Source: Alphaproteobacteria bacterium (GTDB lineage: Bacteria > Pseudomonadota > Alphaproteobacteria > Reyranellales > Reyranellaceae). From it: a stretch of DNA of 64,000 nucleotides. Under the pieces are notes generated by a model that made no database searches, was not told the origin of the DNA, and saw only the letters and a list, made by a program, of their open reading frames with translations. Shown here piece after piece: positions 1 through 64,000 of this stretch (the stretch's first letter is position 1; each line of letters opens with the position of its first letter). Location of the stretch: contig VGCH01000005.1 in NCBI GenBank assembly GCA_016870115.1, positions 1 to 64,000 on the forward strand. The letters run 5' to 3'. A program made the translations under genes and the position numbers.

Positions 1-93
1 CTGGCGGTACGAGAACAGCCCCATCACCAGCAGCGCCACCATCACCATGGTAGCGAAAACCGGATTGTCGACGGCGATGCGCGTCATGTTCAT
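1..93 (-). CDS. RND efflux permease, N-terminal fragment
   Basis: The reverse strand opens with ATG at 93 and reads 31 codons to the window edge. The peptide begins MNMTRIAVDNPVFATM and runs straight into a hydrophobic stretch ending GLFSYRQ. This is the usual start of an inner-membrane RND (AcrB/HAE1-type) transporter: a short cytoplasmic helix with the N-P-V-F element, then transmembrane segment 1. It lies 19 bp downstream of the adaptor gene and is read in the same direction, so repressor, adaptor and pump form one operon. Only the first helix is visible, so substrate class cannot be judged. Confidence 0.8.
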   Translation of the reverse strand, partial: MNMTRIAVDNPVFATMVMVALLVMGLFSYRQ

Positions 94-112
94 GGCGGTG
101 GACTCCGGCGGT

Positions 113-1252
113 TCAGGTCTTGCGGGCCGGGCCGACGATGACGACTTTCTGGCCCGGCTTGAGGCCGGGCAGGGGGGCCGCCACCACGATGGCGCCGGCC
201 GCGAGCCCGCCCACCTCCACCAGTTCGCCGCGCTGCCAGGTCCGGACGGCGGTCACTGGCTTGCGCGCCAGCGTGTCGCCCTCGACGACCAGCACATGCT
301 CGCCGGCGTCGTCGCGGCGGATTGCCGAAGCCGGGACCGCGAGCGCGCGCGAGGCCGCGGCGACGGTCACGCTGCCGGTGCCGAACAGGCCGCCACGCAG
401 CGCGTCGGGGGCGCCCAGAATCTCGACGAACACCGGGATGGTGCGGGAGCCCGCAGGCGCGGTCGGGCTGATGCGTGAGATGCGCGCGGTGAAAGTCCGT
501 TCGTCGAAGCCCTCGATGGTCGCGTTCGCGGTCTGCCCCACCCGCAGGCGAACCACATCGACGGCGGGGATCTGCGCGGCGATTTCGACGCGGCTTGTGT
601 CGAGCAGCGCAAGAACGCGACCGTCGATGGGCAGGGACTCGCCCGGGTTGGCAAATCGCTCGCCGACCGTACCGCCGAACGGGGCGCGGATCTCCGCGTC
701 GGCGAGGTTCCTGAGCGCGATGTCGAGCTGCGCCTCCGATACGGCGACCAATGAGGACTTGGCGTCCGCGACGGCGCGCGCCTGGTCGGCCGCCGCGGCG
801 GAGACGACGTTGCGCGCCGCGAGCGCCTCCTTGTCGGTGCGATCGCGCGTGGCCCAACGCGCTTTGGCGCGTGCCGCTTCGAGTGCCGCGCGGCGTTCAT
901 GCGCGCGCGCTTCCAACTCGGCACGTTCGAACGTGGCCAGGACCTGATCCTTGATGACTCGGTCGCCCTCGCGGACGCGTACGTCGGCGAGGCGACCGGA
1001 GACGCGTGATTTCACAATGCTCTGGTCGACCGGCTGAGTCGTGCCGGTAAAGCGAACGGTCTCGACCAGATCTCGCGGTGCCAGGGTCTGGAGTTCGGCG
1101 GCGATCAACTCGAGCGGGCGCGCGGCCGGCTTGCCTTTCTCGGCGGCAGTCACCGATCCCAGCCGCGGGCCTGCGTTCCAGGCGAGCGTGCCGGCGATGG
1201 CGGCGACCGTGGTGGCGATAGCGACGAGCGCGAGGGTACGACGGGCGGTCAT
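113..1252 (-). CDS. RND efflux periplasmic adaptor (membrane fusion protein)
   Basis: Encodes 379 residues of the HlyD/AcrA adaptor family, which links the inner-membrane pump to an outer-membrane channel. The start at ATG 1252 gives MTARRTLALVAIATT, a membrane anchor or signal segment. A longer in-frame start at 1348 would lie inside the upstream TetR gene and is rejected. Visible elements are a lipoyl-like half motif (V-S-G-R-L-A-D-V-R-V-R-E-G-D), an Ala/Arg/Glu-rich alpha-hairpin, the second lipoyl half around E-I-R-A-P-F-G-G, and a C-terminal beta-barrel and membrane-proximal region. Its ATG overlaps the TGA of the TetR gene as ATGA, implying translational coupling. The pump gene follows. 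Confidence 0.9.
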   Translation of the reverse strand: MTARRTLALVAIATTVAAIAGTLAWNAGPRLGSVTAAEKGKPAARPLELIAAELQTLAPRDLVETVRFTGTTQPVDQSIVKSRVSGRLADVRVREGDRVIKDQVLATFERAELEARAHERRAALEAARAKARWATRDRTDKEALAARNVVSAAAADQARAVADAKSSLVAVSEAQLDIALRNLADAEIRAPFGGTVGERFANPGESLPIDGRVLALLDTSRVEIAAQIPAVDVVRLRVGQTANATIEGFDERTFTARISRISPTAPAGSRTIPVFVEILGAPDALRGGLFGTGSVTVAAASRALAVPASAIRRDDAGEHVLVVEGDTLARKPVTAVRTWQRGELVEVGGLAAGAIVVAAPLPGLKPGQKVVIVGPARKT

Positions 1253-1908
1253 GGGGCGAGACCTTTCAGCACGAAGTCGAGATAGGCGGCGTAGTAGCGG
1301 TCGGCGGTCGGGGTGCGGGGTTCGTAGGGGCCGAGCGAGCGCCGCCACACCGAGAACATGGCGAGGGGCTGGGCCATCATGATGGCGGTCGTTTCGGGGT
1401 CGTCGATCGCGCGGAACTCGCCCGACTCGACGCCGCGGCGGATGACCCGCTCGAACAGCGCATGGCCGCGTCGGTCAAACGATTCGATGAAGAAGCGGGC
1501 AGCATCGGGAAAGTTTCCCGCTTCGGCGAGAATCAGCTTGATGACGCCGCCCGACGGACTCTCCTCGAACTCGCGAAACGCGCGCACGAGGGTGCGCAAC
1601 ATGTCCGCGCTCGACCCGGCATGCCCGTCGAGGCGCCGGTCGGCCTCCTGGAGCGGGCCGCCGACGGCTTCGGTGATTACCGCCTTGAAGAGCTCTTCCT
1701 TGCTCCGGAAGTAGACGTAGGGAAGTCCCTTGCTCGTGCCCGCGGCTCGCGCCACGTCCTCAAGCTTGGTCGCCGCAAATCCCCGACTGACGAAGAGGTC
1801 GAGCGCGGCCCGGACCAGTTCAGCGCCGCGTTCGTCGGGTCGGCGGGTCCTTGCCGGCGGCAATGTGGGCGAGATATTGACTGAGGGGTCAGTATCTATA
1901 CCCACCAT
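1249..1908 (-). CDS. TetR/AcrR-family transcriptional repressor
   Basis: Product of 219 residues from ATG 1908. It has a TetR N-terminal helix-turn-helix (A-A-L-D-L-F-V-S-R-G-F-A-A-T-K-L then V-A-R-A-A-G-T-S-K-G) with the family Y-F-R-S-K-E-E-L-F element, and a helical ligand-binding C-terminus. It is the first gene of the RND operon and probably represses it. The start is uncertain. A palindrome (1874-1899) lies inside the reading frame if ATG 1908 is used, whereas an in-frame TTG at 1863 would place helix 1 at the normal family distance and leave the operator upstream. Neither start has a strong ribosome-binding site. Confidence 0.85.
   Translation of the reverse strand: MVGIDTDPSVNISPTLPPARTRRPDERGAELVRAALDLFVSRGFAATKLEDVARAAGTSKGLPYVYFRSKEELFKAVITEAVGGPLQEADRRLDGHAGSSADMLRTLVRAFREFEESPSGGVIKLILAEAGNFPDAARFFIESFDRRGHALFERVIRRGVESGEFRAIDDPETTAIMMAQPLAMFSVWRRSLGPYEPRTPTADRYYAAYLDFVLKGLAP
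1874..1899. promoter_or_regulatory. Candidate TetR operator (inverted repeat)
   Basis: ACTGA (1880-1884) and TCAGT (1889-1893) flank GGGG, and outer ATA/TAT triplets also pair. The dyad overlaps a TATAGAT element on the minus strand that could serve as a -10. Its position at the head of a TetR-adaptor-pump operon suggests autoregulation. The symmetry is seen; operator function is inferred. Confidence 0.55.
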
Positions 1909-1967
1909 GTAGAGCCGCACTGCGACGCAATCAAGGCAGAGGCGAGCGAATTTACATTCAGAAACAC

Positions 1968-2000
1968 AAAAAAAAGTCCGGCGACCGAAGTCGACCGGAC
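1968..2000 (-). terminator. Intrinsic terminator after the Lys-rich micro-ORF
   Basis: Read on the minus strand, GTCCGG-T-CGA, a short CTTCGG-containing loop and TCG-CCGGAC form a stem followed directly by eight T residues (plus-strand A-tract 1968-1975). This is a textbook rho-independent terminator. It ends transcripts coming from nrdJ and the micro-ORF and insulates the TetR operon, which starts 60 bp further on. Confidence 0.85.
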
Positions 2001-2066
2001 CTTGCATTCAGTTTCGCCTTCGGAGCTTGAGGCATCCGAACCTTGGCCGGTTTTGAGAGCCGAGGC

Positions 2067-2106
2067 GGCTTCCGGTGGGACCGCAAGCGGTGCCCACGCG
2101 GAAGCC
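2067..2106. other. 40-nt near-perfect hairpin in the nrdJ 3' region
   Basis: GGCTTCCG at 2067-2074 pairs with CGGAAGCC at 2099-2106, and the inner GTGGG-ACCGC pairs with GCGGTG-CCCAC around an AA loop; a few mismatches interrupt the stem. It lies between the stop codon of the micro-ORF (2163) and the terminator (1968-2000), so it would be part of the same transcript. No T-tract follows, so it is not itself a terminator. It could stabilise the 3' end or be the body of a small RNA; the function is unknown. Confidence 0.6.
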
Positions 2107-2162
2107 TAAAGGCGTCAGGTCAGAGGGACCGTATTGCTACGGCCCACGCCCTTTCCTTGTCG

Positions 2163-2219
2163 TTACTGCTTCTTCTTCTTAGCAGCCTTCTTCTTCGCAG
2201 CCTTCTTCTTAGCAGCCAT
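2163..2219 (-). CDS. 18-residue Ala/Lys-repeat micro-protein
   Basis: ATG 2219 to TAA 2163 encodes three AAKKK units followed by K-Q, built from a 15-bp unit repeated three times (2172-2216) with one silent substitution. An AGGAG Shine-Dalgarno sequence lies 7 nt upstream of the ATG, unusually good for so short a frame, and argues for real translation. The gene lies 76 nt after the nrdJ stop on the same strand and upstream of a strong terminator. The composition resembles the Lys/Ala-rich tails of bacterial histone H1-like proteins, so nucleic-acid binding is possible, but no function is established. The opposite-strand Leu-rich reading is a shadow. Confidence 0.6.
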   Translation of the reverse strand: MAAKKKAAKKKAAKKKKQ

Positions 2220-2295
2220 GACTGTCTCCTATGGTTTCATGGGCTCCCCAACCGTTCGGGCACCCGGGTCTTACGCTGTACGCTACGCTACGCAT

Positions 2296-5979
<3,684 letters not shown>

Positions 5980-6069
5980 CGACGATTACCCCCGGCCCCG
6001 CGCCTCTCTTTCGATCTTCTGGCGTGTCGCCGATCCGACGGGATCGCGCGTACATGTGGGCACTGACGG

Positions 6070-6113
6070 ATAGTAAATTACAAAATCTTGTGTGCGCAAC
6101 TACATTTTGTAGA
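6070..6113 (-). promoter_or_regulatory. nrdJ promoter with candidate NrdR-box pair
   Basis: In the 313-bp nrdJ/NDUFA12-homologue intergenic region an AT-rich island stands out. On the minus strand TTGCGC (6094-6099) and TACTAT (6070-6075) are spaced 18 bp. The spacer holds ACACAAGATTTTGTAA (6078-6093), which resembles the NrdR box. A second palindrome, CTACA-TTT-TGTAG (6100-6112), is centred about 20.5 bp away, roughly two helical turns. NrdR boxes normally occur as helically phased pairs over promoters. NrdR control is inferred. The remaining bases of this region show only GC-rich sequence without recognisable elements. Confidence 0.55.
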
Positions 6114-6292
6114 GGTGGGTGTTGATGGTACTAGATGATGCAAGCATGTCACAGCGCGCGATTCCACTTCGAGTTCGTCGCGCTGGCAAGTGCGCGCGAA
6201 AGATGTGAACGCGCGAGAAGGCGCGTGCGTTGCCCCTTCAAAGAGGCGCGCGTACAAGCGGTGCGCAACGAACTGGTCGACGGTGTGAGGGC

Positions 6293-6646
6293 ATGACGTT
6301 CGGAACCAAACTCTTCACTTGGCTGCGTGGCGAGCAGGTCGGCAGCGATCGTGAGGGCAATCGCTACTTTCAGGACAAGCGCGTCGTCGCGGGGCGCCGT
6401 CGTCGGCGCTGGGTCGTCTACAAGGGAGAAACCGAGGCCTCGCGCGTGCCGCCCGATTGGCATGGCTGGCTGCACTACACCACCGATCAGGTGCCGCCGG
6501 CCGGCGGACTGCCGCGCAAGTCGTGGCAGAAGGAGCATCAGGCCAATCTCACGGGCAGCGATCGCGCCTACCGTCCGGCGGGACATGCGCTCGCCCAAGG
6601 TGGCGAGAAACCCAAGGCGCCCTACGAGGCGTGGAAGCCGGAGTAA
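6293..6646 (+). CDS. NADH:ubiquinone oxidoreductase 17.2-kDa subunit homologue (NDUFA12 family)
   Basis: 117 residues from ATG 6293, starting MTFGTKLFTWLRG. The family signature is visible: G-S-D-x-x-G-N-R-Y-F, R-R-R-R-R-W-V-V-Y-K-G, then V-P-P-D-W-H-G-W-L-H-Y. This accessory subunit of respiratory complex I is shared by mitochondria and alphaproteobacteria. A longer frame opening at 6230 adds a low-quality Arg-rich leader and is not used. The gene heads a plus-strand run with mlaD, a small unknown and a DUF2155 gene, an arrangement I recall as common in alphaproteobacteria. Confidence 0.93.
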   Translation: MTFGTKLFTWLRGEQVGSDREGNRYFQDKRVVAGRRRRRWVVYKGETEASRVPPDWHGWLHYTTDQVPPAGGLPRKSWQKEHQANLTGSDRAYRPAGHALAQGGEKPKAPYEAWKPE

Positions 6647-6674
6647 GCGCCAAAGTTCGAGGAGGAGTTCCGAG

Positions 6675-7130
6675 GTGGGCCGCAATATCGTCGAGACGAT
6701 CGTGGGTGCGCTGGTCCTTTTGGTGGCCGGCGCGTTTGTCTACTACGCCTTTTCGAAATCGGATCGCGGCACCGGGTCGGGCGTCGAGGTGCTGGCGCGG
6801 TTCGATCGCATCGACGGGCTGAAGCGCGGTTCCGACGTGACGCTGAGCGGGGTCAAGATCGGCACCGTCACCGGTTTCGATCTGGATGCGAAGACGTATC
6901 AGGCGGTCGTGCGCATGTCGGTCACCTCGGACGTCAAACTGCCGCTGGATACCAATGCCAAGATCGTGAGCGAGTCGCTCCTCGGCGGCATGGTCGTGGT
7001 GCTCGAGCCGGGCGGCGACGAGCGATTCCTCAAGGCAGGTGGCGAGATCACCAAGACCCAGGGCGCCATCCCGCTCGCCGAGCTGATCGCCAAGTTCATG
7101 TTCGGTGGCGTCGGGCAGAAATCCAACTGA
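6675..7130 (+). CDS. mlaD: MCE-domain lipid-transport protein (MlaD)
   Basis: 151 residues starting at GTG 6675 behind a strong AGGAGG at 6660-6665. An N-terminal membrane anchor (V-E-T-I-V-G-A-L-V-L-L-V-A-G-A-F) is followed by one MCE domain (V-L-A-R-F-D-R-I-D-G-L, G-S-D-V-T-L-S-G-V-K-I-G). MlaD is the periplasmic substrate-binding part of the Mla phospholipid transporter that maintains outer-membrane asymmetry. The ATPase and permease genes mlaF/mlaE are not in the window, so MlaD is separated from its partners here. An upstream in-frame extension overlaps the NDUFA12-homologue gene and is rejected. Confidence 0.92.
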   Translation: MGRNIVETIVGALVLLVAGAFVYYAFSKSDRGTGSGVEVLARFDRIDGLKRGSDVTLSGVKIGTVTGFDLDAKTYQAVVRMSVTSDVKLPLDTNAKIVSESLLGGMVVVLEPGGDERFLKAGGEITKTQGAIPLAELIAKFMFGGVGQKSN

Positions 7131-7141
7131 CGGAGGCGCGC

Positions 7142-7351
7142 GTGACATCCGGCGCGGCGTGGCGGCAACCCGACGGCAAACCCGTTTCCTGCCTCGAAAA
7201 GATCAAGGTCCTGGACCAGAACATCGCCGAGATCCGCACGCTCTGCGCGGATGCGCTCGAGGACGGGGTGTTGATGGGATGCGACGCGGACCAGATCAAG
7301 GCGGCGCTGCACGCGCTGGTCGACGCGCTGGAGCCGCCCGGAACGAAATGA
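7142..7351 (+). CDS. Small conserved-looking protein of unknown function
   Basis: 69 residues from GTG 7142, preceded by a GGAGG-type site 11 bp after mlaD. The sequence starts MTSGAAWRQPDGKPVSCLEK and continues as amphipathic helix with an acidic C-terminal half; two further Cys are present (around T-L-C-A-D and M-G-C-D-A-D). Its TGA overlaps the ATG of the DUF2155 gene as ATGA, implying coupled translation. I do not recognise the family. Position between mlaD and the DUF2155 gene suggests an envelope or respiratory link, but this is context only. Confidence 0.75.
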   Translation: MTSGAAWRQPDGKPVSCLEKIKVLDQNIAEIRTLCADALEDGVLMGCDADQIKAALHALVDALEPPGTK

Positions 7352-7851
7352 TCCGACCGGTGAGGCTCGCGATCACCGCGCTGATTCTTCTGGGCGCGGC
7401 CACGACGGCATGGGCGCAAGGTGCGCCGCAGCGGCTGCGCGATGTGCCGCCGCCGGCGCCGGGATCGCTGTCGCTCCCGCCGCGCGGCGACAATCCCAAT
7501 CTACGCCAGGTGCCGGACGGGCCCGGCGCGCCAGTTGCCGAGCTGCGCGGCCTCGACAAGGTGACGGCGCGCACTCGAACCTTCACCGCGACGCTGGGTG
7601 AGGCGACACGGTTCGGGACCCTCGAGATCGAGGTCGGAGCGTGTCTGGTGAACGTGCCCGAGGCGCTGCCCGAGTCAGCGGTCTATCTGACCATCGTCGA
7701 TCACAAGCCGGGGCAGCAGAAGGAAAAGCTCTTCGCCGGATGGATGTTCGCCTCCGCGCCGTCGCTATCGGCTCTGGATCACGGCGTTTATGACGTCTGG
7801 CTTGTCGGCTGCACCAGGTCGCAAGGATCGGCACCGCCAAGTTCGCGCTGA
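7348..7851 (+). CDS. DUF2155-family exported protein
   Basis: 167 residues. The N-terminus is a signal peptide ending near T-T-A-W-A-Q; a Pro-rich linker follows, then the DUF2155 core: [21 protein letters not shown], a segment ending [10 protein letters not shown], and a terminal D-V-W-L-V-G-C. The conserved Cys pair could form a disulfide in the periplasm. Function of the family is unknown. It overlaps the small upstream ORF by 4 bp, and its 3' end overlaps the convergent aat gene by 64 bp (7788-7851). Confidence 0.88.
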
Positions 7852-8450
7852 AAGACCGCAGGCGCGTCTAGCGCTGGGGCGAGACGGCGGTGGAACTCCT
7901 CTCGGACGATTTCGACGGCGCCCAGTCGGCGGAGATGCTCGGTCATGAACTGGCAATCGAGCAGCTTGAAGCCACCACGCCGCAGCCGAGCGACGAGATG
8001 CACGAGCGCCACCTTCGAGGCGTCGCTCACCCGGCTGAACATGCTTTCGCCGAAGAACGCGCCGCCCAGTGCGACACCGTACAAGCCGCCGACCAGCACC
8101 CCTTCGATTCGGCATTCGACACTGTGGGCGTGGCCGCGCCTATGGAGCTCGCCGTACAGCTCGACGATCGGCTCGTTGATCCAACTCTCCGGGTGGCCCG
8201 GACGCGGCTCCGCGCACGCCCTCATCACGGCGTCGAAGTCGCGATCGGCATCGACCTCGAAGCGGGCGGAGCGCACCGTGCGGGCGAGCCGGCGAGGCAG
8301 ACGGAAGCCATCAAGCGGCAGAACGGCGCGCAGTCGCGGGTCCAGCCAGTGCAGCTTCGGATCGTCGCGGCGTTCCCCCATGGGGAAGACGCCAATGCGG
8401 TAGGCCTGCAGGAGGAGGTCGGCGGTGATCTCCAGCCTCGCCCCCGTCAC
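7788..8450 (-). CDS. aat: Leucyl/phenylalanyl-tRNA--protein transferase
   Basis: 220 residues. The enzyme attaches Leu or Phe to proteins with N-terminal Arg or Lys, marking them for ClpSP degradation. Family signatures are Y-R-I-G-V-F-P-M near the N-terminus, [34 protein letters not shown] and [11 protein letters not shown]. The ATG overlaps the accC stop as ATGA, so it is the last gene of aroQ-accB-accC-aat. Its C-terminal codons overlap the convergent DUF2155 gene. Confidence 0.96.
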
Positions 8451-9790
8451 TTCTTGAGGCCGACCAGCTTCTCCAGCCAGTGGATGTCGTAGTCACCGTC
8501 GATGAAGGCCTGCTGGCGGATGATGCGCTGATGCAGCGATATCGTGGTGTCGATGCCGCCGATCGCGAACTCCTCCAACGACCGCCGCAGTCGCATCAGG
8601 CATTCGTTGCGCGACGTGCCGCTCACGATCAGCTTGGCCACCATGGAATCGTAGAACGGTGGCATGGAATAGCCGGTGTAGAGGCCAGAATCGACGCGCA
8701 CCCCCAGCCCGCCGGGCGGGTGGTACTCGGTAACGCGACCGGGGCAGGGGACGAAGGTCTCGGGGTGCTCGGCGTTAATGCGGCACTCGATGGCATGGCC
8801 GGCGAAGACGATGTCTTTCTGCGTGAAGCCGAGCGGCGCGCCTGAGGCGACGCGGATCTGTTCCCGCACGAGGTCGATCCCGGTGATCGCTTCCGTGATC
8901 GGGTGTTCGACCTGCAGGCGGGTGTTCATCTCAATGAAGTAGAACTCGCCATCCTGGAACAGGAACTCCATCGTGCCGGCGCCGCGGTAGCCGAGCTTGC
9001 GGACGGCCGCGGCAGCCAGCTCGCCGATGCGACTGCGCTGTGCGGCGTTAAGTGCGGGTGACGGCGCTTCCTCGAGAACCTTCTGGTGGCGGCGCTGCAA
9101 TGAGCAGTCGCGTTCGCCGAGATGCACGGCATTGCCATGCATGTCGCCCAGGACCTGGATCTCGATGTGGCGGGGGCGTCCAAGATACTTTTCGACGTAC
9201 ACGGCGTCGTTGCCGAAGGCGGCCTTGGCTTCGGCGCGCGCGAGCGAGAAGGCTTCCGCCGCCTGATCCGCCTGATTCACCACCTTCATCCCGCGCCCGC
9301 CGCCGCCGGCCACCGCCTTGATCAGGACCGGCCAGCCGATCTTTTCGCCGAGAGCGATCACCTCCTCGACGCTGTCCACCGGGCCGGGAGACCCCGGAAC
9401 CAACGGCAGGCCGAGTTCCAGCGCGGTTTGCTTGGCGACGATCTTGTCGCCCATCATCGAGATGTGCTGCGGGGTCGGGCCAATGAACGTGAAGCCGTGG
9501 GCCTCGACGGCCTCGGCGAAGCGGGCGTTCTCGGAGAGAAAGCCGTAGCCTGGATGGATCGCATCGGCCCCGGCGATGGTGGCGGCAGACAGGATCGCGG
9601 GGACGTTCAGGTAGCTTTCCCGCGCGGGAGGAGGCCCGATGCAAACCGACTCGTCGGCGAGCCGCACATGCATGGCCGCGGCGTCCGCGGTGGAGTGAAC
9701 CGCGACGGTCTGGATGCCCATCTCGTGGCAGGCGCGGTGGATGCGGAGCGCGATCTCGCCGCGATTGGCGATGAGGATCTTGTCGAACAT
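8447..9790 (-). CDS. accC: Acetyl-CoA carboxylase, biotin carboxylase subunit
   Basis: 447 residues, the normal length. AccC carboxylates biotin on AccB using ATP and bicarbonate, the first half-reaction of malonyl-CoA synthesis for fatty acids. Motifs: N-terminal [11 protein letters not shown], the glycine-rich ATP-grasp loop [16 protein letters not shown] and the catalytic [10 protein letters not shown]. It lies 13 bp downstream of accB and overlaps aat, so the three are one transcription unit. Confidence 0.98.
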
Positions 9791-9803
9791 CGGCCGGCGC
9801 CGA

Positions 9804-10274
9804 CTACTCGATCACGACCAGCGGTTCGCCGAACTCGACCGGCTGCGCGTTCTCGATCAACACACGCGCGAGAACGCCCGCCTTCGGCGCCTTGATCGGA
9901 TTGAAGGTCTTCATCGCTTCGATGATCAGCAGTGTCTGGCCGGCCGCGACCTTGTCGCCAACATTCACAAACACGGGCTTGCCCGGTTCGGGCGAGAGAT
10001 AGGCTGTTCCGACCATCGGCGATTTGACGACGCCGGGATGGCTCGCGGCATCACCCTGGGCAGATACCGCCGGCACAGTCGGCGCGACGGCCGCGGCCGG
10101 GGCAGCGGGGGCGGCAGCCATCGCCACCGGCGCCGCCGCGGCGACCGTCACCGCGGGCCGCGCCACACGGATGCGGCGCTCGCCATCGGCCAGCTCGATC
10201 TCCCCCAGCTTGGTCTCATCGAGAATCTCGGCAAGCTTGCGCACGAAGTCGGTGTCGAGGTCGAATTTGGCCAT
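9804..10274 (-). CDS. accB: Acetyl-CoA carboxylase biotin carboxyl carrier protein
   Basis: 156 residues from ATG 10274. An N-terminal helical part (MAKFDLDTDFVRKLAEIL) is joined by an Ala/Pro/Val-rich mobile linker to the C-terminal biotinyl domain. The biotinylated lysine is in E-A-M-K-T-F-N, followed by the thumb and G-V-L-A-R-V-L-I-E-N. A longer open frame to 10601 runs through the aroQ coding sequence and is rejected. Located between aroQ and accC on the same strand. Confidence 0.97.
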   Translation of the reverse strand: MAKFDLDTDFVRKLAEILDETKLGEIELADGERRIRVARPAVTVAAAAPVAMAAAPAAPAAAVAPTVPAVSAQGDAASHPGVVKSPMVGTAYLSPEPGKPVFVNVGDKVAAGQTLLIIEAMKTFNPIKAPKAGVLARVLIENAQPVEFGEPLVVIE

Positions 10275-10303
10275 CGTGTCGAGCTCCCGGGGAGAAGGGG
10301 GGG

Positions 10304-10774
10304 TCAGCGCTTCAGCAGGCGCGCAAGCGCCTGCAAGGCAAGAATATAACCGTGACTGCCCAATCCCGCGATCACACCGACGGCGGCGGGGCTGATGTAG
10401 GATTTGTGGCGGAACGCTTCGCGGCGATAGATGTTCGACAGGTGCACCTCGATCGCAGGCAACTCGGCGGCGTTCAGGGCATCGAGTAGCGCGACTGACG
10501 TGTGGGTATAGGCTCCGGCGTTGATCACGATGGCGCTGTTGGCGTCGCGGGCGGCCTGGATGCGGTCGACCAGCGCGCCCTCGTGGTTGCTCTGGGCGCA
10601 TTCGACCGCGAGTCCCAGCCGTCGTGCCTCCGCGCGGCAGGCCGCCTCGACATCGGCGAGCGTCTCCCGGCCGTAGATCTCCGGCTGGCGCTTGCCCAAC
10701 ATGTTCAGGTTCGGCCCGTTCAGGATCAGCACCGGCTTGGGCGCCGGCTTGCCTCGGGCGGCCCTTGTGGCCAC
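10304..10774 (-). CDS. aroQ: 3-dehydroquinate dehydratase, type II
   Basis: 156 residues. Catalyses the third step of the shikimate pathway. Family signatures are visible: [17 protein letters not shown] (active-site Tyr lid), [16 protein letters not shown] (catalytic His) and [11 protein letters not shown] 13-residue N-terminal extension is present. First gene of the aroQ-accB-accC-aat unit; aroQ-accBC linkage is common in proteobacteria. Confidence 0.97.
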
Positions 10775-10838
10775 GTCAGCCTCCCGTCTTGCGACTGGCG
10801 GGCCTTATAGCATGGCGACTTGACCTCACAAGGCGGGG

Positions 10839-11297
10839 TCAGGACGCTGAAACCGCCTCCGCGCGTGCCTGCAGCCGCTCGCAGAGCGCTACGAAAACGG
10901 CGCGCTCCTCACTTGAGAGCGCCGACGCGACACTCCGCTCGAATTCAAGCGCGATCGGCACGATCCGCCGATGCATGGCGCGTCCTGCCGGTGACAACGT
11001 CAGCGCCGTGCGCCGGGCGTCGCGGCGGTCGACGGCTGCGGCCACAAGACCGCGGGACCTGAGATCGGCGACCGCGCGACTGACGGCGACCTTGTCCATC
11101 ACTGTGCGCTGGCAGATGTCGGCTGCGGCCATCGGGGCGAATCGGCCAAGAACCGCCATGACCCGCCATTGGGGGACGCTAAGGCCGTAGGGAGAGGCGT
11201 AGAGCCCGTGCAGGGCCTCGCTCACCGTCTGGGACAGGATCGAGAGCCGGTAGGGCAGGAAGTTTTCCAGTTCGAGGGCTTGCGCGCGGGCGGTCAT
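10839..11297 (-). CDS. MarR-family regulator of the tyrosine-catabolic operon
   Basis: 152 residues from ATG 11297 ([13 protein letters not shown]). A winged helix is visible: [13 protein letters not shown], then [17 protein letters not shown] recognition helix and D-R-R-D-A-R-R wing. It is transcribed divergently from hppD across a 39-bp gap holding a perfect palindrome that also touches its own start codon, so it probably represses both directions. The inducer is likely an intermediate of tyrosine breakdown; this is inference from position. Confidence 0.9.
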
Positions 11298-11321
11298 GAT
11301 GGTTACAAGTGTAACCATCAT
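11296..11321. promoter_or_regulatory. Perfect 26-bp operator palindrome, marR-hppD
   Basis: ATGATGGTTACA (11296-11307) is followed by AG and then its exact reverse complement (11310-11321). Twelve-base arms without mismatch are very unlikely by chance. The core GTTACA-AG-TGTAAC fits MarR-type operators. It overlaps the marR start codon and ends 15 bp before the hppD start, so binding would block both genes. Confidence 0.8.
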
Positions 11322-11336
11322 TTCCGGGAGGTCAAT

Positions 11337-12428
11337 GTGGCAGCCTCTGTCGCGCCCGCAGTTTCGACCGACGATACGGTGAACCCTATGGGCACCGACG
11401 GCTTCGAGTTCATTGAGTACACCGCGCCCGACCCCGCCGCGCTGGCTCGACTGTTCGAGAGCATGGGGTTCGTCCGGGTCGCCCGGCACCGTTCCAAGGA
11501 TGTGTCGCTGTTCCGTCAGGGCGACGTGAACTTCATCGTGAATGGCGAACCGCAAAGCTTCGCGCAGGGCTTCGCGCGCGTTCACGGACCCTCGGTATGC
11601 GCCATCGCCCTTCGGGTGCGCAACGCCGGGCAAGCCTACCGGCGGGCGCTTGAGCTTGGCGCCTGGGGCGTCGAGGGCAAAGTCGGACCGATGGAACTCA
11701 ACATCCCGGCGATCAAGGGTATCGGCGACTCGCTCATCTACCTGGTCGACCGATACGGGTCCCGCGGCACGATCTATGATGTGGACTTCGAGTACCTGCC
11801 CGGCGTCGAGCGGAATCCAGCCGGCGTGGGCCTTACCTACATCGACCATCTAACGCACAACGTCCATCGCGGCCGCATGGATGAGTGGGCGCAGTTCTAC
11901 GAACGGCTCTTCAATTTCCGCGAGATTCGCTACTTCGACATCGAAGGCAAGCTGACCGGGCTCAAATCGAAGGCCATGACCAGCCCCTGCGGCAAGATCC
12001 GCATCCCGATCAACGAGAGCACCGACGACAAGTCGCAGATCCAGGAATACCTCTCGGCCTATCACGGTGAGGGTATCCAGCACATCGCACTAGGTACCGA
12101 TGACATTTACCGGTCGGTCGAGACCCTGAAGGGGCTCGATGTGCCGTTCCAGACCGTGCCGGACACCTACTATGAGCAGATCGACGCGCGGCTCCCCGGC
12201 CATGGTGAGGACAAGGCTCGACTCGCCGCCAACCGTATCCTGATCGACGGGGCCCCGACGGAAGGCGGCGGGCTCCTGTTGCAGATCTTTACCCAGACCG
12301 TGATTGGCCCGATCTTTTTCGAGATCATCCAGCGCCGCGGCAACGAGGGCTTCGGCGAAGGCAATTTCCGGGCGCTGTTCGAGTCCATCGAACTCGATCA
12401 GATCCGGCGCGGCGTTCTGAAAGCGTGA
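11337..12428 (+). CDS. hppD: 4-hydroxyphenylpyruvate dioxygenase
   Basis: 363 residues from GTG 11337, chosen because GGGAGG lies 5 nt upstream; an inner ATG at 11391 has no such site. The Fe(II) enzyme converts 4-hydroxyphenylpyruvate to homogentisate. Metal-ligand regions are visible as [21 protein letters not shown] and F-F-E-I-I-Q-R-R-G. The C-terminal gate helix region N-E-G-F-G-E-G-N-F is present. First gene of the operon; its TGA overlaps the upstream part of the hmgA leader by a few bases. Confidence 0.97.
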
Positions 12429-12439
12429 GGGAGGCGACG

Positions 12440-13588
12440 ATGTCCAAGACGTGGATTCCCCTGCGGCAACTCGAGGGCAAGGCCTCGCGCCAGGCCCATG
12501 TGCGCCTGCCGGCGGGTACCTATGAGCGCGAAATCTCGAAGGAAGGGTTCTTCGGGCCGTCGGCCCAGTTCCATCATGCCCACAAGCCGACGGACTGGAT
12601 CGAGTTCGAGGGCGCAATCCGCCCGCGCGCGTTCGATCTGGGCAAGCTCGCGGGGGCGCGGCCGAGCCCGTGGGATGCGCAGGTGGTGATGACCAACCCG
12701 CACATGAAGATGCGGATGTGGCGTCTGGAGGCCGCCATGCCGGACCTCGCGCGCAACGCGGACGGCGATGAGCTGCTGTTCGTCCACGAGGGTGAAGGCG
12801 CGCTGTTCTGCGACTACGGGCGCCTCGCCTATCGTGAGGGCGACTACCTCGTGATCCCGCGCGGAACGATGTGGCGGCTCGAGCCGACCAAGCCGACCGC
12901 CTGCCTGATGATCGAGGCGACCAACGACAGCTACCGGCTGCCTGAGAAGGGCCTGGTAGGCCGGCATGCGATTTTCGACCCGGCGATGCTCGACACTCCC
13001 GCCCTCGATGAGCAGTTCCGCGCGCAGCAGGACGAACGGCGCTGGCGTGTATTGGTCAAGCGTCGCGGCGTCGTGTCGACCGTGACCTATCCGTTCAATC
13101 CGCTCGATGCGGTGGGCTGGCACGGCGATCTGAGCGTCGTACGGATCAACTGGCGCGATCTTCGGCCTCTGATGAGCCACCGCTTCCACTTGCCGCCATC
13201 AGCCCATACCACCTTCATGGCCAGCCGCTTCGTGGTCTGCACCTTCGTCCCGCGCCCCCTCGAGAGCGATCCGGAAGCGCTGAAGCTGCCGTTCTTCCAC
13301 AGCAACGACGACTACGAGGAAGTGCTCTTCTATCACAAGGGTAGCTTCTTCAGTCGTGACAACATCCATCCCGGCATGATGACGCTGCATCCGTCGGGCT
13401 TCACACACGGCCCGCATCCGAAGGCTTTCAATGCAGCAACCAAGGGCGGCAAGACCGAGACTGACGAGGTCGCGGTAATGATCGACACGCGCGATGCCGT
13501 CGATGTCGCCCCGATGCCGGCGGGGGTGGAGTGGGAAGGCTATGTCCACTCCTGGCGCCCGCCCGAGCTCAAGCAGGCTGCGGAGTAG
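12440..13588 (+). CDS. hmgA: Homogentisate 1,2-dioxygenase
   Basis: 382 residues from ATG 12440, preceded by GGGAGG. Opens the ring of homogentisate to maleylacetoacetate. Family elements include F-V-H-E-G-E-G in the first cupin half, Y-E-E-V-L-F-Y-H-K-G-S-F-F and the iron-site L-H-P-S-G-F-T-H-G-P-H-P. Lies 11 bp after hppD. The length is shorter than the approximately 430-residue animal/Pseudomonas form but typical of the compact bacterial type. Confidence 0.95.
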   Translation: MSKTWIPLRQLEGKASRQAHVRLPAGTYEREISKEGFFGPSAQFHHAHKPTDWIEFEGAIRPRAFDLGKLAGARPSPWDAQVVMTNPHMKMRMWRLEAAMPDLARNADGDELLFVHEGEGALFCDYGRLAYREGDYLVIPRGTMWRLEPTKPTACLMIEATNDSYRLPEKGLVGRHAIFDPAMLDTPALDEQFRAQQDERRWRVLVKRRGVVSTVTYPFNPLDAVGWHGDLSVVRINWRDLRPLMSHRFHLPPSAHTTFMASRFVVCTFVPRPLESDPEALKLPFFHSNDDYEEVLFYHKGSFFSRDNIHPGMMTLHPSGFTHGPHPKAFNAATKGGKTETDEVAVMIDTRDAVDVAPMPAGVEWEGYVHSWRPPELKQAAE

Positions 13589-13592
13589 CGCG

Positions 13593-14627
13593 ATGAAGCT
13601 AGGGACTCTCAAGCAGGGCGGCCGTGACGGCACGCTCATTGTCGTGAGCCGCGATTTGCGCCGTGCCGTGCGCGCCGACGGCATCGCGCCGACACTTCAG
13701 GCCGCGCTCGACTCCTGGGAGGGACTGAGCCCGCGCCTTGCAGCGCTTTACGATCGGCTGAATGACGGGAGTGCTGGCGGCGCCTTCGCACTCGATCCGG
13801 CGGCGCTCGCCGCCCCGTTGCCGCGAGCCTACCAATGGGCCGACGGCTCTGCGTACGTTGTGCATGTCGAGTTGGTACGCAAGGCGCGCGGCGTCGAGAT
13901 GCCGCCATCCTTCTGGACGGATCCGCTGATGTACCAGGGTGGGTCCGACTCCTTCATTGGACCGCGCGATGCCATCGAGGCGCGTGACGAGGCGCACGGT
14001 ATCGATTTCGAAGCCGAGTTGGCCGTTCTCACCGATGACTTGCCCATGGGGATCACGCCCGAGGCGGCACGGGGGCACATCAAGCTGGTGACGCTTCTGA
14101 ACGACGTGTCGTTGCGCAATCTAATCCCGGCGGAACTCGCCAAGGGCTTCGGGTTCTTCCACGGCAAGCCCGCCACTGCCTTCGCGCCGGTCGCCGTCAC
14201 GCCCGACGAGCTGGGCCCGGCCTGGAACGGCGCCCGATTGGACCGCCCGGTGATCTCGACGCTGAACGGGGTGGAATTCGGCCATCCCAACGCCGCGACC
14301 GACCTCACTTTCGATTTCGGCCAGTTGATCGCCCACGCGGCAACGACGCGGCACCTTGAGGCCGGCACGGTCGTCGGTTCGGGCACGGTCGCCAATCGCG
14401 ATGCCGCGGTCGGCTGTTCGTGTATCGCCGAGCGGCGGGTCCGCGAGACGATCGACGAGGGAAAGCCCAAGACTCCCTTCATGTCATTTGGCGATCGCAT
14501 CCGCATCGAGGTGTTCGACGCGGCAGGCGCCTCGATCTTCGGTGCCATCGAGCAGGAGGTCGTGCGCTACACGCCCCCCCGCCTGACGGGCGGCTGTGCT
14601 AGGTTGACCGTCGGGAGGCGGTCATGA
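13593..14627 (+). CDS. Fumarylacetoacetate hydrolase family protein (fumarylacetoacetase)
   Basis: 344 residues from ATG 13593, 4 bp after hmgA. Metal-binding acidic residues are seen in D-F-E-A-E-L-A-V-L-T-D-D, with G-F-G-F-F-H-G-K-P and T-L-N-G-V-E-F-G further along. The place between hmgA and maiA makes fumarylacetoacetase (fumarylacetoacetate to fumarate plus acetoacetate) the natural assignment. It is of the compact bacterial type rather than the 430-residue eukaryotic FAH type. An upstream in-frame extension overlaps hmgA and is not used. Confidence 0.93.
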   Translation: MKLGTLKQGGRDGTLIVVSRDLRRAVRADGIAPTLQAALDSWEGLSPRLAALYDRLNDGSAGGAFALDPAALAAPLPRAYQWADGSAYVVHVELVRKARGVEMPPSFWTDPLMYQGGSDSFIGPRDAIEARDEAHGIDFEAELAVLTDDLPMGITPEAARGHIKLVTLLNDVSLRNLIPAELAKGFGFFHGKPATAFAPVAVTPDELGPAWNGARLDRPVISTLNGVEFGHPNAATDLTFDFGQLIAHAATTRHLEAGTVVGSGTVANRDAAVGCSCIAERRVRETIDEGKPKTPFMSFGDRIRIEVFDAAGASIFGAIEQEVVRYTPPRLTGGCARLTVGRRS

Positions 14628-15268
14628 AGCTCTACGGGTATTTCAGATCCTCGGCGGCATTTCGCGTGCGGATCGCGCTCAACCTCAAGGGCATCTCGGT
14701 CGATCACGCCTTCCGCCACCTCCGCAAGGGCGAGCAGTCGACGCCGGACTATGCCCGCCTCAACCCGCAGAAGCTCGTGCCCGCGCTGCAGCTCGACAAC
14801 GGCGAGGTGTTGACCCAGTCGCTGGCGATCGTCGAGTACCTGAATGAGATCGCGCCCGAACCGCCGCTGTTGCCCGCCGACCCCGTCGGGCGCGCCCGCG
14901 CACGGGCGCTCGCGCTGATCCCGGCCTGCGAGATCCATCCGATCCAGAATCTTCGCGTGCTCGGCTACGTCCGCGAAAAGTATGGCCAGGACGAAGCCGG
15001 TGTCGCGGCCTGGGCGCGGCACTGGATCGGTACCGGTTTCGAGGCCTATGAATCGTCGGTGGCGGGCCATTCCGCCACAGGCATGTTCAGCCACGGCGAT
15101 CGGCCGACGCTGGCAGACATCGCCCTCGTGCCGCAGGTCTTCAACGCCGCGCGCTTTCAGGTCGACATGACACGCTACCCGACGATCCGGCGCATTCATG
15201 AGGCCTGCATGAAGCTGCGGGCGTTCGATCTCGCCCAGCCCTCCAAACAGCCGGACGCCGAACCGTGA
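14624..15268 (+). CDS. maiA: Maleylacetoacetate isomerase (zeta-class GST)
   Basis: 214 residues. Isomerises maleylacetoacetate to fumarylacetoacetate with glutathione. The zeta-class signature S-S-A-A-F-R-V-R-I-A (active-site Ser-Ser) occurs at residues 9-18, then L-V-P-A-L and the GSH-binding Q-S-L-A-I-V-E-Y-L. The C-terminal helical domain includes C-E-I-H-P-I-Q-N. ATG overlaps the preceding stop as ATGA and its own TGA is overlapped by the next start (GTGA): tight translational coupling. Confidence 0.96.
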   Translation: MKLYGYFRSSAAFRVRIALNLKGISVDHAFRHLRKGEQSTPDYARLNPQKLVPALQLDNGEVLTQSLAIVEYLNEIAPEPPLLPADPVGRARARALALIPACEIHPIQNLRVLGYVREKYGQDEAGVAAWARHWIGTGFEAYESSVAGHSATGMFSHGDRPTLADIALVPQVFNAARFQVDMTRYPTIRRIHEACMKLRAFDLAQPSKQPDAEP

Positions 15269-16767
15269 AGCGCGCGGTCGTCGCGCTGGTCTCACTCCTG
15301 CTCGTTGCGGCGGGCGTCGGTTGGCTCTCGATACCCTCGATCGAGCGGCATCTGGTTGCCCAGCTGCGCGGCCAACTCGAGCGGGCGGGGGCCACGCGCA
15401 TCGATCGCCTGGAAATCGGCCTGCTCGCTCGCCGCGTCGAGATCGACGGTCTCAACCTGGTCGCCGGTGCGGGCAACGGGACCGAGGTCGCCCTGACGCG
15501 CGCGCGGGTCTCCGGCCTCGAATGGCCGATCCGGGAACTACTGGCCGGCCGCACCCCCTTTCGCGGATGGCGGCCCGGAGATCCGTTCATTGCCGCCAAT
15601 GTCGAGATCGAAAACCTTCAGGTTGCTGACCCGATCATCGCGACCGGCGTTCGCGTGCGCCGGCTCGTTGCCGAAGGCGTGAACCTTGCGCGTTTCGAGC
15701 CGGCGCGTGGCGGCACGGACTGGATGGAGTCTGCCGCCGGTCCGGTAGACATCGCGCGTGCCCTGCGTGCCCTCGCGCTCGCGCGTCTGGAGATCACAAC
15801 GCTGCTGCTGTCGCAAACCGGCGTCGGCGAGACTCTGAGTGTCGACCGCTTCACCGTTGCGGGTTGGCGGCAGGGCAGGGTGGCTGACTTCGCGGTCGAC
15901 GCGTTCGTGGCGCGCGCCGGCGGCAACGCGGCGGAGGTCGTGCGGGTCGAGCGCGTCAGCCTGCGCGAGGGCGAGATGACCCTGATGCTCGACTACCTCG
16001 ACCCGGTGGGTGCCAGCGAGCAATCGCCGCCGCTGCGCTGGCTGGCCTCTACGTTCGAGGGTTTCTCGGGCACCGCACTCTCGGACAACGGTCTTGCGTT
16101 GACGCGGGTTTCGACAAAGGGCTCACGCGACGGCGATGCACGTTACCGCTGGAACAGTCGTGTGGAGGGGGCGGGTTTCCGGCCCGTCGCTGGCACCTTT
16201 ATCGGCGATGCTGCGGCCGAGTCGTTTCGGGGGCTCGGGATTTCCGAGTTGGCGGTCGATGTCGACTGCGGCGCGATGGAGGATCGTGTCGCCGGGAAGT
16301 TCGATCTGGAACGGTGTGGTGTCGACATCAGAGGTCTCGCCACGATCGGATTGTCGTTCGGCCTCGAAGGCCTCGATGCCTCGTTTTGGGAGGCTTACGA
16401 CTGGGGGGACTACGGCCTTCTCTTGACGAGCAAGGGCGCAGTGAACCGCATCACCCTGTCGTTGCGTGACCAGTCGCTGCTTGACCGGGCTCTGCGGCTT
16501 GCCGCGGGCGGGATGGGAATGCCGGCACAGCTCGCTCGCGCGACCATCGCGCAGCAGGTGCGGCGGTTCCAGCCATCCGGGGTCCTGATCACCCAGGAGA
16601 TGACCGCCATCGCCGATACCGTCGCGCGCTTCGTCGAGCGTGGCGGTGAGCTGGTGTTCGAGGCAAAGCCCGATCCGCCTTTCGCTTTCGAGCGGTGGGA
16701 CTATCTCCTCAGTCCCGGACCCGATCTCGTGAGCGCGCTGGGACTCTCTGTCCGCCACGCGCGGTGA
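15265..16767 (+). CDS. Unknown 500-residue membrane-anchored protein, AsmA-like features
   Basis: Starts at GTG 15265, overlapping maiA by 4 bp. An N-terminal hydrophobic segment (residues 4-22) acts as anchor or signal. The rest is beta-rich with alternating hydrophobic patterns; the early part (R-L-E-I-G-L-L-A-R-R-V-E-I-D-G-L-N-L, then A-R-V-S-G-L) recalls AsmA-like or DUF748 envelope proteins. No catalytic motif is apparent. The translational overlap ties it to the tyrosine-catabolic operon, although an envelope protein has no obvious role there. It ends 3 bp before the convergent DsbA-like gene. Confidence 0.8.
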   Translation: MKRAVVALVSLLLVAAGVGWLSIPSIERHLVAQLRGQLERAGATRIDRLEIGLLARRVEIDGLNLVAGAGNGTEVALTRARVSGLEWPIRELLAGRTPFRGWRPGDPFIAANVEIENLQVADPIIATGVRVRRLVAEGVNLARFEPARGGTDWMESAAGPVDIARALRALALARLEITTLLLSQTGVGETLSVDRFTVAGWRQGRVADFAVDAFVARAGGNAAEVVRVERVSLREGEMTLMLDYLDPVGASEQSPPLRWLASTFEGFSGTALSDNGLALTRVSTKGSRDGDARYRWNSRVEGAGFRPVAGTFIGDAAAESFRGLGISELAVDVDCGAMEDRVAGKFDLERCGVDIRGLATIGLSFGLEGLDASFWEAYDWGDYGLLLTSKGAVNRITLSLRDQSLLDRALRLAAGGMGMPAQLARATIAQQVRRFQPSGVLITQEMTAIADTVARFVERGGELVFEAKPDPPFAFERWDYLLSPGPDLVSALGLSVRHAR

Positions 16768-16770
16768 GAC

Positions 16771-17538
16771 TCAGCCCCTGCGGGCTTCGGCGATCAGCTG
16801 ACGCAACGCGTTGGCGTCGATGGCGCCGGGTACGAACTGGCGGCCGACCACGAAAGCCGGTGTGCCACGCACGCCAAGTAGATTGGCGAGCGCCATGTTG
16901 CGGTCGATCACCTGTTGGACTTTCGGGTCCTGCATGTCCTTCTCGAGCCGCGCCACGTCGATACCCACCGACTCGGCGATCGCGAGGATGCGCGTCCGGT
17001 CGAGCTGCGTGCGGCTCTCCATCAGCGCGTCGTGGAAGGCGAGGTACTTGCCTTGCGGACGCGCCGCGAGCGCCGCGAGCGCGGCCACGCGAGAGGCATC
17101 GCCCAGGATCGGTAGATCCTTGTAGATCACGCGGACCTTGGGGTCGGCGGCGAGGACCGCCTTCACCGCGGCATGGGCACGCTTGCAATAGCCGCACTGG
17201 TAGTCGACGAACTCGACGATCGCGACGTCGCCGTAGGGATTGCCGCCGACGGGGCTGTCGGGATCGCGCAGGAGCTGGCCCTCATACTGGCGGATGGCGA
17301 CACCGGCCTGTGCCTCGCGCTGCGCTTCCTGCTTCTTCTCGAGCTCCTGCATCGCCTCGACCAGCACCTCGGGATTGGCCAGCAGATATTCCCGCACGAT
17401 CCGCCCCACGGCCGCCTTGTCACCGGTGAGCGCCGGTCCTGCGCCCGCACTCGGCGTGGCCGGTGGTGTGCCGCGCAACGCCAACGCGCCACCGGCAACG
17501 ACGAGAAGGCCCATAAGGGCAAGAAGCAGGACTCGCAT
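16771..17538 (-). CDS. DsbA-family thiol:disulfide oxidoreductase
   Basis: 255 residues. The signal or anchor at residues 1-22 is followed by a helical N-terminal region of the type seen in ScsC/DsbA proteins (I-V-R-E-Y-L-L-A-N-P-E-V-L) and a thioredoxin fold with the active site C-G-Y-C at 115-118. The cis-Pro segment is G-T-P-A-F-V-V-G. It acts in the periplasm as oxidase or isomerase. Read with the M48 protease gene 55 bp upstream on the same strand. Confidence 0.94.
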   Translation of the reverse strand: MRVLLLALMGLLVVAGGALALRGTPPATPSAGAGPALTGDKAAVGRIVREYLLANPEVLVEAMQELEKKQEAQREAQAGVAIRQYEGQLLRDPDSPVGGNPYGDVAIVEFVDYQCGYCKRAHAAVKAVLAADPKVRVIYKDLPILGDASRVAALAALAARPQGKYLAFHDALMESRTQLDRTRILAIAESVGIDVARLEKDMQDPKVQQVIDRNMALANLLGVRGTPAFVVGRQFVPGAIDANALRQLIAEARRG

Positions 17539-17593
17539 GGCTGAACTCCGGAAGGGGACGAAGCGGTTACACTGCTTTGGCGCGCGACGCCAG

Positions 17594-18976
17594 TTACCGG
17601 CGGGGCCGGCGGGATTCGACGAAGGCCTTGATGTCCTGGGCCCGCAGCCAAGCCGGTGTGTTGGGCGTCAACTGGCGTTCGGCCTGGCTCGCATGCGCAA
17701 CCGCCTCCGAGCGCTGGCCGCGCAGGATCGCCATCTCCGCCCTGGCCAGTGAAGTGAGGCCCGCATTGCCGAGGCGCTGCTGCGCGATCGCCTGCAGGCG
17801 CCAGAGTTCGAAGCTGTCGGATTCGGATGGTCCGGCCTGATCCAACGCACGCACGGCCTCGCGATCGTTTTCCGGCCGATTGGTTTCCACCAGGGCGCGC
17901 GCGAGGTCGATCTTGAGCAGACCCGACTGCGGCAACAGCTGAACGGCACGGCGGTAGGATGGCAGGGCCTCAAGCGCTCGCCCATTCTCGAACAGGGCCT
18001 GGCCGCGCAATTCGTGGAAGTAGGGGTCGTTGGGCGCGTCCTTTAGCAGCCCGTCCAGGGTCAGCAACGCGGACCCGAGGTTGGCCCGGCGGAACAACGC
18101 GATCGCACGCGCATAGCGTGCCGGCACCGACCTGTCGGACTCGCTGTAGCGCTGCAACGCCTGCTCGGGCGCGATGAATCCGAACAGCTTTGCGACCATG
18201 CGGCCATGCTGTTCGATGAAGCGTGGCGGGTCGGGCGCATTCGCATGGGGGGAGCGCAGCGCCGCTTCCTCGAAGAAAGCGATGCGGTCCTGGGTGAGCG
18301 GATGGGTGCTGAGGTAGGGATCGCGCCGCCCCAACAGCATCCGCTCCTGCTGCAGCAGGATGCGGAGGAACTCAACGCTGCCTTTGGTCGACTGGCCGGT
18401 GCGCTCCAGATAGCCGATCGCCGCTTGATCGGCGGCGTTCTCCTGTGTCTGCGTATACTTGAGGAACAGGCCGATCGAGGGCGGCGCGGCGCTGGATCCG
18501 GTTGGCCCGCCGCGACCCACGCCACCACCCGACGTGGCGCTGCCGGCGATCGCACCGCCGGCCAGGATCATTTCCAGGATTTGCAGCGTGCTGAGTGCCC
18601 GCAGTTCCTCCTGCTGGCGGGCGAGGTGTCCGCCCGCGATGTGGCCGGTCTCGTGGGCCAGCACGCCAATGAGCTGGTTGGGCCGCTCGGTGCGCATCAG
18701 GAGGCCAGTATTGAGGAAGATGCGCTGCCCCGCCGCCACAAAAGCGTTCAGCCCCGGATCGTTGACGATCAGGATATCCACCGCCTCTGGGTTCAGGCCG
18801 GCGACTCGCCAGATCGGCGTCACGAACGCACGGATGGTGCTTTCGATCTCGGCGTCGCGTATGAGTTGGAGCCGCTGGCCGGATTGCGCCCACGCGTTCG
18901 CCAGCGGCGTGGCGACCGCGAGAACGAGGCAGGCGAAGATGGCGAAGCGACGAGACACGAGGGTACCGATGGACAA
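17594..18976 (-). CDS. M48-family periplasmic metalloprotease with TPR repeats (BepA-like)
   Basis: 460 residues from TTG 18976; an in-frame GTG at 18958 gives an equally good signal peptide and avoids overlap with the divergent lipoprotein gene. The zinc-protease motif H-E-T-G-H is near residue 110, with the third-ligand region E-N-A-A-D-Q-A-A further on. The C-terminal part has TPR-like helices (residues 290 onward). BepA-like proteins assist outer-membrane protein assembly or degrade failed intermediates. A Gly/Ser-rich loop lies between the two zinc-site elements. Confidence 0.92.
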   Translation of the reverse strand: MSIGTLVSRRFAIFACLVLAVATPLANAWAQSGQRLQLIRDAEIESTIRAFVTPIWRVAGLNPEAVDILIVNDPGLNAFVAAGQRIFLNTGLLMRTERPNQLIGVLAHETGHIAGGHLARQQEELRALSTLQILEMILAGGAIAGSATSGGGVGRGGPTGSSAAPPSIGLFLKYTQTQENAADQAAIGYLERTGQSTKGSVEFLRILLQQERMLLGRRDPYLSTHPLTQDRIAFFEEAALRSPHANAPDPPRFIEQHGRMVAKLFGFIAPEQALQRYSESDRSVPARYARAIALFRRANLGSALLTLDGLLKDAPNDPYFHELRGQALFENGRALEALPSYRRAVQLLPQSGLLKIDLARALVETNRPENDREAVRALDQAGPSESDSFELWRLQAIAQQRLGNAGLTSLARAEMAILRGQRSEAVAHASQAERQLTPNTPAWLRAQDIKAFVESRRPRR

Positions 18977-20234
18977 CGCTAGGGATGGGCGCTGGGGCCG
19001 TCAATCGCGTGTCGTCGCGCTCCTCGCCGCCGCCTGTTTGATGCTCGCCGCTTGTGGCGAAAGTGGGACACGCGCGCCGGAGATCGCGAGCGCGGCCGAT
19101 GCGCGCCAGGGCGGCATTCGTAGCCAGGGCGTCGTCGTGACCGACAGCTTCCGGGCCTATGCCGGCGCCGATGAGGGGTTCGCCGCCGAGGCCGCGCGCG
19201 ACGCTCTCAACGCGGGTGGCAATGCGGTCGACGCCGTGGTCGCCGGCTACTTCGCCCTTGCGGTCACGCTTCCGTCGGCGGCGAGTCTGGGGGCGCATGG
19301 CGCCTGCGTCGTGCACTTGCATGGGACGCGTACCGCCGCGGCTTTCGGATTTCCGTCGGTCCCTGCCGGTCGAACGAATGGCGGACCGGTGGCCGTACCA
19401 ACCGCCGTTCGCGGCGTGGCACTCATGCATCTGCGACACGGAAAGCTTCGCTGGGAGCAGCTTGTCGCGCCCGCCGAGCGTCTCGCGCGCGCCGGCGTGC
19501 CGGTGTCGCCGGGCTTGGCCCGCGATCTCCAGGCGGCGGGCCTCTCATCACCCGGCTCAGTGTGGCTCCAGCCCGACCTAGCCGCCGTGCTGGGCGCGCT
19601 TCGCCAAAGCGGCGGCGGCGATTTTGCCCAGGGCCGGCTCGCGCGCCAGTTGGCCGAACAATCCGCCCCGACCGGCGCGGGACTGTCGCTCGACACAATC
19701 CGGGCCGCCATTCCGATCGCAGGACCCACGGTGACCGAGGCGTTCGGCTCCCATCGAGTGCATGGTGTGCCCGCGCCACTCGGCGGGCCGCAGGCGCTGG
19801 CCGCTTGGCGTGGCGGGGCAGCCGCGACCGGCGCGGGCGGAGGCGTGGCCGGCGTGGTCGCTGTGGACTCCGAGGCTTCCGCCGCGGCTTGCAGCTTCTC
19901 AATGGGCGTACCGTTCGGGGCGCGGACGGTCGTTCCGGGCATGGGGATCTGGCTGGCAGCACCCGCTGGTGATCCCGTCAGCCCGTTGATCGTGGCCAAC
20001 CCGGCCAATGGTGAGTTCTTCTTCGCGGGCGTCGCGCGATCGGGCTCGCAGATCGGTGCCTTCGCACGCGCGGCACTGGCGGGCGATGGCGCGGTCGAGC
20101 AGGCGTTCGCAAGCCGCGGGGCGGGTGTGACGGCCATCGCGTGTCCGCGAGGTTTGCGCGGAAACCAGCAGAGTTGCCGCGCCGGCACCGATCCCGGCGG
20201 CTTCGGGCTCGTGGTTCCGGCCTTGGGGCGTTGA
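18969..20234 (+). CDS. Gamma-glutamyltransferase-like lipoprotein, probably inactive
   Basis: 421 residues from ATG 18969. A lipobox (M-L-A-A-C-G) follows the signal segment, so it is a lipoprotein. The GGT fold is evident: E-A-A-R-D-A-L-N-A-G-G-N-A-V-D-A, then V-A-V-P-T-A-V-R-G-V-A-L and, near residue 290, G-V-A-G-V-V-A-V-D-S-E with P-F-G-A and G-M-G-I-W-L downstream. True GGTs have T-T-H-x-S-V-V-D at that point; here the catalytic Thr is missing. It is also about 130 residues shorter than a full GGT. Probably a non-catalytic relative. The next gene is an aminotransferase. Confidence 0.85.
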   Translation: MDNARDGRWGRQSRVVALLAAACLMLAACGESGTRAPEIASAADARQGGIRSQGVVVTDSFRAYAGADEGFAAEAARDALNAGGNAVDAVVAGYFALAVTLPSAASLGAHGACVVHLHGTRTAAAFGFPSVPAGRTNGGPVAVPTAVRGVALMHLRHGKLRWEQLVAPAERLARAGVPVSPGLARDLQAAGLSSPGSVWLQPDLAAVLGALRQSGGGDFAQGRLARQLAEQSAPTGAGLSLDTIRAAIPIAGPTVTEAFGSHRVHGVPAPLGGPQALAAWRGGAAATGAGGGVAGVVAVDSEASAAACSFSMGVPFGARTVVPGMGIWLAAPAGDPVSPLIVANPANGEFFFAGVARSGSQIGAFARAALAGDGAVEQAFASRGAGVTAIACPRGLRGNQQSCRAGTDPGGFGLVVPALGR

Positions 20235-20251
20235 TCGTGTCTGGAGGTCGC

Positions 20252-21388
20252 GTGTCGCGACGCGGCGCTGCGGTCGATCCGTTCATCGTCATGGACGTGA
20301 TGGCCGCCGCCGCCGAGAAGGAGGCGGTCGGCGAGCGCGTCGTCCATCTTGAAGTCGGACAACCCAGCACCGCTGCCCCCAGGATGGCGATCGCAGCGGC
20401 CCATGCGGCGCTCGATGCCGACCGTCTGGGCTACGTGGCCGCGCTCGGCTTGCCGGCGCTACGCGAGCGCATCGCGCGGCACTATCGCGAACGCTATGGT
20501 GTCGCGGTTCCGGTGGAACGGATCGTGGTGACCACCGGCTCGTCGGGCGGGTTTCCGCTCGCGTTTCTCGCCGCGTTCGACGCCGGTGAGCGGATCGCGC
20601 TCGCGGCGCCCGGGTACCCGGCGTACCGCAACGTGCTCGCGGCTCTCAACCTTGAAGCTGTCGATCTGCCGACGACGGCCGAGGATCGATTTCAGCCGAC
20701 TGCTGAGGCACTCGAGCGCGCCGGACCCATCTCTGGTCTGATCGTCGCCAGCCCGTCCAATCCCACCGGCACGATGGTGACGCCAGCGGAGCTCAAGCGG
20801 CTGGCCGAATGGTGCCACGCGCGCGGCGTTCGGCTGGTCTCGGATGAGATCTACCACGGCATCGTCTACGAGGGAGAGACTGCAACAGCCGCCGCGTTCT
20901 CGAGCAGTGCGATCGTGCTGAACAGCTTTTCAAAATACTTCTCGATGACGGGCTGGCGGGTCGGCTGGCTGGTCCTGCCGGAAGAGCTGGTTCGACCCGT
21001 GGAGCGCCTCAGCCAGAATCTATTCATCTCGGTGCCCACGCTGTCGCAGCACGTGGCGCTAGCGGCGATGGAGTGTCGCGACGAGCTCGATGGCCATGTG
21101 CGCCGCTATCGCGCCAACCGTGATCTCCTGATGGCGGGTCTCCCGGCGACCGGGCTCGACCGACTGACCCCGGCCCAGGGCGCGTTCTATCTCTATGCGG
21201 ATGTCGGGCACCTCACCAATGACAGCCGCGAGTTTTGCGCGCGGATGTTGCGGGAGGCGGGAGTCGCCACCACACCGGGCGTCGATTTCGACCGGGCGCG
21301 CGGCGCGCGCACTCTGCGCATTTCCTTTGCGGGCTCGCCGGAGGAAATGGAGGAGACGGTTCGTCGATTGCGCGCCTGGCGACGCTGA
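20252..21388 (+). CDS. Class I/II PLP-dependent aminotransferase
   Basis: 378 residues from GTG 20252, with GGAGG 4 nt upstream; GTG 20237 is an alternative. Fold-type I aminotransferase: T-T-G-S-S-G-G-F substrate-loop region, P-S-N-P-T-G-T, V-S-D-E-I-Y-H and PLP lysine in N-S-F-S-K-Y-F-S-M-T-G-W-R-V-G. Related to aspartate/tyrosine aminotransferases. It lies 18 bp after the lipoprotein gene. Tyrosine aminotransferase, feeding hppD, is a tempting but unproven role. Confidence 0.92.
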   Translation: MSRRGAAVDPFIVMDVMAAAAEKEAVGERVVHLEVGQPSTAAPRMAIAAAHAALDADRLGYVAALGLPALRERIARHYRERYGVAVPVERIVVTTGSSGGFPLAFLAAFDAGERIALAAPGYPAYRNVLAALNLEAVDLPTTAEDRFQPTAEALERAGPISGLIVASPSNPTGTMVTPAELKRLAEWCHARGVRLVSDEIYHGIVYEGETATAAAFSSSAIVLNSFSKYFSMTGWRVGWLVLPEELVRPVERLSQNLFISVPTLSQHVALAAMECRDELDGHVRRYRANRDLLMAGLPATGLDRLTPAQGAFYLYADVGHLTNDSREFCARMLREAGVATTPGVDFDRARGARTLRISFAGSPEEMEETVRRLRAWRR

Positions 21389-21415
21389 CGGACGGGCGAA
21401 GGACGAGTTCCGGCC

Positions 21416-22006
21416 ATGCGCGGCTCCGTCACCCTCTTGTCGCTCGGTCCCGCGGACTACCGGCGCACACCGTGGAGGAACGGCGGTGGTACGACGGTCG
21501 ATGTCGCCGTTGAGACGGGGGCCCATGGTGACGTCTGGCGGTTCGGCCGCACGCCGATCATTCGGCCGGGGGCCTTCTCGGACTACAGCGGGTTCGATCG
21601 CGTGCAGGTGCTGGTCTCGGGGCGTGGCCTCGTGCTGGAGACGCCTGACGGCGAGATCGACGTGCGCGAACCTCTGCGGCCGGTGCGCTTCGCCGGCGAG
21701 ACGCCCATCGTGAGCCGCCTCGAGGCAGGCCCGGTGGAGGTCGTGAACCTCATTGGTGATCGCGCGCGGGTGGGGATCGACATTCAGGTCCTCGACGCCG
21801 GTCGTGCGCTTCGGGTCGGCCCGGGCACCCACATCATCTACAATCCGGGAGGGGAGGGCACCCTCGACGTCGACGGCTCCGCGCACCACCTGCCCGCCGA
21901 TCACGCGCTGCGCCTCGATGGCTCGGGCACCGCGGCCATGGAAGCGCGGAGCGGGTGCTTCCTTTTGGCCAGCATCGTCCGGCGCGGGGGGACTGCTCGG
22001 CCTTAG
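21416..22006 (+). CDS. HutD-family protein
   Basis: 196 residues; ATG 21416 follows the aminotransferase by 27 bp. HutD (DUF886) proteins are two-domain cupin-like proteins. The family start is seen as Y-R-R-T-P-W-R-N-G-G-G-T-T, then W-R-F-G-R-T-P-I, F-S-D-Y-S-G-F-D-R and V-V-N-L-I-G-D-R. HutD is linked to histidine utilisation in some genomes, but no hut genes are visible here. Ends with a 4-bp convergent overlap on the next gene. Confidence 0.88.
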   Translation: MRGSVTLLSLGPADYRRTPWRNGGGTTVDVAVETGAHGDVWRFGRTPIIRPGAFSDYSGFDRVQVLVSGRGLVLETPDGEIDVREPLRPVRFAGETPIVSRLEAGPVEVVNLIGDRARVGIDIQVLDAGRALRVGPGTHIIYNPGGEGTLDVDGSAHHLPADHALRLDGSGTAAMEARSGCFLLASIVRRGGTARP

Positions 22007-22470
22007 TGCAGTTTGCGCCGATCTCGTGGAGCGGGTGGCGCGAGCCGCGCGACGACCGGCACCTGTCCCGAATGGTGGCCGATCATTTTCCAGCCGGCGG
22101 CGTGGCGCACATAGGTGTTGGTCGCGATCAGCTGCGCGGTGGGCAGGATCTCTCGGCAAACGACGAGCGCGAGATTGCCGCTCCCGGTGACCCATTCCTC
22201 CGCGCACCGGGCACGCGGCGCGGCGGGGTGCGCCAGGATCGCCCGCCAGCTCGCCAGAGTGGCGGCGCGCGTGGTCAGCGGCTGTTGTCCGGGATGGGCG
22301 CAAATGGCAGGGCCCGTCGGGGCGAGGAGGGCATCGATCGCCGCGAGGTCGCGATCATTGAACGCGCGGTAGAAGCCGCGATTCGTGGCGAGCACCGCCT
22401 CGCGGTCCTCGTCACTGAAGCCTCCGGACGGCGGCGGCACGCGCGGCGGACGGCGGGCCATCGCGTTCAA
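22003..22470 (-). CDS. NTF2-like / SnoaL-fold protein
   Basis: 155 residues. The core begins A-V-L-A-T-N-R-G-F-Y-R-A-F-N-D-R-D-L-A-A-I-D, the typical first helix of NTF2/SnoaL-like proteins, and ends with a beta strand pair containing N-T-Y-V-R-H-A-A-G-W-K-M-I-G-H-H-S-G. No specific function can be assigned. The ATG at 22470 overlaps the crotonase stop (ATGA), so the two are co-translated; MARR at 22461 is an alternative start. Confidence 0.85.
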   Translation of the reverse strand: MNAMARRPPRVPPPSGGFSDEDREAVLATNRGFYRAFNDRDLAAIDALLAPTGPAICAHPGQQPLTTRAATLASWRAILAHPAAPRARCAEEWVTGSGNLALVVCREILPTAQLIATNTYVRHAAGWKMIGHHSGQVPVVARLAPPAPRDRRKLH

Positions 22471-23273
22471 CGTCCCTTGAAGACGGGTTTGCGCTTTTCC
22501 AGGAAGGCGTCGACCGCCTCGCGGTGATCGCCGGATTGGTGCGCGATCGCCTGCATCGACGCCGACATGTCGAGCAGAGTGCCAAGTTCGGTACGCTCGC
22601 CCTCGCGGATCAACCGCTTGGCCATCCGCAGTGCGTAGGGCGGATTGACGGCGATCCGGTCGGCCAGCGCGCGTGCCTCAGCGAGCAGAACGGCGTCGTC
22701 GACCACTTTCGAGACGACGCCCATGCGCAGGAGGTCGTCGGCGCCAAATTGTTCGCCGGTGAACGCCATCATCATGGCGTTCGAGCGGCCCGCGACTCGC
22801 GGCAGGAACCAGGCGCCGCCATCGCCGGGGATGATCCCAAGCTTGACGAAACTCTCGGCCATCCGCGCCGATCTGCCGGCGATGCGGATGTCGCACATGC
22901 AGGCGAGGTCGCAGCCCGCTCCGATAGCGGGTCCGTTGATCGCCGCGATGATCGGCACCTCCAGCTCGTACATCGCCATCGGGATGCGCTGGATGCCCGT
23001 GCGGTAGCCGGTGCGCACGCCGTAGACGTCGCCGCCGAACATGCCGCCACGGTCCTTCATGTCCTTGACGTTGCCGCCCGACGAGAAAGCGGATCCCGAC
23101 CCGGTCAGGATCAGGCAGCGCGTCTCGTAGTCGCGATTGGCGGCTTCCAGAGCCGTGACGATGGCATCGATCATCTCGATGCCGGAAATCGCGTTGCGGA
23201 GATCGGGATCGTTCAGCGTGAGGGTGACCACATGGCCGTCGCGTTGGACGAGGAGCTTTGGCGACACGGGCAT
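22467..23273 (-). CDS. Crotonase/enoyl-CoA hydratase family protein
   Basis: 268 residues. The oxyanion-hole elements S-S-G-G-N-V-K-D-M and N-G-P-A-I-G-A-G-C-D-L-A are present. The two glutamates of classical enoyl-CoA hydratase are not: position 144 is Asp and the 164-equivalent lies in S-F-V-K-L-G rather than P-E-x-x-L-G. The following I-P-G-D-G-G element has Asp. It may therefore be an isomerase, a hydrolase or a hydratase with a different acid/base. Adjacent divergent acyl-CoA dehydrogenase genes point to an acyl-CoA pathway. Confidence 0.9.
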   Translation of the reverse strand: MPVSPKLLVQRDGHVVTLTLNDPDLRNAISGIEMIDAIVTALEAANRDYETRCLILTGSGSAFSSGGNVKDMKDRGGMFGGDVYGVRTGYRTGIQRIPMAMYELEVPIIAAINGPAIGAGCDLACMCDIRIAGRSARMAESFVKLGIIPGDGGAWFLPRVAGRSNAMMMAFTGEQFGADDLLRMGVVSKVVDDAVLLAEARALADRIAVNPPYALRMAKRLIREGERTELGTLLDMSASMQAIAHQSGDHREAVDAFLEKRKPVFKGR

Positions 23274-23354
23274 TTCCCCCTGCGATAATGCCGCGTTTAC
23301 AGGCGTCGCGGCGGCTCTAGGATTACCCGACCCGCAGCCGTTGCGCGAGAACCC

Positions 23355-24515
23355 ATGTCAGCAATACCGAAGCTCGAGTTTCCGCCCTTCCGCCTTCCGC
23401 CATCGGCCGAGGCGCTGCGGACTGAAGTGCGCGCCTTTCTCAAGACGACGCTGCCCGGGCTCAAGACGGAGGACCGCTACCCGAGTTGGAACACGCCCTC
23501 GCCGGAGTTCAGTCGGGCGCTCGGCGCGCAGGGGTTGATCGGCATCACCTGGCCGAAAAAGTACGGCGGTCAGGAACGGAGCTTCCTCGATCGCTACGTG
23601 GTGACCGAAGAGCTGCTCGCGCAAGGGGCGCCGGCCGGGCTGCATTGGGTCGCCGACCGGCAATCCGGGCCGTTGCTGCTGCGGTTTGGCAGCGAGGAAC
23701 AGCGCGAGGCGATCCTGCCGCGCATCACCAGGGGCGAGTGCTATTTCTGCATCGGCATGAGCGAGCCCGACTCCGGGTCGGATCTCGCCTCCGTCCGCAC
23801 GCGCGCCGAACCCGTGCCCGGCGGCTTTCGTGTCAACGGCACCAAGGTCTGGACGTCGGGCGCACATCGCACGGACTATTGCATCGCGCTGGTGCGCACC
23901 TCGGGTCAGCACGGCGACCGGCAGCGCGGCCTCAGCCAGCTCCTGATCGACCTCAAGTCGCCGGGAATTTCGATCCGGCCGATCATCAATCTGGCGGGCC
24001 GCCACGACTGGAACGAAGTGACCTTCAGCGATTGCCTTGTCCCTGAGAGCGCCTTGATCGGTGGCGAGGGCGACGGCTGGCTGCAGGTGACCAGTGAACT
24101 GGCCTTCGAGCGCAGCGGACCCGAGCGCTTTCTCACGAACTTCCACGTGCTGCGCGAACTCGTGCGCGTCGTGGGGCGCCAGCCGGCGCGGCGTGCGGCA
24201 TCGGTGATCGGGCGACTGGTGGCAAGACTCTGGACCTTGCGACAGATGTCGCTCGCGGTCTGCGGCATGATGGAGGCCGGCCAGTCGCCAGCGATCGAGG
24301 CGGCGCTTGTGAAGGACCTCGGGACGATCTTCCAGCAGGACCTGCCGGAGGTGGCGCGCCTTCTCGCAGAGTCCGACGCCACGACCGACGAGGACATGGC
24401 CGACTTCCTCGACATCGCCCAGCACGCCACGATGATGGCCCCGGCCTACACCATCCAGGGCGGCACGACCCAGGTTCTGCGCGGCATGGTCGCGCGCGGC
24501 CTCGGCCTGCGCTGA
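23355..24515 (+). CDS. Acyl-CoA dehydrogenase (large partner)
   Basis: 386 residues from ATG 23355. Acyl-CoA dehydrogenase fold: W-P-K-K-Y-G-G N-terminal domain, C-I-G-M-S-E-P-D-S-G-S-D-L-A FAD/substrate loop, V-N-G-T-K-V-W-T-S-G-A, and C-terminal Q-G-G-T-T-Q-V-L-R-G. Oxidises an acyl-CoA to the enoyl-CoA using FAD. A second, shorter dehydrogenase follows 11 bp downstream. The pair may form a heteromeric enzyme as in some steroid or branched-chain pathways. Confidence 0.93.
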   Translation: MSAIPKLEFPPFRLPPSAEALRTEVRAFLKTTLPGLKTEDRYPSWNTPSPEFSRALGAQGLIGITWPKKYGGQERSFLDRYVVTEELLAQGAPAGLHWVADRQSGPLLLRFGSEEQREAILPRITRGECYFCIGMSEPDSGSDLASVRTRAEPVPGGFRVNGTKVWTSGAHRTDYCIALVRTSGQHGDRQRGLSQLLIDLKSPGISIRPIINLAGRHDWNEVTFSDCLVPESALIGGEGDGWLQVTSELAFERSGPERFLTNFHVLRELVRVVGRQPARRAASVIGRLVARLWTLRQMSLAVCGMMEAGQSPAIEAALVKDLGTIFQQDLPEVARLLAESDATTDEDMADFLDIAQHATMMAPAYTIQGGTTQVLRGMVARGLGLR

Positions 24516-24526
24516 AGGAGGCGGAC

Positions 24527-25582
24527 ATGGATCGCGAAAGTCGAGAGATGTTGCTGGAGACCGCCGGTCGCTTGTTCGCGGACCGATCCGGCAAGGAAGT
24601 GGTGAACGCCGTCGAGAAGGGCGAGTGGCCGGCCGGGCTGTGGAGCGAGATCACCGACATGGGACTGCCGCTGGTGGCCGTGCCGGAGGCCGCGGGAGGC
24701 GCCGACGGCACGTTGGCCGATCTGTTAGCTCTCCTGCGCCTCTCGGGGAGCCACGCCGTGCCGGTTCCGCTGATGGAGACGGCGCTCGCCAATCTCGTGC
24801 TCGCCGCGGCCGGTGGGGTGCCGGTCGAGGGGCCCGCGGCCCTGATCGCGGGCGGCCTCACCTTGGCGGGTGGCAAGGTCTCGGGAACAGCGAAGCGCGT
24901 CGCCTTCGCGGGTGTCGCCGCGCAGTTCGTTGCGGTGATCGGTGTTGGCCCCGCGGCGCGAGTCGTGGTGCTGGACAGGTCATCGGCCAAGGTTGCGGTG
25001 GAGCCGAGCTTTGCCGGCGAGCCCTACGGGTCGGCGCAATTCGAGGGCGCCGCGCCGGTCCAGAACCTGGCCTCGCCAGTGTCTGAGGTGCGGCTGCGCG
25101 AGCTCGCCGCGCTCGCGAGGGCAATGCAGATGGCCGGCGCCGCCGATCGCGCACTCGCGATCACAGTCGAGTACTGCAAGCAGCGCTCCCAGTTCGGCAG
25201 GCCGATTTCGAACTTTCAGGCGATCCAGCACCTGCTCGCGGAACTCGCGAGCTGCGTCGCAGCGACTGTTGCCGCCGCCGAAGCCGCCAGCCGGGACGCA
25301 AGCGAGGTCGGGATCGGCAGCGGCGCGGAGTTCTCGATCGCCGCCGCCAAGACCCAGGCCTCGGAGTTCGCCCAACGCATCGCCGCCATGGCGCACCAGT
25401 CGATGGGCGCGATGGGCTTCACGCAGGAGCATGTCCTGCACCACTACACGCGACGCCTCTGGGTGTGGCGTCGTGACTGGGGCAGCGAAACGGAGTGGGG
25501 CGCCGAGCTTGGCGCCGCCGTCGCGCGTGCGGGGGCCGAAACCCTTTGGCCGACCCTGACGTCGAGTAGATTTGCAGCCTGA
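24527..25582 (+). CDS. Acyl-CoA dehydrogenase-like protein (small partner)
   Basis: 351 residues from ATG 24527 behind an AGGAGG-like site. Only parts of the acyl-CoA dehydrogenase profile are clear: M-G-L-P-L-V-A-V-P-E-A-A-G-G, then in the C-terminal half Y-C-K-Q-R-S-Q-F-G-R-P-I-S-N-F-Q-A-I-Q-H and the final H-Q-S-M-G-A-M-G-F-T. The central beta domain is poorly conserved and the protein is shorter than usual, as in the small partners of alpha/beta dehydrogenase pairs. Ends 45 bp before the convergent rne stop. Confidence 0.9.
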   Translation: MDRESREMLLETAGRLFADRSGKEVVNAVEKGEWPAGLWSEITDMGLPLVAVPEAAGGADGTLADLLALLRLSGSHAVPVPLMETALANLVLAAAGGVPVEGPAALIAGGLTLAGGKVSGTAKRVAFAGVAAQFVAVIGVGPAARVVVLDRSSAKVAVEPSFAGEPYGSAQFEGAAPVQNLASPVSEVRLRELAALARAMQMAGAADRALAITVEYCKQRSQFGRPISNFQAIQHLLAELASCVAATVAAAEAASRDASEVGIGSGAEFSIAAAKTQASEFAQRIAAMAHQSMGAMGFTQEHVLHHYTRRLWVWRRDWGSETEWGAELGAAVARAGAETLWPTLTSSRFAA

Positions 25583-25627
25583 GCGAGAACGAGAACCGCC
25601 CGACCGACTAGGGTCTGGCGGACTGCG

Positions 25628-28444
25628 CTATCGGCTCCACCAACCACGCTTGGGCTTCTCCGCCGGGCCCTGGATCGAAGGGACCGGCGGGGCCTCAGGC
25701 GCGGGCGGCGGCGGCGGTGGGGGCGCAACGGCCACGACAGGAACGCTAACGGGCGGTGGCGCCGGTCGCTCCTCGCGCGGTGAAGGCGCCGCAACCTCGA
25801 CAGGCTCGCGGGCCATCACGGTCTCCGATCCCGCGACCTCGCGAGCATCGTCCATTGGCCGATCATCCGCCGCGTGCTCGTCGCGAGGGGCGCCGTCGAA
25901 CGACCCGTCACCACGCTCCGGCCGGTCGTCGCGGCCGTCGCGCCGACGACGGCGTCCGCCACGTCGACCACGCCGGCGGCGTGCGTTTCCGTCACTCTCG
26001 GCGTCGCCGTCACCTTCGCCGCGGAAGCGCGACGGCGGGCGGGGCTCGCCCTCGGCGCGATCGTTTCCTTGATCGGCCGGCGGCGATCCGTCGCCGCCCG
26101 GGGCGTCAGGCGCATCCTCGTGGCGGGCGTCGCTCCGGCGCGCCTCAACGCCTTCGCCTCCCCGATTGTCGTCGTCATCGCGACGTCCGCCGCGCCGGCG
26201 ACGCCGGCGACGCCGGCGGCGGCCGCTGCCATCACCATCGCCTTCGCCATCGCCATCGCTGTCGAAGCGGGCCGAACCCTCACGATGTTCCTCGTCGCTG
26301 TCTTCACGCGCCTCATCGGTGGCGTCATCAGGCTCCTCGCCACTCGCGCGATCGGCCGCTTCCTCGTAGCGAGCGCGGGCGGTTTCCTGGGCGGGGCGAT
26401 CGCGATCGTCGCGACGCGAGCGGGTGCGCTCGATCTCGAGATCGGCGGCGTGCAACTCCTCATCCGAGTCGATCAGCACCGTGAAGCCGTAGCGCTGTTC
26501 GATTTCGGAAATGGCGCGACGCTTCTGATTGAGCAGGTAGAGCGCCACTGGTGGCGGCACGCTGACGGTGATCTCGCTCGCGCGACGACGCACGCCTTCT
26601 TCCTCGATGCTGCGCATGGCGTGCAGCGCCGCGGATTCGACGGAGCGAATGCGGCCGGTGCCCGCACAGTGGGGGCAGACGTCGGTGGAGTGCTCGAGCA
26701 GGCTGGGTCGCAGACGCTGACGCGACAGTTCCAGGAGACCGAAAGCGCTGATCCGACCGATCTGGATGCGCGCGCGGTCGGTGCGCATAGTATCCTTGAG
26801 CCTGCCTTCGACCTGCCGCTGGTGGCGAGTCTCCTCCATATCGATGAAGTCGATCACGATGAGCCCGGCGAGGTCGCGCAGGCGAATCTGGCGGGCGATC
26901 TCCTCGGCCGCCTCGATATTGGTGCGCAGCGCCGTCTCCTCGATGTTGCGCTCCTTGGTGGCGCGGCCCGAGTTGACGTCGATGGCGACCAGCGCCTCGG
27001 TCGGGTTGATCACGATGTAACCGCCCGAGCGCAGCTGCACGGTCGGTGAGTGCATGGCGTCAAGCTGGCTCTCGACCTGGTAGCGGTGCAGGAGCGGGAT
27101 CGGCTCCCGGTAGAGTTCCACCTTGCCGGCTTCATGTGGCACGAGTTGCCGCATGAACTCGCTCGCGGCCTGGAAGCCGGCTTCGCCCTCGACCAGCACT
27201 TGGGCGATGTCAGTGTCATAGACGTCGCGCAGCGAGCGTTTGACGAGATCGCCTTCCTCGTAGATCAGAGCCGGCGCCGTTGACCGCAGCGTGATGTCGC
27301 GAATGCTCTCCCAGAGCCGCACGAGGTACTCGTAGTCGCGGCGGATCTCGATCTTGCTACGCTCCAGGCCGGCGGTCCGCAGGATCGCCCCCATGCCGGA
27401 CGGCACATCGAGTTCGGCCAGGAGCTCCTTCATGCGCTTGCGGTCCGACGGGTTCGAGATCTTGCGCGAAATGCCGCCACCGCGACCGGCGTTGGGCATC
27501 AGCACGCAATAGCGACCGGCGAGCGACAGATAGGTGGTGAGTGCCGCGCCCTTGTTGCCGCGCTCTTCCTTCACGACCTGGACCAGCAGGATCTGCCGGC
27601 GCTTGATGACTTCCTGGATCTTGTACTGGCGGACGGAAGGCGTGCGGCGACGGCGCGCCCGTGCCTCGCGCTCTTCGACCACCTCGTCACCGCCCAAAGT
27701 CTCGACGGGGATCTCGGGTTGCGGCGCGTCGGCCGGGTCGGCGCCGGATTCCGGCGGCGTGGCGCCATCCAGCGCGGCCAAATCGAGCGTCGCGTCGCTG
27801 TCGAGCGTCGGGCCCTCGTCGGAGAGGGTGGCGTCGGTCGCTTCGCTGAGCGCAGGTCCAGCGAGGCGATCCTGTTCGATCGCGGCTGGCACCGCAGGCT
27901 CCGTGTGGACCACCGGGTCCAGCGCCGGCGCGGCATCGCTTGCCGCATGATCGGCAAAGGAGGCATCGGCGCCGGACGATTGCGCGACGTTCGGATGGGC
28001 CTCATCGCCTTCACCGGCTTCCGCGATCGGCTCGACGCTGCTGTCCGGCGGCGGCGCGTCGGCGAAGCCCTCTCGGGCCTCCTCGATGTCGGTCCGGTCG
28101 ATGCGATGGCGCCGGCGCTCGGCGCGCTCGCTGCGCTGCTCTTCGGCGTCGGCTTGCGCACGCTGCTGTTCAGCCAGCAGTCGCTCGCGGTCGGCGACGG
28201 GTATCTGATAGTAGTCCGGGTGGATTTCGGAGAAGGCGAGGAAGCCGTGGCGGTTGCCGCCATACTCCACGAACGCCGCCTGAAGCGACGGTTCGATCCG
28301 GATCACCTTCGCCAGATAGATGTTGCCCTTGAGGGGCTTGCGGGATGCGGTCTCGAAGTCGAATTCCTCGAGACGCGTTCCGTCCACAACGACCACCCGT
28401 GTTTCCTCGGGTTGGCTCGCATCGATGAGCATGCGCCGTGCCAT
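25628..28444 (-). CDS. rne: Ribonuclease E
   Basis: 938 residues from ATG 28444 with GGAG 7 nt upstream; a longer open frame reaching 29689 is not coding. The endonuclease drives mRNA decay and rRNA/tRNA processing. The S1 domain is split: the first half (residues 1-90) ends at Y-Q-I-P-V-A-D, an acidic/Ala-rich insertion covers about 95-268, then the second half resumes at Q-E-V-I-K-R-R-Q-I-L. Catalytic Asp residues are in A-I-D-V-N-S-G (about 486) and V-I-D-F-I-D-M (about 531); Zn-link C-P-H-C is near 585. The C-terminus (from about 690) is low complexity: Asp/Glu, Gly-Asp repeats and Arg-rich runs, ending K-R-G-W-W-S-R. Confidence 0.96.
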   Translation of the reverse strand: MARRMLIDASQPEETRVVVVDGTRLEEFDFETASRKPLKGNIYLAKVIRIEPSLQAAFVEYGGNRHGFLAFSEIHPDYYQIPVADRERLLAEQQRAQADAEEQRSERAERRRHRIDRTDIEEAREGFADAPPPDSSVEPIAEAGEGDEAHPNVAQSSGADASFADHAASDAAPALDPVVHTEPAVPAAIEQDRLAGPALSEATDATLSDEGPTLDSDATLDLAALDGATPPESGADPADAPQPEIPVETLGGDEVVEEREARARRRRTPSVRQYKIQEVIKRRQILLVQVVKEERGNKGAALTTYLSLAGRYCVLMPNAGRGGGISRKISNPSDRKRMKELLAELDVPSGMGAILRTAGLERSKIEIRRDYEYLVRLWESIRDITLRSTAPALIYEEGDLVKRSLRDVYDTDIAQVLVEGEAGFQAASEFMRQLVPHEAGKVELYREPIPLLHRYQVESQLDAMHSPTVQLRSGGYIVINPTEALVAIDVNSGRATKERNIEETALRTNIEAAEEIARQIRLRDLAGLIVIDFIDMEETRHQRQVEGRLKDTMRTDRARIQIGRISAFGLLELSRQRLRPSLLEHSTDVCPHCAGTGRIRSVESAALHAMRSIEEEGVRRRASEITVSVPPPVALYLLNQKRRAISEIEQRYGFTVLIDSDEELHAADLEIERTRSRRDDRDRPAQETARARYEEAADRASGEEPDDATDEAREDSDEEHREGSARFDSDGDGEGDGDGSGRRRRRRRRRRGGRRDDDDNRGGEGVEARRSDARHEDAPDAPGGDGSPPADQGNDRAEGEPRPPSRFRGEGDGDAESDGNARRRRGRRGGRRRRRDGRDDRPERGDGSFDGAPRDEHAADDRPMDDAREVAGSETVMAREPVEVAAPSPREERPAPPPVSVPVVAVAPPPPPPPAPEAPPVPSIQGPAEKPKRGWWSR

Positions 28445-28927
28445 GGCTCGCTCCGGAGGGGGCGCGGTCCGGCCGGGGCGAGCACCCGGCGGCGTTGCCG
28501 CCTCGTTGGTGCGAGGTGGGCGTTGCGCCATCGACCCGTCGAACGGCCCTTCGGCCAGGACGGGGAAGCATCGCAACGCCAGGCACGGACTCGTGCCCTT
28601 GCGACCTCGGGTTTCTTCCAGCCACCGCCTGGCTGACAATCCCTCCGCAGACCGTGCGCCGCGCCCGTCTGCCAGTGGCACGTGGGGCGCGGACCGTGCG
28701 GTCCGGCTCGGAGACTGCCGTCGGAGCGCGGCCCAAGGGCGCGCTTCGAACGACGGCGACTGCTCGCGCACCCAACATACGGGGTTGATCGGGAGGCGAC
28801 AACCAAAAGATTGATAACCCTGAGAATTGGGTCCTAATACATTGGAAACATTTGGAGTTACTTCGCTTCTTGTGAACAGAGGCGAGGCGCGCGACATATA
28901 GTGCTGTATTACTGCGATAATTTTCTG
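28445..28927. promoter_or_regulatory. Long structured rne leader and divergent promoter region
   Basis: This 483-bp region holds no gene that I can support. The half nearest rne is GC-rich with strong dyads: CCGCGCCC (28659-28666) pairs with GGGCGCGG (28685-28692) around the perfect palindrome TGCCA-G-TGGCA (28670-28680), and GGACCG-TG-CGGTCC lies at 28691-28704. The half nearest the amidase (28800-28927) is AT-rich and likely contains the promoters of both divergent genes. A structured rne 5' UTR of about 350 nt would fit known RNase E autoregulation; this is inference. Confidence 0.5.
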
Positions 28928-29755
28928 ATGCCCGCCTCCACCCGTCGCCTGTTGCTTTTCGCCCCGCTGGTGCTTGGCGCCAGCGCGATTGGCGCGGCCT
29001 CGGCGTGGGCCACTCCAGCGGGACGGGTTGCGACCCGCCCGGCAGGTAGCGCCCCACGGCCTCGGCTGGTCGTGCTTGATCCAGGACACGGCGGCGCCGA
29101 CCCCGGTGCGCTCGGGGCGACGGGGGTGAGTGAGAAGTCCGTGGTCATGGCGGTCGCGCAGGAGCTGAAGCGTCAGCTTGAAGTCGGGGGCCGGTATCGC
29201 GTCGCCCTGACCCGGGCGGGCGATCAGTTCGTGCCTCTGCGCGACCGTGTCCAGCGCGCCCAGGCGGCGCGGGCGGAACTGTTTCTGTCGCTCCATGCCG
29301 ATTCCCATCCCGATCCTTCGGTGCGCGGCGCGTCTGTTTACACCCTGTCGGAGGACGCTTCGGACCGCGAAGCGGCTGCCTTGGCCCAACGCGAGAACCG
29401 CGCCGATGCCCAGCGAGCAGGACTGAAACTGGGAGATCAACCGGATCAGGTCGCGCGGGTGCTGGTCGCCATGTCGCAACGGGGAACGGTGAACGAGTCC
29501 CGCCGGTTCGCCGAGACTATTGTGCGGACCTTCTCGCAGCAGGGCGTCCGCCTGTTGCCCAGGACACATCGCCAAGCTGGCTTCGCCGTCCTGACCGCGC
29601 CCGAGATTCCGGCGGCGCTCGTGGAGTTGGGGTATCTCTCCAATCGCCAGGACGAAAAGCTGCTCAGTGTCCGCCAACACCAGATCCACCTCGCCCGGGC
29701 TCTCCGCGCCTCAATCGAGGCGCATTTGCCGCCGCTCGCCACAAGAAAGGCGTAA
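28928..29755 (+). CDS. N-acetylmuramoyl-L-alanine amidase (Amidase_3)
   Basis: 275 residues from ATG 28928; a GTG at 28901 would add nine residues ahead of the signal peptide. The signal peptide ends near A-S-A-W-A. The zinc amidase domain shows V-L-D-P-G-H-G-G-A-D-P-G, L-F-L-S-L-H-A-D-S-H-P and the catalytic A-L-V-E-L-G-Y-L-S-N. It cleaves the bond between muramic acid and the stem peptide during septum splitting. Unlike enterobacterial AmiC it has no AMIN domain. The PBP1a gene follows by 77 bp. Confidence 0.94.
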   Translation: MPASTRRLLLFAPLVLGASAIGAASAWATPAGRVATRPAGSAPRPRLVVLDPGHGGADPGALGATGVSEKSVVMAVAQELKRQLEVGGRYRVALTRAGDQFVPLRDRVQRAQAARAELFLSLHADSHPDPSVRGASVYTLSEDASDREAAALAQRENRADAQRAGLKLGDQPDQVARVLVAMSQRGTVNESRRFAETIVRTFSQQGVRLLPRTHRQAGFAVLTAPEIPAALVELGYLSNRQDEKLLSVRQHQIHLARALRASIEAHLPPLATRKA

Positions 29756-29832
29756 GCGGACGGCAGAGTCCGGTGGATCGCGGAGCCGGCGGCGTTGTTC
29801 GCCGGGGGACCGCCGCGTAGATTGGGACCGCC

Positions 29833-32292
29833 GTGCTGAAACTCTTCAAAATCCTGATGGCCTTCGCGGTGGCCGCCATGATCGCGGGAACCGGCACGCT
29901 GGCCGCCGTGTTCTGGCACTTCAGCCATGGCCTGCCCGACCACAAGCAGCTCGCCGACTACCAGCCCGCGACCGTGTCCCGGCTCTACACATCCGACGGC
30001 AAGCTGCTCGCCGAGTATGCCCGCGAGAAGCGCCTCTTCGTCCCGGTCGCCGCCATGCCGCGCCGCGTGGTCGAGGCGTTTGTCGCCGCGGAGGATCAGC
30101 GCTTCTTCACCCATCCGGGAATCGACATCCTGGGCGTGCTGCGCGCCGTCATGGCGAACCTGCAGAATCCCGGCAAGCGGCCAGAGGGCGCCTCGGGCAT
30201 CACCCAGCAGGTCGCCAAGAACTTCCTGCTGGGCAACCAGGCAACGCTGTCACGCAAGATCCGCGAGGCCATCCTGGCGTTCCGTATCGAGCGGACCTAC
30301 TCCAAGGAGCGGATTCTCGAGCTGTACCTGAACGAGATCTATCTCGGGGGCGGCAGCTACGGCGTCGCGTCGGCGGCGCTCAACTATTTCGACCGGTCGC
30401 TCGACGAGCTGTCGCTGAGCGAGATCGCCTATCTTGCCGCGGTGCCAAAGGCGCCCAATCGCTATCATATCGTGCGCAACGAGAGGGAGGCGCATGGCCG
30501 ACGCGACTATGTGCTGAACCGCATGGTCGAGGACGGCTATATCGCCGCGGCTGACGCGCAGGCGGCCAAGAGCGAGCGGCTGCAGTTGCGCCGGCGTGCT
30601 GCCACCGAGCTGGTGCAGGCCGATTTCTTCGCGGAGGAAGTGCGGCGCAATCTTTTCGCCGCCTATGGCGAGAAGGGGCTCTACGAGGGTGGCCTCACGG
30701 TGCGGACGACTCTCGATCCGTTCATCCAGGGGGCCGCCGACCAAGCCCTGCGGAACGGATTGCTGGCCTATGACCGCAAGCATGGCTGGCGCGGCGCCTA
30801 CGCCAAGATCCCCGACATGGCGTTGTGGGAAGAAGAGCTCGCCCGGATCGCGCAGCGTCGGCCGATTCCGGGGCCGACCACGTGGCAACTCGCGGCCGTG
30901 AAGCGCGTCGATGCCCAGTCGGTCCTGATCGGTCTGCCGGATGGCGATGGCACGATCCCGTTCGCCGAAATGCAGTGGGCACGCCCGACCTTGCCGGAGC
31001 AGCGCGTTGGCGGCTTCCCGCAGCGACCGCGCGACGTTGTGGCGGTCGGCGATGTCGTGATCGTCGAGGCGATCCAAACCGGCGCCAACAACCAGCGTTA
31101 CCCCGCGCGTACGTTCGCGCTGCGTCAGGTGCCCAACATTGACGGCGCCGTCGTCGCGATGGACCCGCAGACAGGCCGTGTATTGGCCATGTCGGGGGGC
31201 TGGAGTTTCCAGCGCAGCCAGTTCAATCGCGCCGTCCAGGCAGCTCGCCAACCGGGCTCGTCCTTCAAGCCGTTCGTCTATCTCGCGGCGATGGACGCGG
31301 GCCTCACGCCCTCGACCCAGGTGTTGGACGCGCCGTTCGTCTTCGATCCGGGCTACGGGCAGCCGCTGTGGAAGCCGCAGAACTACGGCGGCGATTTCCT
31401 CGGTCCCACGACGGTCCGCAACGGCCTCGAAAAGTCGCGCAACCTCATGACGGTGCGCATGGCGCAGCAGATCGGTATGCGGCGCGTCGTGCAGGTCGCC
31501 AAGGAATTCGGTGTCGCCGACAACATGGGCGCTTACCTTCCCATGTCGCTCGGCGCCGGCGAGACAACGCTGCTCCGCATGACCATGGCCTACGCGATGC
31601 TGGCCAACGGCGCGCATGAGATCACACCGAGCCTCGTGGATCGTGTCCAGGACCGCAACGGCAAGACCATCTACCGACACGAACCGCGCGTGTGCCGGGG
31701 CTGTGGCGAGGCGCGACCGGGCGACCGACCGATGGCGCCTGAAATCGTCGACCCGCGTCAGCCCTTCCACGATCCGACTACGGTGTACCAGGTGGTTCAC
31801 ATGATGCTGGGCGTCACCACGCGCGGCACCGCGGGCTTCCTGTCGGCGCTGGGGCGTCCCATCGCCGGCAAGACGGGCACGACGAACGACGCCAACGATG
31901 TCTGGTTTGTGGGCTTCACCCCCGATCTCGTGATTGGCGTTTATGTCGGCTTCGATGAACCGCGCACGCTGGGGCCGGGCGAAACTGGCGGCGGTATCTC
32001 GGCGCCGATCTTCGAACGCGTGATGCGCCCGGTGTTCAAGGACAAGCCACCGACGCCGTTTCGCATTCCGCCTGGCCTGCGGCTGGTGCGCGTGAATCAC
32101 GCCACGGGTTGGCCGGTCGGTCCGGGCGAGGGCGGCATCGACGAGGTTTTCCGTCCGGGAACCGAACCCGGATCGGCGGCGAGCATCGGCACGCTTGACG
32201 GCTCCGCCCTGCTTCCGGGTATAGACGCGCCCGGTCCGGGTCCGGGTGGCCGGCCACGGCCGACGCTGACCGGCACCGGCGAAACCTACTGA
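29833..32292 (+). CDS. mrcA: Penicillin-binding protein 1A (bifunctional)
   Basis: 819 residues from GTG 29833. Order: membrane anchor (residues 8-30), glycosyltransferase domain (A-A-E-D-Q-R-F-F-T-H-P-G-I-D then G-A-S-G-I-T-Q-Q-V-A-K-N and E-L-Y-L-N-E-I-Y-L-G), an OB-like insert, then transpeptidase with S-S-F-K at the catalytic Ser, S-R-N second motif and K-T-G-T-T third motif. It polymerises and crosslinks peptidoglycan. The linker before the C-terminal part has a C-R-G-C-G pair. The amidase upstream makes this a cell-wall pair. Confidence 0.97.
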   Translation: MLKLFKILMAFAVAAMIAGTGTLAAVFWHFSHGLPDHKQLADYQPATVSRLYTSDGKLLAEYAREKRLFVPVAAMPRRVVEAFVAAEDQRFFTHPGIDILGVLRAVMANLQNPGKRPEGASGITQQVAKNFLLGNQATLSRKIREAILAFRIERTYSKERILELYLNEIYLGGGSYGVASAALNYFDRSLDELSLSEIAYLAAVPKAPNRYHIVRNEREAHGRRDYVLNRMVEDGYIAAADAQAAKSERLQLRRRAATELVQADFFAEEVRRNLFAAYGEKGLYEGGLTVRTTLDPFIQGAADQALRNGLLAYDRKHGWRGAYAKIPDMALWEEELARIAQRRPIPGPTTWQLAAVKRVDAQSVLIGLPDGDGTIPFAEMQWARPTLPEQRVGGFPQRPRDVVAVGDVVIVEAIQTGANNQRYPARTFALRQVPNIDGAVVAMDPQTGRVLAMSGGWSFQRSQFNRAVQAARQPGSSFKPFVYLAAMDAGLTPSTQVLDAPFVFDPGYGQPLWKPQNYGGDFLGPTTVRNGLEKSRNLMTVRMAQQIGMRRVVQVAKEFGVADNMGAYLPMSLGAGETTLLRMTMAYAMLANGAHEITPSLVDRVQDRNGKTIYRHEPRVCRGCGEARPGDRPMAPEIVDPRQPFHDPTTVYQVVHMMLGVTTRGTAGFLSALGRPIAGKTGTTNDANDVWFVGFTPDLVIGVYVGFDEPRTLGPGETGGGISAPIFERVMRPVFKDKPPTPFRIPPGLRLVRVNHATGWPVGPGEGGIDEVFRPGTEPGSAASIGTLDGSALLPGIDAPGPGPGGRPRPTLTGTGETY

Positions 32293-32311
32293 CGAGAGAC
32301 GAGCCCCCAAG

Positions 32312-33428
32312 ATGCGCGCCGAAGCTCAAGCCATGGTCTCCGAGATCGAGGAGTCGCTCGCACTCCTGAGGAGGCGTCTTTGACTACGACCGTGCGGTCG
32401 TTCGTCTCGACGAGTTGAACGCGCGCGCCGAGGATTCGGCGCTGTGGAACGATCCGAAGGAAGCGCAGGCCGTGATGCGTGAGCGCATGCGGCTGGAGGC
32501 GGCGATTGCCACGATCCGCCGGCTGCGCGCGGCGATCGACGACAACGTTGGGCTGATCGAGCTTGCCGAGGCCGAGAAGGACGAGGCGATGATCGCCGAC
32601 GCCGAACGGGCGCTGGGCGAGGCGCGCGCGGAGGCCGCCAAGGCGCGGCTTGAGACGCTCCTGTCGGGTGAGGCCGATCCCAACAACGCCTATGTCGAGA
32701 TCAACGCCGGCGCGGGCGGCACCGAGGCGCAGGACTGGGCCGAGATGTTGGCCCGCATGTACACGCGCTGGGCCGAACGTCGCGGCTTCAAGGTCAGCTG
32801 GCTTGAGGAGAGCGCGGGCGAAGAGGCGGGCATCAAGTCCTGCGCCTTCAAGGTCGAGGGCCAGAACGCCTATGGCTGGCTCAAGACCGAGTCGGGCGTG
32901 CACCGCCTGGTCCGCATCAGTCCGTTCGACGGCAACGCCCGCCGCCAGACGAGCTTCGCTTCCGCCTGGGTCTATCCCGAGGTCGACGACAACATCGAGA
33001 TCGAGCTGCTGGACAAGGATCTGCGGGTCGACACCTATCGTGCCTCGGGCGCGGGTGGGCAGCACGTGAACAAGACCGACTCGGCGGTTCGCATCACGCA
33101 CATCCCGACCGGCATTGCGGTCGCGGTCCAGCAGGAGCGCAGCCAGCATCAGAACCGCGCCAAGGCGATGCAGATGCTGAAGGCACGGCTCTACGAGGTC
33201 GAACTGCAGAAGCGCGAGGCCGAGCGGCTGGCGGCCGAAGCCAGCAAGACCGACATCGGTTGGGGCCACCAGATCCGCTCCTATGTGCTGCAGCCCTACC
33301 AGATGGTGAAGGACCTGCGGACGAACGTGGAACGCTCCGACCCGCAGAAGGTGCTGGACGGCGACCTCGACGAGTTCATGGCCGCCTCGCTCGCGGCGCG
33401 CGTCGGCGAGGGCGCGGATAAGTCGTGA
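32312..33428 (+). CDS. prfB: Peptide chain release factor 2 (programmed +1 frameshift)
   Basis: Frame 0 starts at ATG 32312 and reads 23 codons to an in-frame TGA (32381-32383); the rest lies in the +1 frame to TGA 33428, about 371 residues in all. RF2 terminates at UGA and UAA. Visible are the stop-codon recognition region after S-P-F-D-G and the catalytic G-G-Q in [11 protein letters not shown]. Annotating only the downstream frame would lose the N-terminal domain. The sequence at the junction is the classical autoregulatory site described in the separate entry. Confidence 0.97.
32369..32384 (+). promoter_or_regulatory. prfB programmed frameshift site
   Basis: AGGAGG (32369-32374), three bases CGT, then CTT TGA C (32378-32384). 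The internal Shine-Dalgarno-like sequence and slippery CTT-TGA-C have the same spacing as in E. coli prfB. When RF2 is scarce the ribosome slips from CTT to TTG-phase and reads GAC, making full-length RF2. Confidence 0.95.
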
Positions 33429-34141
33429 CGGAGAGCCCGGTCGCTCCGGCGGCCGATGCCCTGCACGCCCGATTGCGAACGCTGCGCGCACGCACCGTCG
33501 CCAATGGGTGCACCGAAGCCGAGGCACTGGCCGCCGCCGCCAAGCTCGCCGAGCTGCTCGACCGCCACGATCTTGCGCTGTCCGATGTTGAACTGGAGAC
33601 GGGGCGCTGCATCGAGGGCCGTCATGAGCCCCGCGGTCGGCGCAAGCTCCCGTTGGAAGCCTGCGTGCCGGCGATTGCGGCCTTCTGCGACTGCCAAGCC
33701 TGGCGCACTCGTGGCGCCGATGGCCGCCCCGCATTCGTGTTCTTCGGGCTGCCGGCGGATGTCGAGGCGGCGTTGGTGCTGGCCGAACTGGTCGAAGCCG
33801 CGCTGCGCGGGGGGTTGGGCCGCTACAAGACCGAGCCCGGACGTACCCGCTTGCCTCACCGCGACCGGCACGTCGCCTACGCCTCGTTCATGCTCGGCAT
33901 GGCCGAGGCGATCGCGGCACGCCTGGACGCGTTGAAACGGGGCCGCGAGTCCGCGCGCAACGGTGCGGGCCAGCAAATCGTGCTGCTGAAGGCATCGCTG
34001 GTTGAACGCGAGCTCGCGCTGCTCGGGATCCGGTTCCACACCGTCGGCGGATCGGGGCGCGCCGTTCTCGCCGACGCATTCCAGGCCGGCGAGAAAGCAG
34101 GCACGTCCTTCCGGCCGGGCGAGCGCGGCGGGCCCCGCTGA
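33425..34141 (+). CDS. DUF2786-domain protein
   Basis: 238 residues from GTG 33425, overlapping the prfB stop as GTGA. The N-terminal domain ([19 protein letters not shown] with [11 protein letters not shown]) fits DUF2786, a small helical domain frequent in phage and plasmid proteins. The rest resembles its usual C-terminal partner domain: A-F-V-F-F-G-L, then an Ala-rich helix and [10 protein letters not shown]. No catalytic motif is known. No phage genes surround it, and coupling to prfB suggests a housekeeping lineage. Confidence 0.85.
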
Positions 34142-34174
34142 CTGCGCCATGCCGGGCCATGCTATGGAGAGGCC

Positions 34175-35143
34175 ATGAAAACCAAGCCTTTCGGCCGCAC
34201 CGGCATTCAGGTTTCGCAACTCTGCTTCGGCACGATGTCGTTCGGTGGCGATGCCGACGAGGCGACTTCGGCGGCGATGTACGCGGCCTGTCGCGACGCT
34301 GGCATCAACTTCTTCGACACGGCCGATCAGTACAACGCCGGCAAGTCGGAGGAGATGCTGGGGCGCTTTGCGAAGGCGCACCGCGACGATCTCGTGCTCG
34401 CGACCAAGTGCTTCAACCCGTCGGGACCCGACATCAACGCGCGCGGCAGCAATCGCCGTCACGTGGTGCGGGCCGTCGAGGCGAGCCTGCGTCGTTTACA
34501 GACGGATCGCATCGACGTTTTGTACCTGCATCAATTCGACCAGCGCACGCCGATCGAGGAGTCGATGCGCGCGCTTGAGGATGTGGTGCGATCGGGCAAG
34601 GTGATCTACCCGGCGGTCAGCAACTGGGCGGCCTGGGCGACGCAGCGCGGGCTCGACATCCAGGAGGCGCGGGGCTGGAACCGTCTGCAGGCGATCCAGC
34701 CGATGTACAATCTCGTGAAGCGACAGGCCGAGGTCGAGATCCTGCCGATGGCCGAGGCCAATGATGTCGCGGTAGTGCCCTATAGCCCGTCGGCGGCCGG
34801 GCTGCTGTCGGGCAAGTACGCGCGTCAGGACGTGGCTGGCCGGCTGCGGAGCAACAAGATGTATGAGGCTCGCTACGGCGAGGCCTGGGCGTTCGAGACG
34901 GCGGAGCGGTTCGCGAGCTTGTGTGCGACACGCGGCCTCAATCCGGTCTCCACCGCTGTGGCCTGGGTAGGGACGCATCCGGCCGTGACGGCGCCCATCA
35001 TCGGGGCGCGCAATCTCGATCAGCTGAAGGAGTCGTTGGCATCGGTCGCTGTCGACATGACGGCGGAGCTCCGCGCCGAGATCGCCGCGCTCTCGCGTAC
35101 GCCACCACCGGCGACCGACCGCCTGGAAGAGCAGCGCGGCTAG
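34175..35143 (+). CDS. Aldo/keto reductase
   Basis: 322 residues. NADPH-dependent oxidoreductase with the family tetrad: Asp and Tyr in F-D-T-A-D-Q-Y-N-A-G, Lys in L-A-T-K-C and His in L-Y-L-H-Q-F-D. The cofactor-binding C-terminal part shows P-Y-S-P-S-A-A-G-L-L-S-G-K-Y and P-I-I-G-A-R-N-L-D-Q. Substrate cannot be inferred. Stands 33 bp after the DUF2786 gene. Confidence 0.94.
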   Translation: MKTKPFGRTGIQVSQLCFGTMSFGGDADEATSAAMYAACRDAGINFFDTADQYNAGKSEEMLGRFAKAHRDDLVLATKCFNPSGPDINARGSNRRHVVRAVEASLRRLQTDRIDVLYLHQFDQRTPIEESMRALEDVVRSGKVIYPAVSNWAAWATQRGLDIQEARGWNRLQAIQPMYNLVKRQAEVEILPMAEANDVAVVPYSPSAAGLLSGKYARQDVAGRLRSNKMYEARYGEAWAFETAERFASLCATRGLNPVSTAVAWVGTHPAVTAPIIGARNLDQLKESLASVAVDMTAELRAEIAALSRTPPPATDRLEEQRG

Positions 35144-35185
35144 GGGGCATGCGCGGCGAGGAGAGTGCGGACGGACTCGAGGCTC

Positions 35186-36454
35186 ATGGCGTTCGCAGGG
35201 CGGTTCAGTCTTGAAGGCCGGGGCGCCCGACCCTACAGCAACGATGACATCTGGAGCCAACCGATTCTTCCGCTCTATCTCGCGCTCGGCGCCATGACGG
35301 TGCAGCAGACCTTCGCCACGCTGGGACGGGCGACCGTGCCGCTGATCGCCGCGGCGATCCTCGCCGATCTCGACCTCGATCCCGCTCTCGTGGGCGTGTA
35401 CGTGGCGATCGGCGCCGTCGCGGGCTTTCTGACGACGCTGGGCTGCGGCCCGTTCATCCTGCGCTTTGGCGCGGTGCGGCTGACCCAGATCGGAATGACG
35501 ATGTTGGCGGCGGGATTGCTGGCCGGGGCGACCGGCTGGCTTGCCCTGTTCGCGCTGGGCGCCTTCGTGGGTGCGCTGGGCCAAGCGGTGTCGACGCCGG
35601 CCAGTTCGCATCTGCTGGGTCGCCTGTCGCCACCCGCGCGGGCGCCGCTGATGTTCTCGATCAAGCAAACGGGTGTGCCGGCCGGTTTGATGCTGGCGGG
35701 CGTGGCTGCGCCGGCGCTTGTGGCCGCCTTCGACTGGCGCGTGGCCTTGGGCACCGTCGCGGCCGCGTCGCTTGCGGTGACGCTCGCGTTGCAGCCGTTG
35801 CGGGACCGCTTCGACACCGACCGCAACCCCGATCAGCGACTCTCCCCCGCCGACATGGCGGGCACTCTCACGAGCGTGTTGCGCGACCCGCAGCTGCGGC
35901 GGCTCTGCATCGCGATGTTCAGTTTCGTCGGCCTTCAGTCGCTCTTCACTGGCTTCTTCGTGCTCTATGCGGTGCGCGCCCTTGGTCACGATCTCGGGCG
36001 GGCCGGCGCCATCTTCGCAATCGCGGTCGCCGTCGCGGTGCCCGCGCGCATCTTCTGGGGCTGGCTTGCCTCTCGATTCATTGCGGCTGCGTGGCTGCTG
36101 GGCTGGCTCGGACTTGGGATGGCAGGCGCCGCGGCCACGCTGGCCTCGATCGGCCCGGATTGGCCCACCGCCGCGACCACTTTGGTGGCGGCGGCGCTCA
36201 GCCTCACAGGCCTCAGCTGGCACGGCGTCTTGCTGGCCGAGGTGGCACGGCTTTCCCGGCCGGGGCGCATCGGCGCCACCACCGGCGCAGTGCTGGCGTT
36301 CGGCGACGCGGGCGCACTGGTTCTGCCGCTGCTGTTCAGCGCCGCGCTCGCGCTCACCGAGCGCTACGATATCGGGTTCGGACTGGGCGGGGCGGTGGCG
36401 CTCGCTGCATCGTCGCTCCTGTTGCTGCGGGCGCGCGACCGCCGTGCGGTCTGA
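35186..36454 (+). CDS. MFS transporter
   Basis: 422 residues from ATG 35186, preceded by CGAGGC; an alternative GTG lies at 35165. About twelve hydrophobic segments are visible in two halves, separated by a polar cytoplasmic loop around L-R-D-R-F-D-T-D-R-N-P-D-Q-R-L-S. The R-F-G-A-V-R element resembles the loop 2-3 signature. Substrate unknown. It lies between an aldo/keto reductase and an amidohydrolase, which might share a catabolic purpose. Confidence 0.92.
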   Translation: MAFAGRFSLEGRGARPYSNDDIWSQPILPLYLALGAMTVQQTFATLGRATVPLIAAAILADLDLDPALVGVYVAIGAVAGFLTTLGCGPFILRFGAVRLTQIGMTMLAAGLLAGATGWLALFALGAFVGALGQAVSTPASSHLLGRLSPPARAPLMFSIKQTGVPAGLMLAGVAAPALVAAFDWRVALGTVAAASLAVTLALQPLRDRFDTDRNPDQRLSPADMAGTLTSVLRDPQLRRLCIAMFSFVGLQSLFTGFFVLYAVRALGHDLGRAGAIFAIAVAVAVPARIFWGWLASRFIAAAWLLGWLGLGMAGAAATLASIGPDWPTAATTLVAAALSLTGLSWHGVLLAEVARLSRPGRIGATTGAVLAFGDAGALVLPLLFSAALALTERYDIGFGLGGAVALAASSLLLLRARDRRAV

Positions 36455-36507
36455 GCGGCTTGTCGCCTCGCGCCGCCGACCTTAGCGTTCGGGCAGGGAG
36501 AACATGC

Positions 36508-37347
36508 ATGCCGATCATCGACGCCCAGGTTCATTGCTACGAGCGCAACCATGCGGGCCGCCCCTGGCATGCCGTCCTTGCGGGCCCGCCCGAGGTAACC
36601 GGTCCGGACATGATCCGCGCGATGGACGCGGTCGGCGTCGACGGCGCGTTGCTGGTCTCCGTCTACACCATGTACCGCTTCGACGAGAGCTACGCGGTTT
36701 CGGTCCAGCGCGCGCATCCGCGGCGCTTCGGTGTCATCAAGCCGGTGAACGCCAACGACCCCGCGGTGGGTGAGATGATCGCCGCCTGGGCCGCGATGGA
36801 CGGCACTGTCGCGATCCGCGTGATGATGAATCAGGACGTCTCGACCGATCCGAACGATCCTGGCCTCGCACGTGTTCTTGCCGCCGCCGCGCGCCACGAC
36901 CTGCCGCTTAACCTGTTGTGCCGCGACCGGCTCGCGCAAGTCGCCACTCTCGCGCGACGGTTTCCGGACACGCAGATCGTGATCGACCATCTCGGGCTTG
37001 AACAACCCTTCGCGCCACCGCCGCCGGCCAATCCCTGGGCCGAACTCCCGCATGTTCTGGCGTTGGCGGCGTTTCCCAATGTCGCGATCAAGATCACCGG
37101 CGCCTGTACGCTCAGCCACCAGCCGTTTCCTTACCGCGATATCCGGACGCCGCTCGGCCGCATCTTCGAGGCGTTCGGCCTCCAGCGCTGCATGTGGGGC
37201 ACAGACTGGACCCGCGCGGTGGCGCTCCTCGATTACCGCCAGGGCGTTGACTCGTTCCGCGCGGCCGACTGGTTGAGCGACTCCGATCGCGCGACGCTGA
37301 TGGGCGGCTCGCTGCAACGCATCTACGGTTGGTCACCCGCGCGCTGA
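36508..37347 (+). CDS. Amidohydrolase family 2 (metal-dependent hydrolase)
   Basis: 279 residues from ATG 36508. A TIM-barrel amidohydrolase_2 protein: start M-P-I-I-D-A-Q-V-H-C-Y, middle V-I-D-H-L-G-L and C-terminal M-W-G-T-D-W-T-R. Related proteins decarboxylate or hydrolyse aromatic acids or lactones. The first metal motif is Q-V-H-C rather than H-x-H. It ends 18 bp before the convergent bcp stop. Confidence 0.9.
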   Translation: MPIIDAQVHCYERNHAGRPWHAVLAGPPEVTGPDMIRAMDAVGVDGALLVSVYTMYRFDESYAVSVQRAHPRRFGVIKPVNANDPAVGEMIAAWAAMDGTVAIRVMMNQDVSTDPNDPGLARVLAAAARHDLPLNLLCRDRLAQVATLARRFPDTQIVIDHLGLEQPFAPPPPANPWAELPHVLALAAFPNVAIKITGACTLSHQPFPYRDIRTPLGRIFEAFGLQRCMWGTDWTRAVALLDYRQGVDSFRAADWLSDSDRATLMGGSLQRIYGWSPAR

Positions 37348-37365
37348 CAGGCGCGCGGCAGCGGC

Positions 37366-37830
37366 TCAGAGCCCCTTCAGCGCGGCTTGGACTTCCTCGA
37401 CGTGGCCGGGGACCTTCACCTTGCGCCAGACGCGAGCGACGGTGCCGGTCTTGTCGATCAGGAAGGTGGCGCGGTCGATACCCATGTACTTGCGGCCGTA
37501 CATGCTCTTCTCGATCCAGGTGTCGTACTTCTCGCAGACCTTGCCGTCGGCATCCGAGACCAGGGGAAACTTCAGGCCATACTTCTTCTTGAACTTGTCG
37601 TGGCTCGCCACGCTGTCCTTCGAGACTCCGATGATCGCGGCCTTGAGCTTCGCCAGCCCCGGCAAGGCGTCGTTGAAGCCGCAGGCTTCCTTGGTGCACC
37701 CCGAGGTGTCGTCCTTGGGATAGAAATAGAGCACCACCGGACGGCCGCGCAGTTCCGACAGCTTCAGCTTGCCGCCGCCATCGGTTTCGGCGGTGAAATC
37801 AGGTGCCTTGCGGCCTTCCTCAACACTCAT
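37366..37830 (-). CDS. bcp: Thioredoxin-dependent peroxiredoxin BCP
   Basis: 154 residues from ATG 37830, with GAGGAG 7 nt upstream (a start at 37851 is disfavoured). The peroxidatic Cys is in the T-S-G-C-T-K-E-A-C-G-F element with the second Cys five residues later, typical of BCP. Reduces organic and hydrogen peroxides. ATG overlaps the glnE stop (ATGA), so it is translationally coupled to glnE. Confidence 0.95.
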   Translation of the reverse strand: MSVEEGRKAPDFTAETDGGGKLKLSELRGRPVVLYFYPKDDTSGCTKEACGFNDALPGLAKLKAAIIGVSKDSVASHDKFKKKYGLKFPLVSDADGKVCEKYDTWIEKSMYGRKYMGIDRATFLIDKTGTVARVWRKVKVPGHVEEVQAALKGL

Positions 37831-40769
37831 GCCTTGCTCCTCGATTGCCAACCCGCCGCGCGGGCCGGCGTGTCTACGATGCGCCGGTATATAGCATGCG
37901 CCGTTGCAGCCTCGTCGGCGATGCGGGCGGCGAGACGCCCGATATCGGGTTCGCCTTCGGTAGCGGCGATCAACCGACGCAGCCCTTCCGGGGCCCGGGC
38001 GGCGTCGAACTGCGCGTCATCGCCGTCCAGCGTGAGCCTGAGCAGGCTCTGAACGTCGGAGAAGAGCTGCCGGGCCGCCCCCAGCCGCTCGTTGTCGGTC
38101 GCGGACAGAAGACCGACTGCTGTCGCACGACGCAGCATCTCCGCCGGATGTGGATCGAGGATCTCGGGGTGGGACTCGGCAGCGGCGAGCGCCAGGTACT
38201 GGGCGATGAAGTCGACGTCGAACAGTCCGCCGCGCATTTGCTTGAAGTCCCACGCTCCACGGGCCGGAGCATGCTGGGCGATGCGGTCGCGCATGTCGGC
38301 CACATCGCGCAGCAGGGCGGCGGGATCGCGTGGCCGGCGAAGCGTGGCCGCCACGCTGGCCTCGATTCGCGCGCGCAGGCCGGCCGGGCCGTGGATCGCA
38401 CGCCCTCGGGTGAGCGCCATGTGCTCCCAGGTCCAGGATGAGGCAGCATGGTAGGACTCGAAGCCTGCGAGCGAATTGGCGAGCGGCCCCGCGCGCCCCG
38501 AGGGTCGCAGGCGCATATCGACCTCGTAGAGGGCGCCTTCGTTGGTGAGCGCCGTTAGCGCCGTCACGATCTTTTGGCTGAGGCGGGTGTAGTACTGGAT
38601 CGGCGCCAGTGGTTGCGCGCCGTCTGACTGCTCCAGCCCTTCCGGGACGTCGTAGACGAAGATGAGATCGAGGTCGGAGGTCGCCGACATCTCCCGACTG
38701 CCGAGCTTGCCCAGGCCCAGGACCGCCAGGCGCGGGCCGTCGAAGCCGCCATGTTGGGCGGCGAACAACGCCTCGACGCGCTCGCAAAGCGCCGAGATCG
38801 TTGCTTCGGCCAGATCGGAGTAGGCGAGCCCGGCCTGGGTTGGGCGAACGATCCGTCTCAGTTGCTGGACGCCGACACGGAAACGCCGATCGTTGGCGAA
38901 ACGTCGGGTGGCATCGAGCACGTCCTGCTCGTCGCGCTGGTCGGCGAGCAGGTGCGCAAGCTCGGCGCGTAGGTCCGCGGCGCCGGGCAGGGGACCGAAG
39001 AACCCGTCGGACAGCACCGCATCGAGCAGGATCGACCGCCGTGCGAGATGCGCGGCGAGACGGGGCGCACTGCCCATCAGGTCGGCCACCAGGTCGAGCA
39101 GCGCCGGATTGGCCTTGAACAGCGAGAATAACTGGACGCCGGCCGGCAGGTTGCCGAGGAACGTGTCGAAGTTGAGCAACGCCTGATCCGGCGCAGCCGT
39201 GCCTCCCAGTGCCCGCAGCAGCGCAGGCACCAGTTCGGTGAGCAGCTCGCGCGCGCGCGCAGTCGCGGTGGCGCGATAGCGACCGTGATGCCAGCGTCGA
39301 ACGACACCGGCGCAGGCCGAGACGTCGGAGAATCCCAGGCCCCGCAGCGTCTCCAGCGTGCCCGGGTCTTCATCCGTGCCGGTGAACACGAGATTGCCAC
39401 CGGGGCCGGCCAGACTAGGCGCCTCCTCGAAGAGAGCGGCGTAGTGCCCTTCGACGGTGCGCAGACAGTCAAGCAACTCCTCCTCGAAGCGCGCCGTGCG
39501 CTCGTAGCCGAGGAAGGTCGCGATTGCCGCCATTCCCGCCGCATCCTGCGGCAGGCTGTGCGTTTGGCGATCATCGATCATTTGCAGCCGATGCTCGACG
39601 CGGCGCAGGAAGCCGTAGCAACGTTCGAGGTCGGCCACCGCTGCAGGAGTCACGTGGCCGGCCGCCGCGAGCGCGTGCAGCGCGTCGATCGTGCCGCGTG
39701 CCCTCAAGGTCGGATTGCGACCACCGAAGATGAGTTGTTGGGTCTGGGCGAAGAACTCGATCTCGCGGATACCACCCCGGCCGAGCTTCACATTGTGGCC
39801 GAGCGTGCTGACCGTACCGCCGCCGCGGTGCGCGTCGATCTGGCGCTTGATCGAATGGATATCGTGGATGGCGGCGAAGTCGAGATGTCGTCGCCAGATA
39901 TAGGGTCCGAGATCGGCCAGGAAGGACCGCCCGACGTCGAGGCTGCCGGCGACCGGCGCCGCCTTGATCATCGCCGCGCGCTCCCAGTTCTGGCCGACGC
40001 TCTCATAGTAGAGCTCGGCCGCCTGTACCGAGACAGCGAGCGGCGTCGATCCGGGATCGGGACGGAGGCGCAGGTCGGCGCGGAAAATGTAGCCGTCGGC
40101 CGAAGTCTCAGACATCAGCTGGACGAGCAGTCGAGCCGCGCGCACGAAATGGCGCTGGACCTGCTCGTTATTTCGGACGGCGGCGGCGTCGCGGTCGAAC
40201 AGCAGGATGAGATCGATGTCGCTCGAGTAGTTGAGCTCCTCGGCACCGAGTTTGCCCATGCCGAGCGCGGTGAACGCAGCGGCGTCGGGGTCGCCGCGGA
40301 GCTCAAGCTGGCGGTCGCGCTGGAGCTGCAGCAGGATCGAGTCGATTAGCGCCGACAATGACGCACGGGCGAAGGCGCTGAGTGCGCCGGTCACCCGCCC
40401 GAGGGACCAAGCGCCCGTGATGTCGGCCGTCGCCACCGCGAGCGACAGCCTGCGTTTGGCGCGTCGCAGGGTGGTCGCGACCTCTTCGGGGCGGCGCCCG
40501 TCGCGCGCCTCCGCGCGCAGTTCTGCCATCCCGGTGGCGATGGCATCGAAGGTCGCATCGGGCCCGTCACGCCATAGATCGGTCACGAAGTCAGGGCTGA
40601 GTAGCGCGGACTCGGCGAGGTACGGGCTGTTCCCGAACAATGAGTCGAGAAGCGCCATGCAACCCGCGTCGGCCGGCGTTGGCGCTTTCTCGCGCCAGCG
40701 CGCCCATCCCGTTGCGACGCGCGTGGTGTCGTTGGGTGCGGGCAATTTGAGGGAAACGGGCCAAGACAT
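37827..40769 (-). CDS. glnE: Glutamine synthetase adenylyltransferase/deadenylylase
   Basis: 980 residues, full length. Two nucleotidyltransferase domains are visible: G-M-G-K-L-G with S-S-D-I-D-L-I-L-L-F-D in the first half (deadenylylating) and G-L-G-K-L-G with S-D-L-D-L-I-F-V-Y-D in the second (adenylylating), with a central regulatory helical region. It controls glutamine synthetase by AMP addition in response to PII. Divergent from the YhdP-like gene across 61 bp. Confidence 0.98.
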   Translation of the reverse strand: MSWPVSLKLPAPNDTTRVATGWARWREKAPTPADAGCMALLDSLFGNSPYLAESALLSPDFVTDLWRDGPDATFDAIATGMAELRAEARDGRRPEEVATTLRRAKRRLSLAVATADITGAWSLGRVTGALSAFARASLSALIDSILLQLQRDRQLELRGDPDAAAFTALGMGKLGAEELNYSSDIDLILLFDRDAAAVRNNEQVQRHFVRAARLLVQLMSETSADGYIFRADLRLRPDPGSTPLAVSVQAAELYYESVGQNWERAAMIKAAPVAGSLDVGRSFLADLGPYIWRRHLDFAAIHDIHSIKRQIDAHRGGGTVSTLGHNVKLGRGGIREIEFFAQTQQLIFGGRNPTLRARGTIDALHALAAAGHVTPAAVADLERCYGFLRRVEHRLQMIDDRQTHSLPQDAAGMAAIATFLGYERTARFEEELLDCLRTVEGHYAALFEEAPSLAGPGGNLVFTGTDEDPGTLETLRGLGFSDVSACAGVVRRWHHGRYRATATARARELLTELVPALLRALGGTAAPDQALLNFDTFLGNLPAGVQLFSLFKANPALLDLVADLMGSAPRLAAHLARRSILLDAVLSDGFFGPLPGAADLRAELAHLLADQRDEQDVLDATRRFANDRRFRVGVQQLRRIVRPTQAGLAYSDLAEATISALCERVEALFAAQHGGFDGPRLAVLGLGKLGSREMSATSDLDLIFVYDVPEGLEQSDGAQPLAPIQYYTRLSQKIVTALTALTNEGALYEVDMRLRPSGRAGPLANSLAGFESYHAASSWTWEHMALTRGRAIHGPAGLRARIEASVAATLRRPRDPAALLRDVADMRDRIAQHAPARGAWDFKQMRGGLFDVDFIAQYLALAAAESHPEILDPHPAEMLRRATAVGLLSATDNERLGAARQLFSDVQSLLRLTLDGDDAQFDAARAPEGLRRLIAATEGEPDIGRLAARIADEAATAHAIYRRIVDTPARAAGWQSRSKA

Positions 40770-40830
40770 TGCGGGGGAGGGTCCGGTAAGTTGCCGGAAG
40801 ACGTAGAGTCAGGAACGCGGAAGTACGGGT

Positions 40831-43800
40831 TTGGTCAAGCGGACTTATCGATTTCTCGCCAGATTGCTCATCGCCGCGCTGGTTTGCACCAGCGCCCTCG
40901 CGGTTGTCGTGGCGCTGCGGCTGATGTCGGGCCCGATGGAGCTCGAGTTCCTGAAGGACCGGCTGCGACACACCATCGACACGGCTTCCGGCAAGGTCGC
41001 AGTCGATGCGGAGCGCGTCATGGTGGAGTGGGGTGGCCTCGGTCACCCCGTGCGGCTCACGCTCGTGGATATCGCGGCACGTGACGACAACGGGCGTGTC
41101 CTGGCGTCGGCACCTTCGCTCGCCGTCGATTTCGACGCCGGAACGCTGATCTCCGGTCAGTTCGCGCCGCGTGCCGCCATCATTTCGGGACTGACAGTCG
41201 GCGCGACAATCGGGGGCGGTGGCGCGCTGAGCCTGTCGGCTCCTGCACCCGGCGCAGCCGCGCAGGGTGGCGCCCTGCCATTGCTGATCGAGCAGCTGAG
41301 TGGCGCATCGGGAGGCCCGGGTTTCCTCGGCAGTCTGGACCGCGTCGAGGTTGAGCGCGCGCAACTGGTGCTGCGTGACAGTGTGACCGGCCTCGTTCTC
41401 AATGCACCGGACGCGCGCGCGACCTTGTCGCGCGAGCGCGATGGCGTCGCAATCGCGGCGCGGGCGCGCTTCGGCGGCGGCGCGACACCCGTCTCCGTCT
41501 CGCTCCGGGCGCAGTACGCACGCGATCGTTCGGGGTTCACCTTCAGCGCCGACCTGGAAGGCGTCCGTCCTAGCCTGCTGGCCGGCGAATCGGGCGATCT
41601 CGCGCTTCTTGGCGGCTTCGACTTGCCGCTATCGGGGCGGGTCGCCGGCCAAGGCGCGGGCGATGGAACCTTGGGGGAGATTGCGGTTGCATTGCGCGGT
41701 AACGACGGACGCCTTTCCTTGCCCGGTCAACTCGCCGGACCGCTGGCGATCGATCAGGCACGGGCGCGCATCGCGGTCGACGTCGCGGCACGCCGCCTGC
41801 GCATCGAGGAATTCGACGTTGATTTCGCCGGGCCGCGGCTGTCGCTTAACGGCGCAGCGATGCTGGGCGAGTCTGGCGCCACGCCATTCCAACTCGAGGT
41901 CGACTTTGCGCTGACGGGCGTGCCGACGTCGCGTGTCGGGGAATTCTGGTCGCCGGCGTTGGCCGCTGGCGGGCGACGCTGGGCGTTGGCAAATCTGTCG
42001 GACGGCGACGTCGCCCTGTCCGGCAAGGTGGCGCTGGCAGGCGACAGACCCGACACGGCGCAAGTGATGGCGAACACCGCCATGCTGGCCTTCAGAGGCG
42101 TAACGGTCCGCTACATGCCCGACATGCCCCCCGTGGAGCACGCCGAGGGACATGCCCGCTTCATCGGTTCGGATATCCGGTTTGAGATCGCAAGCGGTCG
42201 TGGGGCCGGTCTGACGGTCACGCGGGGCACCGTGGATCTCACGGGACTGGACGCAGCCGAGCAGAACGCCGCCATCGACCTCACGATCGTGGCTCCCGCG
42301 CCGACGGTCCTCGAGTTTCTGGCCCAGCCGAAGCTCGGATTGCCGCGCGATGTCCTGTTCGATCCGAAGCGGATCGCCGGCGACGCGACAGTGCGTGTGA
42401 AACTCGGGCTGCCGCTGCTTGACGCGCTCAAGGTGGACGATATCCGCATCGAGGCTGGCGCCGACGTGAGTGCGTTCGGCTTGAAGCAGGCGCTTGGCAA
42501 CGCCGACCTCTCCGACGGCAAGATGCAGCTCGACTACGGTCCTGGCGAACTGCGCGTGTCGGGTCAGGCGACGCTGGACGGGCATCCCGCCGAGATACAA
42601 TGGCGTGAACTGTTCGGGCCGCGCCCGCCATTTCGGCGCCGCTACGAACTCAAAGGAACTTTCCCGTCAAACCTGAGCGCGAAAGCCGGGCTGCCGTCGC
42701 TTGAGCCCCATGTCGTGGGCCCGGTCGGCGCATCCGTAAGCTACCAGGTCGCGGTGAACGGCACGGCCGAAGTCGCGACGCGACTGGACATCAAGGCAGC
42801 ACGCGCGACCATCCCGCAGCTCGACTGGACAAAGGCGGCTGGCGCCGACGGCTTGCTAACGTCACTCGCCCGACTAAGTCCGGGCGCGAAGCTCGCGTCT
42901 GTCGATTTCGACGGGCGCGCGGCCGGACTGTCCGCGCGGGGGCAGGCGCGCTTCGCCACCGACGGCGCGCTGCAACAACTCGCCCTCCAGCAACTCGCCA
43001 TCGGGCGCAGCGATCTTGCGATCGATTGGAGGCCGACCACGGATGGAATGGAGGTCGGCCTGCGCGGCCGCGCGCTCGAGTGGGGACGAGTTCGCGAGTT
43101 TCTGCGTGCCCGCGACCGCGAGCAGTCGGCAACGGGCGCGGTCGCCGGCCCCCCGCGCCGGGTCGGGCTCACGCTGGGCATCGATCAGGTCGTGCTGGAG
43201 CGCGGCACAGCGGGTTCGCTCACCGGCAGCGTGACCGTGTTGGGGGATCGCATCCAGCGGGCCGACCTCTCGCTCGGTGGGGGCGGTGGTTCATCGTTCA
43301 AGGTGGCGCCGGCCGGAGCCGTCCGAAGCGTCGCGCTCTACATCGCCGACTTCGGTGCCCTGCTGCGCTCGGCAGGGTGGCTCGATGGCTTCGGCGGCAG
43401 TTGGTTCTACTTCGACGGTCGCTTCGAGGACCAGCAGGCCGGCGCGCCATTGGTCGGAAAGGTGAAGCTCGGCCCGTACCGGTTCCTGCGCTCGCCAGGG
43501 CGGGAAGGTGTCGGCAATCTGAACAGCACCATCGATGCGCTCTATAGAGCCGGCAATGCCGAGCAGCAGTTCGAGCACTTCGATGCCGACATCTCCAAGG
43601 CCGGCGACCGGCTCTCGCTCGTTCGCGCCGCCACCCACGGTCCGTCGATCGGCCTCACCGCGCGCGGAACGATCGACCTCGCGAGCGACACGCTCAATCT
43701 CGCGGGGATCGTCGTGCCTGGCTTCGCGATCAACAATCTGCTGAGCAACGTACCGCTGCTGGGGCCGCTCCTGACCGGGGGCCGCGACGGGGGCTTGTTT

Positions 43801-43962
43801 GCGATTCCCTACCGGCTGGAGGGGCCGATCGACGATCCCAAGACGACGCTGAGCGCCGTCGGGGCGATTGCGCCCGGCGCGTTGCGCGAGTTGCTCACCG
43901 CACCGGTGGATCCCACCGCGCCGCCGCCGCCGGGCAGGCCGGCTTCCGAGCGCGCGCCCTGA
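40831..43962 (+). CDS. AsmA/YhdP-like envelope protein (DUF3971)
   Basis: 1043 residues, beginning at a TTG (40831), as no better start is present. The N-terminal anchor (residues 7-30) is followed by a very long beta-rich chain with repeating pattern characteristic of AsmA/YhdP bridge proteins that carry phospholipids between membranes. The C-terminal part has Y-I-A-D-F-G-A-L-L-R, D-L-A-S-D-T-L-N-L-A-G-I-V-V-P-G and L-L-S-N-V-P-L-L-G-P-L, as in YhdP. Ends with a Pro-rich tail. Confidence 0.9.
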   Translation: MVKRTYRFLARLLIAALVCTSALAVVVALRLMSGPMELEFLKDRLRHTIDTASGKVAVDAERVMVEWGGLGHPVRLTLVDIAARDDNGRVLASAPSLAVDFDAGTLISGQFAPRAAIISGLTVGATIGGGGALSLSAPAPGAAAQGGALPLLIEQLSGASGGPGFLGSLDRVEVERAQLVLRDSVTGLVLNAPDARATLSRERDGVAIAARARFGGGATPVSVSLRAQYARDRSGFTFSADLEGVRPSLLAGESGDLALLGGFDLPLSGRVAGQGAGDGTLGEIAVALRGNDGRLSLPGQLAGPLAIDQARARIAVDVAARRLRIEEFDVDFAGPRLSLNGAAMLGESGATPFQLEVDFALTGVPTSRVGEFWSPALAAGGRRWALANLSDGDVALSGKVALAGDRPDTAQVMANTAMLAFRGVTVRYMPDMPPVEHAEGHARFIGSDIRFEIASGRGAGLTVTRGTVDLTGLDAAEQNAAIDLTIVAPAPTVLEFLAQPKLGLPRDVLFDPKRIAGDATVRVKLGLPLLDALKVDDIRIEAGADVSAFGLKQALGNADLSDGKMQLDYGPGELRVSGQATLDGHPAEIQWRELFGPRPPFRRRYELKGTFPSNLSAKAGLPSLEPHVVGPVGASVSYQVAVNGTAEVATRLDIKAARATIPQLDWTKAAGADGLLTSLARLSPGAKLASVDFDGRAAGLSARGQARFATDGALQQLALQQLAIGRSDLAIDWRPTTDGMEVGLRGRALEWGRVREFLRARDREQSATGAVAGPPRRVGLTLGIDQVVLERGTAGSLTGSVTVLGDRIQRADLSLGGGGGSSFKVAPAGAVRSVALYIADFGALLRSAGWLDGFGGSWFYFDGRFEDQQAGAPLVGKVKLGPYRFLRSPGREGVGNLNSTIDALYRAGNAEQQFEHFDADISKAGDRLSLVRAATHGPSIGLTARGTIDLASDTLNLAGIVVPGFAINNLLSNVPLLGPLLTGGRDGGLFAIPYRLEGPIDDPKTTLSAVGAIAPGALRELLTAPVDPTAPPPPGRPASERAP

Positions 43963-43968
43963 GCGTCC

Positions 43969-45222
43969 TCAAACGGCGCGCACCAGAACGTGGCGCTTGC
44001 GTCCGGCCGAGAGCTTCAGCGTGCCACCGGCGTCTAGGTCGGCCTCGCCAACCGCCGTGATATCGCTCGCCAGCACCTTGTCGTTGAGCCGCGCACCGCC
44101 GCCCTTGATCAGTTTGCGTGCCTCGGTGCGGCTCTCGGCGAGGCCCGCCTCGTGCAGCAGCTCGAACGCCGGGATGCCGACCTTGAGGCGCGCGTGCGCC
44201 ACCTGAACGGTGGGCAGTGTATCGGCCCGCGCGCCTTCCTCGAACGTCCTGCGGGCCGTCTCCGCTGCCGTGCCGGCTGCGTCGGCACCGTGCGCCAGCG
44301 TTGTCACTTCGGTGGCGAGGATTTTCTTTGCCTCGTTGACCTCCTGCCCGCCAAGCGCCTCCAGCCTCGCGACCTCCGCGAGCGGCAGGTCGGTGAAGAG
44401 CTTGAGGAACCGGCCGACATCGGCGTCCTCGCAATTCCGCCAATACTGCCAGAACTCCCAAGGCGAGAGCCTGTCAGGGTTCAGCCAAACGGCGCCGGCA
44501 GCACTCTTGCCCATCTTGGCGCCGGAGGCGGTGGCGAGCAGGGGCGACGTGAGCGCGAACAGCTCGGCGCCCTCGACGCGCCGCCCGAGGTCGGCGCCCA
44601 TAACGATGTTGCCCCACTGGTCCGAGCCGCCCATCTGCACGATGCATTTGTGCCGACGGTACAGCTCCACGAAATCGTAGGACTGCAGGATCATGTAGTT
44701 GAACTCGAGGAACGACAGCGGCTGGTCGCGTTCCAGGCGCAAGCGAACCGAGTCCATGGTCAGCATCCGGTTCACTGAAAAGTGCCGGCCGACATCGCGC
44801 AGCAGGGGAATGTACAGCAGTCCATCAAGCCAGTCGGCGTTGTTGGCCATCACCGCGTCGGTGGGACCGTCGCCGAATCGCAGGTAGTTCGCGAAGCTGC
44901 GCTTGATCGTCGCCATGTTGGCATCGATCTGCTGCGATGTGAGGAGCTGGCGCGTCTCGTCGCGGCCGGACGGGTCGCCGACCTTGGTCGTGCCGCCGCC
45001 CATCAACGCGATCGGCTTGTGGCCGGTCTTCTGCCACCAGCGCAGCAGCATGATCTGCAGCAAATGGCCGACATGGAGAGAGTCGGCCGTGCAGTCGAAG
45101 CCGATATAGGCCGTGCGCGCGCCGCTCGCGAGGAGCGTGTCCAGCCGCTCAAGGTCGCTGCATTGGTGGACCATGCCGCGCTCGTGCACGACCCGCATGA
45201 AGTCCGACTTGAAGCCCGTCAT
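43969..45222 (-). CDS. tyrS: Tyrosyl-tRNA synthetase
   Basis: 417 residues from ATG 45222; the frame runs open far upstream but overlaps anmK there. Class I synthetase: HIGH-like [28 protein letters not shown] and the KMSKS-like G-A-K-M-G-K-S. A C-terminal S4 RNA-binding domain is present ([11 protein letters not shown]). Divergent from anmK, a pairing I recall as common in alphaproteobacteria. Confidence 0.98.
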
Positions 45223-45297
45223 CTCGCCGTCCGGCCGGTTTGTTCGCGAAGGGGCCGGGGTGTAACACGGGCTCGCCAGCGTCTCAACGGACCCGCC

Positions 45298-46413
45298 ATG
45301 CCGACTGCCGATCTTGCCGCGCTCGCCGCCCGCCGCCCGCTGGGAGTCCTCGGCCTGATGAGCGGCACGTCGCTGGATGGCGTCGATCTCGCCTGGATCG
45401 AGACTGACGGCGAGCGTTTGCTGCGGACCGGCCCCGCTTTGACCGTCCCCTACGACGAGGCGACGCGCGCCGCGGTGCGTGCCGTATTCGGACACCGCGA
45501 ACGCTGCGAGGCTACCGATGCCGCCGAGATCGCGGTCACGCGCGCTCACATCGACGCGGTCGCGCGCTGGCGGGCGTTGCATGACGCGGCGTTCGCCGTC
45601 GACCTGGTCGGCTTCCATGGCCAGACAATCACCCATCGTCCGGAGGAGCGATTCACGTGGCAGTTGGGAGATGGCGCGGGGCTCGCGCGCACGCTCAATC
45701 TGCCGGTGGTATTCGATCTGCGCGCCGCCGACGTCGCGGCGGGCGGGCAGGGGGCGCCGTTGGTGCCCGTGTTCCACGCCGCGCTCGTCGCCGACGAACC
45801 TCGTCCGGTGGCGGTGCTGAATGTTGGTGGCGTTGCCAATGTCACCTGGGTGGGCTCCGGTGGCGGACTGCTCGCCTTCGACACCGGCCCCGGCAACGCA
45901 CCGATCGACGATTGGTGTCGCAGCCGCGCCGGCACGGCATTCGATCTGGACGGCGCGCTCGCGGCATCGGGCCAGATCGATTCGCGACGATTGGAGCGCT
46001 TTTGTGAGAATCGCTACTTCGCGCGGCGTCCGCCGAAGTCGCTCGATCGCGGCGATTTCGGATCCGCGTGGGTCGAGGGGCTCGGTGCTGCCGATGGCGC
46101 CGCGACCCTTACCCGGGCGACAGCGCGCGCGGCGGCCCTGGCGAGCCGCCATTTTCCGGCGCCGGTGACTCGCTGGATTGTTTGCGGCGGCGGCGCGCGC
46201 AACCCGGTCCTGATGAAAGATCTCGCCGGGGAGACGGGCGACGAGGTGGTGGCGGCAAGCGCACGTGGGTGGGATGGCGACGCGCTCGAGGCACAGGCCT
46301 TCGCGTTTCTCGCCGTCCGCTCCGTGCGCGGCCTGCCGCTCAGTTTTCCAACAACCACGGGCGTGCCCGGCCCGATGTGTGGCGGCCGGCTTGCCTTGCC
46401 GCCCGGGAGCTGA
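45298..46413 (+). CDS. anmK: Anhydro-N-acetylmuramic acid kinase
   Basis: 371 residues from ATG 45298; an open extension upstream lies antisense in tyrS. Recycles peptidoglycan by converting anhMurNAc plus ATP to MurNAc-6-phosphate. The signature [12 protein letters not shown] begins at residue 19; further motifs are [24 protein letters not shown] and C-G-G-G-A-R-N. The end lies 3 bp from the convergent hydrolase gene. Confidence 0.97.
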
Positions 46414-46416
46414 GGC

Positions 46417-47091
46417 TCAGGCTTCCTTGTTGCTGGTCGCGCGGCCCGGCGGGTTGCGCAGGGACTTGTCGACGTACTTGTCGACATCGACGGCGAGCTT
46501 GTCGAGCGAGTCGTGGAAAAAGTGGTTCGCGCCTTTCACCGTGCGCGACTCAACCGTAATGCCCTTCTGCAACGACAGGCGCGCAGCCAGCTTCTGGATG
46601 TCGGCGAGCGGCACCACCTCGTCCTTTTCGGCGCCAACGATCAGGCCGGACGACGGGCAGGGGGCGAGGAAGCCGAAATCGTAGGAGTTGGCCGGTGGCG
46701 CGACCGAGATGAAGCAATCGATCTCTGGCCGGCGCATCAGCAGTTGCATGCCGATCCAGGCACCGAAGCTGTAGCCCGCGATCCAGCAGGACTTGGCATC
46801 GGCGTTCATGTTCTGGATCCAGTCCAGCGCTGCCGCCGCGTCGCTCAGCTCGCCCATGCCATTGTCAAAGCGGCCCTGGCTGCGGCCGACGCCACGCGTG
46901 TTGAAGCGCAGGACCGAGAAGCCGCGATTGACGAAGACGTGGAACAGCGAGAACACCACCTTGTGGTTCATGGTCCCGCCATATTGCGGATGAGGGTGCA
47001 GCACGACGGCGATCGGGGCGTGCTCCTCCTTGCTCTGGTGGTAGCGACCCTCTAGCCGGCCCTCCGGACCCGTGAACATCACATCAGGCAT
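46417..47091 (-). CDS. Alpha/beta hydrolase, dienelactone-hydrolase-like
   Basis: 224 residues from ATG 47091. An alpha/beta hydrolase fold with H-P-H-P-Q-Y-G-G-T-M, F-N-T-R-G-V-G-R-S-Q-G, the nucleophile elbow G-Y-S-F-G-A-W and a C-terminal catalytic His in A-N-H-F-F-H. Related proteins of about 220 residues are widespread, with unclear substrates (CocE/NonD-like or thioesterase-like). It is transcribed divergently from iscR across a 231-bp gap. Confidence 0.93.
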   Translation of the reverse strand: MPDVMFTGPEGRLEGRYHQSKEEHAPIAVVLHPHPQYGGTMNHKVVFSLFHVFVNRGFSVLRFNTRGVGRSQGRFDNGMGELSDAAAALDWIQNMNADAKSCWIAGYSFGAWIGMQLLMRRPEIDCFISVAPPANSYDFGFLAPCPSSGLIVGAEKDEVVPLADIQKLAARLSLQKGITVESRTVKGANHFFHDSLDKLAVDVDKYVDKSLRNPPGRATSNKEA

Positions 47092-47158
47092 CGCCACTCC
47101 GCATCTGGCCGACGGCCGGTCGCTCTCGCGCCGCCCGGAAGGCGGGATAGACCGATAC

Positions 47159-47268
47159 TTGACCAAAAGCGTCGGACTTACTAAATCCGAGTCAATTGCT
47201 TGGTTTTTCCCGGGGAACCCTGCCGCGCGAGCCGGTATAGCATCGTCAACGCCTTGGTTTTCAACCAA
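47159..47268. promoter_or_regulatory. iscR upstream region with two inverted repeats
   Basis: Between the hydrolase and iscR two dyads stand out: TCGGA (47172-47176) with TCCGA (47186-47190), inside an AT-rich segment containing TTACTAAAT; and TTGGTT-TTC-AACCAA at 47254-47268. A TTGACC (47159-47164) and a TATAGC (47236-47241) are possible but weak promoter elements. IscR autoregulation through one of these is likely by analogy; which repeat is the site is unknown. Confidence 0.5.
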
Positions 47269-47322
47269 ATTTGGCGGTGGCCGGTGGGCAGAAGGGCAGT
47301 CACTCCGGACGAAGGAGGATGC

Positions 47323-47799
47323 GTGAAGCTCAGCACCAAGGGGCGCTATGCCGTCATGGCGATGGTGGATCTATCCCGCCATGCGCAGAACAAGCCCGTT
47401 TCCCTGTCCGACATCGCCTCCCGACAGGAGATATCCCTGTCCTATCTGGAACAGCTGTTCGCACGGCTGCGTCGGGCCGGTCTCGTGAAGAGCGTGCGGG
47501 GACCGGGAGGCGGCTATCGTCTGGCGCGGGGCGCCGACGAGATCCGGGTGTCCGAAATCATACTGGCGGTCGATGAGCCGATCACCGCTACCCGGTGCGC
47601 CGACTTGGGCGGCGTTGGCTGTCGCACCGACCGCAGCAAGTGCCTGACCCACGATCTGTGGGAGGAGCTGGGCAACCAGATCCACCTGTTCCTGAGCTCG
47701 GTCACGCTCCAGGACGTGCTGGATCGCAAGATCGGCCCACGCCTTGAGTTGGCCCCAGTTCTGCCAGCCGGGGTCGGCGGATCGATGGCCGTCTCCTGA
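47323..47799 (+). CDS. iscR: Fe-S cluster-sensing Rrf2 regulator IscR
   Basis: 158 residues from GTG 47323, with AAGGAGG 4 nt upstream. The winged-helix part (S-T-K-G-R-Y-A-V-M-A-M, E-I-S-L-S-Y-L-E-Q-L-F, G-P-G-G-G-Y-R-L) is followed by cluster ligands Cys92, Cys100 and Cys107 with His110 in C-L-T-H, the full [2Fe-2S] ligand set. It should repress the operon when holo. Followed by the NifS-like gene after 16 bp. Confidence 0.96.
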   Translation: MKLSTKGRYAVMAMVDLSRHAQNKPVSLSDIASRQEISLSYLEQLFARLRRAGLVKSVRGPGGGYRLARGADEIRVSEIILAVDEPITATRCADLGGVGCRTDRSKCLTHDLWEELGNQIHLFLSSVTLQDVLDRKIGPRLELAPVLPAGVGGSMAVS

Positions 47800-47815
47800 T
47801 AGGTCCCGCCGCGCC

Positions 47816-48931
47816 ATGACCCACGTCTATCTTGACCACAATGCGAGCGCTCCGCTGCGGCCGACGGCGCGCGACGCGATGGTCGAGGCGATGCGGGCGG
47901 GGGGCAATCCATCTTCGATTCACGGCATCGGGCGGGCGTCCCGCGCGCTGGTCGAATTGGCAAGACGGCAGATTGCGGCACGGGTCGGCGCGCGTCCGTC
48001 TGAAGTGGTGTTTACCTCGGGTGGCACGGAAGCCAATTCCTTGGCCCTGACCGGCGCTCGCCGGAGTCGGTTGCTGGTGTCGGCGGTGGAGCATGACAGC
48101 GTGCGCCGTGCGGTGCCAGGCGCCGAGCAGATCGCTGTCGACCGCGATGGGGTGCTTGAGCTTGCAGATCTCGAGCGGCGCCTGGCCCAGCCCGGCGAAC
48201 CCGCCCTGGTGTCGGTGATGCTGGCCAATAACGAAACCGGTGTGCTCCAGCCTGTGGTTGAGGCGGCGCGCCTCGCCCGGCGAGCGGGTGCGCTAATGCA
48301 CGTCGACGCCGTCCAGGCGTTGGGCAAGGTGCCGGTAGACCTGCACGGACTGGGTGTCGACTACCTCAGCCTGTCCGCCCACAAGATCGGCGGACCGGCC
48401 GGTGTCGGCGCGCTGGTGGTGCGCGATGGGGCGCCGTTCCTCGCGGATCGTCTCGGCGGTGGCCAGGAGCGCGGGCGACGGGCCGGCACTGAGAATGTCG
48501 TGGGTATCGCGGGGTTCGGCGCGGCCAGCCTCGCCGATTTCCCGGTCGAGACACTCGCTGTGTGGCGAGACAAGATGGAGAGCGCGCTGACCGCCCTCGC
48601 GCCCGGCGCGATGGTGTACGGGCGGGCGGCACCGCGGCTCGCGACAACCTCGTGCGTCGGCATGCCGGGCGTGCTGGCCAGCACGCAAGTCATGGCGCTC
48701 GATCTCGCAGGTATTGCCGTGAGTGCCGGCGCGGCCTGCTCGTCGGGCAAGGTGCAACGCTCGGCGGTGCTCGCGGCCATGGGCGTTGGCGGTGGTGAGG
48801 CCGCAGAGGCGATCCGCGTCAGCCTCGGCTGGAACACGTCAGAACCCGACATTGAGCGCTTGATCGCAGCATGGCGGGACCTATATATCCGACTGTCACA
48901 CTCGGATATTCCGCGGCCACGAGCAGCGTAG
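47816..48931 (+). CDS. Cysteine desulfurase (NifS-like, second copy)
   Basis: 371 residues from ATG 47816. PLP enzyme with H-D-S-V, N-N-E-T-G-V-L-Q, PLP Lys in S-A-H-K-I-G-G-P, and the mobile catalytic Cys in S-A-G-A-A-C-S-S-G. It differs from the adjacent iscS mainly in shorter length and NifS-type catalytic loop (S-S-G after Cys, as in group I NifS/IscS relatives). Two desulfurases in one operon suggest specialisation or partial redundancy. Confidence 0.93.
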   Translation: MTHVYLDHNASAPLRPTARDAMVEAMRAGGNPSSIHGIGRASRALVELARRQIAARVGARPSEVVFTSGGTEANSLALTGARRSRLLVSAVEHDSVRRAVPGAEQIAVDRDGVLELADLERRLAQPGEPALVSVMLANNETGVLQPVVEAARLARRAGALMHVDAVQALGKVPVDLHGLGVDYLSLSAHKIGGPAGVGALVVRDGAPFLADRLGGGQERGRRAGTENVVGIAGFGAASLADFPVETLAVWRDKMESALTALAPGAMVYGRAAPRLATTSCVGMPGVLASTQVMALDLAGIAVSAGAACSSGKVQRSAVLAAMGVGGGEAAEAIRVSLGWNTSEPDIERLIAAWRDLYIRLSHSDIPRPRAA

Positions 48932-48949
48932 GGATTTCAAGGGGTTAGT

Positions 48950-50188
48950 ATGACCGCGACGACTCAGATCAGGCGCAACGACCAGCCGATCTATCTCGAC
49001 TACCAGGCCACCACGCCGATGGATCCGCGGGTTCTCGAAGCGATGATGCCTTACTTCACGACCAAGTTCGGCAACCCGGCCTCCCGCAGCCACGCCTATG
49101 GCTGGGAAGCGGAGGAGGCGGTGGAAAAGGCGCGCGCTCAGATCGCCGCGCTGATCGGGGCCGACGAAAAGGAGATCATCTTCACCTCCGGTGCCACCGA
49201 GTCGAACAACCTCGCCATCAAGGGCGCTGCAGAGTTCTACAAGGATCGGCGCAACCACATCGTGACCACGGTGACCGAGCACAAGTGCGTGCTCGATACC
49301 TGCCGCCATCTGGAGCAGCAGGGCTTCACCGTCACCTACCTCCCGGTGCAGAAGAACGGCCTCGTCGACCTCGCGGAACTCGAAGCCGCGGTCACGGACA
49401 AGACCGTTGTGGTCTCGGTCATGGCCGTGAACAACGAGATCGGTGTCATCCAGCCGCTGGCCGAGATCGGCCGGATCTGTCGCGCCAAAGGCGCGTTCTT
49501 CCATACCGATGCCGCGCAGGCAGTCGGCAAGATCCCGCTCGATGTCGAGGCGATGAATATCGATCTGCTGAGCGTCTCGGGCCACAAGATCTACGGGCCC
49601 AAGGGCATTGGCGCCCTCTATGTCCGGCGCAAGCCGCGCGTGCGTCTGGTTGCGCTGATCAACGGCGGCGGCCAGGAGCGCGGTTTCCGCTCCGGCACGC
49701 TGCCGACGCCGCTGTGCGTGGGTCTCGGCGAGGCCTGCGCGATCGCCATGGCAGAGATGGGCGCCGAAACGGAGCGACTAGGTCAACTGCGCGATCGCAT
49801 GCTTGCCGGCCTGACCGCGCGGTTGCCGGAGATTTTCCTGAACGGTGACCTTGAGCACCGCATTCCGGGCAACCTCAATATCAGCTTCGCCTATGTCGAG
49901 GGCGAATCGCTGATGATGGGCATCAAGAACCTGTCGGTCTCGTCGGGGTCGGCATGCACCTCGGCGTCGCTGGAGCCGAGCTACGTGCTCCGCGCGCTTG
50001 GGGTGGAGGAGGAGCTCGCGCATACCTCGCTCCGGATCGGCCTCGGCCGCTTCACGACCGAGCTTGAGGTCGATACCGCGGTGGAGGAGCTGGTGCGCAA
50101 TGTCAGCCGTTTGCGAGAGATGAGCCCGCTCTGGGAAATGGCCCAGGCCGGTGTCGATCTGAAGTCCATCGAATGGGCGGCCCACTAG
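48950..50188 (+). CDS. iscS: Cysteine desulfurase IscS
   Basis: 412 residues, close to E. coli IscS and mitochondrial Nfs1. It takes sulfur from cysteine for the IscU scaffold. Start motif [17 protein letters not shown] Lys in [15 protein letters not shown]; catalytic Cys in [13 protein letters not shown] near residue 335. A Shine-Dalgarno-like AAGGGG precedes ATG 48950. iscU follows by 28 bp. Confidence 0.98.
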
Positions 50189-50216
50189 GCGCCTGCGAGT
50201 TTCAACGGAGAGTGTC

Positions 50217-50624
50217 ATGGCCTACAGCGAGAAGCTGATCGACCACTACGAGAACCCGCGCAACATCGGCTCGCTCGACAAGGCGGCTGACGATGTCGGC
50301 ACGGGCCTGGTCGGCGCGCCGGCCTGCGGCGACGTGATGAAGCTGCAGATCAAGGTCGGCGCGGACGGACTGATCGAGGACGCCAAGTTCAAGACCTTCG
50401 GCTGCGGTTCGGCGATCGCCTCGAGCTCGCTGGTCACCGAGTGGGTCAAGGGCAAGACGCTCGACGAGGCGCAGTCGATCAAGAACACCGATATCGCGCG
50501 TCACCTCGCGCTGCCGCCGGTGAAGATCCATTGTTCCGTGCTCGCCGAGGACGCCATCAAGGCGGCGATCGCCGACTATCGCGCGAAGGCCTCCGCGAAG
50601 GACGAAACCAAGGCTGCTGACTGA
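50217..50624 (+). CDS. iscU: Fe-S cluster scaffold IscU
   Basis: 135 residues. Cluster ligands Cys37, Cys63 and Cys106 with Asp39 and His105 are all present (A-C-G-D-V-M, G-C-G-S-A-I-A-S-S-S, H-C-S-V-L-A-E-D). The L-P-P-V-K chaperone-recognition motif for HscA is at 99-103. N-terminus A-Y-S-E-K-L-I-D-H-Y-E-N-P-R-N is typical. A short Lys/Ala tail follows the domain. Confidence 0.98.
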   Translation: MAYSEKLIDHYENPRNIGSLDKAADDVGTGLVGAPACGDVMKLQIKVGADGLIEDAKFKTFGCGSAIASSSLVTEWVKGKTLDEAQSIKNTDIARHLALPPVKIHCSVLAEDAIKAAIADYRAKASAKDETKAAD

Positions 50625-50631
50625 GCGTTCC

Positions 50632-51024
50632 ATGACCGCGACCCCCGACACGACCGTGCCCGCTGCGGCGCCCCGGCCCGCCCGCCGTCCCCGGCCGCAG
50701 GTGATGAGCGTAACGCCCGCCGCTGCCGAACGGATTCGCGGCCTGATCGAGGGGCGCGGCAAGCCGACGGCGGGCATCCGCATCGGCGTTCGTACCAAGG
50801 GCTGCTCGGGCCTCAGCTACACGCTTGAGTTCGCCGATGCGCAAGAGCCGCGCGACGAGGTGGTCGAGGCCGAGGGCGTCAAGATCCTGATCGACCCCAA
50901 GGCGTCGCTGTTCCTGATCGGCACGCAGATGGACTACGCGGAGGACAAGCTGAAGTCGGGCTTTGTCTTCACCAATCCGAACGAGAAGGGCCGCTGCGGC
51001 TGCGGCGAATCCTTCCACGTCTGA
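50632..51024 (+). CDS. iscA: A-type Fe-S carrier IscA
   Basis: 130 residues, 7 bp after iscU. An Ala/Pro/Arg-rich N-terminal extension of about 20 residues precedes the HesB/IscA domain. The three conserved cysteines are in G-C-S-G-L-S-Y and the C-terminal C-G-C-G-E-S-F. Delivers clusters to apo-targets, mainly [4Fe-4S]. Confidence 0.96.
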   Translation: MTATPDTTVPAAAPRPARRPRPQVMSVTPAAAERIRGLIEGRGKPTAGIRIGVRTKGCSGLSYTLEFADAQEPRDEVVEAEGVKILIDPKASLFLIGTQMDYAEDKLKSGFVFTNPNEKGRCGCGESFHV

Positions 51025-51030
51025 ACCGCC

Positions 51031-51549
51031 ATGGATCACTTTGCGCGGCTTGGTCTTGAGGCCACGCTGGAGCTCGATGGCGCCGCCCTCGACAAGGCCT
51101 ACTTCGCCGCCCAACGCCGCTGGCACCCCGATCGCTTCGTCACCCGGCCGGCTGAGGAACGCGCTCGCGCGTCGCTCGAAGCCGCCGCTGTGAACGATGC
51201 TTACCGGACGCTGCGCGAACCGGTCGCGCGCGCCGTGTACCTCGGGAGCCTCTCCGGCGTGGAAATGCCGGGCGATGGCCGCACCATCGACGACCCCGAC
51301 CTCTTGATGCAGGCCATGGAAGATCGCGAGGAGCTGGCGGAGTGCGCCGCGATCGAGCGGGTCGACGCGCTGGCATCGCGCGCGCGGGACACGATCGCGC
51401 GCGAGCTCGCCGCTCTGGGCGGATTCCTCTTGCACGACGATAAGGGGGCCATCAGAAAGACGCTCCTTCGCCTGCGGTACCTTGAGAAGTTCCTTGAGGA
51501 GACGCGCGCGCGACGGATCAATCTGGAGCGGGTAGGACCTGCACGATGA
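51031..51549 (+). CDS. hscB: Fe-S protein co-chaperone HscB (J-protein)
   Basis: 172 residues. J domain with the H-P-D motif at 32-34 (R-W-H-P-D-R-F) and A-Y-R-T-L, then a C-terminal helical domain (L-L-M-Q-A-M-E-D-R-E-E-L) that binds IscU. It stimulates HscA ATPase during cluster transfer. The stop overlaps hscA by 4 bp. Confidence 0.95.
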   Translation: MDHFARLGLEATLELDGAALDKAYFAAQRRWHPDRFVTRPAEERARASLEAAAVNDAYRTLREPVARAVYLGSLSGVEMPGDGRTIDDPDLLMQAMEDREELAECAAIERVDALASRARDTIARELAALGGFLLHDDKGAIRKTLLRLRYLEKFLEETRARRINLERVGPAR

Positions 51550-53441
51550 CTCTGCTGCAGATCCACGAGCCCGGCGAGACTCCGCTGCCCCACGAGGGCG
51601 AGGCGGCGTTGGCCGTGGGTATCGATCTTGGGACGACCAACTCCGTGGTGGCGTTCGCGCGCCAGAGCAAGCCGGCGGCGCTGCATGATGAGACCGGCCG
51701 GGCGATGGTGCCCTCGGTCGTTGCCTGGGACGAGGTCGGCCGCGCGATCGTAGGCGAGCCGGCGCGGGCGATCCTCGCCGATACCCCGGATCGCGCCGTC
51801 GCGTCGGTGAAGCGGCTGATGGGGCGCGGGCTTGCCGACGTGACAGCCATCGCGGGCGTGCTGCCCTACAAGATCGAATCCGGCGCCGGTGCCCACGATA
51901 TGGTGCGCGTGGTCGCGGGGGGCCGGGCGCGCTCGCCGGTCGAGATCTCGGCGGAAATCCTGCGCACGCTGAAGCTGCGCGCGGAAGCGGCGCTGGAGAA
52001 GCCCGTCGAACGCGCGGTGGTGACCGTGCCTGCCTATTTCGACGACGCCGCGCGCACCGCCACGCGCGATGCCGCGCGACTGGCGGGGCTTGAGGTACTG
52101 CGTCTGGTAAACGAGCCCACAGCAGCGGCGCTCGCTTATGGCCTCGATCGCGGTGCGGAGGGGCTCTACGCCGTCTACGATCTTGGCGGCGGCACTTTCG
52201 ACTTCTCCCTTCTGCATCTGGAGAAGGGTGTGTTTCAGGTGCTCGCAACCGGTGGCGACACCGCGCTGGGTGGCGATGATTTCGACCGGTTGATCGCCGA
52301 GCGGATGCTTTCCGAGCGAAAGCACGACGGGCTGGGCGATGTGCTCGACACGGCCACGGTTAAGAAGGCGCTGCTTCTCGCGCGCCAGATGAAGGAGCAG
52401 TTGTCGGAGCGCGACCAGACTTCGGGCCGCCTCGACCTTGCCGGCAAGCCATCATTCCACGCACTCACCCGCGGCGACTTCGAGGCGTTGATCGCGCCTC
52501 TGGTGGCGCGGACGGTCGAGATCGCGCGGTCTGTGTTGCTCGACGCCGGCAAGGTGCCGGCCGATGTCGCGGGCGTCGTCCTGGTGGGCGGCTCGACGCG
52601 CACGCTCCTGGTGCGCCAGGCTGTCGATGCGGCGTTCGGCCGGCCGCCGCTGACGGACATCGATCCCGACGAGGTCGTCGCGCTCGGGGCCGCCTTGCAG
52701 GCGGAAGCGCTGACCGGCGGCAGCGACAGCCTGCTGCTCGATGTGAACCCCCTGTCGCTGGGGCTGGAGACCATGGGAGGTGTGGTTGAGAAGATCGTAC
52801 CGCGCAATACGCCGGTGCCGGTCCAACTCGCCCAGGAGTTCACGACCTACCAGGACGGACAAACCGCGATGTCCATCCATGTCGTGCAGGGCGAGCGCGA
52901 AATGGCCGGCGACTGTCGCAGCCTCGCGCGGTTCGAGCTCACGGGTATCCCGCCGATGACCGCCGGCGCGGCGCGTATCCGCGTGGTGTTTGCGGTCGAT
53001 GCCGATTCATTGCTGACCGTGTCGGCGAGCGAGCGCACGACCGGAATTGAGCAGCGCGTCGAGGTGAAGCCCTCCTATGGCATCGATCACGACGAGATGG
53101 CCGACATGCTCCACGCTGGCCTCGATCACGCCGAGGACGACATGATGGCGCGCCTCCTCGCCGAGTCGCGGGTGGATGCCAGCCGGGCGCTGTTGGCACT
53201 CGATGGCGCACTGGCGGCGGATGGCGACCTCCTCTCGGCAACCGAGAAGTCGGAAATCGACACGGCGGCGGCGCGGTTGCGCGCGGCCGTCGCGGCGGAC
53301 GACCGGAACGAGATCGGCGCGGCGGCCGAGGCGCTGGAGACCCTGTCCAAGACCTTCGCCGAACGGCGCATGGATCGCGGCATCCGGCGCGCGCTATCCG
53401 GCCTGTCGGTCGGCGAGCTTGAGCGGCGCGTGGGCACGTAA
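51546..53441 (+). CDS. hscA: Fe-S protein assembly chaperone HscA (Hsp70)
   Basis: 631 residues. Hsp70 nucleotide-binding domain: G-I-D-L-G-T-T-N-S-V, V-P-A-Y-F-D-D-A, Y-D-L-G-G-G-T-F-D and V-G-G-S-T-R. Substrate-binding beta domain with P-L-S-L-G-L-E-T-M-G-G and a C-terminal helical lid. Partner of HscB for IscU L-P-P-V-K recognition. ATG overlaps the hscB stop (ATGA). Confidence 0.97.
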   Translation: MTLLQIHEPGETPLPHEGEAALAVGIDLGTTNSVVAFARQSKPAALHDETGRAMVPSVVAWDEVGRAIVGEPARAILADTPDRAVASVKRLMGRGLADVTAIAGVLPYKIESGAGAHDMVRVVAGGRARSPVEISAEILRTLKLRAEAALEKPVERAVVTVPAYFDDAARTATRDAARLAGLEVLRLVNEPTAAALAYGLDRGAEGLYAVYDLGGGTFDFSLLHLEKGVFQVLATGGDTALGGDDFDRLIAERMLSERKHDGLGDVLDTATVKKALLLARQMKEQLSERDQTSGRLDLAGKPSFHALTRGDFEALIAPLVARTVEIARSVLLDAGKVPADVAGVVLVGGSTRTLLVRQAVDAAFGRPPLTDIDPDEVVALGAALQAEALTGGSDSLLLDVNPLSLGLETMGGVVEKIVPRNTPVPVQLAQEFTTYQDGQTAMSIHVVQGEREMAGDCRSLARFELTGIPPMTAGAARIRVVFAVDADSLLTVSASERTTGIEQRVEVKPSYGIDHDEMADMLHAGLDHAEDDMMARLLAESRVDASRALLALDGALAADGDLLSATEKSEIDTAAARLRAAVAADDRNEIGAAAEALETLSKTFAERRMDRGIRRALSGLSVGELERRVGT

Positions 53442-53458
53442 CGTCTTTCCGCTCAGTG

Positions 53459-53478
53459 GGAACCGCCGTCGTGGTTCC
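53459..53478 (+). other. Intercistronic hairpin hscA-fdx
   Basis: GGAACC (53459-53464) pairs with GGTTCC (53473-53478) around an 8-nt loop, in the 71-bp gap between hscA and fdx. A following TT is too short for a clear terminator. It might modulate read-through or stabilise the upstream mRNA; this is speculative. Confidence 0.35.
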
Positions 53479-53512
53479 TTCTCGGTTGAAAACACTCTAG
53501 GAGACGGCGACG

Positions 53513-53848
53513 ATGGCGAAGATGACCTTCATCCTGCGCGACGGCAGCCGGCGCGATGTCGAGGCGCCGCTTGGCCTGTCGGTGCTGGAGATCGCCCACA
53601 AGTACGGGATCGAGATCGAGGGCGCGTGCGAGGGCTCGCTGGCATGTTCGACCTGCCACGTCATCGTGGAACAGGACTGGTTCGCCAAGCTCGAGGAAGC
53701 GAGCGAGGACGAGGAGGACATGCTCGACCTCGCCTTCGGCCTGACCCACACGTCGCGGCTGGGCTGCCAGATCCGGATGTCGCCCGAACTCGATGGCCTC
53801 ACGGTCAAGCTGCCGGCGGCCACCCGCAACATGATGGTCGACAAGTAG
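53513..53848 (+). CDS. fdx: Isc [2Fe-2S] ferredoxin
   Basis: 111 residues of adrenodoxin type. Cluster ligands are Cys39, Cys45, Cys48 and Cys85 ([10 protein letters not shown] and R-L-G-C-Q). An acidic region (E-E-A-S-E-D-E-E-D) for partner docking lies between. Supplies electrons for cluster assembly; the reductase gene at 56400 is a possible partner. GGAGACGG precedes the ATG. Confidence 0.96.
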
Positions 53849-53865
53849 GCCGACGGAGACTGCCG

Positions 53866-54069
53866 ATGCGCAAGCTGCGCTGGACCGACGTGCGCGACAT
53901 CGCGATCGAACTAGAGGAGCACCACCCGGACGCGGACAACGTGAACCTGCGGTTCACCGACCTTCACAAATGGGTGCTGGCGCTGCCGGGCTTTGAGGAC
54001 GATCCCAACCGGTCCAACGAGAAAATCCTCGAAGCCATCCAAGCCGCCTGGATCGAGGAGCGGGACTGA
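53866..54069 (+). CDS. iscX: Isc accessory protein IscX
   Basis: 67 residues from ATG 53866. Family signatures W-T-D-V-R-D-I-A-I-E-L, D-N-V-N-L-R-F-T-D-L-H-K-W-V and the C-terminal E-A-I-Q-A-A-W are present. IscX is a small acidic regulator that binds IscS and may sense iron. Last gene of the operon. Confidence 0.95.
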   Translation: MRKLRWTDVRDIAIELEEHHPDADNVNLRFTDLHKWVLALPGFEDDPNRSNEKILEAIQAAWIEERD

Positions 54070-54161
54070 TTTTTCCCGCTCGGGGTCTTTCCCAAGGCCC
54101 CGGAACGCCGTAATTCGGTCCCAATGGCAGTGTGGATTCACCTGCCTGCGGGAGGCCTTTC

Positions 54162-54668
54162 ATGGTCGTGAAATCGGTGCGGGTTGCGGTGTTGCCGCTC
54201 TTGTTGGTGTCCACCTTGGCGGCGTGCGGGCCGGGCGGCGGCGGCGTGGAGCCGGGCGTTGTGCGGACTTCGGCCTCGGCGCCAGCCGGCGAAGCCGGGC
54301 GAGTCGTCTCGATCCGGGAGGTCGATCTGCGCGGCGGTAGCGGCTCCACTCAGGGAACGGTGCTGGGCGGCGTGGTCGGCGCCACCGGTGGCGCGGTGAT
54401 CGGCGGCACCACCTCGCGGTCAACTGGCGGGGCGGTGATCGGCGGCCTGTTGGGCGCTGTCGCTGGCGCGATCGCAGGCAACGCGATCAGCCGGGGCGGG
54501 ACCGGCCGCGGGATCGAAGTCACTGTGCAGAAGGACAACGGCCAGACGGTTGCCATCGCGCAGCGCGACGATGGCGATGTCCAGTTGGGCGACCGGGTCC
54601 AGATCGTCTACGACAACAACGGCGTCGCCCGCGCCGTTCGCGATACCAGCCGGACCCGCGACCAGTAG
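54162..54668 (+). CDS. Outer-membrane lipoprotein with glycine-zipper (SlyB/Pcp-like)
   Basis: 168 residues from ATG 54162. Signal peptide with lipobox S-T-L-A-A-C-G. The middle has a glycine-zipper repeat ([14 protein letters not shown] and [13 protein letters not shown]) forming a membrane-associated hairpin. The end is a beta-rich S-Q-like domain with [12 protein letters not shown]. SlyB-like proteins protect the outer membrane. A longer start at 54132 would ruin the signal peptide. Confidence 0.9.
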
Positions 54669-54708
54669 CCTCGCGCGCGGGTCGGCGGCGCCCTATATAG
54701 GGCCCGCC

Positions 54709-55845
54709 ATGGCCGCAAACTCCCTCGGGATCGACAAGCCGCCCGCCCGCACGCGGGCGGTCGTCGCCATGTCCGGTGGCGTGGACTCGTCGGTTGTGGC
54801 CGCGCTGCTCGCCGAGCAGGGCTACGACGTCGTGGGCGTTACCTTGCAGCTCTACGATCATGGCTCGGCGGTCGGCCGCGCGGGCAGCTGCTGCGCGGGC
54901 CAGGATATTCATGACGCGCGCGGCGTCGCCGACCGCATCGGCGTGCCGCACTATGTTCTCGACTATGAGAGCCGGTTCCGCGCCGACGTGATGGAGAGCT
55001 TCGCCGACGCCTATGCGCGGGGCGAGACTCCGGTGCCGTGTATTGCGTGCAATCGCACCGTCAAGTTTCGCGATCTGATGGCGGTGGCGCGCGATCTCGG
55101 CGCCGACGCGCTCGCGACCGGTCACTATGTGCGCCGTGTTGCGGGCCCCGCCGGCGCCGAGCTGCATCGGGCCGCCGATGTGACGCGCGACCAGAGCTAC
55201 TTTCTCTTTGGCACGACCCCGGAGCAGCTTGAGTTCCTGCGCTTTCCTCTCGGCGATCTGCCGAAGAGCGCGACTCGCGCGCTGGCCCAGCGTTTCGATC
55301 TGCCGGTAGCGGCCAAGCCCGACAGCCAGGATATCTGCTTCGTGCCAGACGGCGACTATGCCGCTGTCGTGCGCAAACTCAGGCCGTCGGTCGCCCAGTC
55401 GGGCGAGATCGTCGACATCGAAGGACGCGTCCTCGGCACCCATGATGGCATCGTGAACTTCACGGTCGGCCAGCGGCGCGGTCTGGCGCTGGGGGCACGG
55501 GACGGGACGGAGAACGACCCGCTTTACGTTCTGCGCCTTGAGCCCGCGACGCGCCGCGTCGTCGTGGGGCCGCGAGCCGCGCTTGGGCGCGATCGCATCG
55601 AGCTCGGCGATGTGAATTGGCTCGATCCGTTACCGCTCTCTTCGGAGCCGCGCGCGGTCCAGGTCCGGGTCCGGTCAACCCAGCCCTTGCGGCCGGCTAC
55701 CATCGAGCGGCAGGGCACCAACTTGGTCGTGCGCTTCGCCGAACCTGAGATGGGTGCGGCCCCGGGCCAGGCTTGCGTCGTGCACGACGCCGAAACCGGC
55801 AGCCGGGTGCTGGGTGGCGGGTTCATCCGGAGGGTGGACGCATGA
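54709..55845 (+). CDS. mnmA: tRNA-specific 2-thiouridylase MnmA
   Basis: 378 residues from ATG 54709. Forms 2-thiouridine at the wobble position of Lys/Glu/Gln tRNAs, receiving sulfur that ultimately comes from IscS. PP-loop S-G-G-V-D-S-S near residue 22; catalytic Cys in P-C-I-A-C-N and the second Cys in S-Q-D-I-C-F-V. G-Q-R-R-G-L is also present. Functional link to the neighbouring isc genes. Overlaps the VOC gene by 4 bp. Confidence 0.97.
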
Positions 55846-56201
55846 TGAAGCTCGACCATCTCGCGCTCCAGGTGCGGTCGCTGGCGGCCTCGCGCGCGTG
55901 GTATGTCGACGTGCTTGGGCTGACAGTGCAGTTCGAGATCGCAGAGCGTCGGGCTGTCGCGCTGAACGACACCGGTGGTTTTGCCCTCTTTCTTGAGGAG
56001 AGCGGTGATGCAGCTTCTGGCCGCGCGGCTCTGTGGTTCCAGGTCGGGAGTTTCGATGAGGTCTATGCGGAGCTGGCGGCGCGAGGTGTCGCTTTCGCCC
56101 ATCCGCCACGCAAGAACTACTGGGGCTATGGAGCGGAACTGACCGATCCCGACGCGCGAGCGATCCGGCTGTGGGACGTGAAGTCGACGGCCGAGAAGTG
56201 A
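55842..56201 (+). CDS. VOC-family (glyoxalase-like) protein
   Basis: 119 residues from ATG 55842, overlapping the mnmA stop as ATGA. One vicinal-oxygen-chelate domain: [19 protein letters not shown] and a C-terminal [15 protein letters not shown]. Metal-site His and Glu positions fit. Specific reaction (glyoxalase, resistance or dioxygenase) cannot be told. Confidence 0.9.
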
Positions 56202-56254
56202 CGCGGCTTCCTTGACACCCCAACGCTGGCGCCCGTATTACCGCCCCCACCCAT

Positions 56255-56331
56255 GGCTGGGTAGCTCAGCTGGTTAGAGCACGGCACTCATAATGCCGGG
56301 GTCGGCGGTTCAAGTCCGCCCCCAGCTACCA
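56255..56331 (+). tRNA. tRNA-Met (CAT), elongator
   Basis: A 77-nt cloverleaf ending in encoded CCA. Acceptor GGCTGGG pairs with CCCAGCT (G1-T72 wobble), D arm GCTC-GAGC, anticodon loop CTCATAA with CAT, T-arm around GTTCAAGTCC. The lack of initiator features (no C1:A72 mismatch; no three G-C anticodon stem) points to elongator Met. A tRNA-Ile2 with a modified CAT is less likely. Confidence 0.92.
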
Positions 56332-56335
56332 ATTC

Positions 56336-56363
56336 GCCCCCGGTCCTGCGGCCGGGGGCCTTT
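56336..56363 (+). terminator. Intrinsic terminator after tRNA-Met
   Basis: GCCCCCGG (56336-56343) pairs perfectly with CCGGGGGC (56352-56359) around an 8-nt loop, followed by CTTT. The T-run is short but the stem is very stable and directly follows the tRNA, so it probably ends that transcript. Confidence 0.7.
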
Positions 56364-56399
56364 GCGTTCGGGGCCCCGTCGCCCCATCTTGCAGGGACC

Positions 56400-57419
56400 A
56401 TGACCGAGGCCGCGATCCACCGCACCGACGTCGCCATTGTGGGCGCTGGCCCTGTCGGCCTGTTCGCCGTCTTCGAATGCGGCATGGTGCGCCTCAGGTG
56501 CCACGTCATCGACGTGCTCGACGCCGTGGGCGGCCAGTGCACCGCGCTCTATCCCGAGAAACCCATCTACGACATTCCGGGCTACCCGCGGATTGACGCC
56601 CAGGACCTGGTCGCGCGGCTCGGGGAGCAGGCCGCGCCCTTCAAGCCGGTCTTTCACCTCGGCCAACAAGTGACGTCGCTTGCGCCGCAGGCGAATGGCT
56701 GGCGGCTCACGACATCGCGGGGCAGCGTTGTCGAGGCCAGCGCTGTGGTGATCGCGGCGGGCGTCGGCGCCTTCGGCCCCAACCGGCCGCCGCTCCCGGG
56801 GATCGAAGCCTATGAAGGGAGAGGGGTGCACTACTACGTCTCCCGCCGCGAGGAGTTCCGGGGCAAGCGCGTGGTGATCGCGGGTGGTGGCGACTCGGCC
56901 GTCGACTGGGCGCTGTCGCTGGCCGAGGTCGCTGCACGTGTGAGCGTGGTCCATCGCCGGCCGAAGTTCCGGGCCGCGCCCGAAAGTGAGGCGCGGCTCG
57001 CCGCGCTAGCCGCCGAGGGCAAGCTCGACCTGGTCGTGCCTTACCAACTCCACGGCATCGAGGGTGACGGTGCCCGACTCACAGCCGTCACGGTCGCGAC
57101 ACTGGACGGCGCGACGCGGCGCTTGGAAGCAGATGCACTCTTGCCGTTCTTCGGCCTGGCGATGGAGCTGGGACCGATCGCCGGCTGGGGCCTAACGCTC
57201 GCGCGCACCCAGATCGAGGTCGAGGCCGCGACCATGGTCACCAATCGGCCGGGCATCTTCGCCATAGGCGATATCGCGACCTATCCCGGCAAACTGAAGC
57301 TGATCCTGACCGGCTTTGCCGAAGCCGCGATCGCGGCGCGCTCCGCCCACGCGCTGGCGCGGCCCGACACGCCGCTTCACTTCGAGTACTCGACGACCTC
57401 CGGCCTGCCTTCGGCCTGA
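56400..57419 (+). CDS. Ferredoxin/flavodoxin--NADP+ reductase, thioredoxin-reductase-like
   Basis: 339 residues. FAD-binding G-A-G-P-V-G at the start, V-G-G-Q-C, NADP-binding G-G-G-D-S-A-V-D-W and C-terminal G-D-I-A-T-Y-P-G-K. It lacks the C-x-x-C disulfide of thioredoxin reductase, as expected for the TrxR-like FNR class. Could reduce the Isc ferredoxin encoded nearby, which is plausible but not shown. Confidence 0.93.
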   Translation: MTEAAIHRTDVAIVGAGPVGLFAVFECGMVRLRCHVIDVLDAVGGQCTALYPEKPIYDIPGYPRIDAQDLVARLGEQAAPFKPVFHLGQQVTSLAPQANGWRLTTSRGSVVEASAVVIAAGVGAFGPNRPPLPGIEAYEGRGVHYYVSRREEFRGKRVVIAGGGDSAVDWALSLAEVAARVSVVHRRPKFRAAPESEARLAALAAEGKLDLVVPYQLHGIEGDGARLTAVTVATLDGATRRLEADALLPFFGLAMELGPIAGWGLTLARTQIEVEAATMVTNRPGIFAIGDIATYPGKLKLILTGFAEAAIAARSAHALARPDTPLHFEYSTTSGLPSA

Positions 57420-58889
57420 TCAGCGCACCGGCCGCTGCTGCGGCAGGCGCTCGCTCCGGCGCAACACCGGTGGGGCGAGCTGATCGGCGGTGCGGCCCGC
57501 CCAATCCCGGCTCGCCACGGTGGCGATGCGCTTGCGCTGGCCGGCGACAAGCCCCGCCGTCGCTTTCTCCACGTCGATGGTGAGCACACGACCATCGCGC
57601 ACGACCTGCGTGCCATCGACCCAGACATGGCGGATGGCGCGATCGCCCGCGGAATAGATCAGGCTGCGCACCGGCTCGTGCGCCGGCTGCATGTAGGGGT
57701 GCGCGAGATCGACCAGCGAGAAATCCGCTTTGCAGCCGGGCGCCAGTCGCCCGAGGTCGGGTCGGCGCAGGAGTGCGGCGCCGCCCACGGTCGCCGCTTC
57801 GAACGCGTGACGCGTGGTGGCCGCCTTGTAGTTCCCCGTGAGGACCCGCGCGGCGTAACAGGCAAGCCGCATTTCATCGAGCATGTTGTGCGGGAACGTG
57901 TCGGTGCCGATGCCGACCGGAATGCCGGCGTCCATGTAGCGACCGAGCGTGTTCAGCGCGATGCCGCGACGCGCGAAGACCGTCGGGCAGTGCGCGACGG
58001 CCGCCCCGGAGTCGCGCAGGCGCGCGAAGTCGTCGCCATGCGGCCAGTGGATCTGCGGATGGTCATTCAGGAAGATGCCGTGGCCAATGATGAGGTCGGG
58101 GCCCAGCACGCCGATGGAGTCCAGCCACTCGATCGGCGTCTTGCCATGGCGGCGCACGATCTCGTTGAACTCGACCACGGCCTGGGCGGCGTGGGTCTGG
58201 ACGGGAATGCCGCGCCGCCGCGCCTCGGCCAGATTCTCGCGGAAGAACCCGTCCGAGCAGGTGTCGATCTGCGAGGGGCAGACCATCCCGGACAAGCGGC
58301 CGCTCGGATGGGCAATCGCCGCGTCGATGGTCGCGAGTGCGTCGGCGAAGGCTCGAGCGCCGGCCTTCTCGTCCCACGCATAGTCCACGGTGTGGCCGTT
58401 CTTGGTGAACCAGTAGCCCTGCCGCGCCATCGGAGCGACCACGGCGCGAATGCCGCTCGCGGCGAGATCGTCCAGCCAGCCGGCGCGGGCCACCGAGAGA
58501 TCGGTGATGGTAGTGACGCCGCTCTTCAGAAGCTCAGACAAGGCAACCTGGGTCGAGGGGCCTGCTGATTCGGGATCCAGACCGAACACCGGCAGGTATT
58601 CGTAGAGCGAGCTCTGGCCGAGTTTGTCGCTGCCGAACTCCTCGGTAACGCCCTTGTTGGCCGGTTCGGAGAAGGGATGGCTGTGGACGTTCACCAGGCC
58701 CGGCATGGCCATGAAGCCCGCGCCGTCGATCGTGGCGTCCGTCGGACCGGCATGGTCCTTGCCTACATGGACGATCTCGTTGCCCGAGAAGACGAGGTCG
58801 GCGCCTTCCAGATAGACGTGGCGGCCCTCGGATTCATCCCAGGCGACAATCAGGTCGAGCTTCGAAACGCGGACGGTCTTGGTGGTCAT
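57420..58889 (-). CDS. Amidohydrolase (ATZ/TRZ, cytosine-deaminase-like)
   Basis: 489 residues. Amidohydrolase superfamily: metal site N-V-H-S-H-P-F near residue 68, Q-T-H-A-A-Q, I-G-H-G-I-F and G-I-G-T-D-T-F-P-H-N. Resembles chlorohydrolase/deaminase members that act on pyrimidine-like or triazine-like rings. Divergent from the DapA-like gene over 41 bp, so it likely belongs to the hydantoin/pyrimidine-related cluster. The C-terminus is Arg/Gln-rich. Stops 1 bp beyond the FNR gene. Confidence 0.9.
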   Translation of the reverse strand: MTTKTVRVSKLDLIVAWDESEGRHVYLEGADLVFSGNEIVHVGKDHAGPTDATIDGAGFMAMPGLVNVHSHPFSEPANKGVTEEFGSDKLGQSSLYEYLPVFGLDPESAGPSTQVALSELLKSGVTTITDLSVARAGWLDDLAASGIRAVVAPMARQGYWFTKNGHTVDYAWDEKAGARAFADALATIDAAIAHPSGRLSGMVCPSQIDTCSDGFFRENLAEARRRGIPVQTHAAQAVVEFNEIVRRHGKTPIEWLDSIGVLGPDLIIGHGIFLNDHPQIHWPHGDDFARLRDSGAAVAHCPTVFARRGIALNTLGRYMDAGIPVGIGTDTFPHNMLDEMRLACYAARVLTGNYKAATTRHAFEAATVGGAALLRRPDLGRLAPGCKADFSLVDLAHPYMQPAHEPVRSLIYSAGDRAIRHVWVDGTQVVRDGRVLTIDVEKATAGLVAGQRKRIATVASRDWAGRTADQLAPPVLRRSERLPQQRPVR

Positions 58890-58930
58890 ATCGATCTTCC
58901 CTTCGGGCGCCAGACTGGCATGATCGCGCC

Positions 58931-59887
58931 ATGACTTCCAAGCTCACCGAAGCCGCCTCGGGCGTCTATATCATCGCCGCGACCCCGTTCACCGACGAGG
59001 GCGCTCTGGACCTGCGGAGTGTCGACACGCTCACCGACTTCTACCTGCGCTGCGGCGTGGATGGGTTCACGCTGCTCGGCATGATGGGCGAGGCGCACAA
59101 ACTCTCCCCTAAGGAGTCGCTCCAGGTGGTCCAGCGCGTGATCGCCCGCGCCCGCGACAAGCAGGTGATCGTGGGCGTGAGTGCTCCGGGTCTCGAGGCC
59201 GTCCGGCGTCTGGCCCATGAGGTGATGATCGCTGGCGCCGCCGGCGTGATGCTGGCGCCGACGCCCGGCCTCAAGGGTGATGACGGTCTCCACACCTATT
59301 TCGCGCAGGCCTTCCAGGCCTTGGGACCCGACATTCCGGTGGTCTTCCAGGACTATCCGCAGTCCACCGGCGTCCACATGGCACCATCGGTTTTCGACCG
59401 GCTGGTGCGGGAGTTTCCGCAACTGGTGATGCTGAAGCACGAGGATTGCCCCGGCCTCGGCAAACTCAGCCGCGTGCGCGAGGACGAAAAGAAGCCGGGT
59501 CGCCGGCGGGTCAGCATTCTCGTGGGCAATGGCGGGCTCTACCTGCCGCAGGAAATGCGGCGCGGCGCTGATGGCGCGATGACGGGCTTCGCGTGGCCGG
59601 AGATGCTGGTCGAGGTGGTTCGTCTCAGTCGAGCGGGCAAGCTGGACCAGGCGGAGGATGTTTTCGATCTGTACCTGCCGCTGGTCCGGCATGAGCAGCA
59701 GCCTGGCATGGGGCTCGCCCTGCGCAAGGAGGTCCTGTTCCGGCGCGGCGCCATCGCCAGTCCGCGCCAGCGCGCGCCGGGATCGAGCCTGTCGCCTGCC
59801 GATCGGGCCGAGCTCGACTCGCTCATCCGTCGTCTCGACGCGCGGCTCGCCGCGGCCGGTCGGATGCCGGCGCTGGCCGCGGAGTAG
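58931..59887 (+). CDS. Dihydrodipicolinate synthase/N-acetylneuraminate lyase family protein
   Basis: 318 residues. Class I aldolase of the DapA/NanA family with Schiff-base Lys169 (M-L-K-H-E-D) and Tyr142 (Q-D-Y-P-Q-S). The usual G-T-T-G-E substrate loop is L-L-G-M-M-G-E-A-H here, so a function in lysine synthesis is unlikely. Probably an aldol/lyase step in the catabolic cluster. A C-terminal extension of about 20 residues is present. Followed 3 bp on by the hydantoinase. Confidence 0.9.
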   Translation: MTSKLTEAASGVYIIAATPFTDEGALDLRSVDTLTDFYLRCGVDGFTLLGMMGEAHKLSPKESLQVVQRVIARARDKQVIVGVSAPGLEAVRRLAHEVMIAGAAGVMLAPTPGLKGDDGLHTYFAQAFQALGPDIPVVFQDYPQSTGVHMAPSVFDRLVREFPQLVMLKHEDCPGLGKLSRVREDEKKPGRRRVSILVGNGGLYLPQEMRRGADGAMTGFAWPEMLVEVVRLSRAGKLDQAEDVFDLYLPLVRHEQQPGMGLALRKEVLFRRGAIASPRQRAPGSSLSPADRAELDSLIRRLDARLAAAGRMPALAAE

Positions 59888-59890
59888 GCG

Positions 59891-61360
59891 ATGGCGGCGT
59901 ACGATCTGGTTGTGCGCAACGCGCGCATCGTGACGGAGACCGGACAGACTGAGGGCGACATCGCGGTGAAGGATGGCGTCTTCGTCGCGGTCGGCGGGGA
60001 GGTCGCGGGACGCGGTGCGCGCGAAATCGATGCCGGCGGCCGCTTCGCGTTGCCAGGCGGCGTCGATAGCCACTGCCACATCGAGCAGAAGTCGAGCATG
60101 GGTGTGATGTGCGCCGACGACTTCTACTCCGGCACGGTGTCGGCGGCATTCGGTGGCACGACGACGATCATCCCGTTTGCCGCGCAGCATCGCGGCATGT
60201 CCCTGCGCGAGGTGGTGAAGGAGTATCACGCCGCTGCCGGCCCTAAGGCGATCATCGACTACGGCTTCCACCTGATCGTCTCGGACCCGACCGAACATGT
60301 GCTGGGGCAGGAGCTGCCGGCGCTGATCCGCGACGGCTACACATCCTTCAAGATCTATATGACCTACGATGCGCTGAAGCTCAGCGACTACCAGATCCTC
60401 GACGTGCTGGCGCTGGCGCGGCGCGAGGGCGCGCTCGTCATGGTGCACGCCGAGAACCACGACATGATCAAGTGGTTGGCGCACCATCTGGTCGAGCAGG
60501 GCTACGGCGCGCCTAAGTTCCATGCCGTGGCGCATGCCCGCGTGGCTGAAGCCGAGGCCACGCATCGTGCGATCGCGCTCGCACGGCTGGTCGATGCGCC
60601 GATGCTGATCGTGCATATGTCGGAGATCGAGGCGATCGAAACGGTCCGACAGGCTCAGGCCAAGGGCTTGCGCATCTACGCCGAGACCTGCCCGCAATAT
60701 GTGATGCTGACGGCGGACGATCTCGACAAGCCGGGCGTCGAGGGCGCGATGTGGTGTTGCAGTCCGCCGCCGCGCGATGCGGCGGCGCAGGCCGCCGTCT
60801 GGGAGGCGCTGAAGGACGGCACGTTCCAGGTCTTCTCGTCCGATCACGCGCCCTACCAGTTCAACGTGGGCGGCAAGATTCCCAAGGGGGACAAGACCAC
60901 CTTCAAGGAAATGGCGAACGGCGTGCCCGGGGTCGAGCTGCGGCTGCCGGTGCTGTTCTCTGAGGGCGTCCAGAAAGGGCGCATCACCATGCAGCAGTTC
61001 GTGGCGCTCTCGGCCACGAACCATGCGCGGCTCTACGGGCTCTATCCGCAGAAGGGCACCATCGCGGTCGGCTCCGATGCCGATTTCGCCATCTGGGACG
61101 CCGACCGAGAGGTCACGGTTCGCTGGGCCGACCTGCACGACAATGTCGGCTACACGCCCTACGAGGGTCGCCAGCTGCGCGGCTGGCCGGTCACGGTCGT
61201 GAGTAGGGGCCGCGTGATCGTCGAGGACGGCAAGCTCGCGGCCGAGCGCGGATCGGGTCGGTTCCTGGCCTGCGCCTCGCCGGACTCTGCCAAGCCGCGC
61301 GGTGAGGCTGTACCGGAGCTCAAGGGCATGAGCCGCTTCGCCGCCAAGCCGCTTTTCTGA
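59891..61360 (+). CDS. Dihydropyrimidinase / D-hydantoinase
   Basis: 489 residues. Opens cyclic ureides such as hydantoins or dihydropyrimidines to N-carbamoyl acids. Zn ligands His61 and His63 (D-S-H-C-H-I), carbamylated Lys154 (S-F-K-I-Y-M-T-Y), His186 (H-A-E-N) and Asp in S-S-D-H-A-P-Y are all visible. Paired with a D-carbamoylase 12 bp downstream, so D-hydantoinase is the better guess. Confidence 0.95.
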   Translation: MAAYDLVVRNARIVTETGQTEGDIAVKDGVFVAVGGEVAGRGAREIDAGGRFALPGGVDSHCHIEQKSSMGVMCADDFYSGTVSAAFGGTTTIIPFAAQHRGMSLREVVKEYHAAAGPKAIIDYGFHLIVSDPTEHVLGQELPALIRDGYTSFKIYMTYDALKLSDYQILDVLALARREGALVMVHAENHDMIKWLAHHLVEQGYGAPKFHAVAHARVAEAEATHRAIALARLVDAPMLIVHMSEIEAIETVRQAQAKGLRIYAETCPQYVMLTADDLDKPGVEGAMWCCSPPPRDAAAQAAVWEALKDGTFQVFSSDHAPYQFNVGGKIPKGDKTTFKEMANGVPGVELRLPVLFSEGVQKGRITMQQFVALSATNHARLYGLYPQKGTIAVGSDADFAIWDADREVTVRWADLHDNVGYTPYEGRQLRGWPVTVVSRGRVIVEDGKLAAERGSGRFLACASPDSAKPRGEAVPELKGMSRFAAKPLF

Positions 61361-61372
61361 GGAGACTGTCCC

Positions 61373-62323
61373 GTGTCCCGCCGCGTCAAGACCGCCGCCG
61401 CCCAACTGGGTCCGATTCATCGCGCGGATAGCCGCGCAAGCGTCGTGAAGCGCCTCGTCGAGATGCTGAAGGAAGCTGCAGGCCGCGGCTCGACGTTCGT
61501 GGTGTTTCCCGAGCTCGCGCTCACCACGTTCTTTCCGCGCTGGTGGATCGAGGACCCGGCCGAGATCGACCGATACTTCGAGGCTCAGATGCCGAGCCCC
61601 GAGACGCTGCCGTTGTTCGAGCTCGCACGCCAGAAGGGCATCGGCTTCTATCTCGGCTACGCCGAACTGGTGGAGGAGGCGGGTCGGCTGCGCAGATTCA
61701 ATACCTCGATCCTGGTGGCGCCGGACGGCCGCATCGTCGGCAAGTACCGCAAGGTGCATCTGCCTGGCCACGTCGAGCATCGGCCGGCGGCGCCGTACCA
61801 GCATCTCGAGAAGAAGTACTTCGAGGTGGGAGACCTGGGCTTCAACGTCTGGAAGATGTTCGACAGCGGGGCGCGGGTGGGGCAGTGCATTTGCAATGAC
61901 CGGCGCTGGCCCGAGACCTTCCGGGTGATGGCGCTGAAGGGCGCCGAGATGGTGGTGCTGGGCTACAACACGCCCACCGACAACGTCTATGCGCCGCACG
62001 AGCCGCCGTATCTGCGGGTGTTCCACCACAATCTCTCGATCCAGGCTGCGGCGTACCAGAACGGGATCTGGGTCGTGGCGACGGCCAAGGCGGGCCGCGA
62101 GGACGGCTTCTGGCTGCATGGCGGGACCGCGATCGTGGCGCCGACCGGCGAGATCGTGGCCAAGGCGAATACCGAGGAGGACGAGGTGATCGCCTACGAT
62201 TGCGACCTGGCGTTGGGCGAGTATATCCGCAACACCACCTTCAACTTCGCCAAACACCGCCGACCCGAGCACTACCGCCTGATTGCCGATCGCACGGGCG
62301 TCGAGATCGAGACCGAGAACTGA
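61373..62323 (+). CDS. N-carbamoyl-D-amino acid hydrolase
   Basis: 316 residues of the nitrilase superfamily. The catalytic triad falls at Glu47, Lys127 and Cys172, the same numbering I recall for Agrobacterium D-carbamoylase. The sequence context (F-P-E-L-A-L-T-T-F-F-P-R-W, K-Y-R-K-V-H-L-P-G-H, C-I-C-N-D-R-R-W-P) also matches. It converts N-carbamoyl-D-amino acids to D-amino acids, CO2 and ammonia. Product of the upstream hydantoinase is the natural substrate. Confidence 0.95.
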   Translation: MSRRVKTAAAQLGPIHRADSRASVVKRLVEMLKEAAGRGSTFVVFPELALTTFFPRWWIEDPAEIDRYFEAQMPSPETLPLFELARQKGIGFYLGYAELVEEAGRLRRFNTSILVAPDGRIVGKYRKVHLPGHVEHRPAAPYQHLEKKYFEVGDLGFNVWKMFDSGARVGQCICNDRRWPETFRVMALKGAEMVVLGYNTPTDNVYAPHEPPYLRVFHHNLSIQAAAYQNGIWVVATAKAGREDGFWLHGGTAIVAPTGEIVAKANTEEDEVIAYDCDLALGEYIRNTTFNFAKHRRPEHYRLIADRTGVEIETEN

Positions 62324-62398
62324 CCCCGCCGCTCCGGCAACTCGTTGGGCGCCGCTTGCGTGGCGCGCGCTCCTGAACGCCCATCCGACTGAGGACCC

Positions 62399-63025
62399 AT
62401 GCAATACACCGCCGCCGAGCTTGCCCATCACGATCGCTACAAGGTGCTGACCGCCTTCGTGTTGCCCCGCCCGATTGCCTGGGTGACGAGCAAGAGCGCC
62501 ACCGGTGTGGTCAACGCCGCGCCCTTCAGCTTCTTCAATGTCTTCGCCGAGGACCCGCCGCTCTGCATGTTCGCGATCAACAAGCGGCCGGATGGGCGCA
62601 TCAAGGACACTTGGACCAACATCGAGCGGTCAGGCGAGTTCGTGGTCAACCTGACCGACGAGCCGCTCGCCCGCGCAATGCACGATTCGAGCGGCGACTT
62701 TCCGCCCGATATCGGCGAGCCCGACTGGCTCGGCCTCAAACTCGCACCCTCGGTCGATATCGGCGTGCCGAGGCTTGCCGATGCGCCGTGGGCGATGGAG
62801 TGCCGCACCTGGAAGGTCATCAACGTGAAGGACGACCGCCAGCTTGTGATCGGGGAAGGCATCCGCTTCCACATCCGCGACGAGCTGTGGGACCCTGCGA
62901 AGATGCGCGTACACATGGACCGCTACCATCCGATCGGCCGCATGTTCGCCGACCGCTACTGCCGGACTGACGATCGGGTGGTTTTCCCCGAGGCCAAGGG
63001 GCCTGTGCGCGACGCCGCCGACTGA
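62399..63025 (+). CDS. Flavin reductase-like FMN-binding protein
   Basis: 208 residues. DIM6/NTAB-type split-barrel: P-R-P-I-A-W-V-T-S, N-A-A-P-F-S-F-F-N-V, then F-V-V-N-L. These proteins bind FMN and reduce it or act as small oxidoreductases. In pyrimidine degradation (Rut) a related reductase partners a monooxygenase, but no monooxygenase is seen here. Follows the carbamoylase by 75 bp. Confidence 0.92.
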   Translation: MQYTAAELAHHDRYKVLTAFVLPRPIAWVTSKSATGVVNAAPFSFFNVFAEDPPLCMFAINKRPDGRIKDTWTNIERSGEFVVNLTDEPLARAMHDSSGDFPPDIGEPDWLGLKLAPSVDIGVPRLADAPWAMECRTWKVINVKDDRQLVIGEGIRFHIRDELWDPAKMRVHMDRYHPIGRMFADRYCRTDDRVVFPEAKGPVRDAAD

Positions 63026-63033
63026 GGCGGGGG

Positions 63034-63696
63034 CTACACCGACCAGCTGAGCCGGCTGCGGCCGATCGCCATCGCCGCCGCGGCCTGGCTGGGCTCGACC
63101 ACCAGGAGGCCGACATGGCGCTGGAGCCGGTCGCGATAGCGCGCCATGCCGGCGCACCCCATCACCACCACATCGGCGCCGTCGAGGTCGCGCAGTTCGA
63201 CCGCGACTTCGGCCATGCGCGCGAAGGTCGCGGCTTCGTCCTGGAGCTGGGTCACACCAAGCCCGATGGCGCGGTCGCCGGCCAGGCGACCTTCCAGTCC
63301 CATCTGGCCGACATAGCGCAGGTGGCGCGGGATCGACTTGCGCAGGATGGCGATGATCCCAAAGCGCTGGCCCAGTGTGAGGGCGGTCAGGATCCCGCAT
63401 TCGGCGATCCCGAGCACGGGTTTGGTCGTGAGTTCCCGCGCGGCGTGGAGACCCGGATCGCTGAAACAGGCAATCACGAAGGCCGAGCAGTCCGCGTCGC
63501 GCGCCCGCACCATGGCTCCGATCGGGCCGACCACACTCTCCACATGGGCTTGGCTCTCGATGCCGGGTGGACCCTCCTTCAGAGTGACGCATTCGATCGC
63601 TGGTCCGCCTGGCAGGCGCAGCGGCGCCATCGCCGCGTCGATGCCGTCGGTGACCGCTTGGGTCGAGTTGGGATTGATCACCAGGATGCGAGTCAT
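63034..63696 (-). CDS. Asp/Glu/hydantoin racemase family protein
   Basis: 220 residues from ATG 63696; an open extension to 63891 is not used because the protein starts well at M-T-R-I-L-V-I-N-P-N-S. The two catalytic cysteines are Cys77 (A-C-F-S-D-P-G) and Cys181 (G-C-A-G-M). A hydantoin racemase would make L-hydantoins available to the D-selective hydantoinase/carbamoylase. It is convergent with the flavin reductase gene. The 255 bp beyond its start hold nothing that I recognise. Confidence 0.93.
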   Translation of the reverse strand: MTRILVINPNSTQAVTDGIDAAMAPLRLPGGPAIECVTLKEGPPGIESQAHVESVVGPIGAMVRARDADCSAFVIACFSDPGLHAARELTTKPVLGIAECGILTALTLGQRFGIIAILRKSIPRHLRYVGQMGLEGRLAGDRAIGLGVTQLQDEAATFARMAEVAVELRDLDGADVVVMGCAGMARYRDRLQRHVGLLVVEPSQAAAAMAIGRSRLSWSV

Positions 63697-63951
63697 GGGG
63701 CGGACCTTGGCGCCGAATGCGCCGGCCGGCAATGACGAAGAGGTGGGGGCGATTTCAACAGAATTGGCCGGAACGGCATCCCGCTGTGTTGGCACCAGAT
63801 CGGACCGCTCAGGAGCGGCCGGCAACTGTTCGATACGGCCAGCTTGGTGTGGCCGCGCAGCCGGGTAGGCAGGGGGCCGCAGCGCCCCCATTCACCCTGC
63901 ATCGTCGCGGCAGGGCCGAAGCCTCCTTCGTGATGCCTGATGCCGATACTC

Positions 63952-64000
63952 TCAGGTCGGCGTGATCGACAGGTTACTGAAGTAGCCGTCGGTGCCGTCA
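63952..64000 (-). CDS. C-terminal fragment of an unidentified protein
   Basis: The minus strand at the window edge reads D-G-T-D-G-Y-F-S-N-L-S-I-T-P-T and a TGA at 63952-63954. The codon usage fits the surroundings, but 15 residues are too few to identify a family, and a chance open frame cannot be excluded. Confidence 0.3.
   Translation of the reverse strand, partial: DGTDGYFSNLSITPT

Follow-up and report, generated by a model that had tools for sequence, protein, structure and literature searches.

Alphaproteobacterial lipoproteins with the fold of gamma-glutamyltransferase and an ablated active site: possible partners in outer-membrane biogenesis

The window, the whole stretch of 64,000 nucleotides analysed here from an alphaproteobacterial contig, encodes a gamma-glutamyltransferase (GGT)-like protein that is very probably a pseudoenzyme without GGT chemistry, because the nucleophile, the histidine that follows it, the NN pair and the lid lysine have been lost clade-wide under purifying selection. 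The clade to which it belongs is given the name pGGT here, for GGT-like pseudoenzyme clade of Alphaproteobacteria. A structural or binding role, as a sequence-only reading of the same DNA had proposed, would fit such a protein. The best explanation, in which we place roughly even confidence, is that pGGT is a disulfide-stabilised lipoprotein pseudoenzyme serving as a non-catalytic partner in envelope protein quality control. The gene lies among the following neighbours.

16771..17538, minus strand: DsbA/ScsC-like thiol oxidoreductase with a CGYC motif (PF01323, 98 bits; ScsC_N PF18312, 62 bits)
17594..18976, minus strand: BepA-like protease with M48 and TPR domains, HETGH intact, start uncertain (PF01435, 95 bits; TPR_19, 43 bits)
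18969..20234, plus strand: pGGT, a putative GGT-like pseudoenzyme lipoprotein of 421 residues, ATG start (open reading frame, Pfam PF01019, AF2 model)
20243..21388, plus strand: class I/II aminotransferase (AAT), directly 3' of pGGT, start uncertain (PF00155, 209 bits)

Loss of the catalytic site across the clade

The site at which GGTs carry their catalytic threonine was located from alignments.

19836..19868, plus strand: ablated nucleophile site GGGVAGVVAVD, residues 290-300

In the window protein, V293-A294-G295 align with Thr391/Thr392/His393 of true GGTs, residue numbers that we take to be those of the E. coli enzyme, in agreement with the mutant name T391A in PDB 2e0w. The replacement of Thr-Thr-His by V-A-G bears out the claim of the sequence-only reading that the catalytic site is altered, and the alteration extends to the orthologues, since TTH is found in 0/98 pGGT members as against 27/33 GGTs. 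The aligned members comprise 97 loci and the window copy; one locus cut by a contig end (L090) was dropped from both the alignment counts and the tree. In assembling the GGT comparison set, one short frame (L054) and three near copies (L058, L066 and L069) were dropped, and L075, which gave no blastp hit, is absent.

The nucleophile column holds G in 26 pGGT members, S in 24, A in 23, T in 7, E in 6 and other residues in 12, versus T in 32 and S in 1 of the 33 GGTs. The loss reaches the rest of the active site: the histidine after the nucleophile (0/98 versus 30/33), the asparagine of the NN lid pair (0/98 versus 30/33) and the lid-loop lysine of the GKR motif (0/98 versus 29/33). The alignment, which the earlier reading had named as a check on its claim, places no replacement threonine nucleophile elsewhere in the protein. 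R114, NN, the SS pair and GKR are presumably the GGT residues concerned with substrate binding and the lid. The roles of some of them are described in parts of PMC4568574, where archaeal and extremophile GGTs are reported to replace the histidine yet keep the threonine; absence of the histidine is therefore no proof of inactivity by itself. Seven pGGT members, scattered over the tree, have a threonine at the nucleophile position without the histidine (L039, L161, L173, L200, L208, L227 and L228) and are the best candidates for residual autoprocessing.

In a tree obtained by a quick search without bootstrap, the 98 pGGT rows form one side of a branch that separates them from the 33 GGTs (SH-aLRT 100). 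Parsimony rooted on the GGTs assigns a non-threonine state to the ancestor of the pGGT clade, followed by 6 changes involving threonine. As reconstructed from the sequences, the nucleophile was lost once, early, at the base of this alphaproteobacterial clade, and the protein would then have been kept for another job. The segment preceding the nucleophile measures 25 residues in the window protein, the shortest of all, versus 57-109 in 14 GGTs; in many threonine-less pGGT members it still spans 80-106 residues, and in others 27-78. Because many members without the threonine keep the whole segment, the alignment places loss of the catalytic residue before trimming of the segment by about 75 residues, with the window copy trimmed most.

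The family is under purifying selection, with dN/dS of 0.05-0.19 in the 22 most similar pairs listed, drawn from 18 close relatives (Nei-Gojobori method, own script). Orthologues are present in 25/25 genomes of the same family, the window's own included. A sequencing or frameshift artefact of one genome was rejected as the source of the altered site, which is lost in all 24 of the 24 readable same-family orthologues; local decay was likewise rejected as the cause, given that the loss is basal and that selection is purifying. Of all members, the window copy has eroded furthest, with proline in place of R181 (arginine in 87/98 members) and S358 in place of a conserved glycine of the oxyanion loop. 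One class-genome match (G081, contig C39, 43317-44762) contains an internal TAA and is either a copy in decay or the product of a faulty assembly.

A pGGT profile match of at least 227 bits occurs in 130/385 genomes of the class, and three more class genomes (G349, G149 and G254) match at 200-218 bits, under that level. All 76 genomes of the order match the profile, three of them (G423, G434 and G436) with a best match that scores as an ordinary GGT would. In a phylum sample of 398 genomes, matches of at least 256 bits are confined to the window's class; the best in other classes reaches 199 bits. Spread of pGGT beyond the class was rejected, as the other-class matches in this sample look like true GGTs, spanning the profile from about 27 (from 9 in one case) to 310. 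Named holders are a metagenome-assembled genome labelled Enhydrobacter aerosaccus, Skermanella stibiiresistens and Tistrella mobilis, the last through its plasmid pTM3, which carries no annotation and is the one named holder from the plasmid collection.

Fold, lipobox and clade-specific cysteines

The window protein scores 101.5 bits against Pfam PF01019 (cut-off 27) and just 64 bits against the equivalog GGT model TIGR00066, versus a cut-off of 357.85. Its AlphaFold (AF2) model, built from 29 sequences, has a pLDDT of 85.4 and a pTM of 0.89. The top structural match is 2e0w, the T391A mutant of E. coli GGT in its uncleaved precursor form, which superimposes on model residues 22-389 of 392 with a Z of 41.0 and 2.6 A over 355 aligned residues (Foldseek E 1.4e-22). 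Divergent GGT homologues, LmbA (6j3i) and a Bacillus halodurans protein (2nlz), match at Z 31-37. All of the 50 structural matches listed fall within the GGT/asparaginase/taspase group, which in itself excludes nothing. Because the model matches the uncleaved precursor over 355 residues, pGGT is predicted to retain the whole alpha-beta-beta-alpha GGT fold as a single chain despite its missing residues. Recognition of a GGT fold from the sequence was thus correct, and the earlier estimate of some 130 missing residues is about right, with 355 model residues aligning to a 500-residue GGT chain.

Two kinds of cysteine distinguish pGGT from GGTs: that of an N-terminal lipobox and four others fixed in the clade.

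18969..19055, plus strand: signal peptide with lipobox LAAC, read from the sequence
19053-19055, plus strand: codon of Cys29, the candidate lipidated cysteine, read from the sequence
19305..19307, plus strand: family Cys113, in 98/98 members and 3/33 GGTs
19890..19892, plus strand: family Cys308, in 98/98 members and 0/33 GGTs
20142..20144, plus strand: family Cys392, in 98/98 members and 0/33 GGTs
20175..20177, plus strand: family Cys403, in 98/98 members and 0/33 GGTs

The signal peptide and lipobox that mark bacterial lipoproteins are present in the window protein, as judged from sequence. The lipobox cysteine occurs in 98/98 members and a strict lipobox in 87/98. In E. coli, the residue after this cysteine indicates the membrane to which a lipoprotein is sorted. 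It is Gly, Ser or Ala in 75/98 pGGT members, Asp in 5, and Gly in the window. Because the outer membrane is the destination that the E. coli rule assigns to such residues, pGGT is probably lipidated and anchored to the inner face of that membrane, where it would be tethered as one uncut chain. A relationship to LptM was considered and rejected, the match amounting to nothing beyond the lipobox (E 0.57).

All five cysteines, that of the lipobox together with C113, C308, C392 and C403, are kept in the window protein. The model places C113 and C308 within strands, with C392 and C403 on either side of an inter-strand loop. From these positions relative to the modelled secondary structure, two disulfides are probable, one between C392 and C403 closing the short loop and one between C113 and C308 joining two strands; both would be formed by periplasmic Dsb enzymes. 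The clade also conserves E170 (93/98), E69 and R212 (91/98 each), D68 (88/98) and R181 (87/98), all of them seldom found in GGTs. The sequence-only reading is well supported on the pseudoenzyme and was right about the neighbouring M48 gene; it overlooked the four invariant cysteines and the DsbA/ScsC-like gene.

Gene neighbourhood and competing explanations

Neighbourhoods were compared at 98 loci, from 88 of the 130 class genomes with a match of at least 227 bits, another 7 genomes belonging to the order, and 3 named contigs. The M48 gene stands head-to-head with pGGT in 96/98, the layout seen in the window, so that the BepA-like neighbour named by the earlier reading is real and conserved. 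The DsbA-like gene follows behind the M48 position in 66/98 loci and is unseen in the other 32, some of which are cut short. The motifs of both neighbours are intact, HExxH in 96/96 M48 proteins and CxxC in 66/66 DsbA-like proteins. The aminotransferase lies 3' of pGGT on the same strand in 85/98 loci. Its adjacency, also pointed out before, is therefore conserved, but it has no recognised envelope link and shows the weakest coupling of any neighbour to pGGT (0.18, below).

In the window, the TTG start of the M48 gene (18976) overlaps the pGGT ATG (18969), and an alternative M48 start is the GTG at 18958. Because there is practically no intergenic DNA (18958-18976), the promoters of the two genes must sit within each other's coding regions. 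Spacing is similarly close in L082-L084. Between the maiA-like and dsbA-like genes, 15265-16767 encodes a 500-residue protein without a Pfam match, whose identity to the proteins at the syntenic position elsewhere is only about 30%.

Branch-rate coupling was estimated on the 54 taxa that have all four genes. Over all branches, the partial correlation is highest of the six pairs for pGGT-M48 (0.47), followed by AAT-DsbA (0.39), pGGT-DsbA (0.37), M48-AAT (0.34), pGGT-AAT (0.18) and M48-DsbA (0.15). When only terminal branches are counted, AAT-DsbA takes the lead (0.51) and pGGT-M48 drops to 0.39. The coupling is weak evidence because AAT-DsbA, a pair with no known link, itself reaches 0.39. The M48 protease is found in 325/385 class genomes, in 126/130 with pGGT and, by subtraction from lists intersected by eye, in 199/255 without it; the protease therefore works without pGGT. 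In the 4 remaining pGGT genomes, all of family f28, no M48 match was found at 1e-35, and at the two f28 loci inspected (L223 of G356 and L229 of G182) it is the DsbA-like gene that lies immediately next to pGGT in divergent orientation. Given both the f28 exceptions and the M48-bearing genomes without pGGT, pGGT is neither required by M48 nor strictly bound to it. Family f28 constitutes a natural experiment on which partner of pGGT matters. Membership of pGGT in BepA-type quality control is thus favoured by gene order and opposed by f28, which lacks M48, and by the weak rate coupling.

Whether pGGT works in the same envelope process as M48 and DsbA is, on this evidence, close to evenly balanced. 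If it does, pGGT would partner both the BepA-like protease and its DsbA/ScsC-like neighbour, either by holding client proteins or by docking the protease to the membrane. A more specific version, in which the protein is an outer-membrane biogenesis factor misnamed gamma-glutamyltransferase and acts as a disulfide-locked chaperone or protease adaptor with the BepA-like protease and the ScsC/DsbA-like isomerase, can be advanced tentatively. Divergent neighbours may share nothing beyond their promoter region, and a somewhat doubtful alternative is that the job of pGGT is unrelated to M48 and DsbA, for example that of a structural envelope protein, with the layout preserved by shared regulatory DNA or conservation of gene order. 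Such an account would accommodate the f28 genomes, the aminotransferase kept at most loci without an obvious link, and the AAT-DsbA coupling; it sits less well with the leading pGGT-M48 correlation over all branches and with a head-to-head layout that persists across many families in which the M48 proteins are mostly 38-50% identical to that of the window.

The remaining alternatives concern the protein itself. That pGGT is a sensor or binding protein, its old gamma-glutamyl pocket still binding some glutathione-like peptide or small molecule, is improbable. The fold is whole, the glycines of the oxyanion-loop Gly-Gly are retained in 91 and 70 of 98 members and position 409 is Thr or Ser in 87/98, but the R114 column, that of the substrate arginine, holds Arg in just 6/98, the LSS serines are not conserved, the NN pair and lid loop are gone in all, and the window copy has also lost one glycine. 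More unlikely still is a cryptic enzyme whose nucleophile has migrated, either to a Ser or Thr in one of the first two positions of the site or to an invariant cysteine. Pseudoenzymes with migrated catalytic residues are described in parts of PMC10211241, the four cysteines are invariant, and Ser, Thr or Cys occupies 391 or 392 in 63/98 members; however, neither position does so in the other 35, the window with its V-A-G among them, no single Ser or Thr is conserved, and the cysteines lie in or beside beta strands, as expected of disulfides. A shift of the threonine to the second position as the rule of the family was rejected, with Thr there in just 44/98. Least probable is that the window copy is decaying and functionless. 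It is the most diverged of the family (52% identity to L082, against 67% for M48 and 82% for AAT) and has the shortest pre-nucleophile segment, yet its reading frame is intact, its five cysteines are kept and, at 0.37/0.31/0.585, its differences across the three codon positions follow the pattern of a coding gene.

Known systems and consequences for annotation

Like GGT (an Ntn hydrolase, MEROPS T3; 2dbu and 2e0w), pGGT has the GG..NA.DA large-subunit motif and the nucleophile-bearing beta hairpin in a complete predicted fold. Unlike GGT, it has no Thr nucleophile, histidine, NN or lid loop, has lost up to about 75 residues before the nucleophile and has gained a lipobox and four clade-specific cysteines. 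It resembles 2e0w as a GGT chain predicted to be unable to cut itself, although 2e0w was made in the laboratory and is otherwise intact in its active site, whereas the pGGT loss is natural and old. LmbA and the B. halodurans 'cephalosporin acylase', compared by structure matches and titles, are also divergent GGT folds; by their entry titles, unlike pGGT, they are enzymes or Thr mutants.

By analogy, a precedent within the class for a dead enzyme as partner is DipM of Caulobacter crescentus, a catalytically inactive envelope enzyme domain that works by binding partner enzymes, according to the relevant passages of PMC10336132. It shares with pGGT the class, the envelope and the inactive domain; its fold is LytM rather than GGT, and the partners it binds are autolysins. 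The M48 protease BepA (YfgC) of E. coli, as described in passages of PMC8423444, assists the assembly of LptD, a process that involves the lipoprotein LptE and a rearrangement of disulfides. That BepA-LptD/LptE/Bam quality control likewise combines an M48 protease, disulfide rearrangement and outer-membrane lipoproteins, and those passages name no GGT-like protein. In part of PMC10883770, co-evolution of alphaproteobacterial yfgC with both lptD and bamB is reported. It is on the role of BepA in LptD assembly and on this co-evolution that the assignment of pGGT to envelope quality control is based. If the link to M48 and DsbA is true, pGGT would be a new component of outer-membrane quality control, open to direct testing, in a class of bacteria that differs from E. 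coli.

No curated Pfam or NCBIfam model separated the clade among the 33 members scanned, and no published description of it was found in the open-licence literature, outside which most subscription papers and preprints fall. Because the window copy passes the Pfam cut-off, automatic annotation would probably label pGGT proteins gamma-glutamyltransferase, crediting about one-third of the sampled class genomes (130/385) with one glutathione-degrading enzyme too many. The window genome (3.56 Mb) contains 7 further full-length GGT genes (among L072-L079), and the threonine is kept at the site in all 5 of those seen in the alignment. Two of the GGTs in this genome depart from the usual motif, L072 with TIY at the nucleophile site and L077, whose open frame is unusually long at 966 codons, with TTS rather than TTH.
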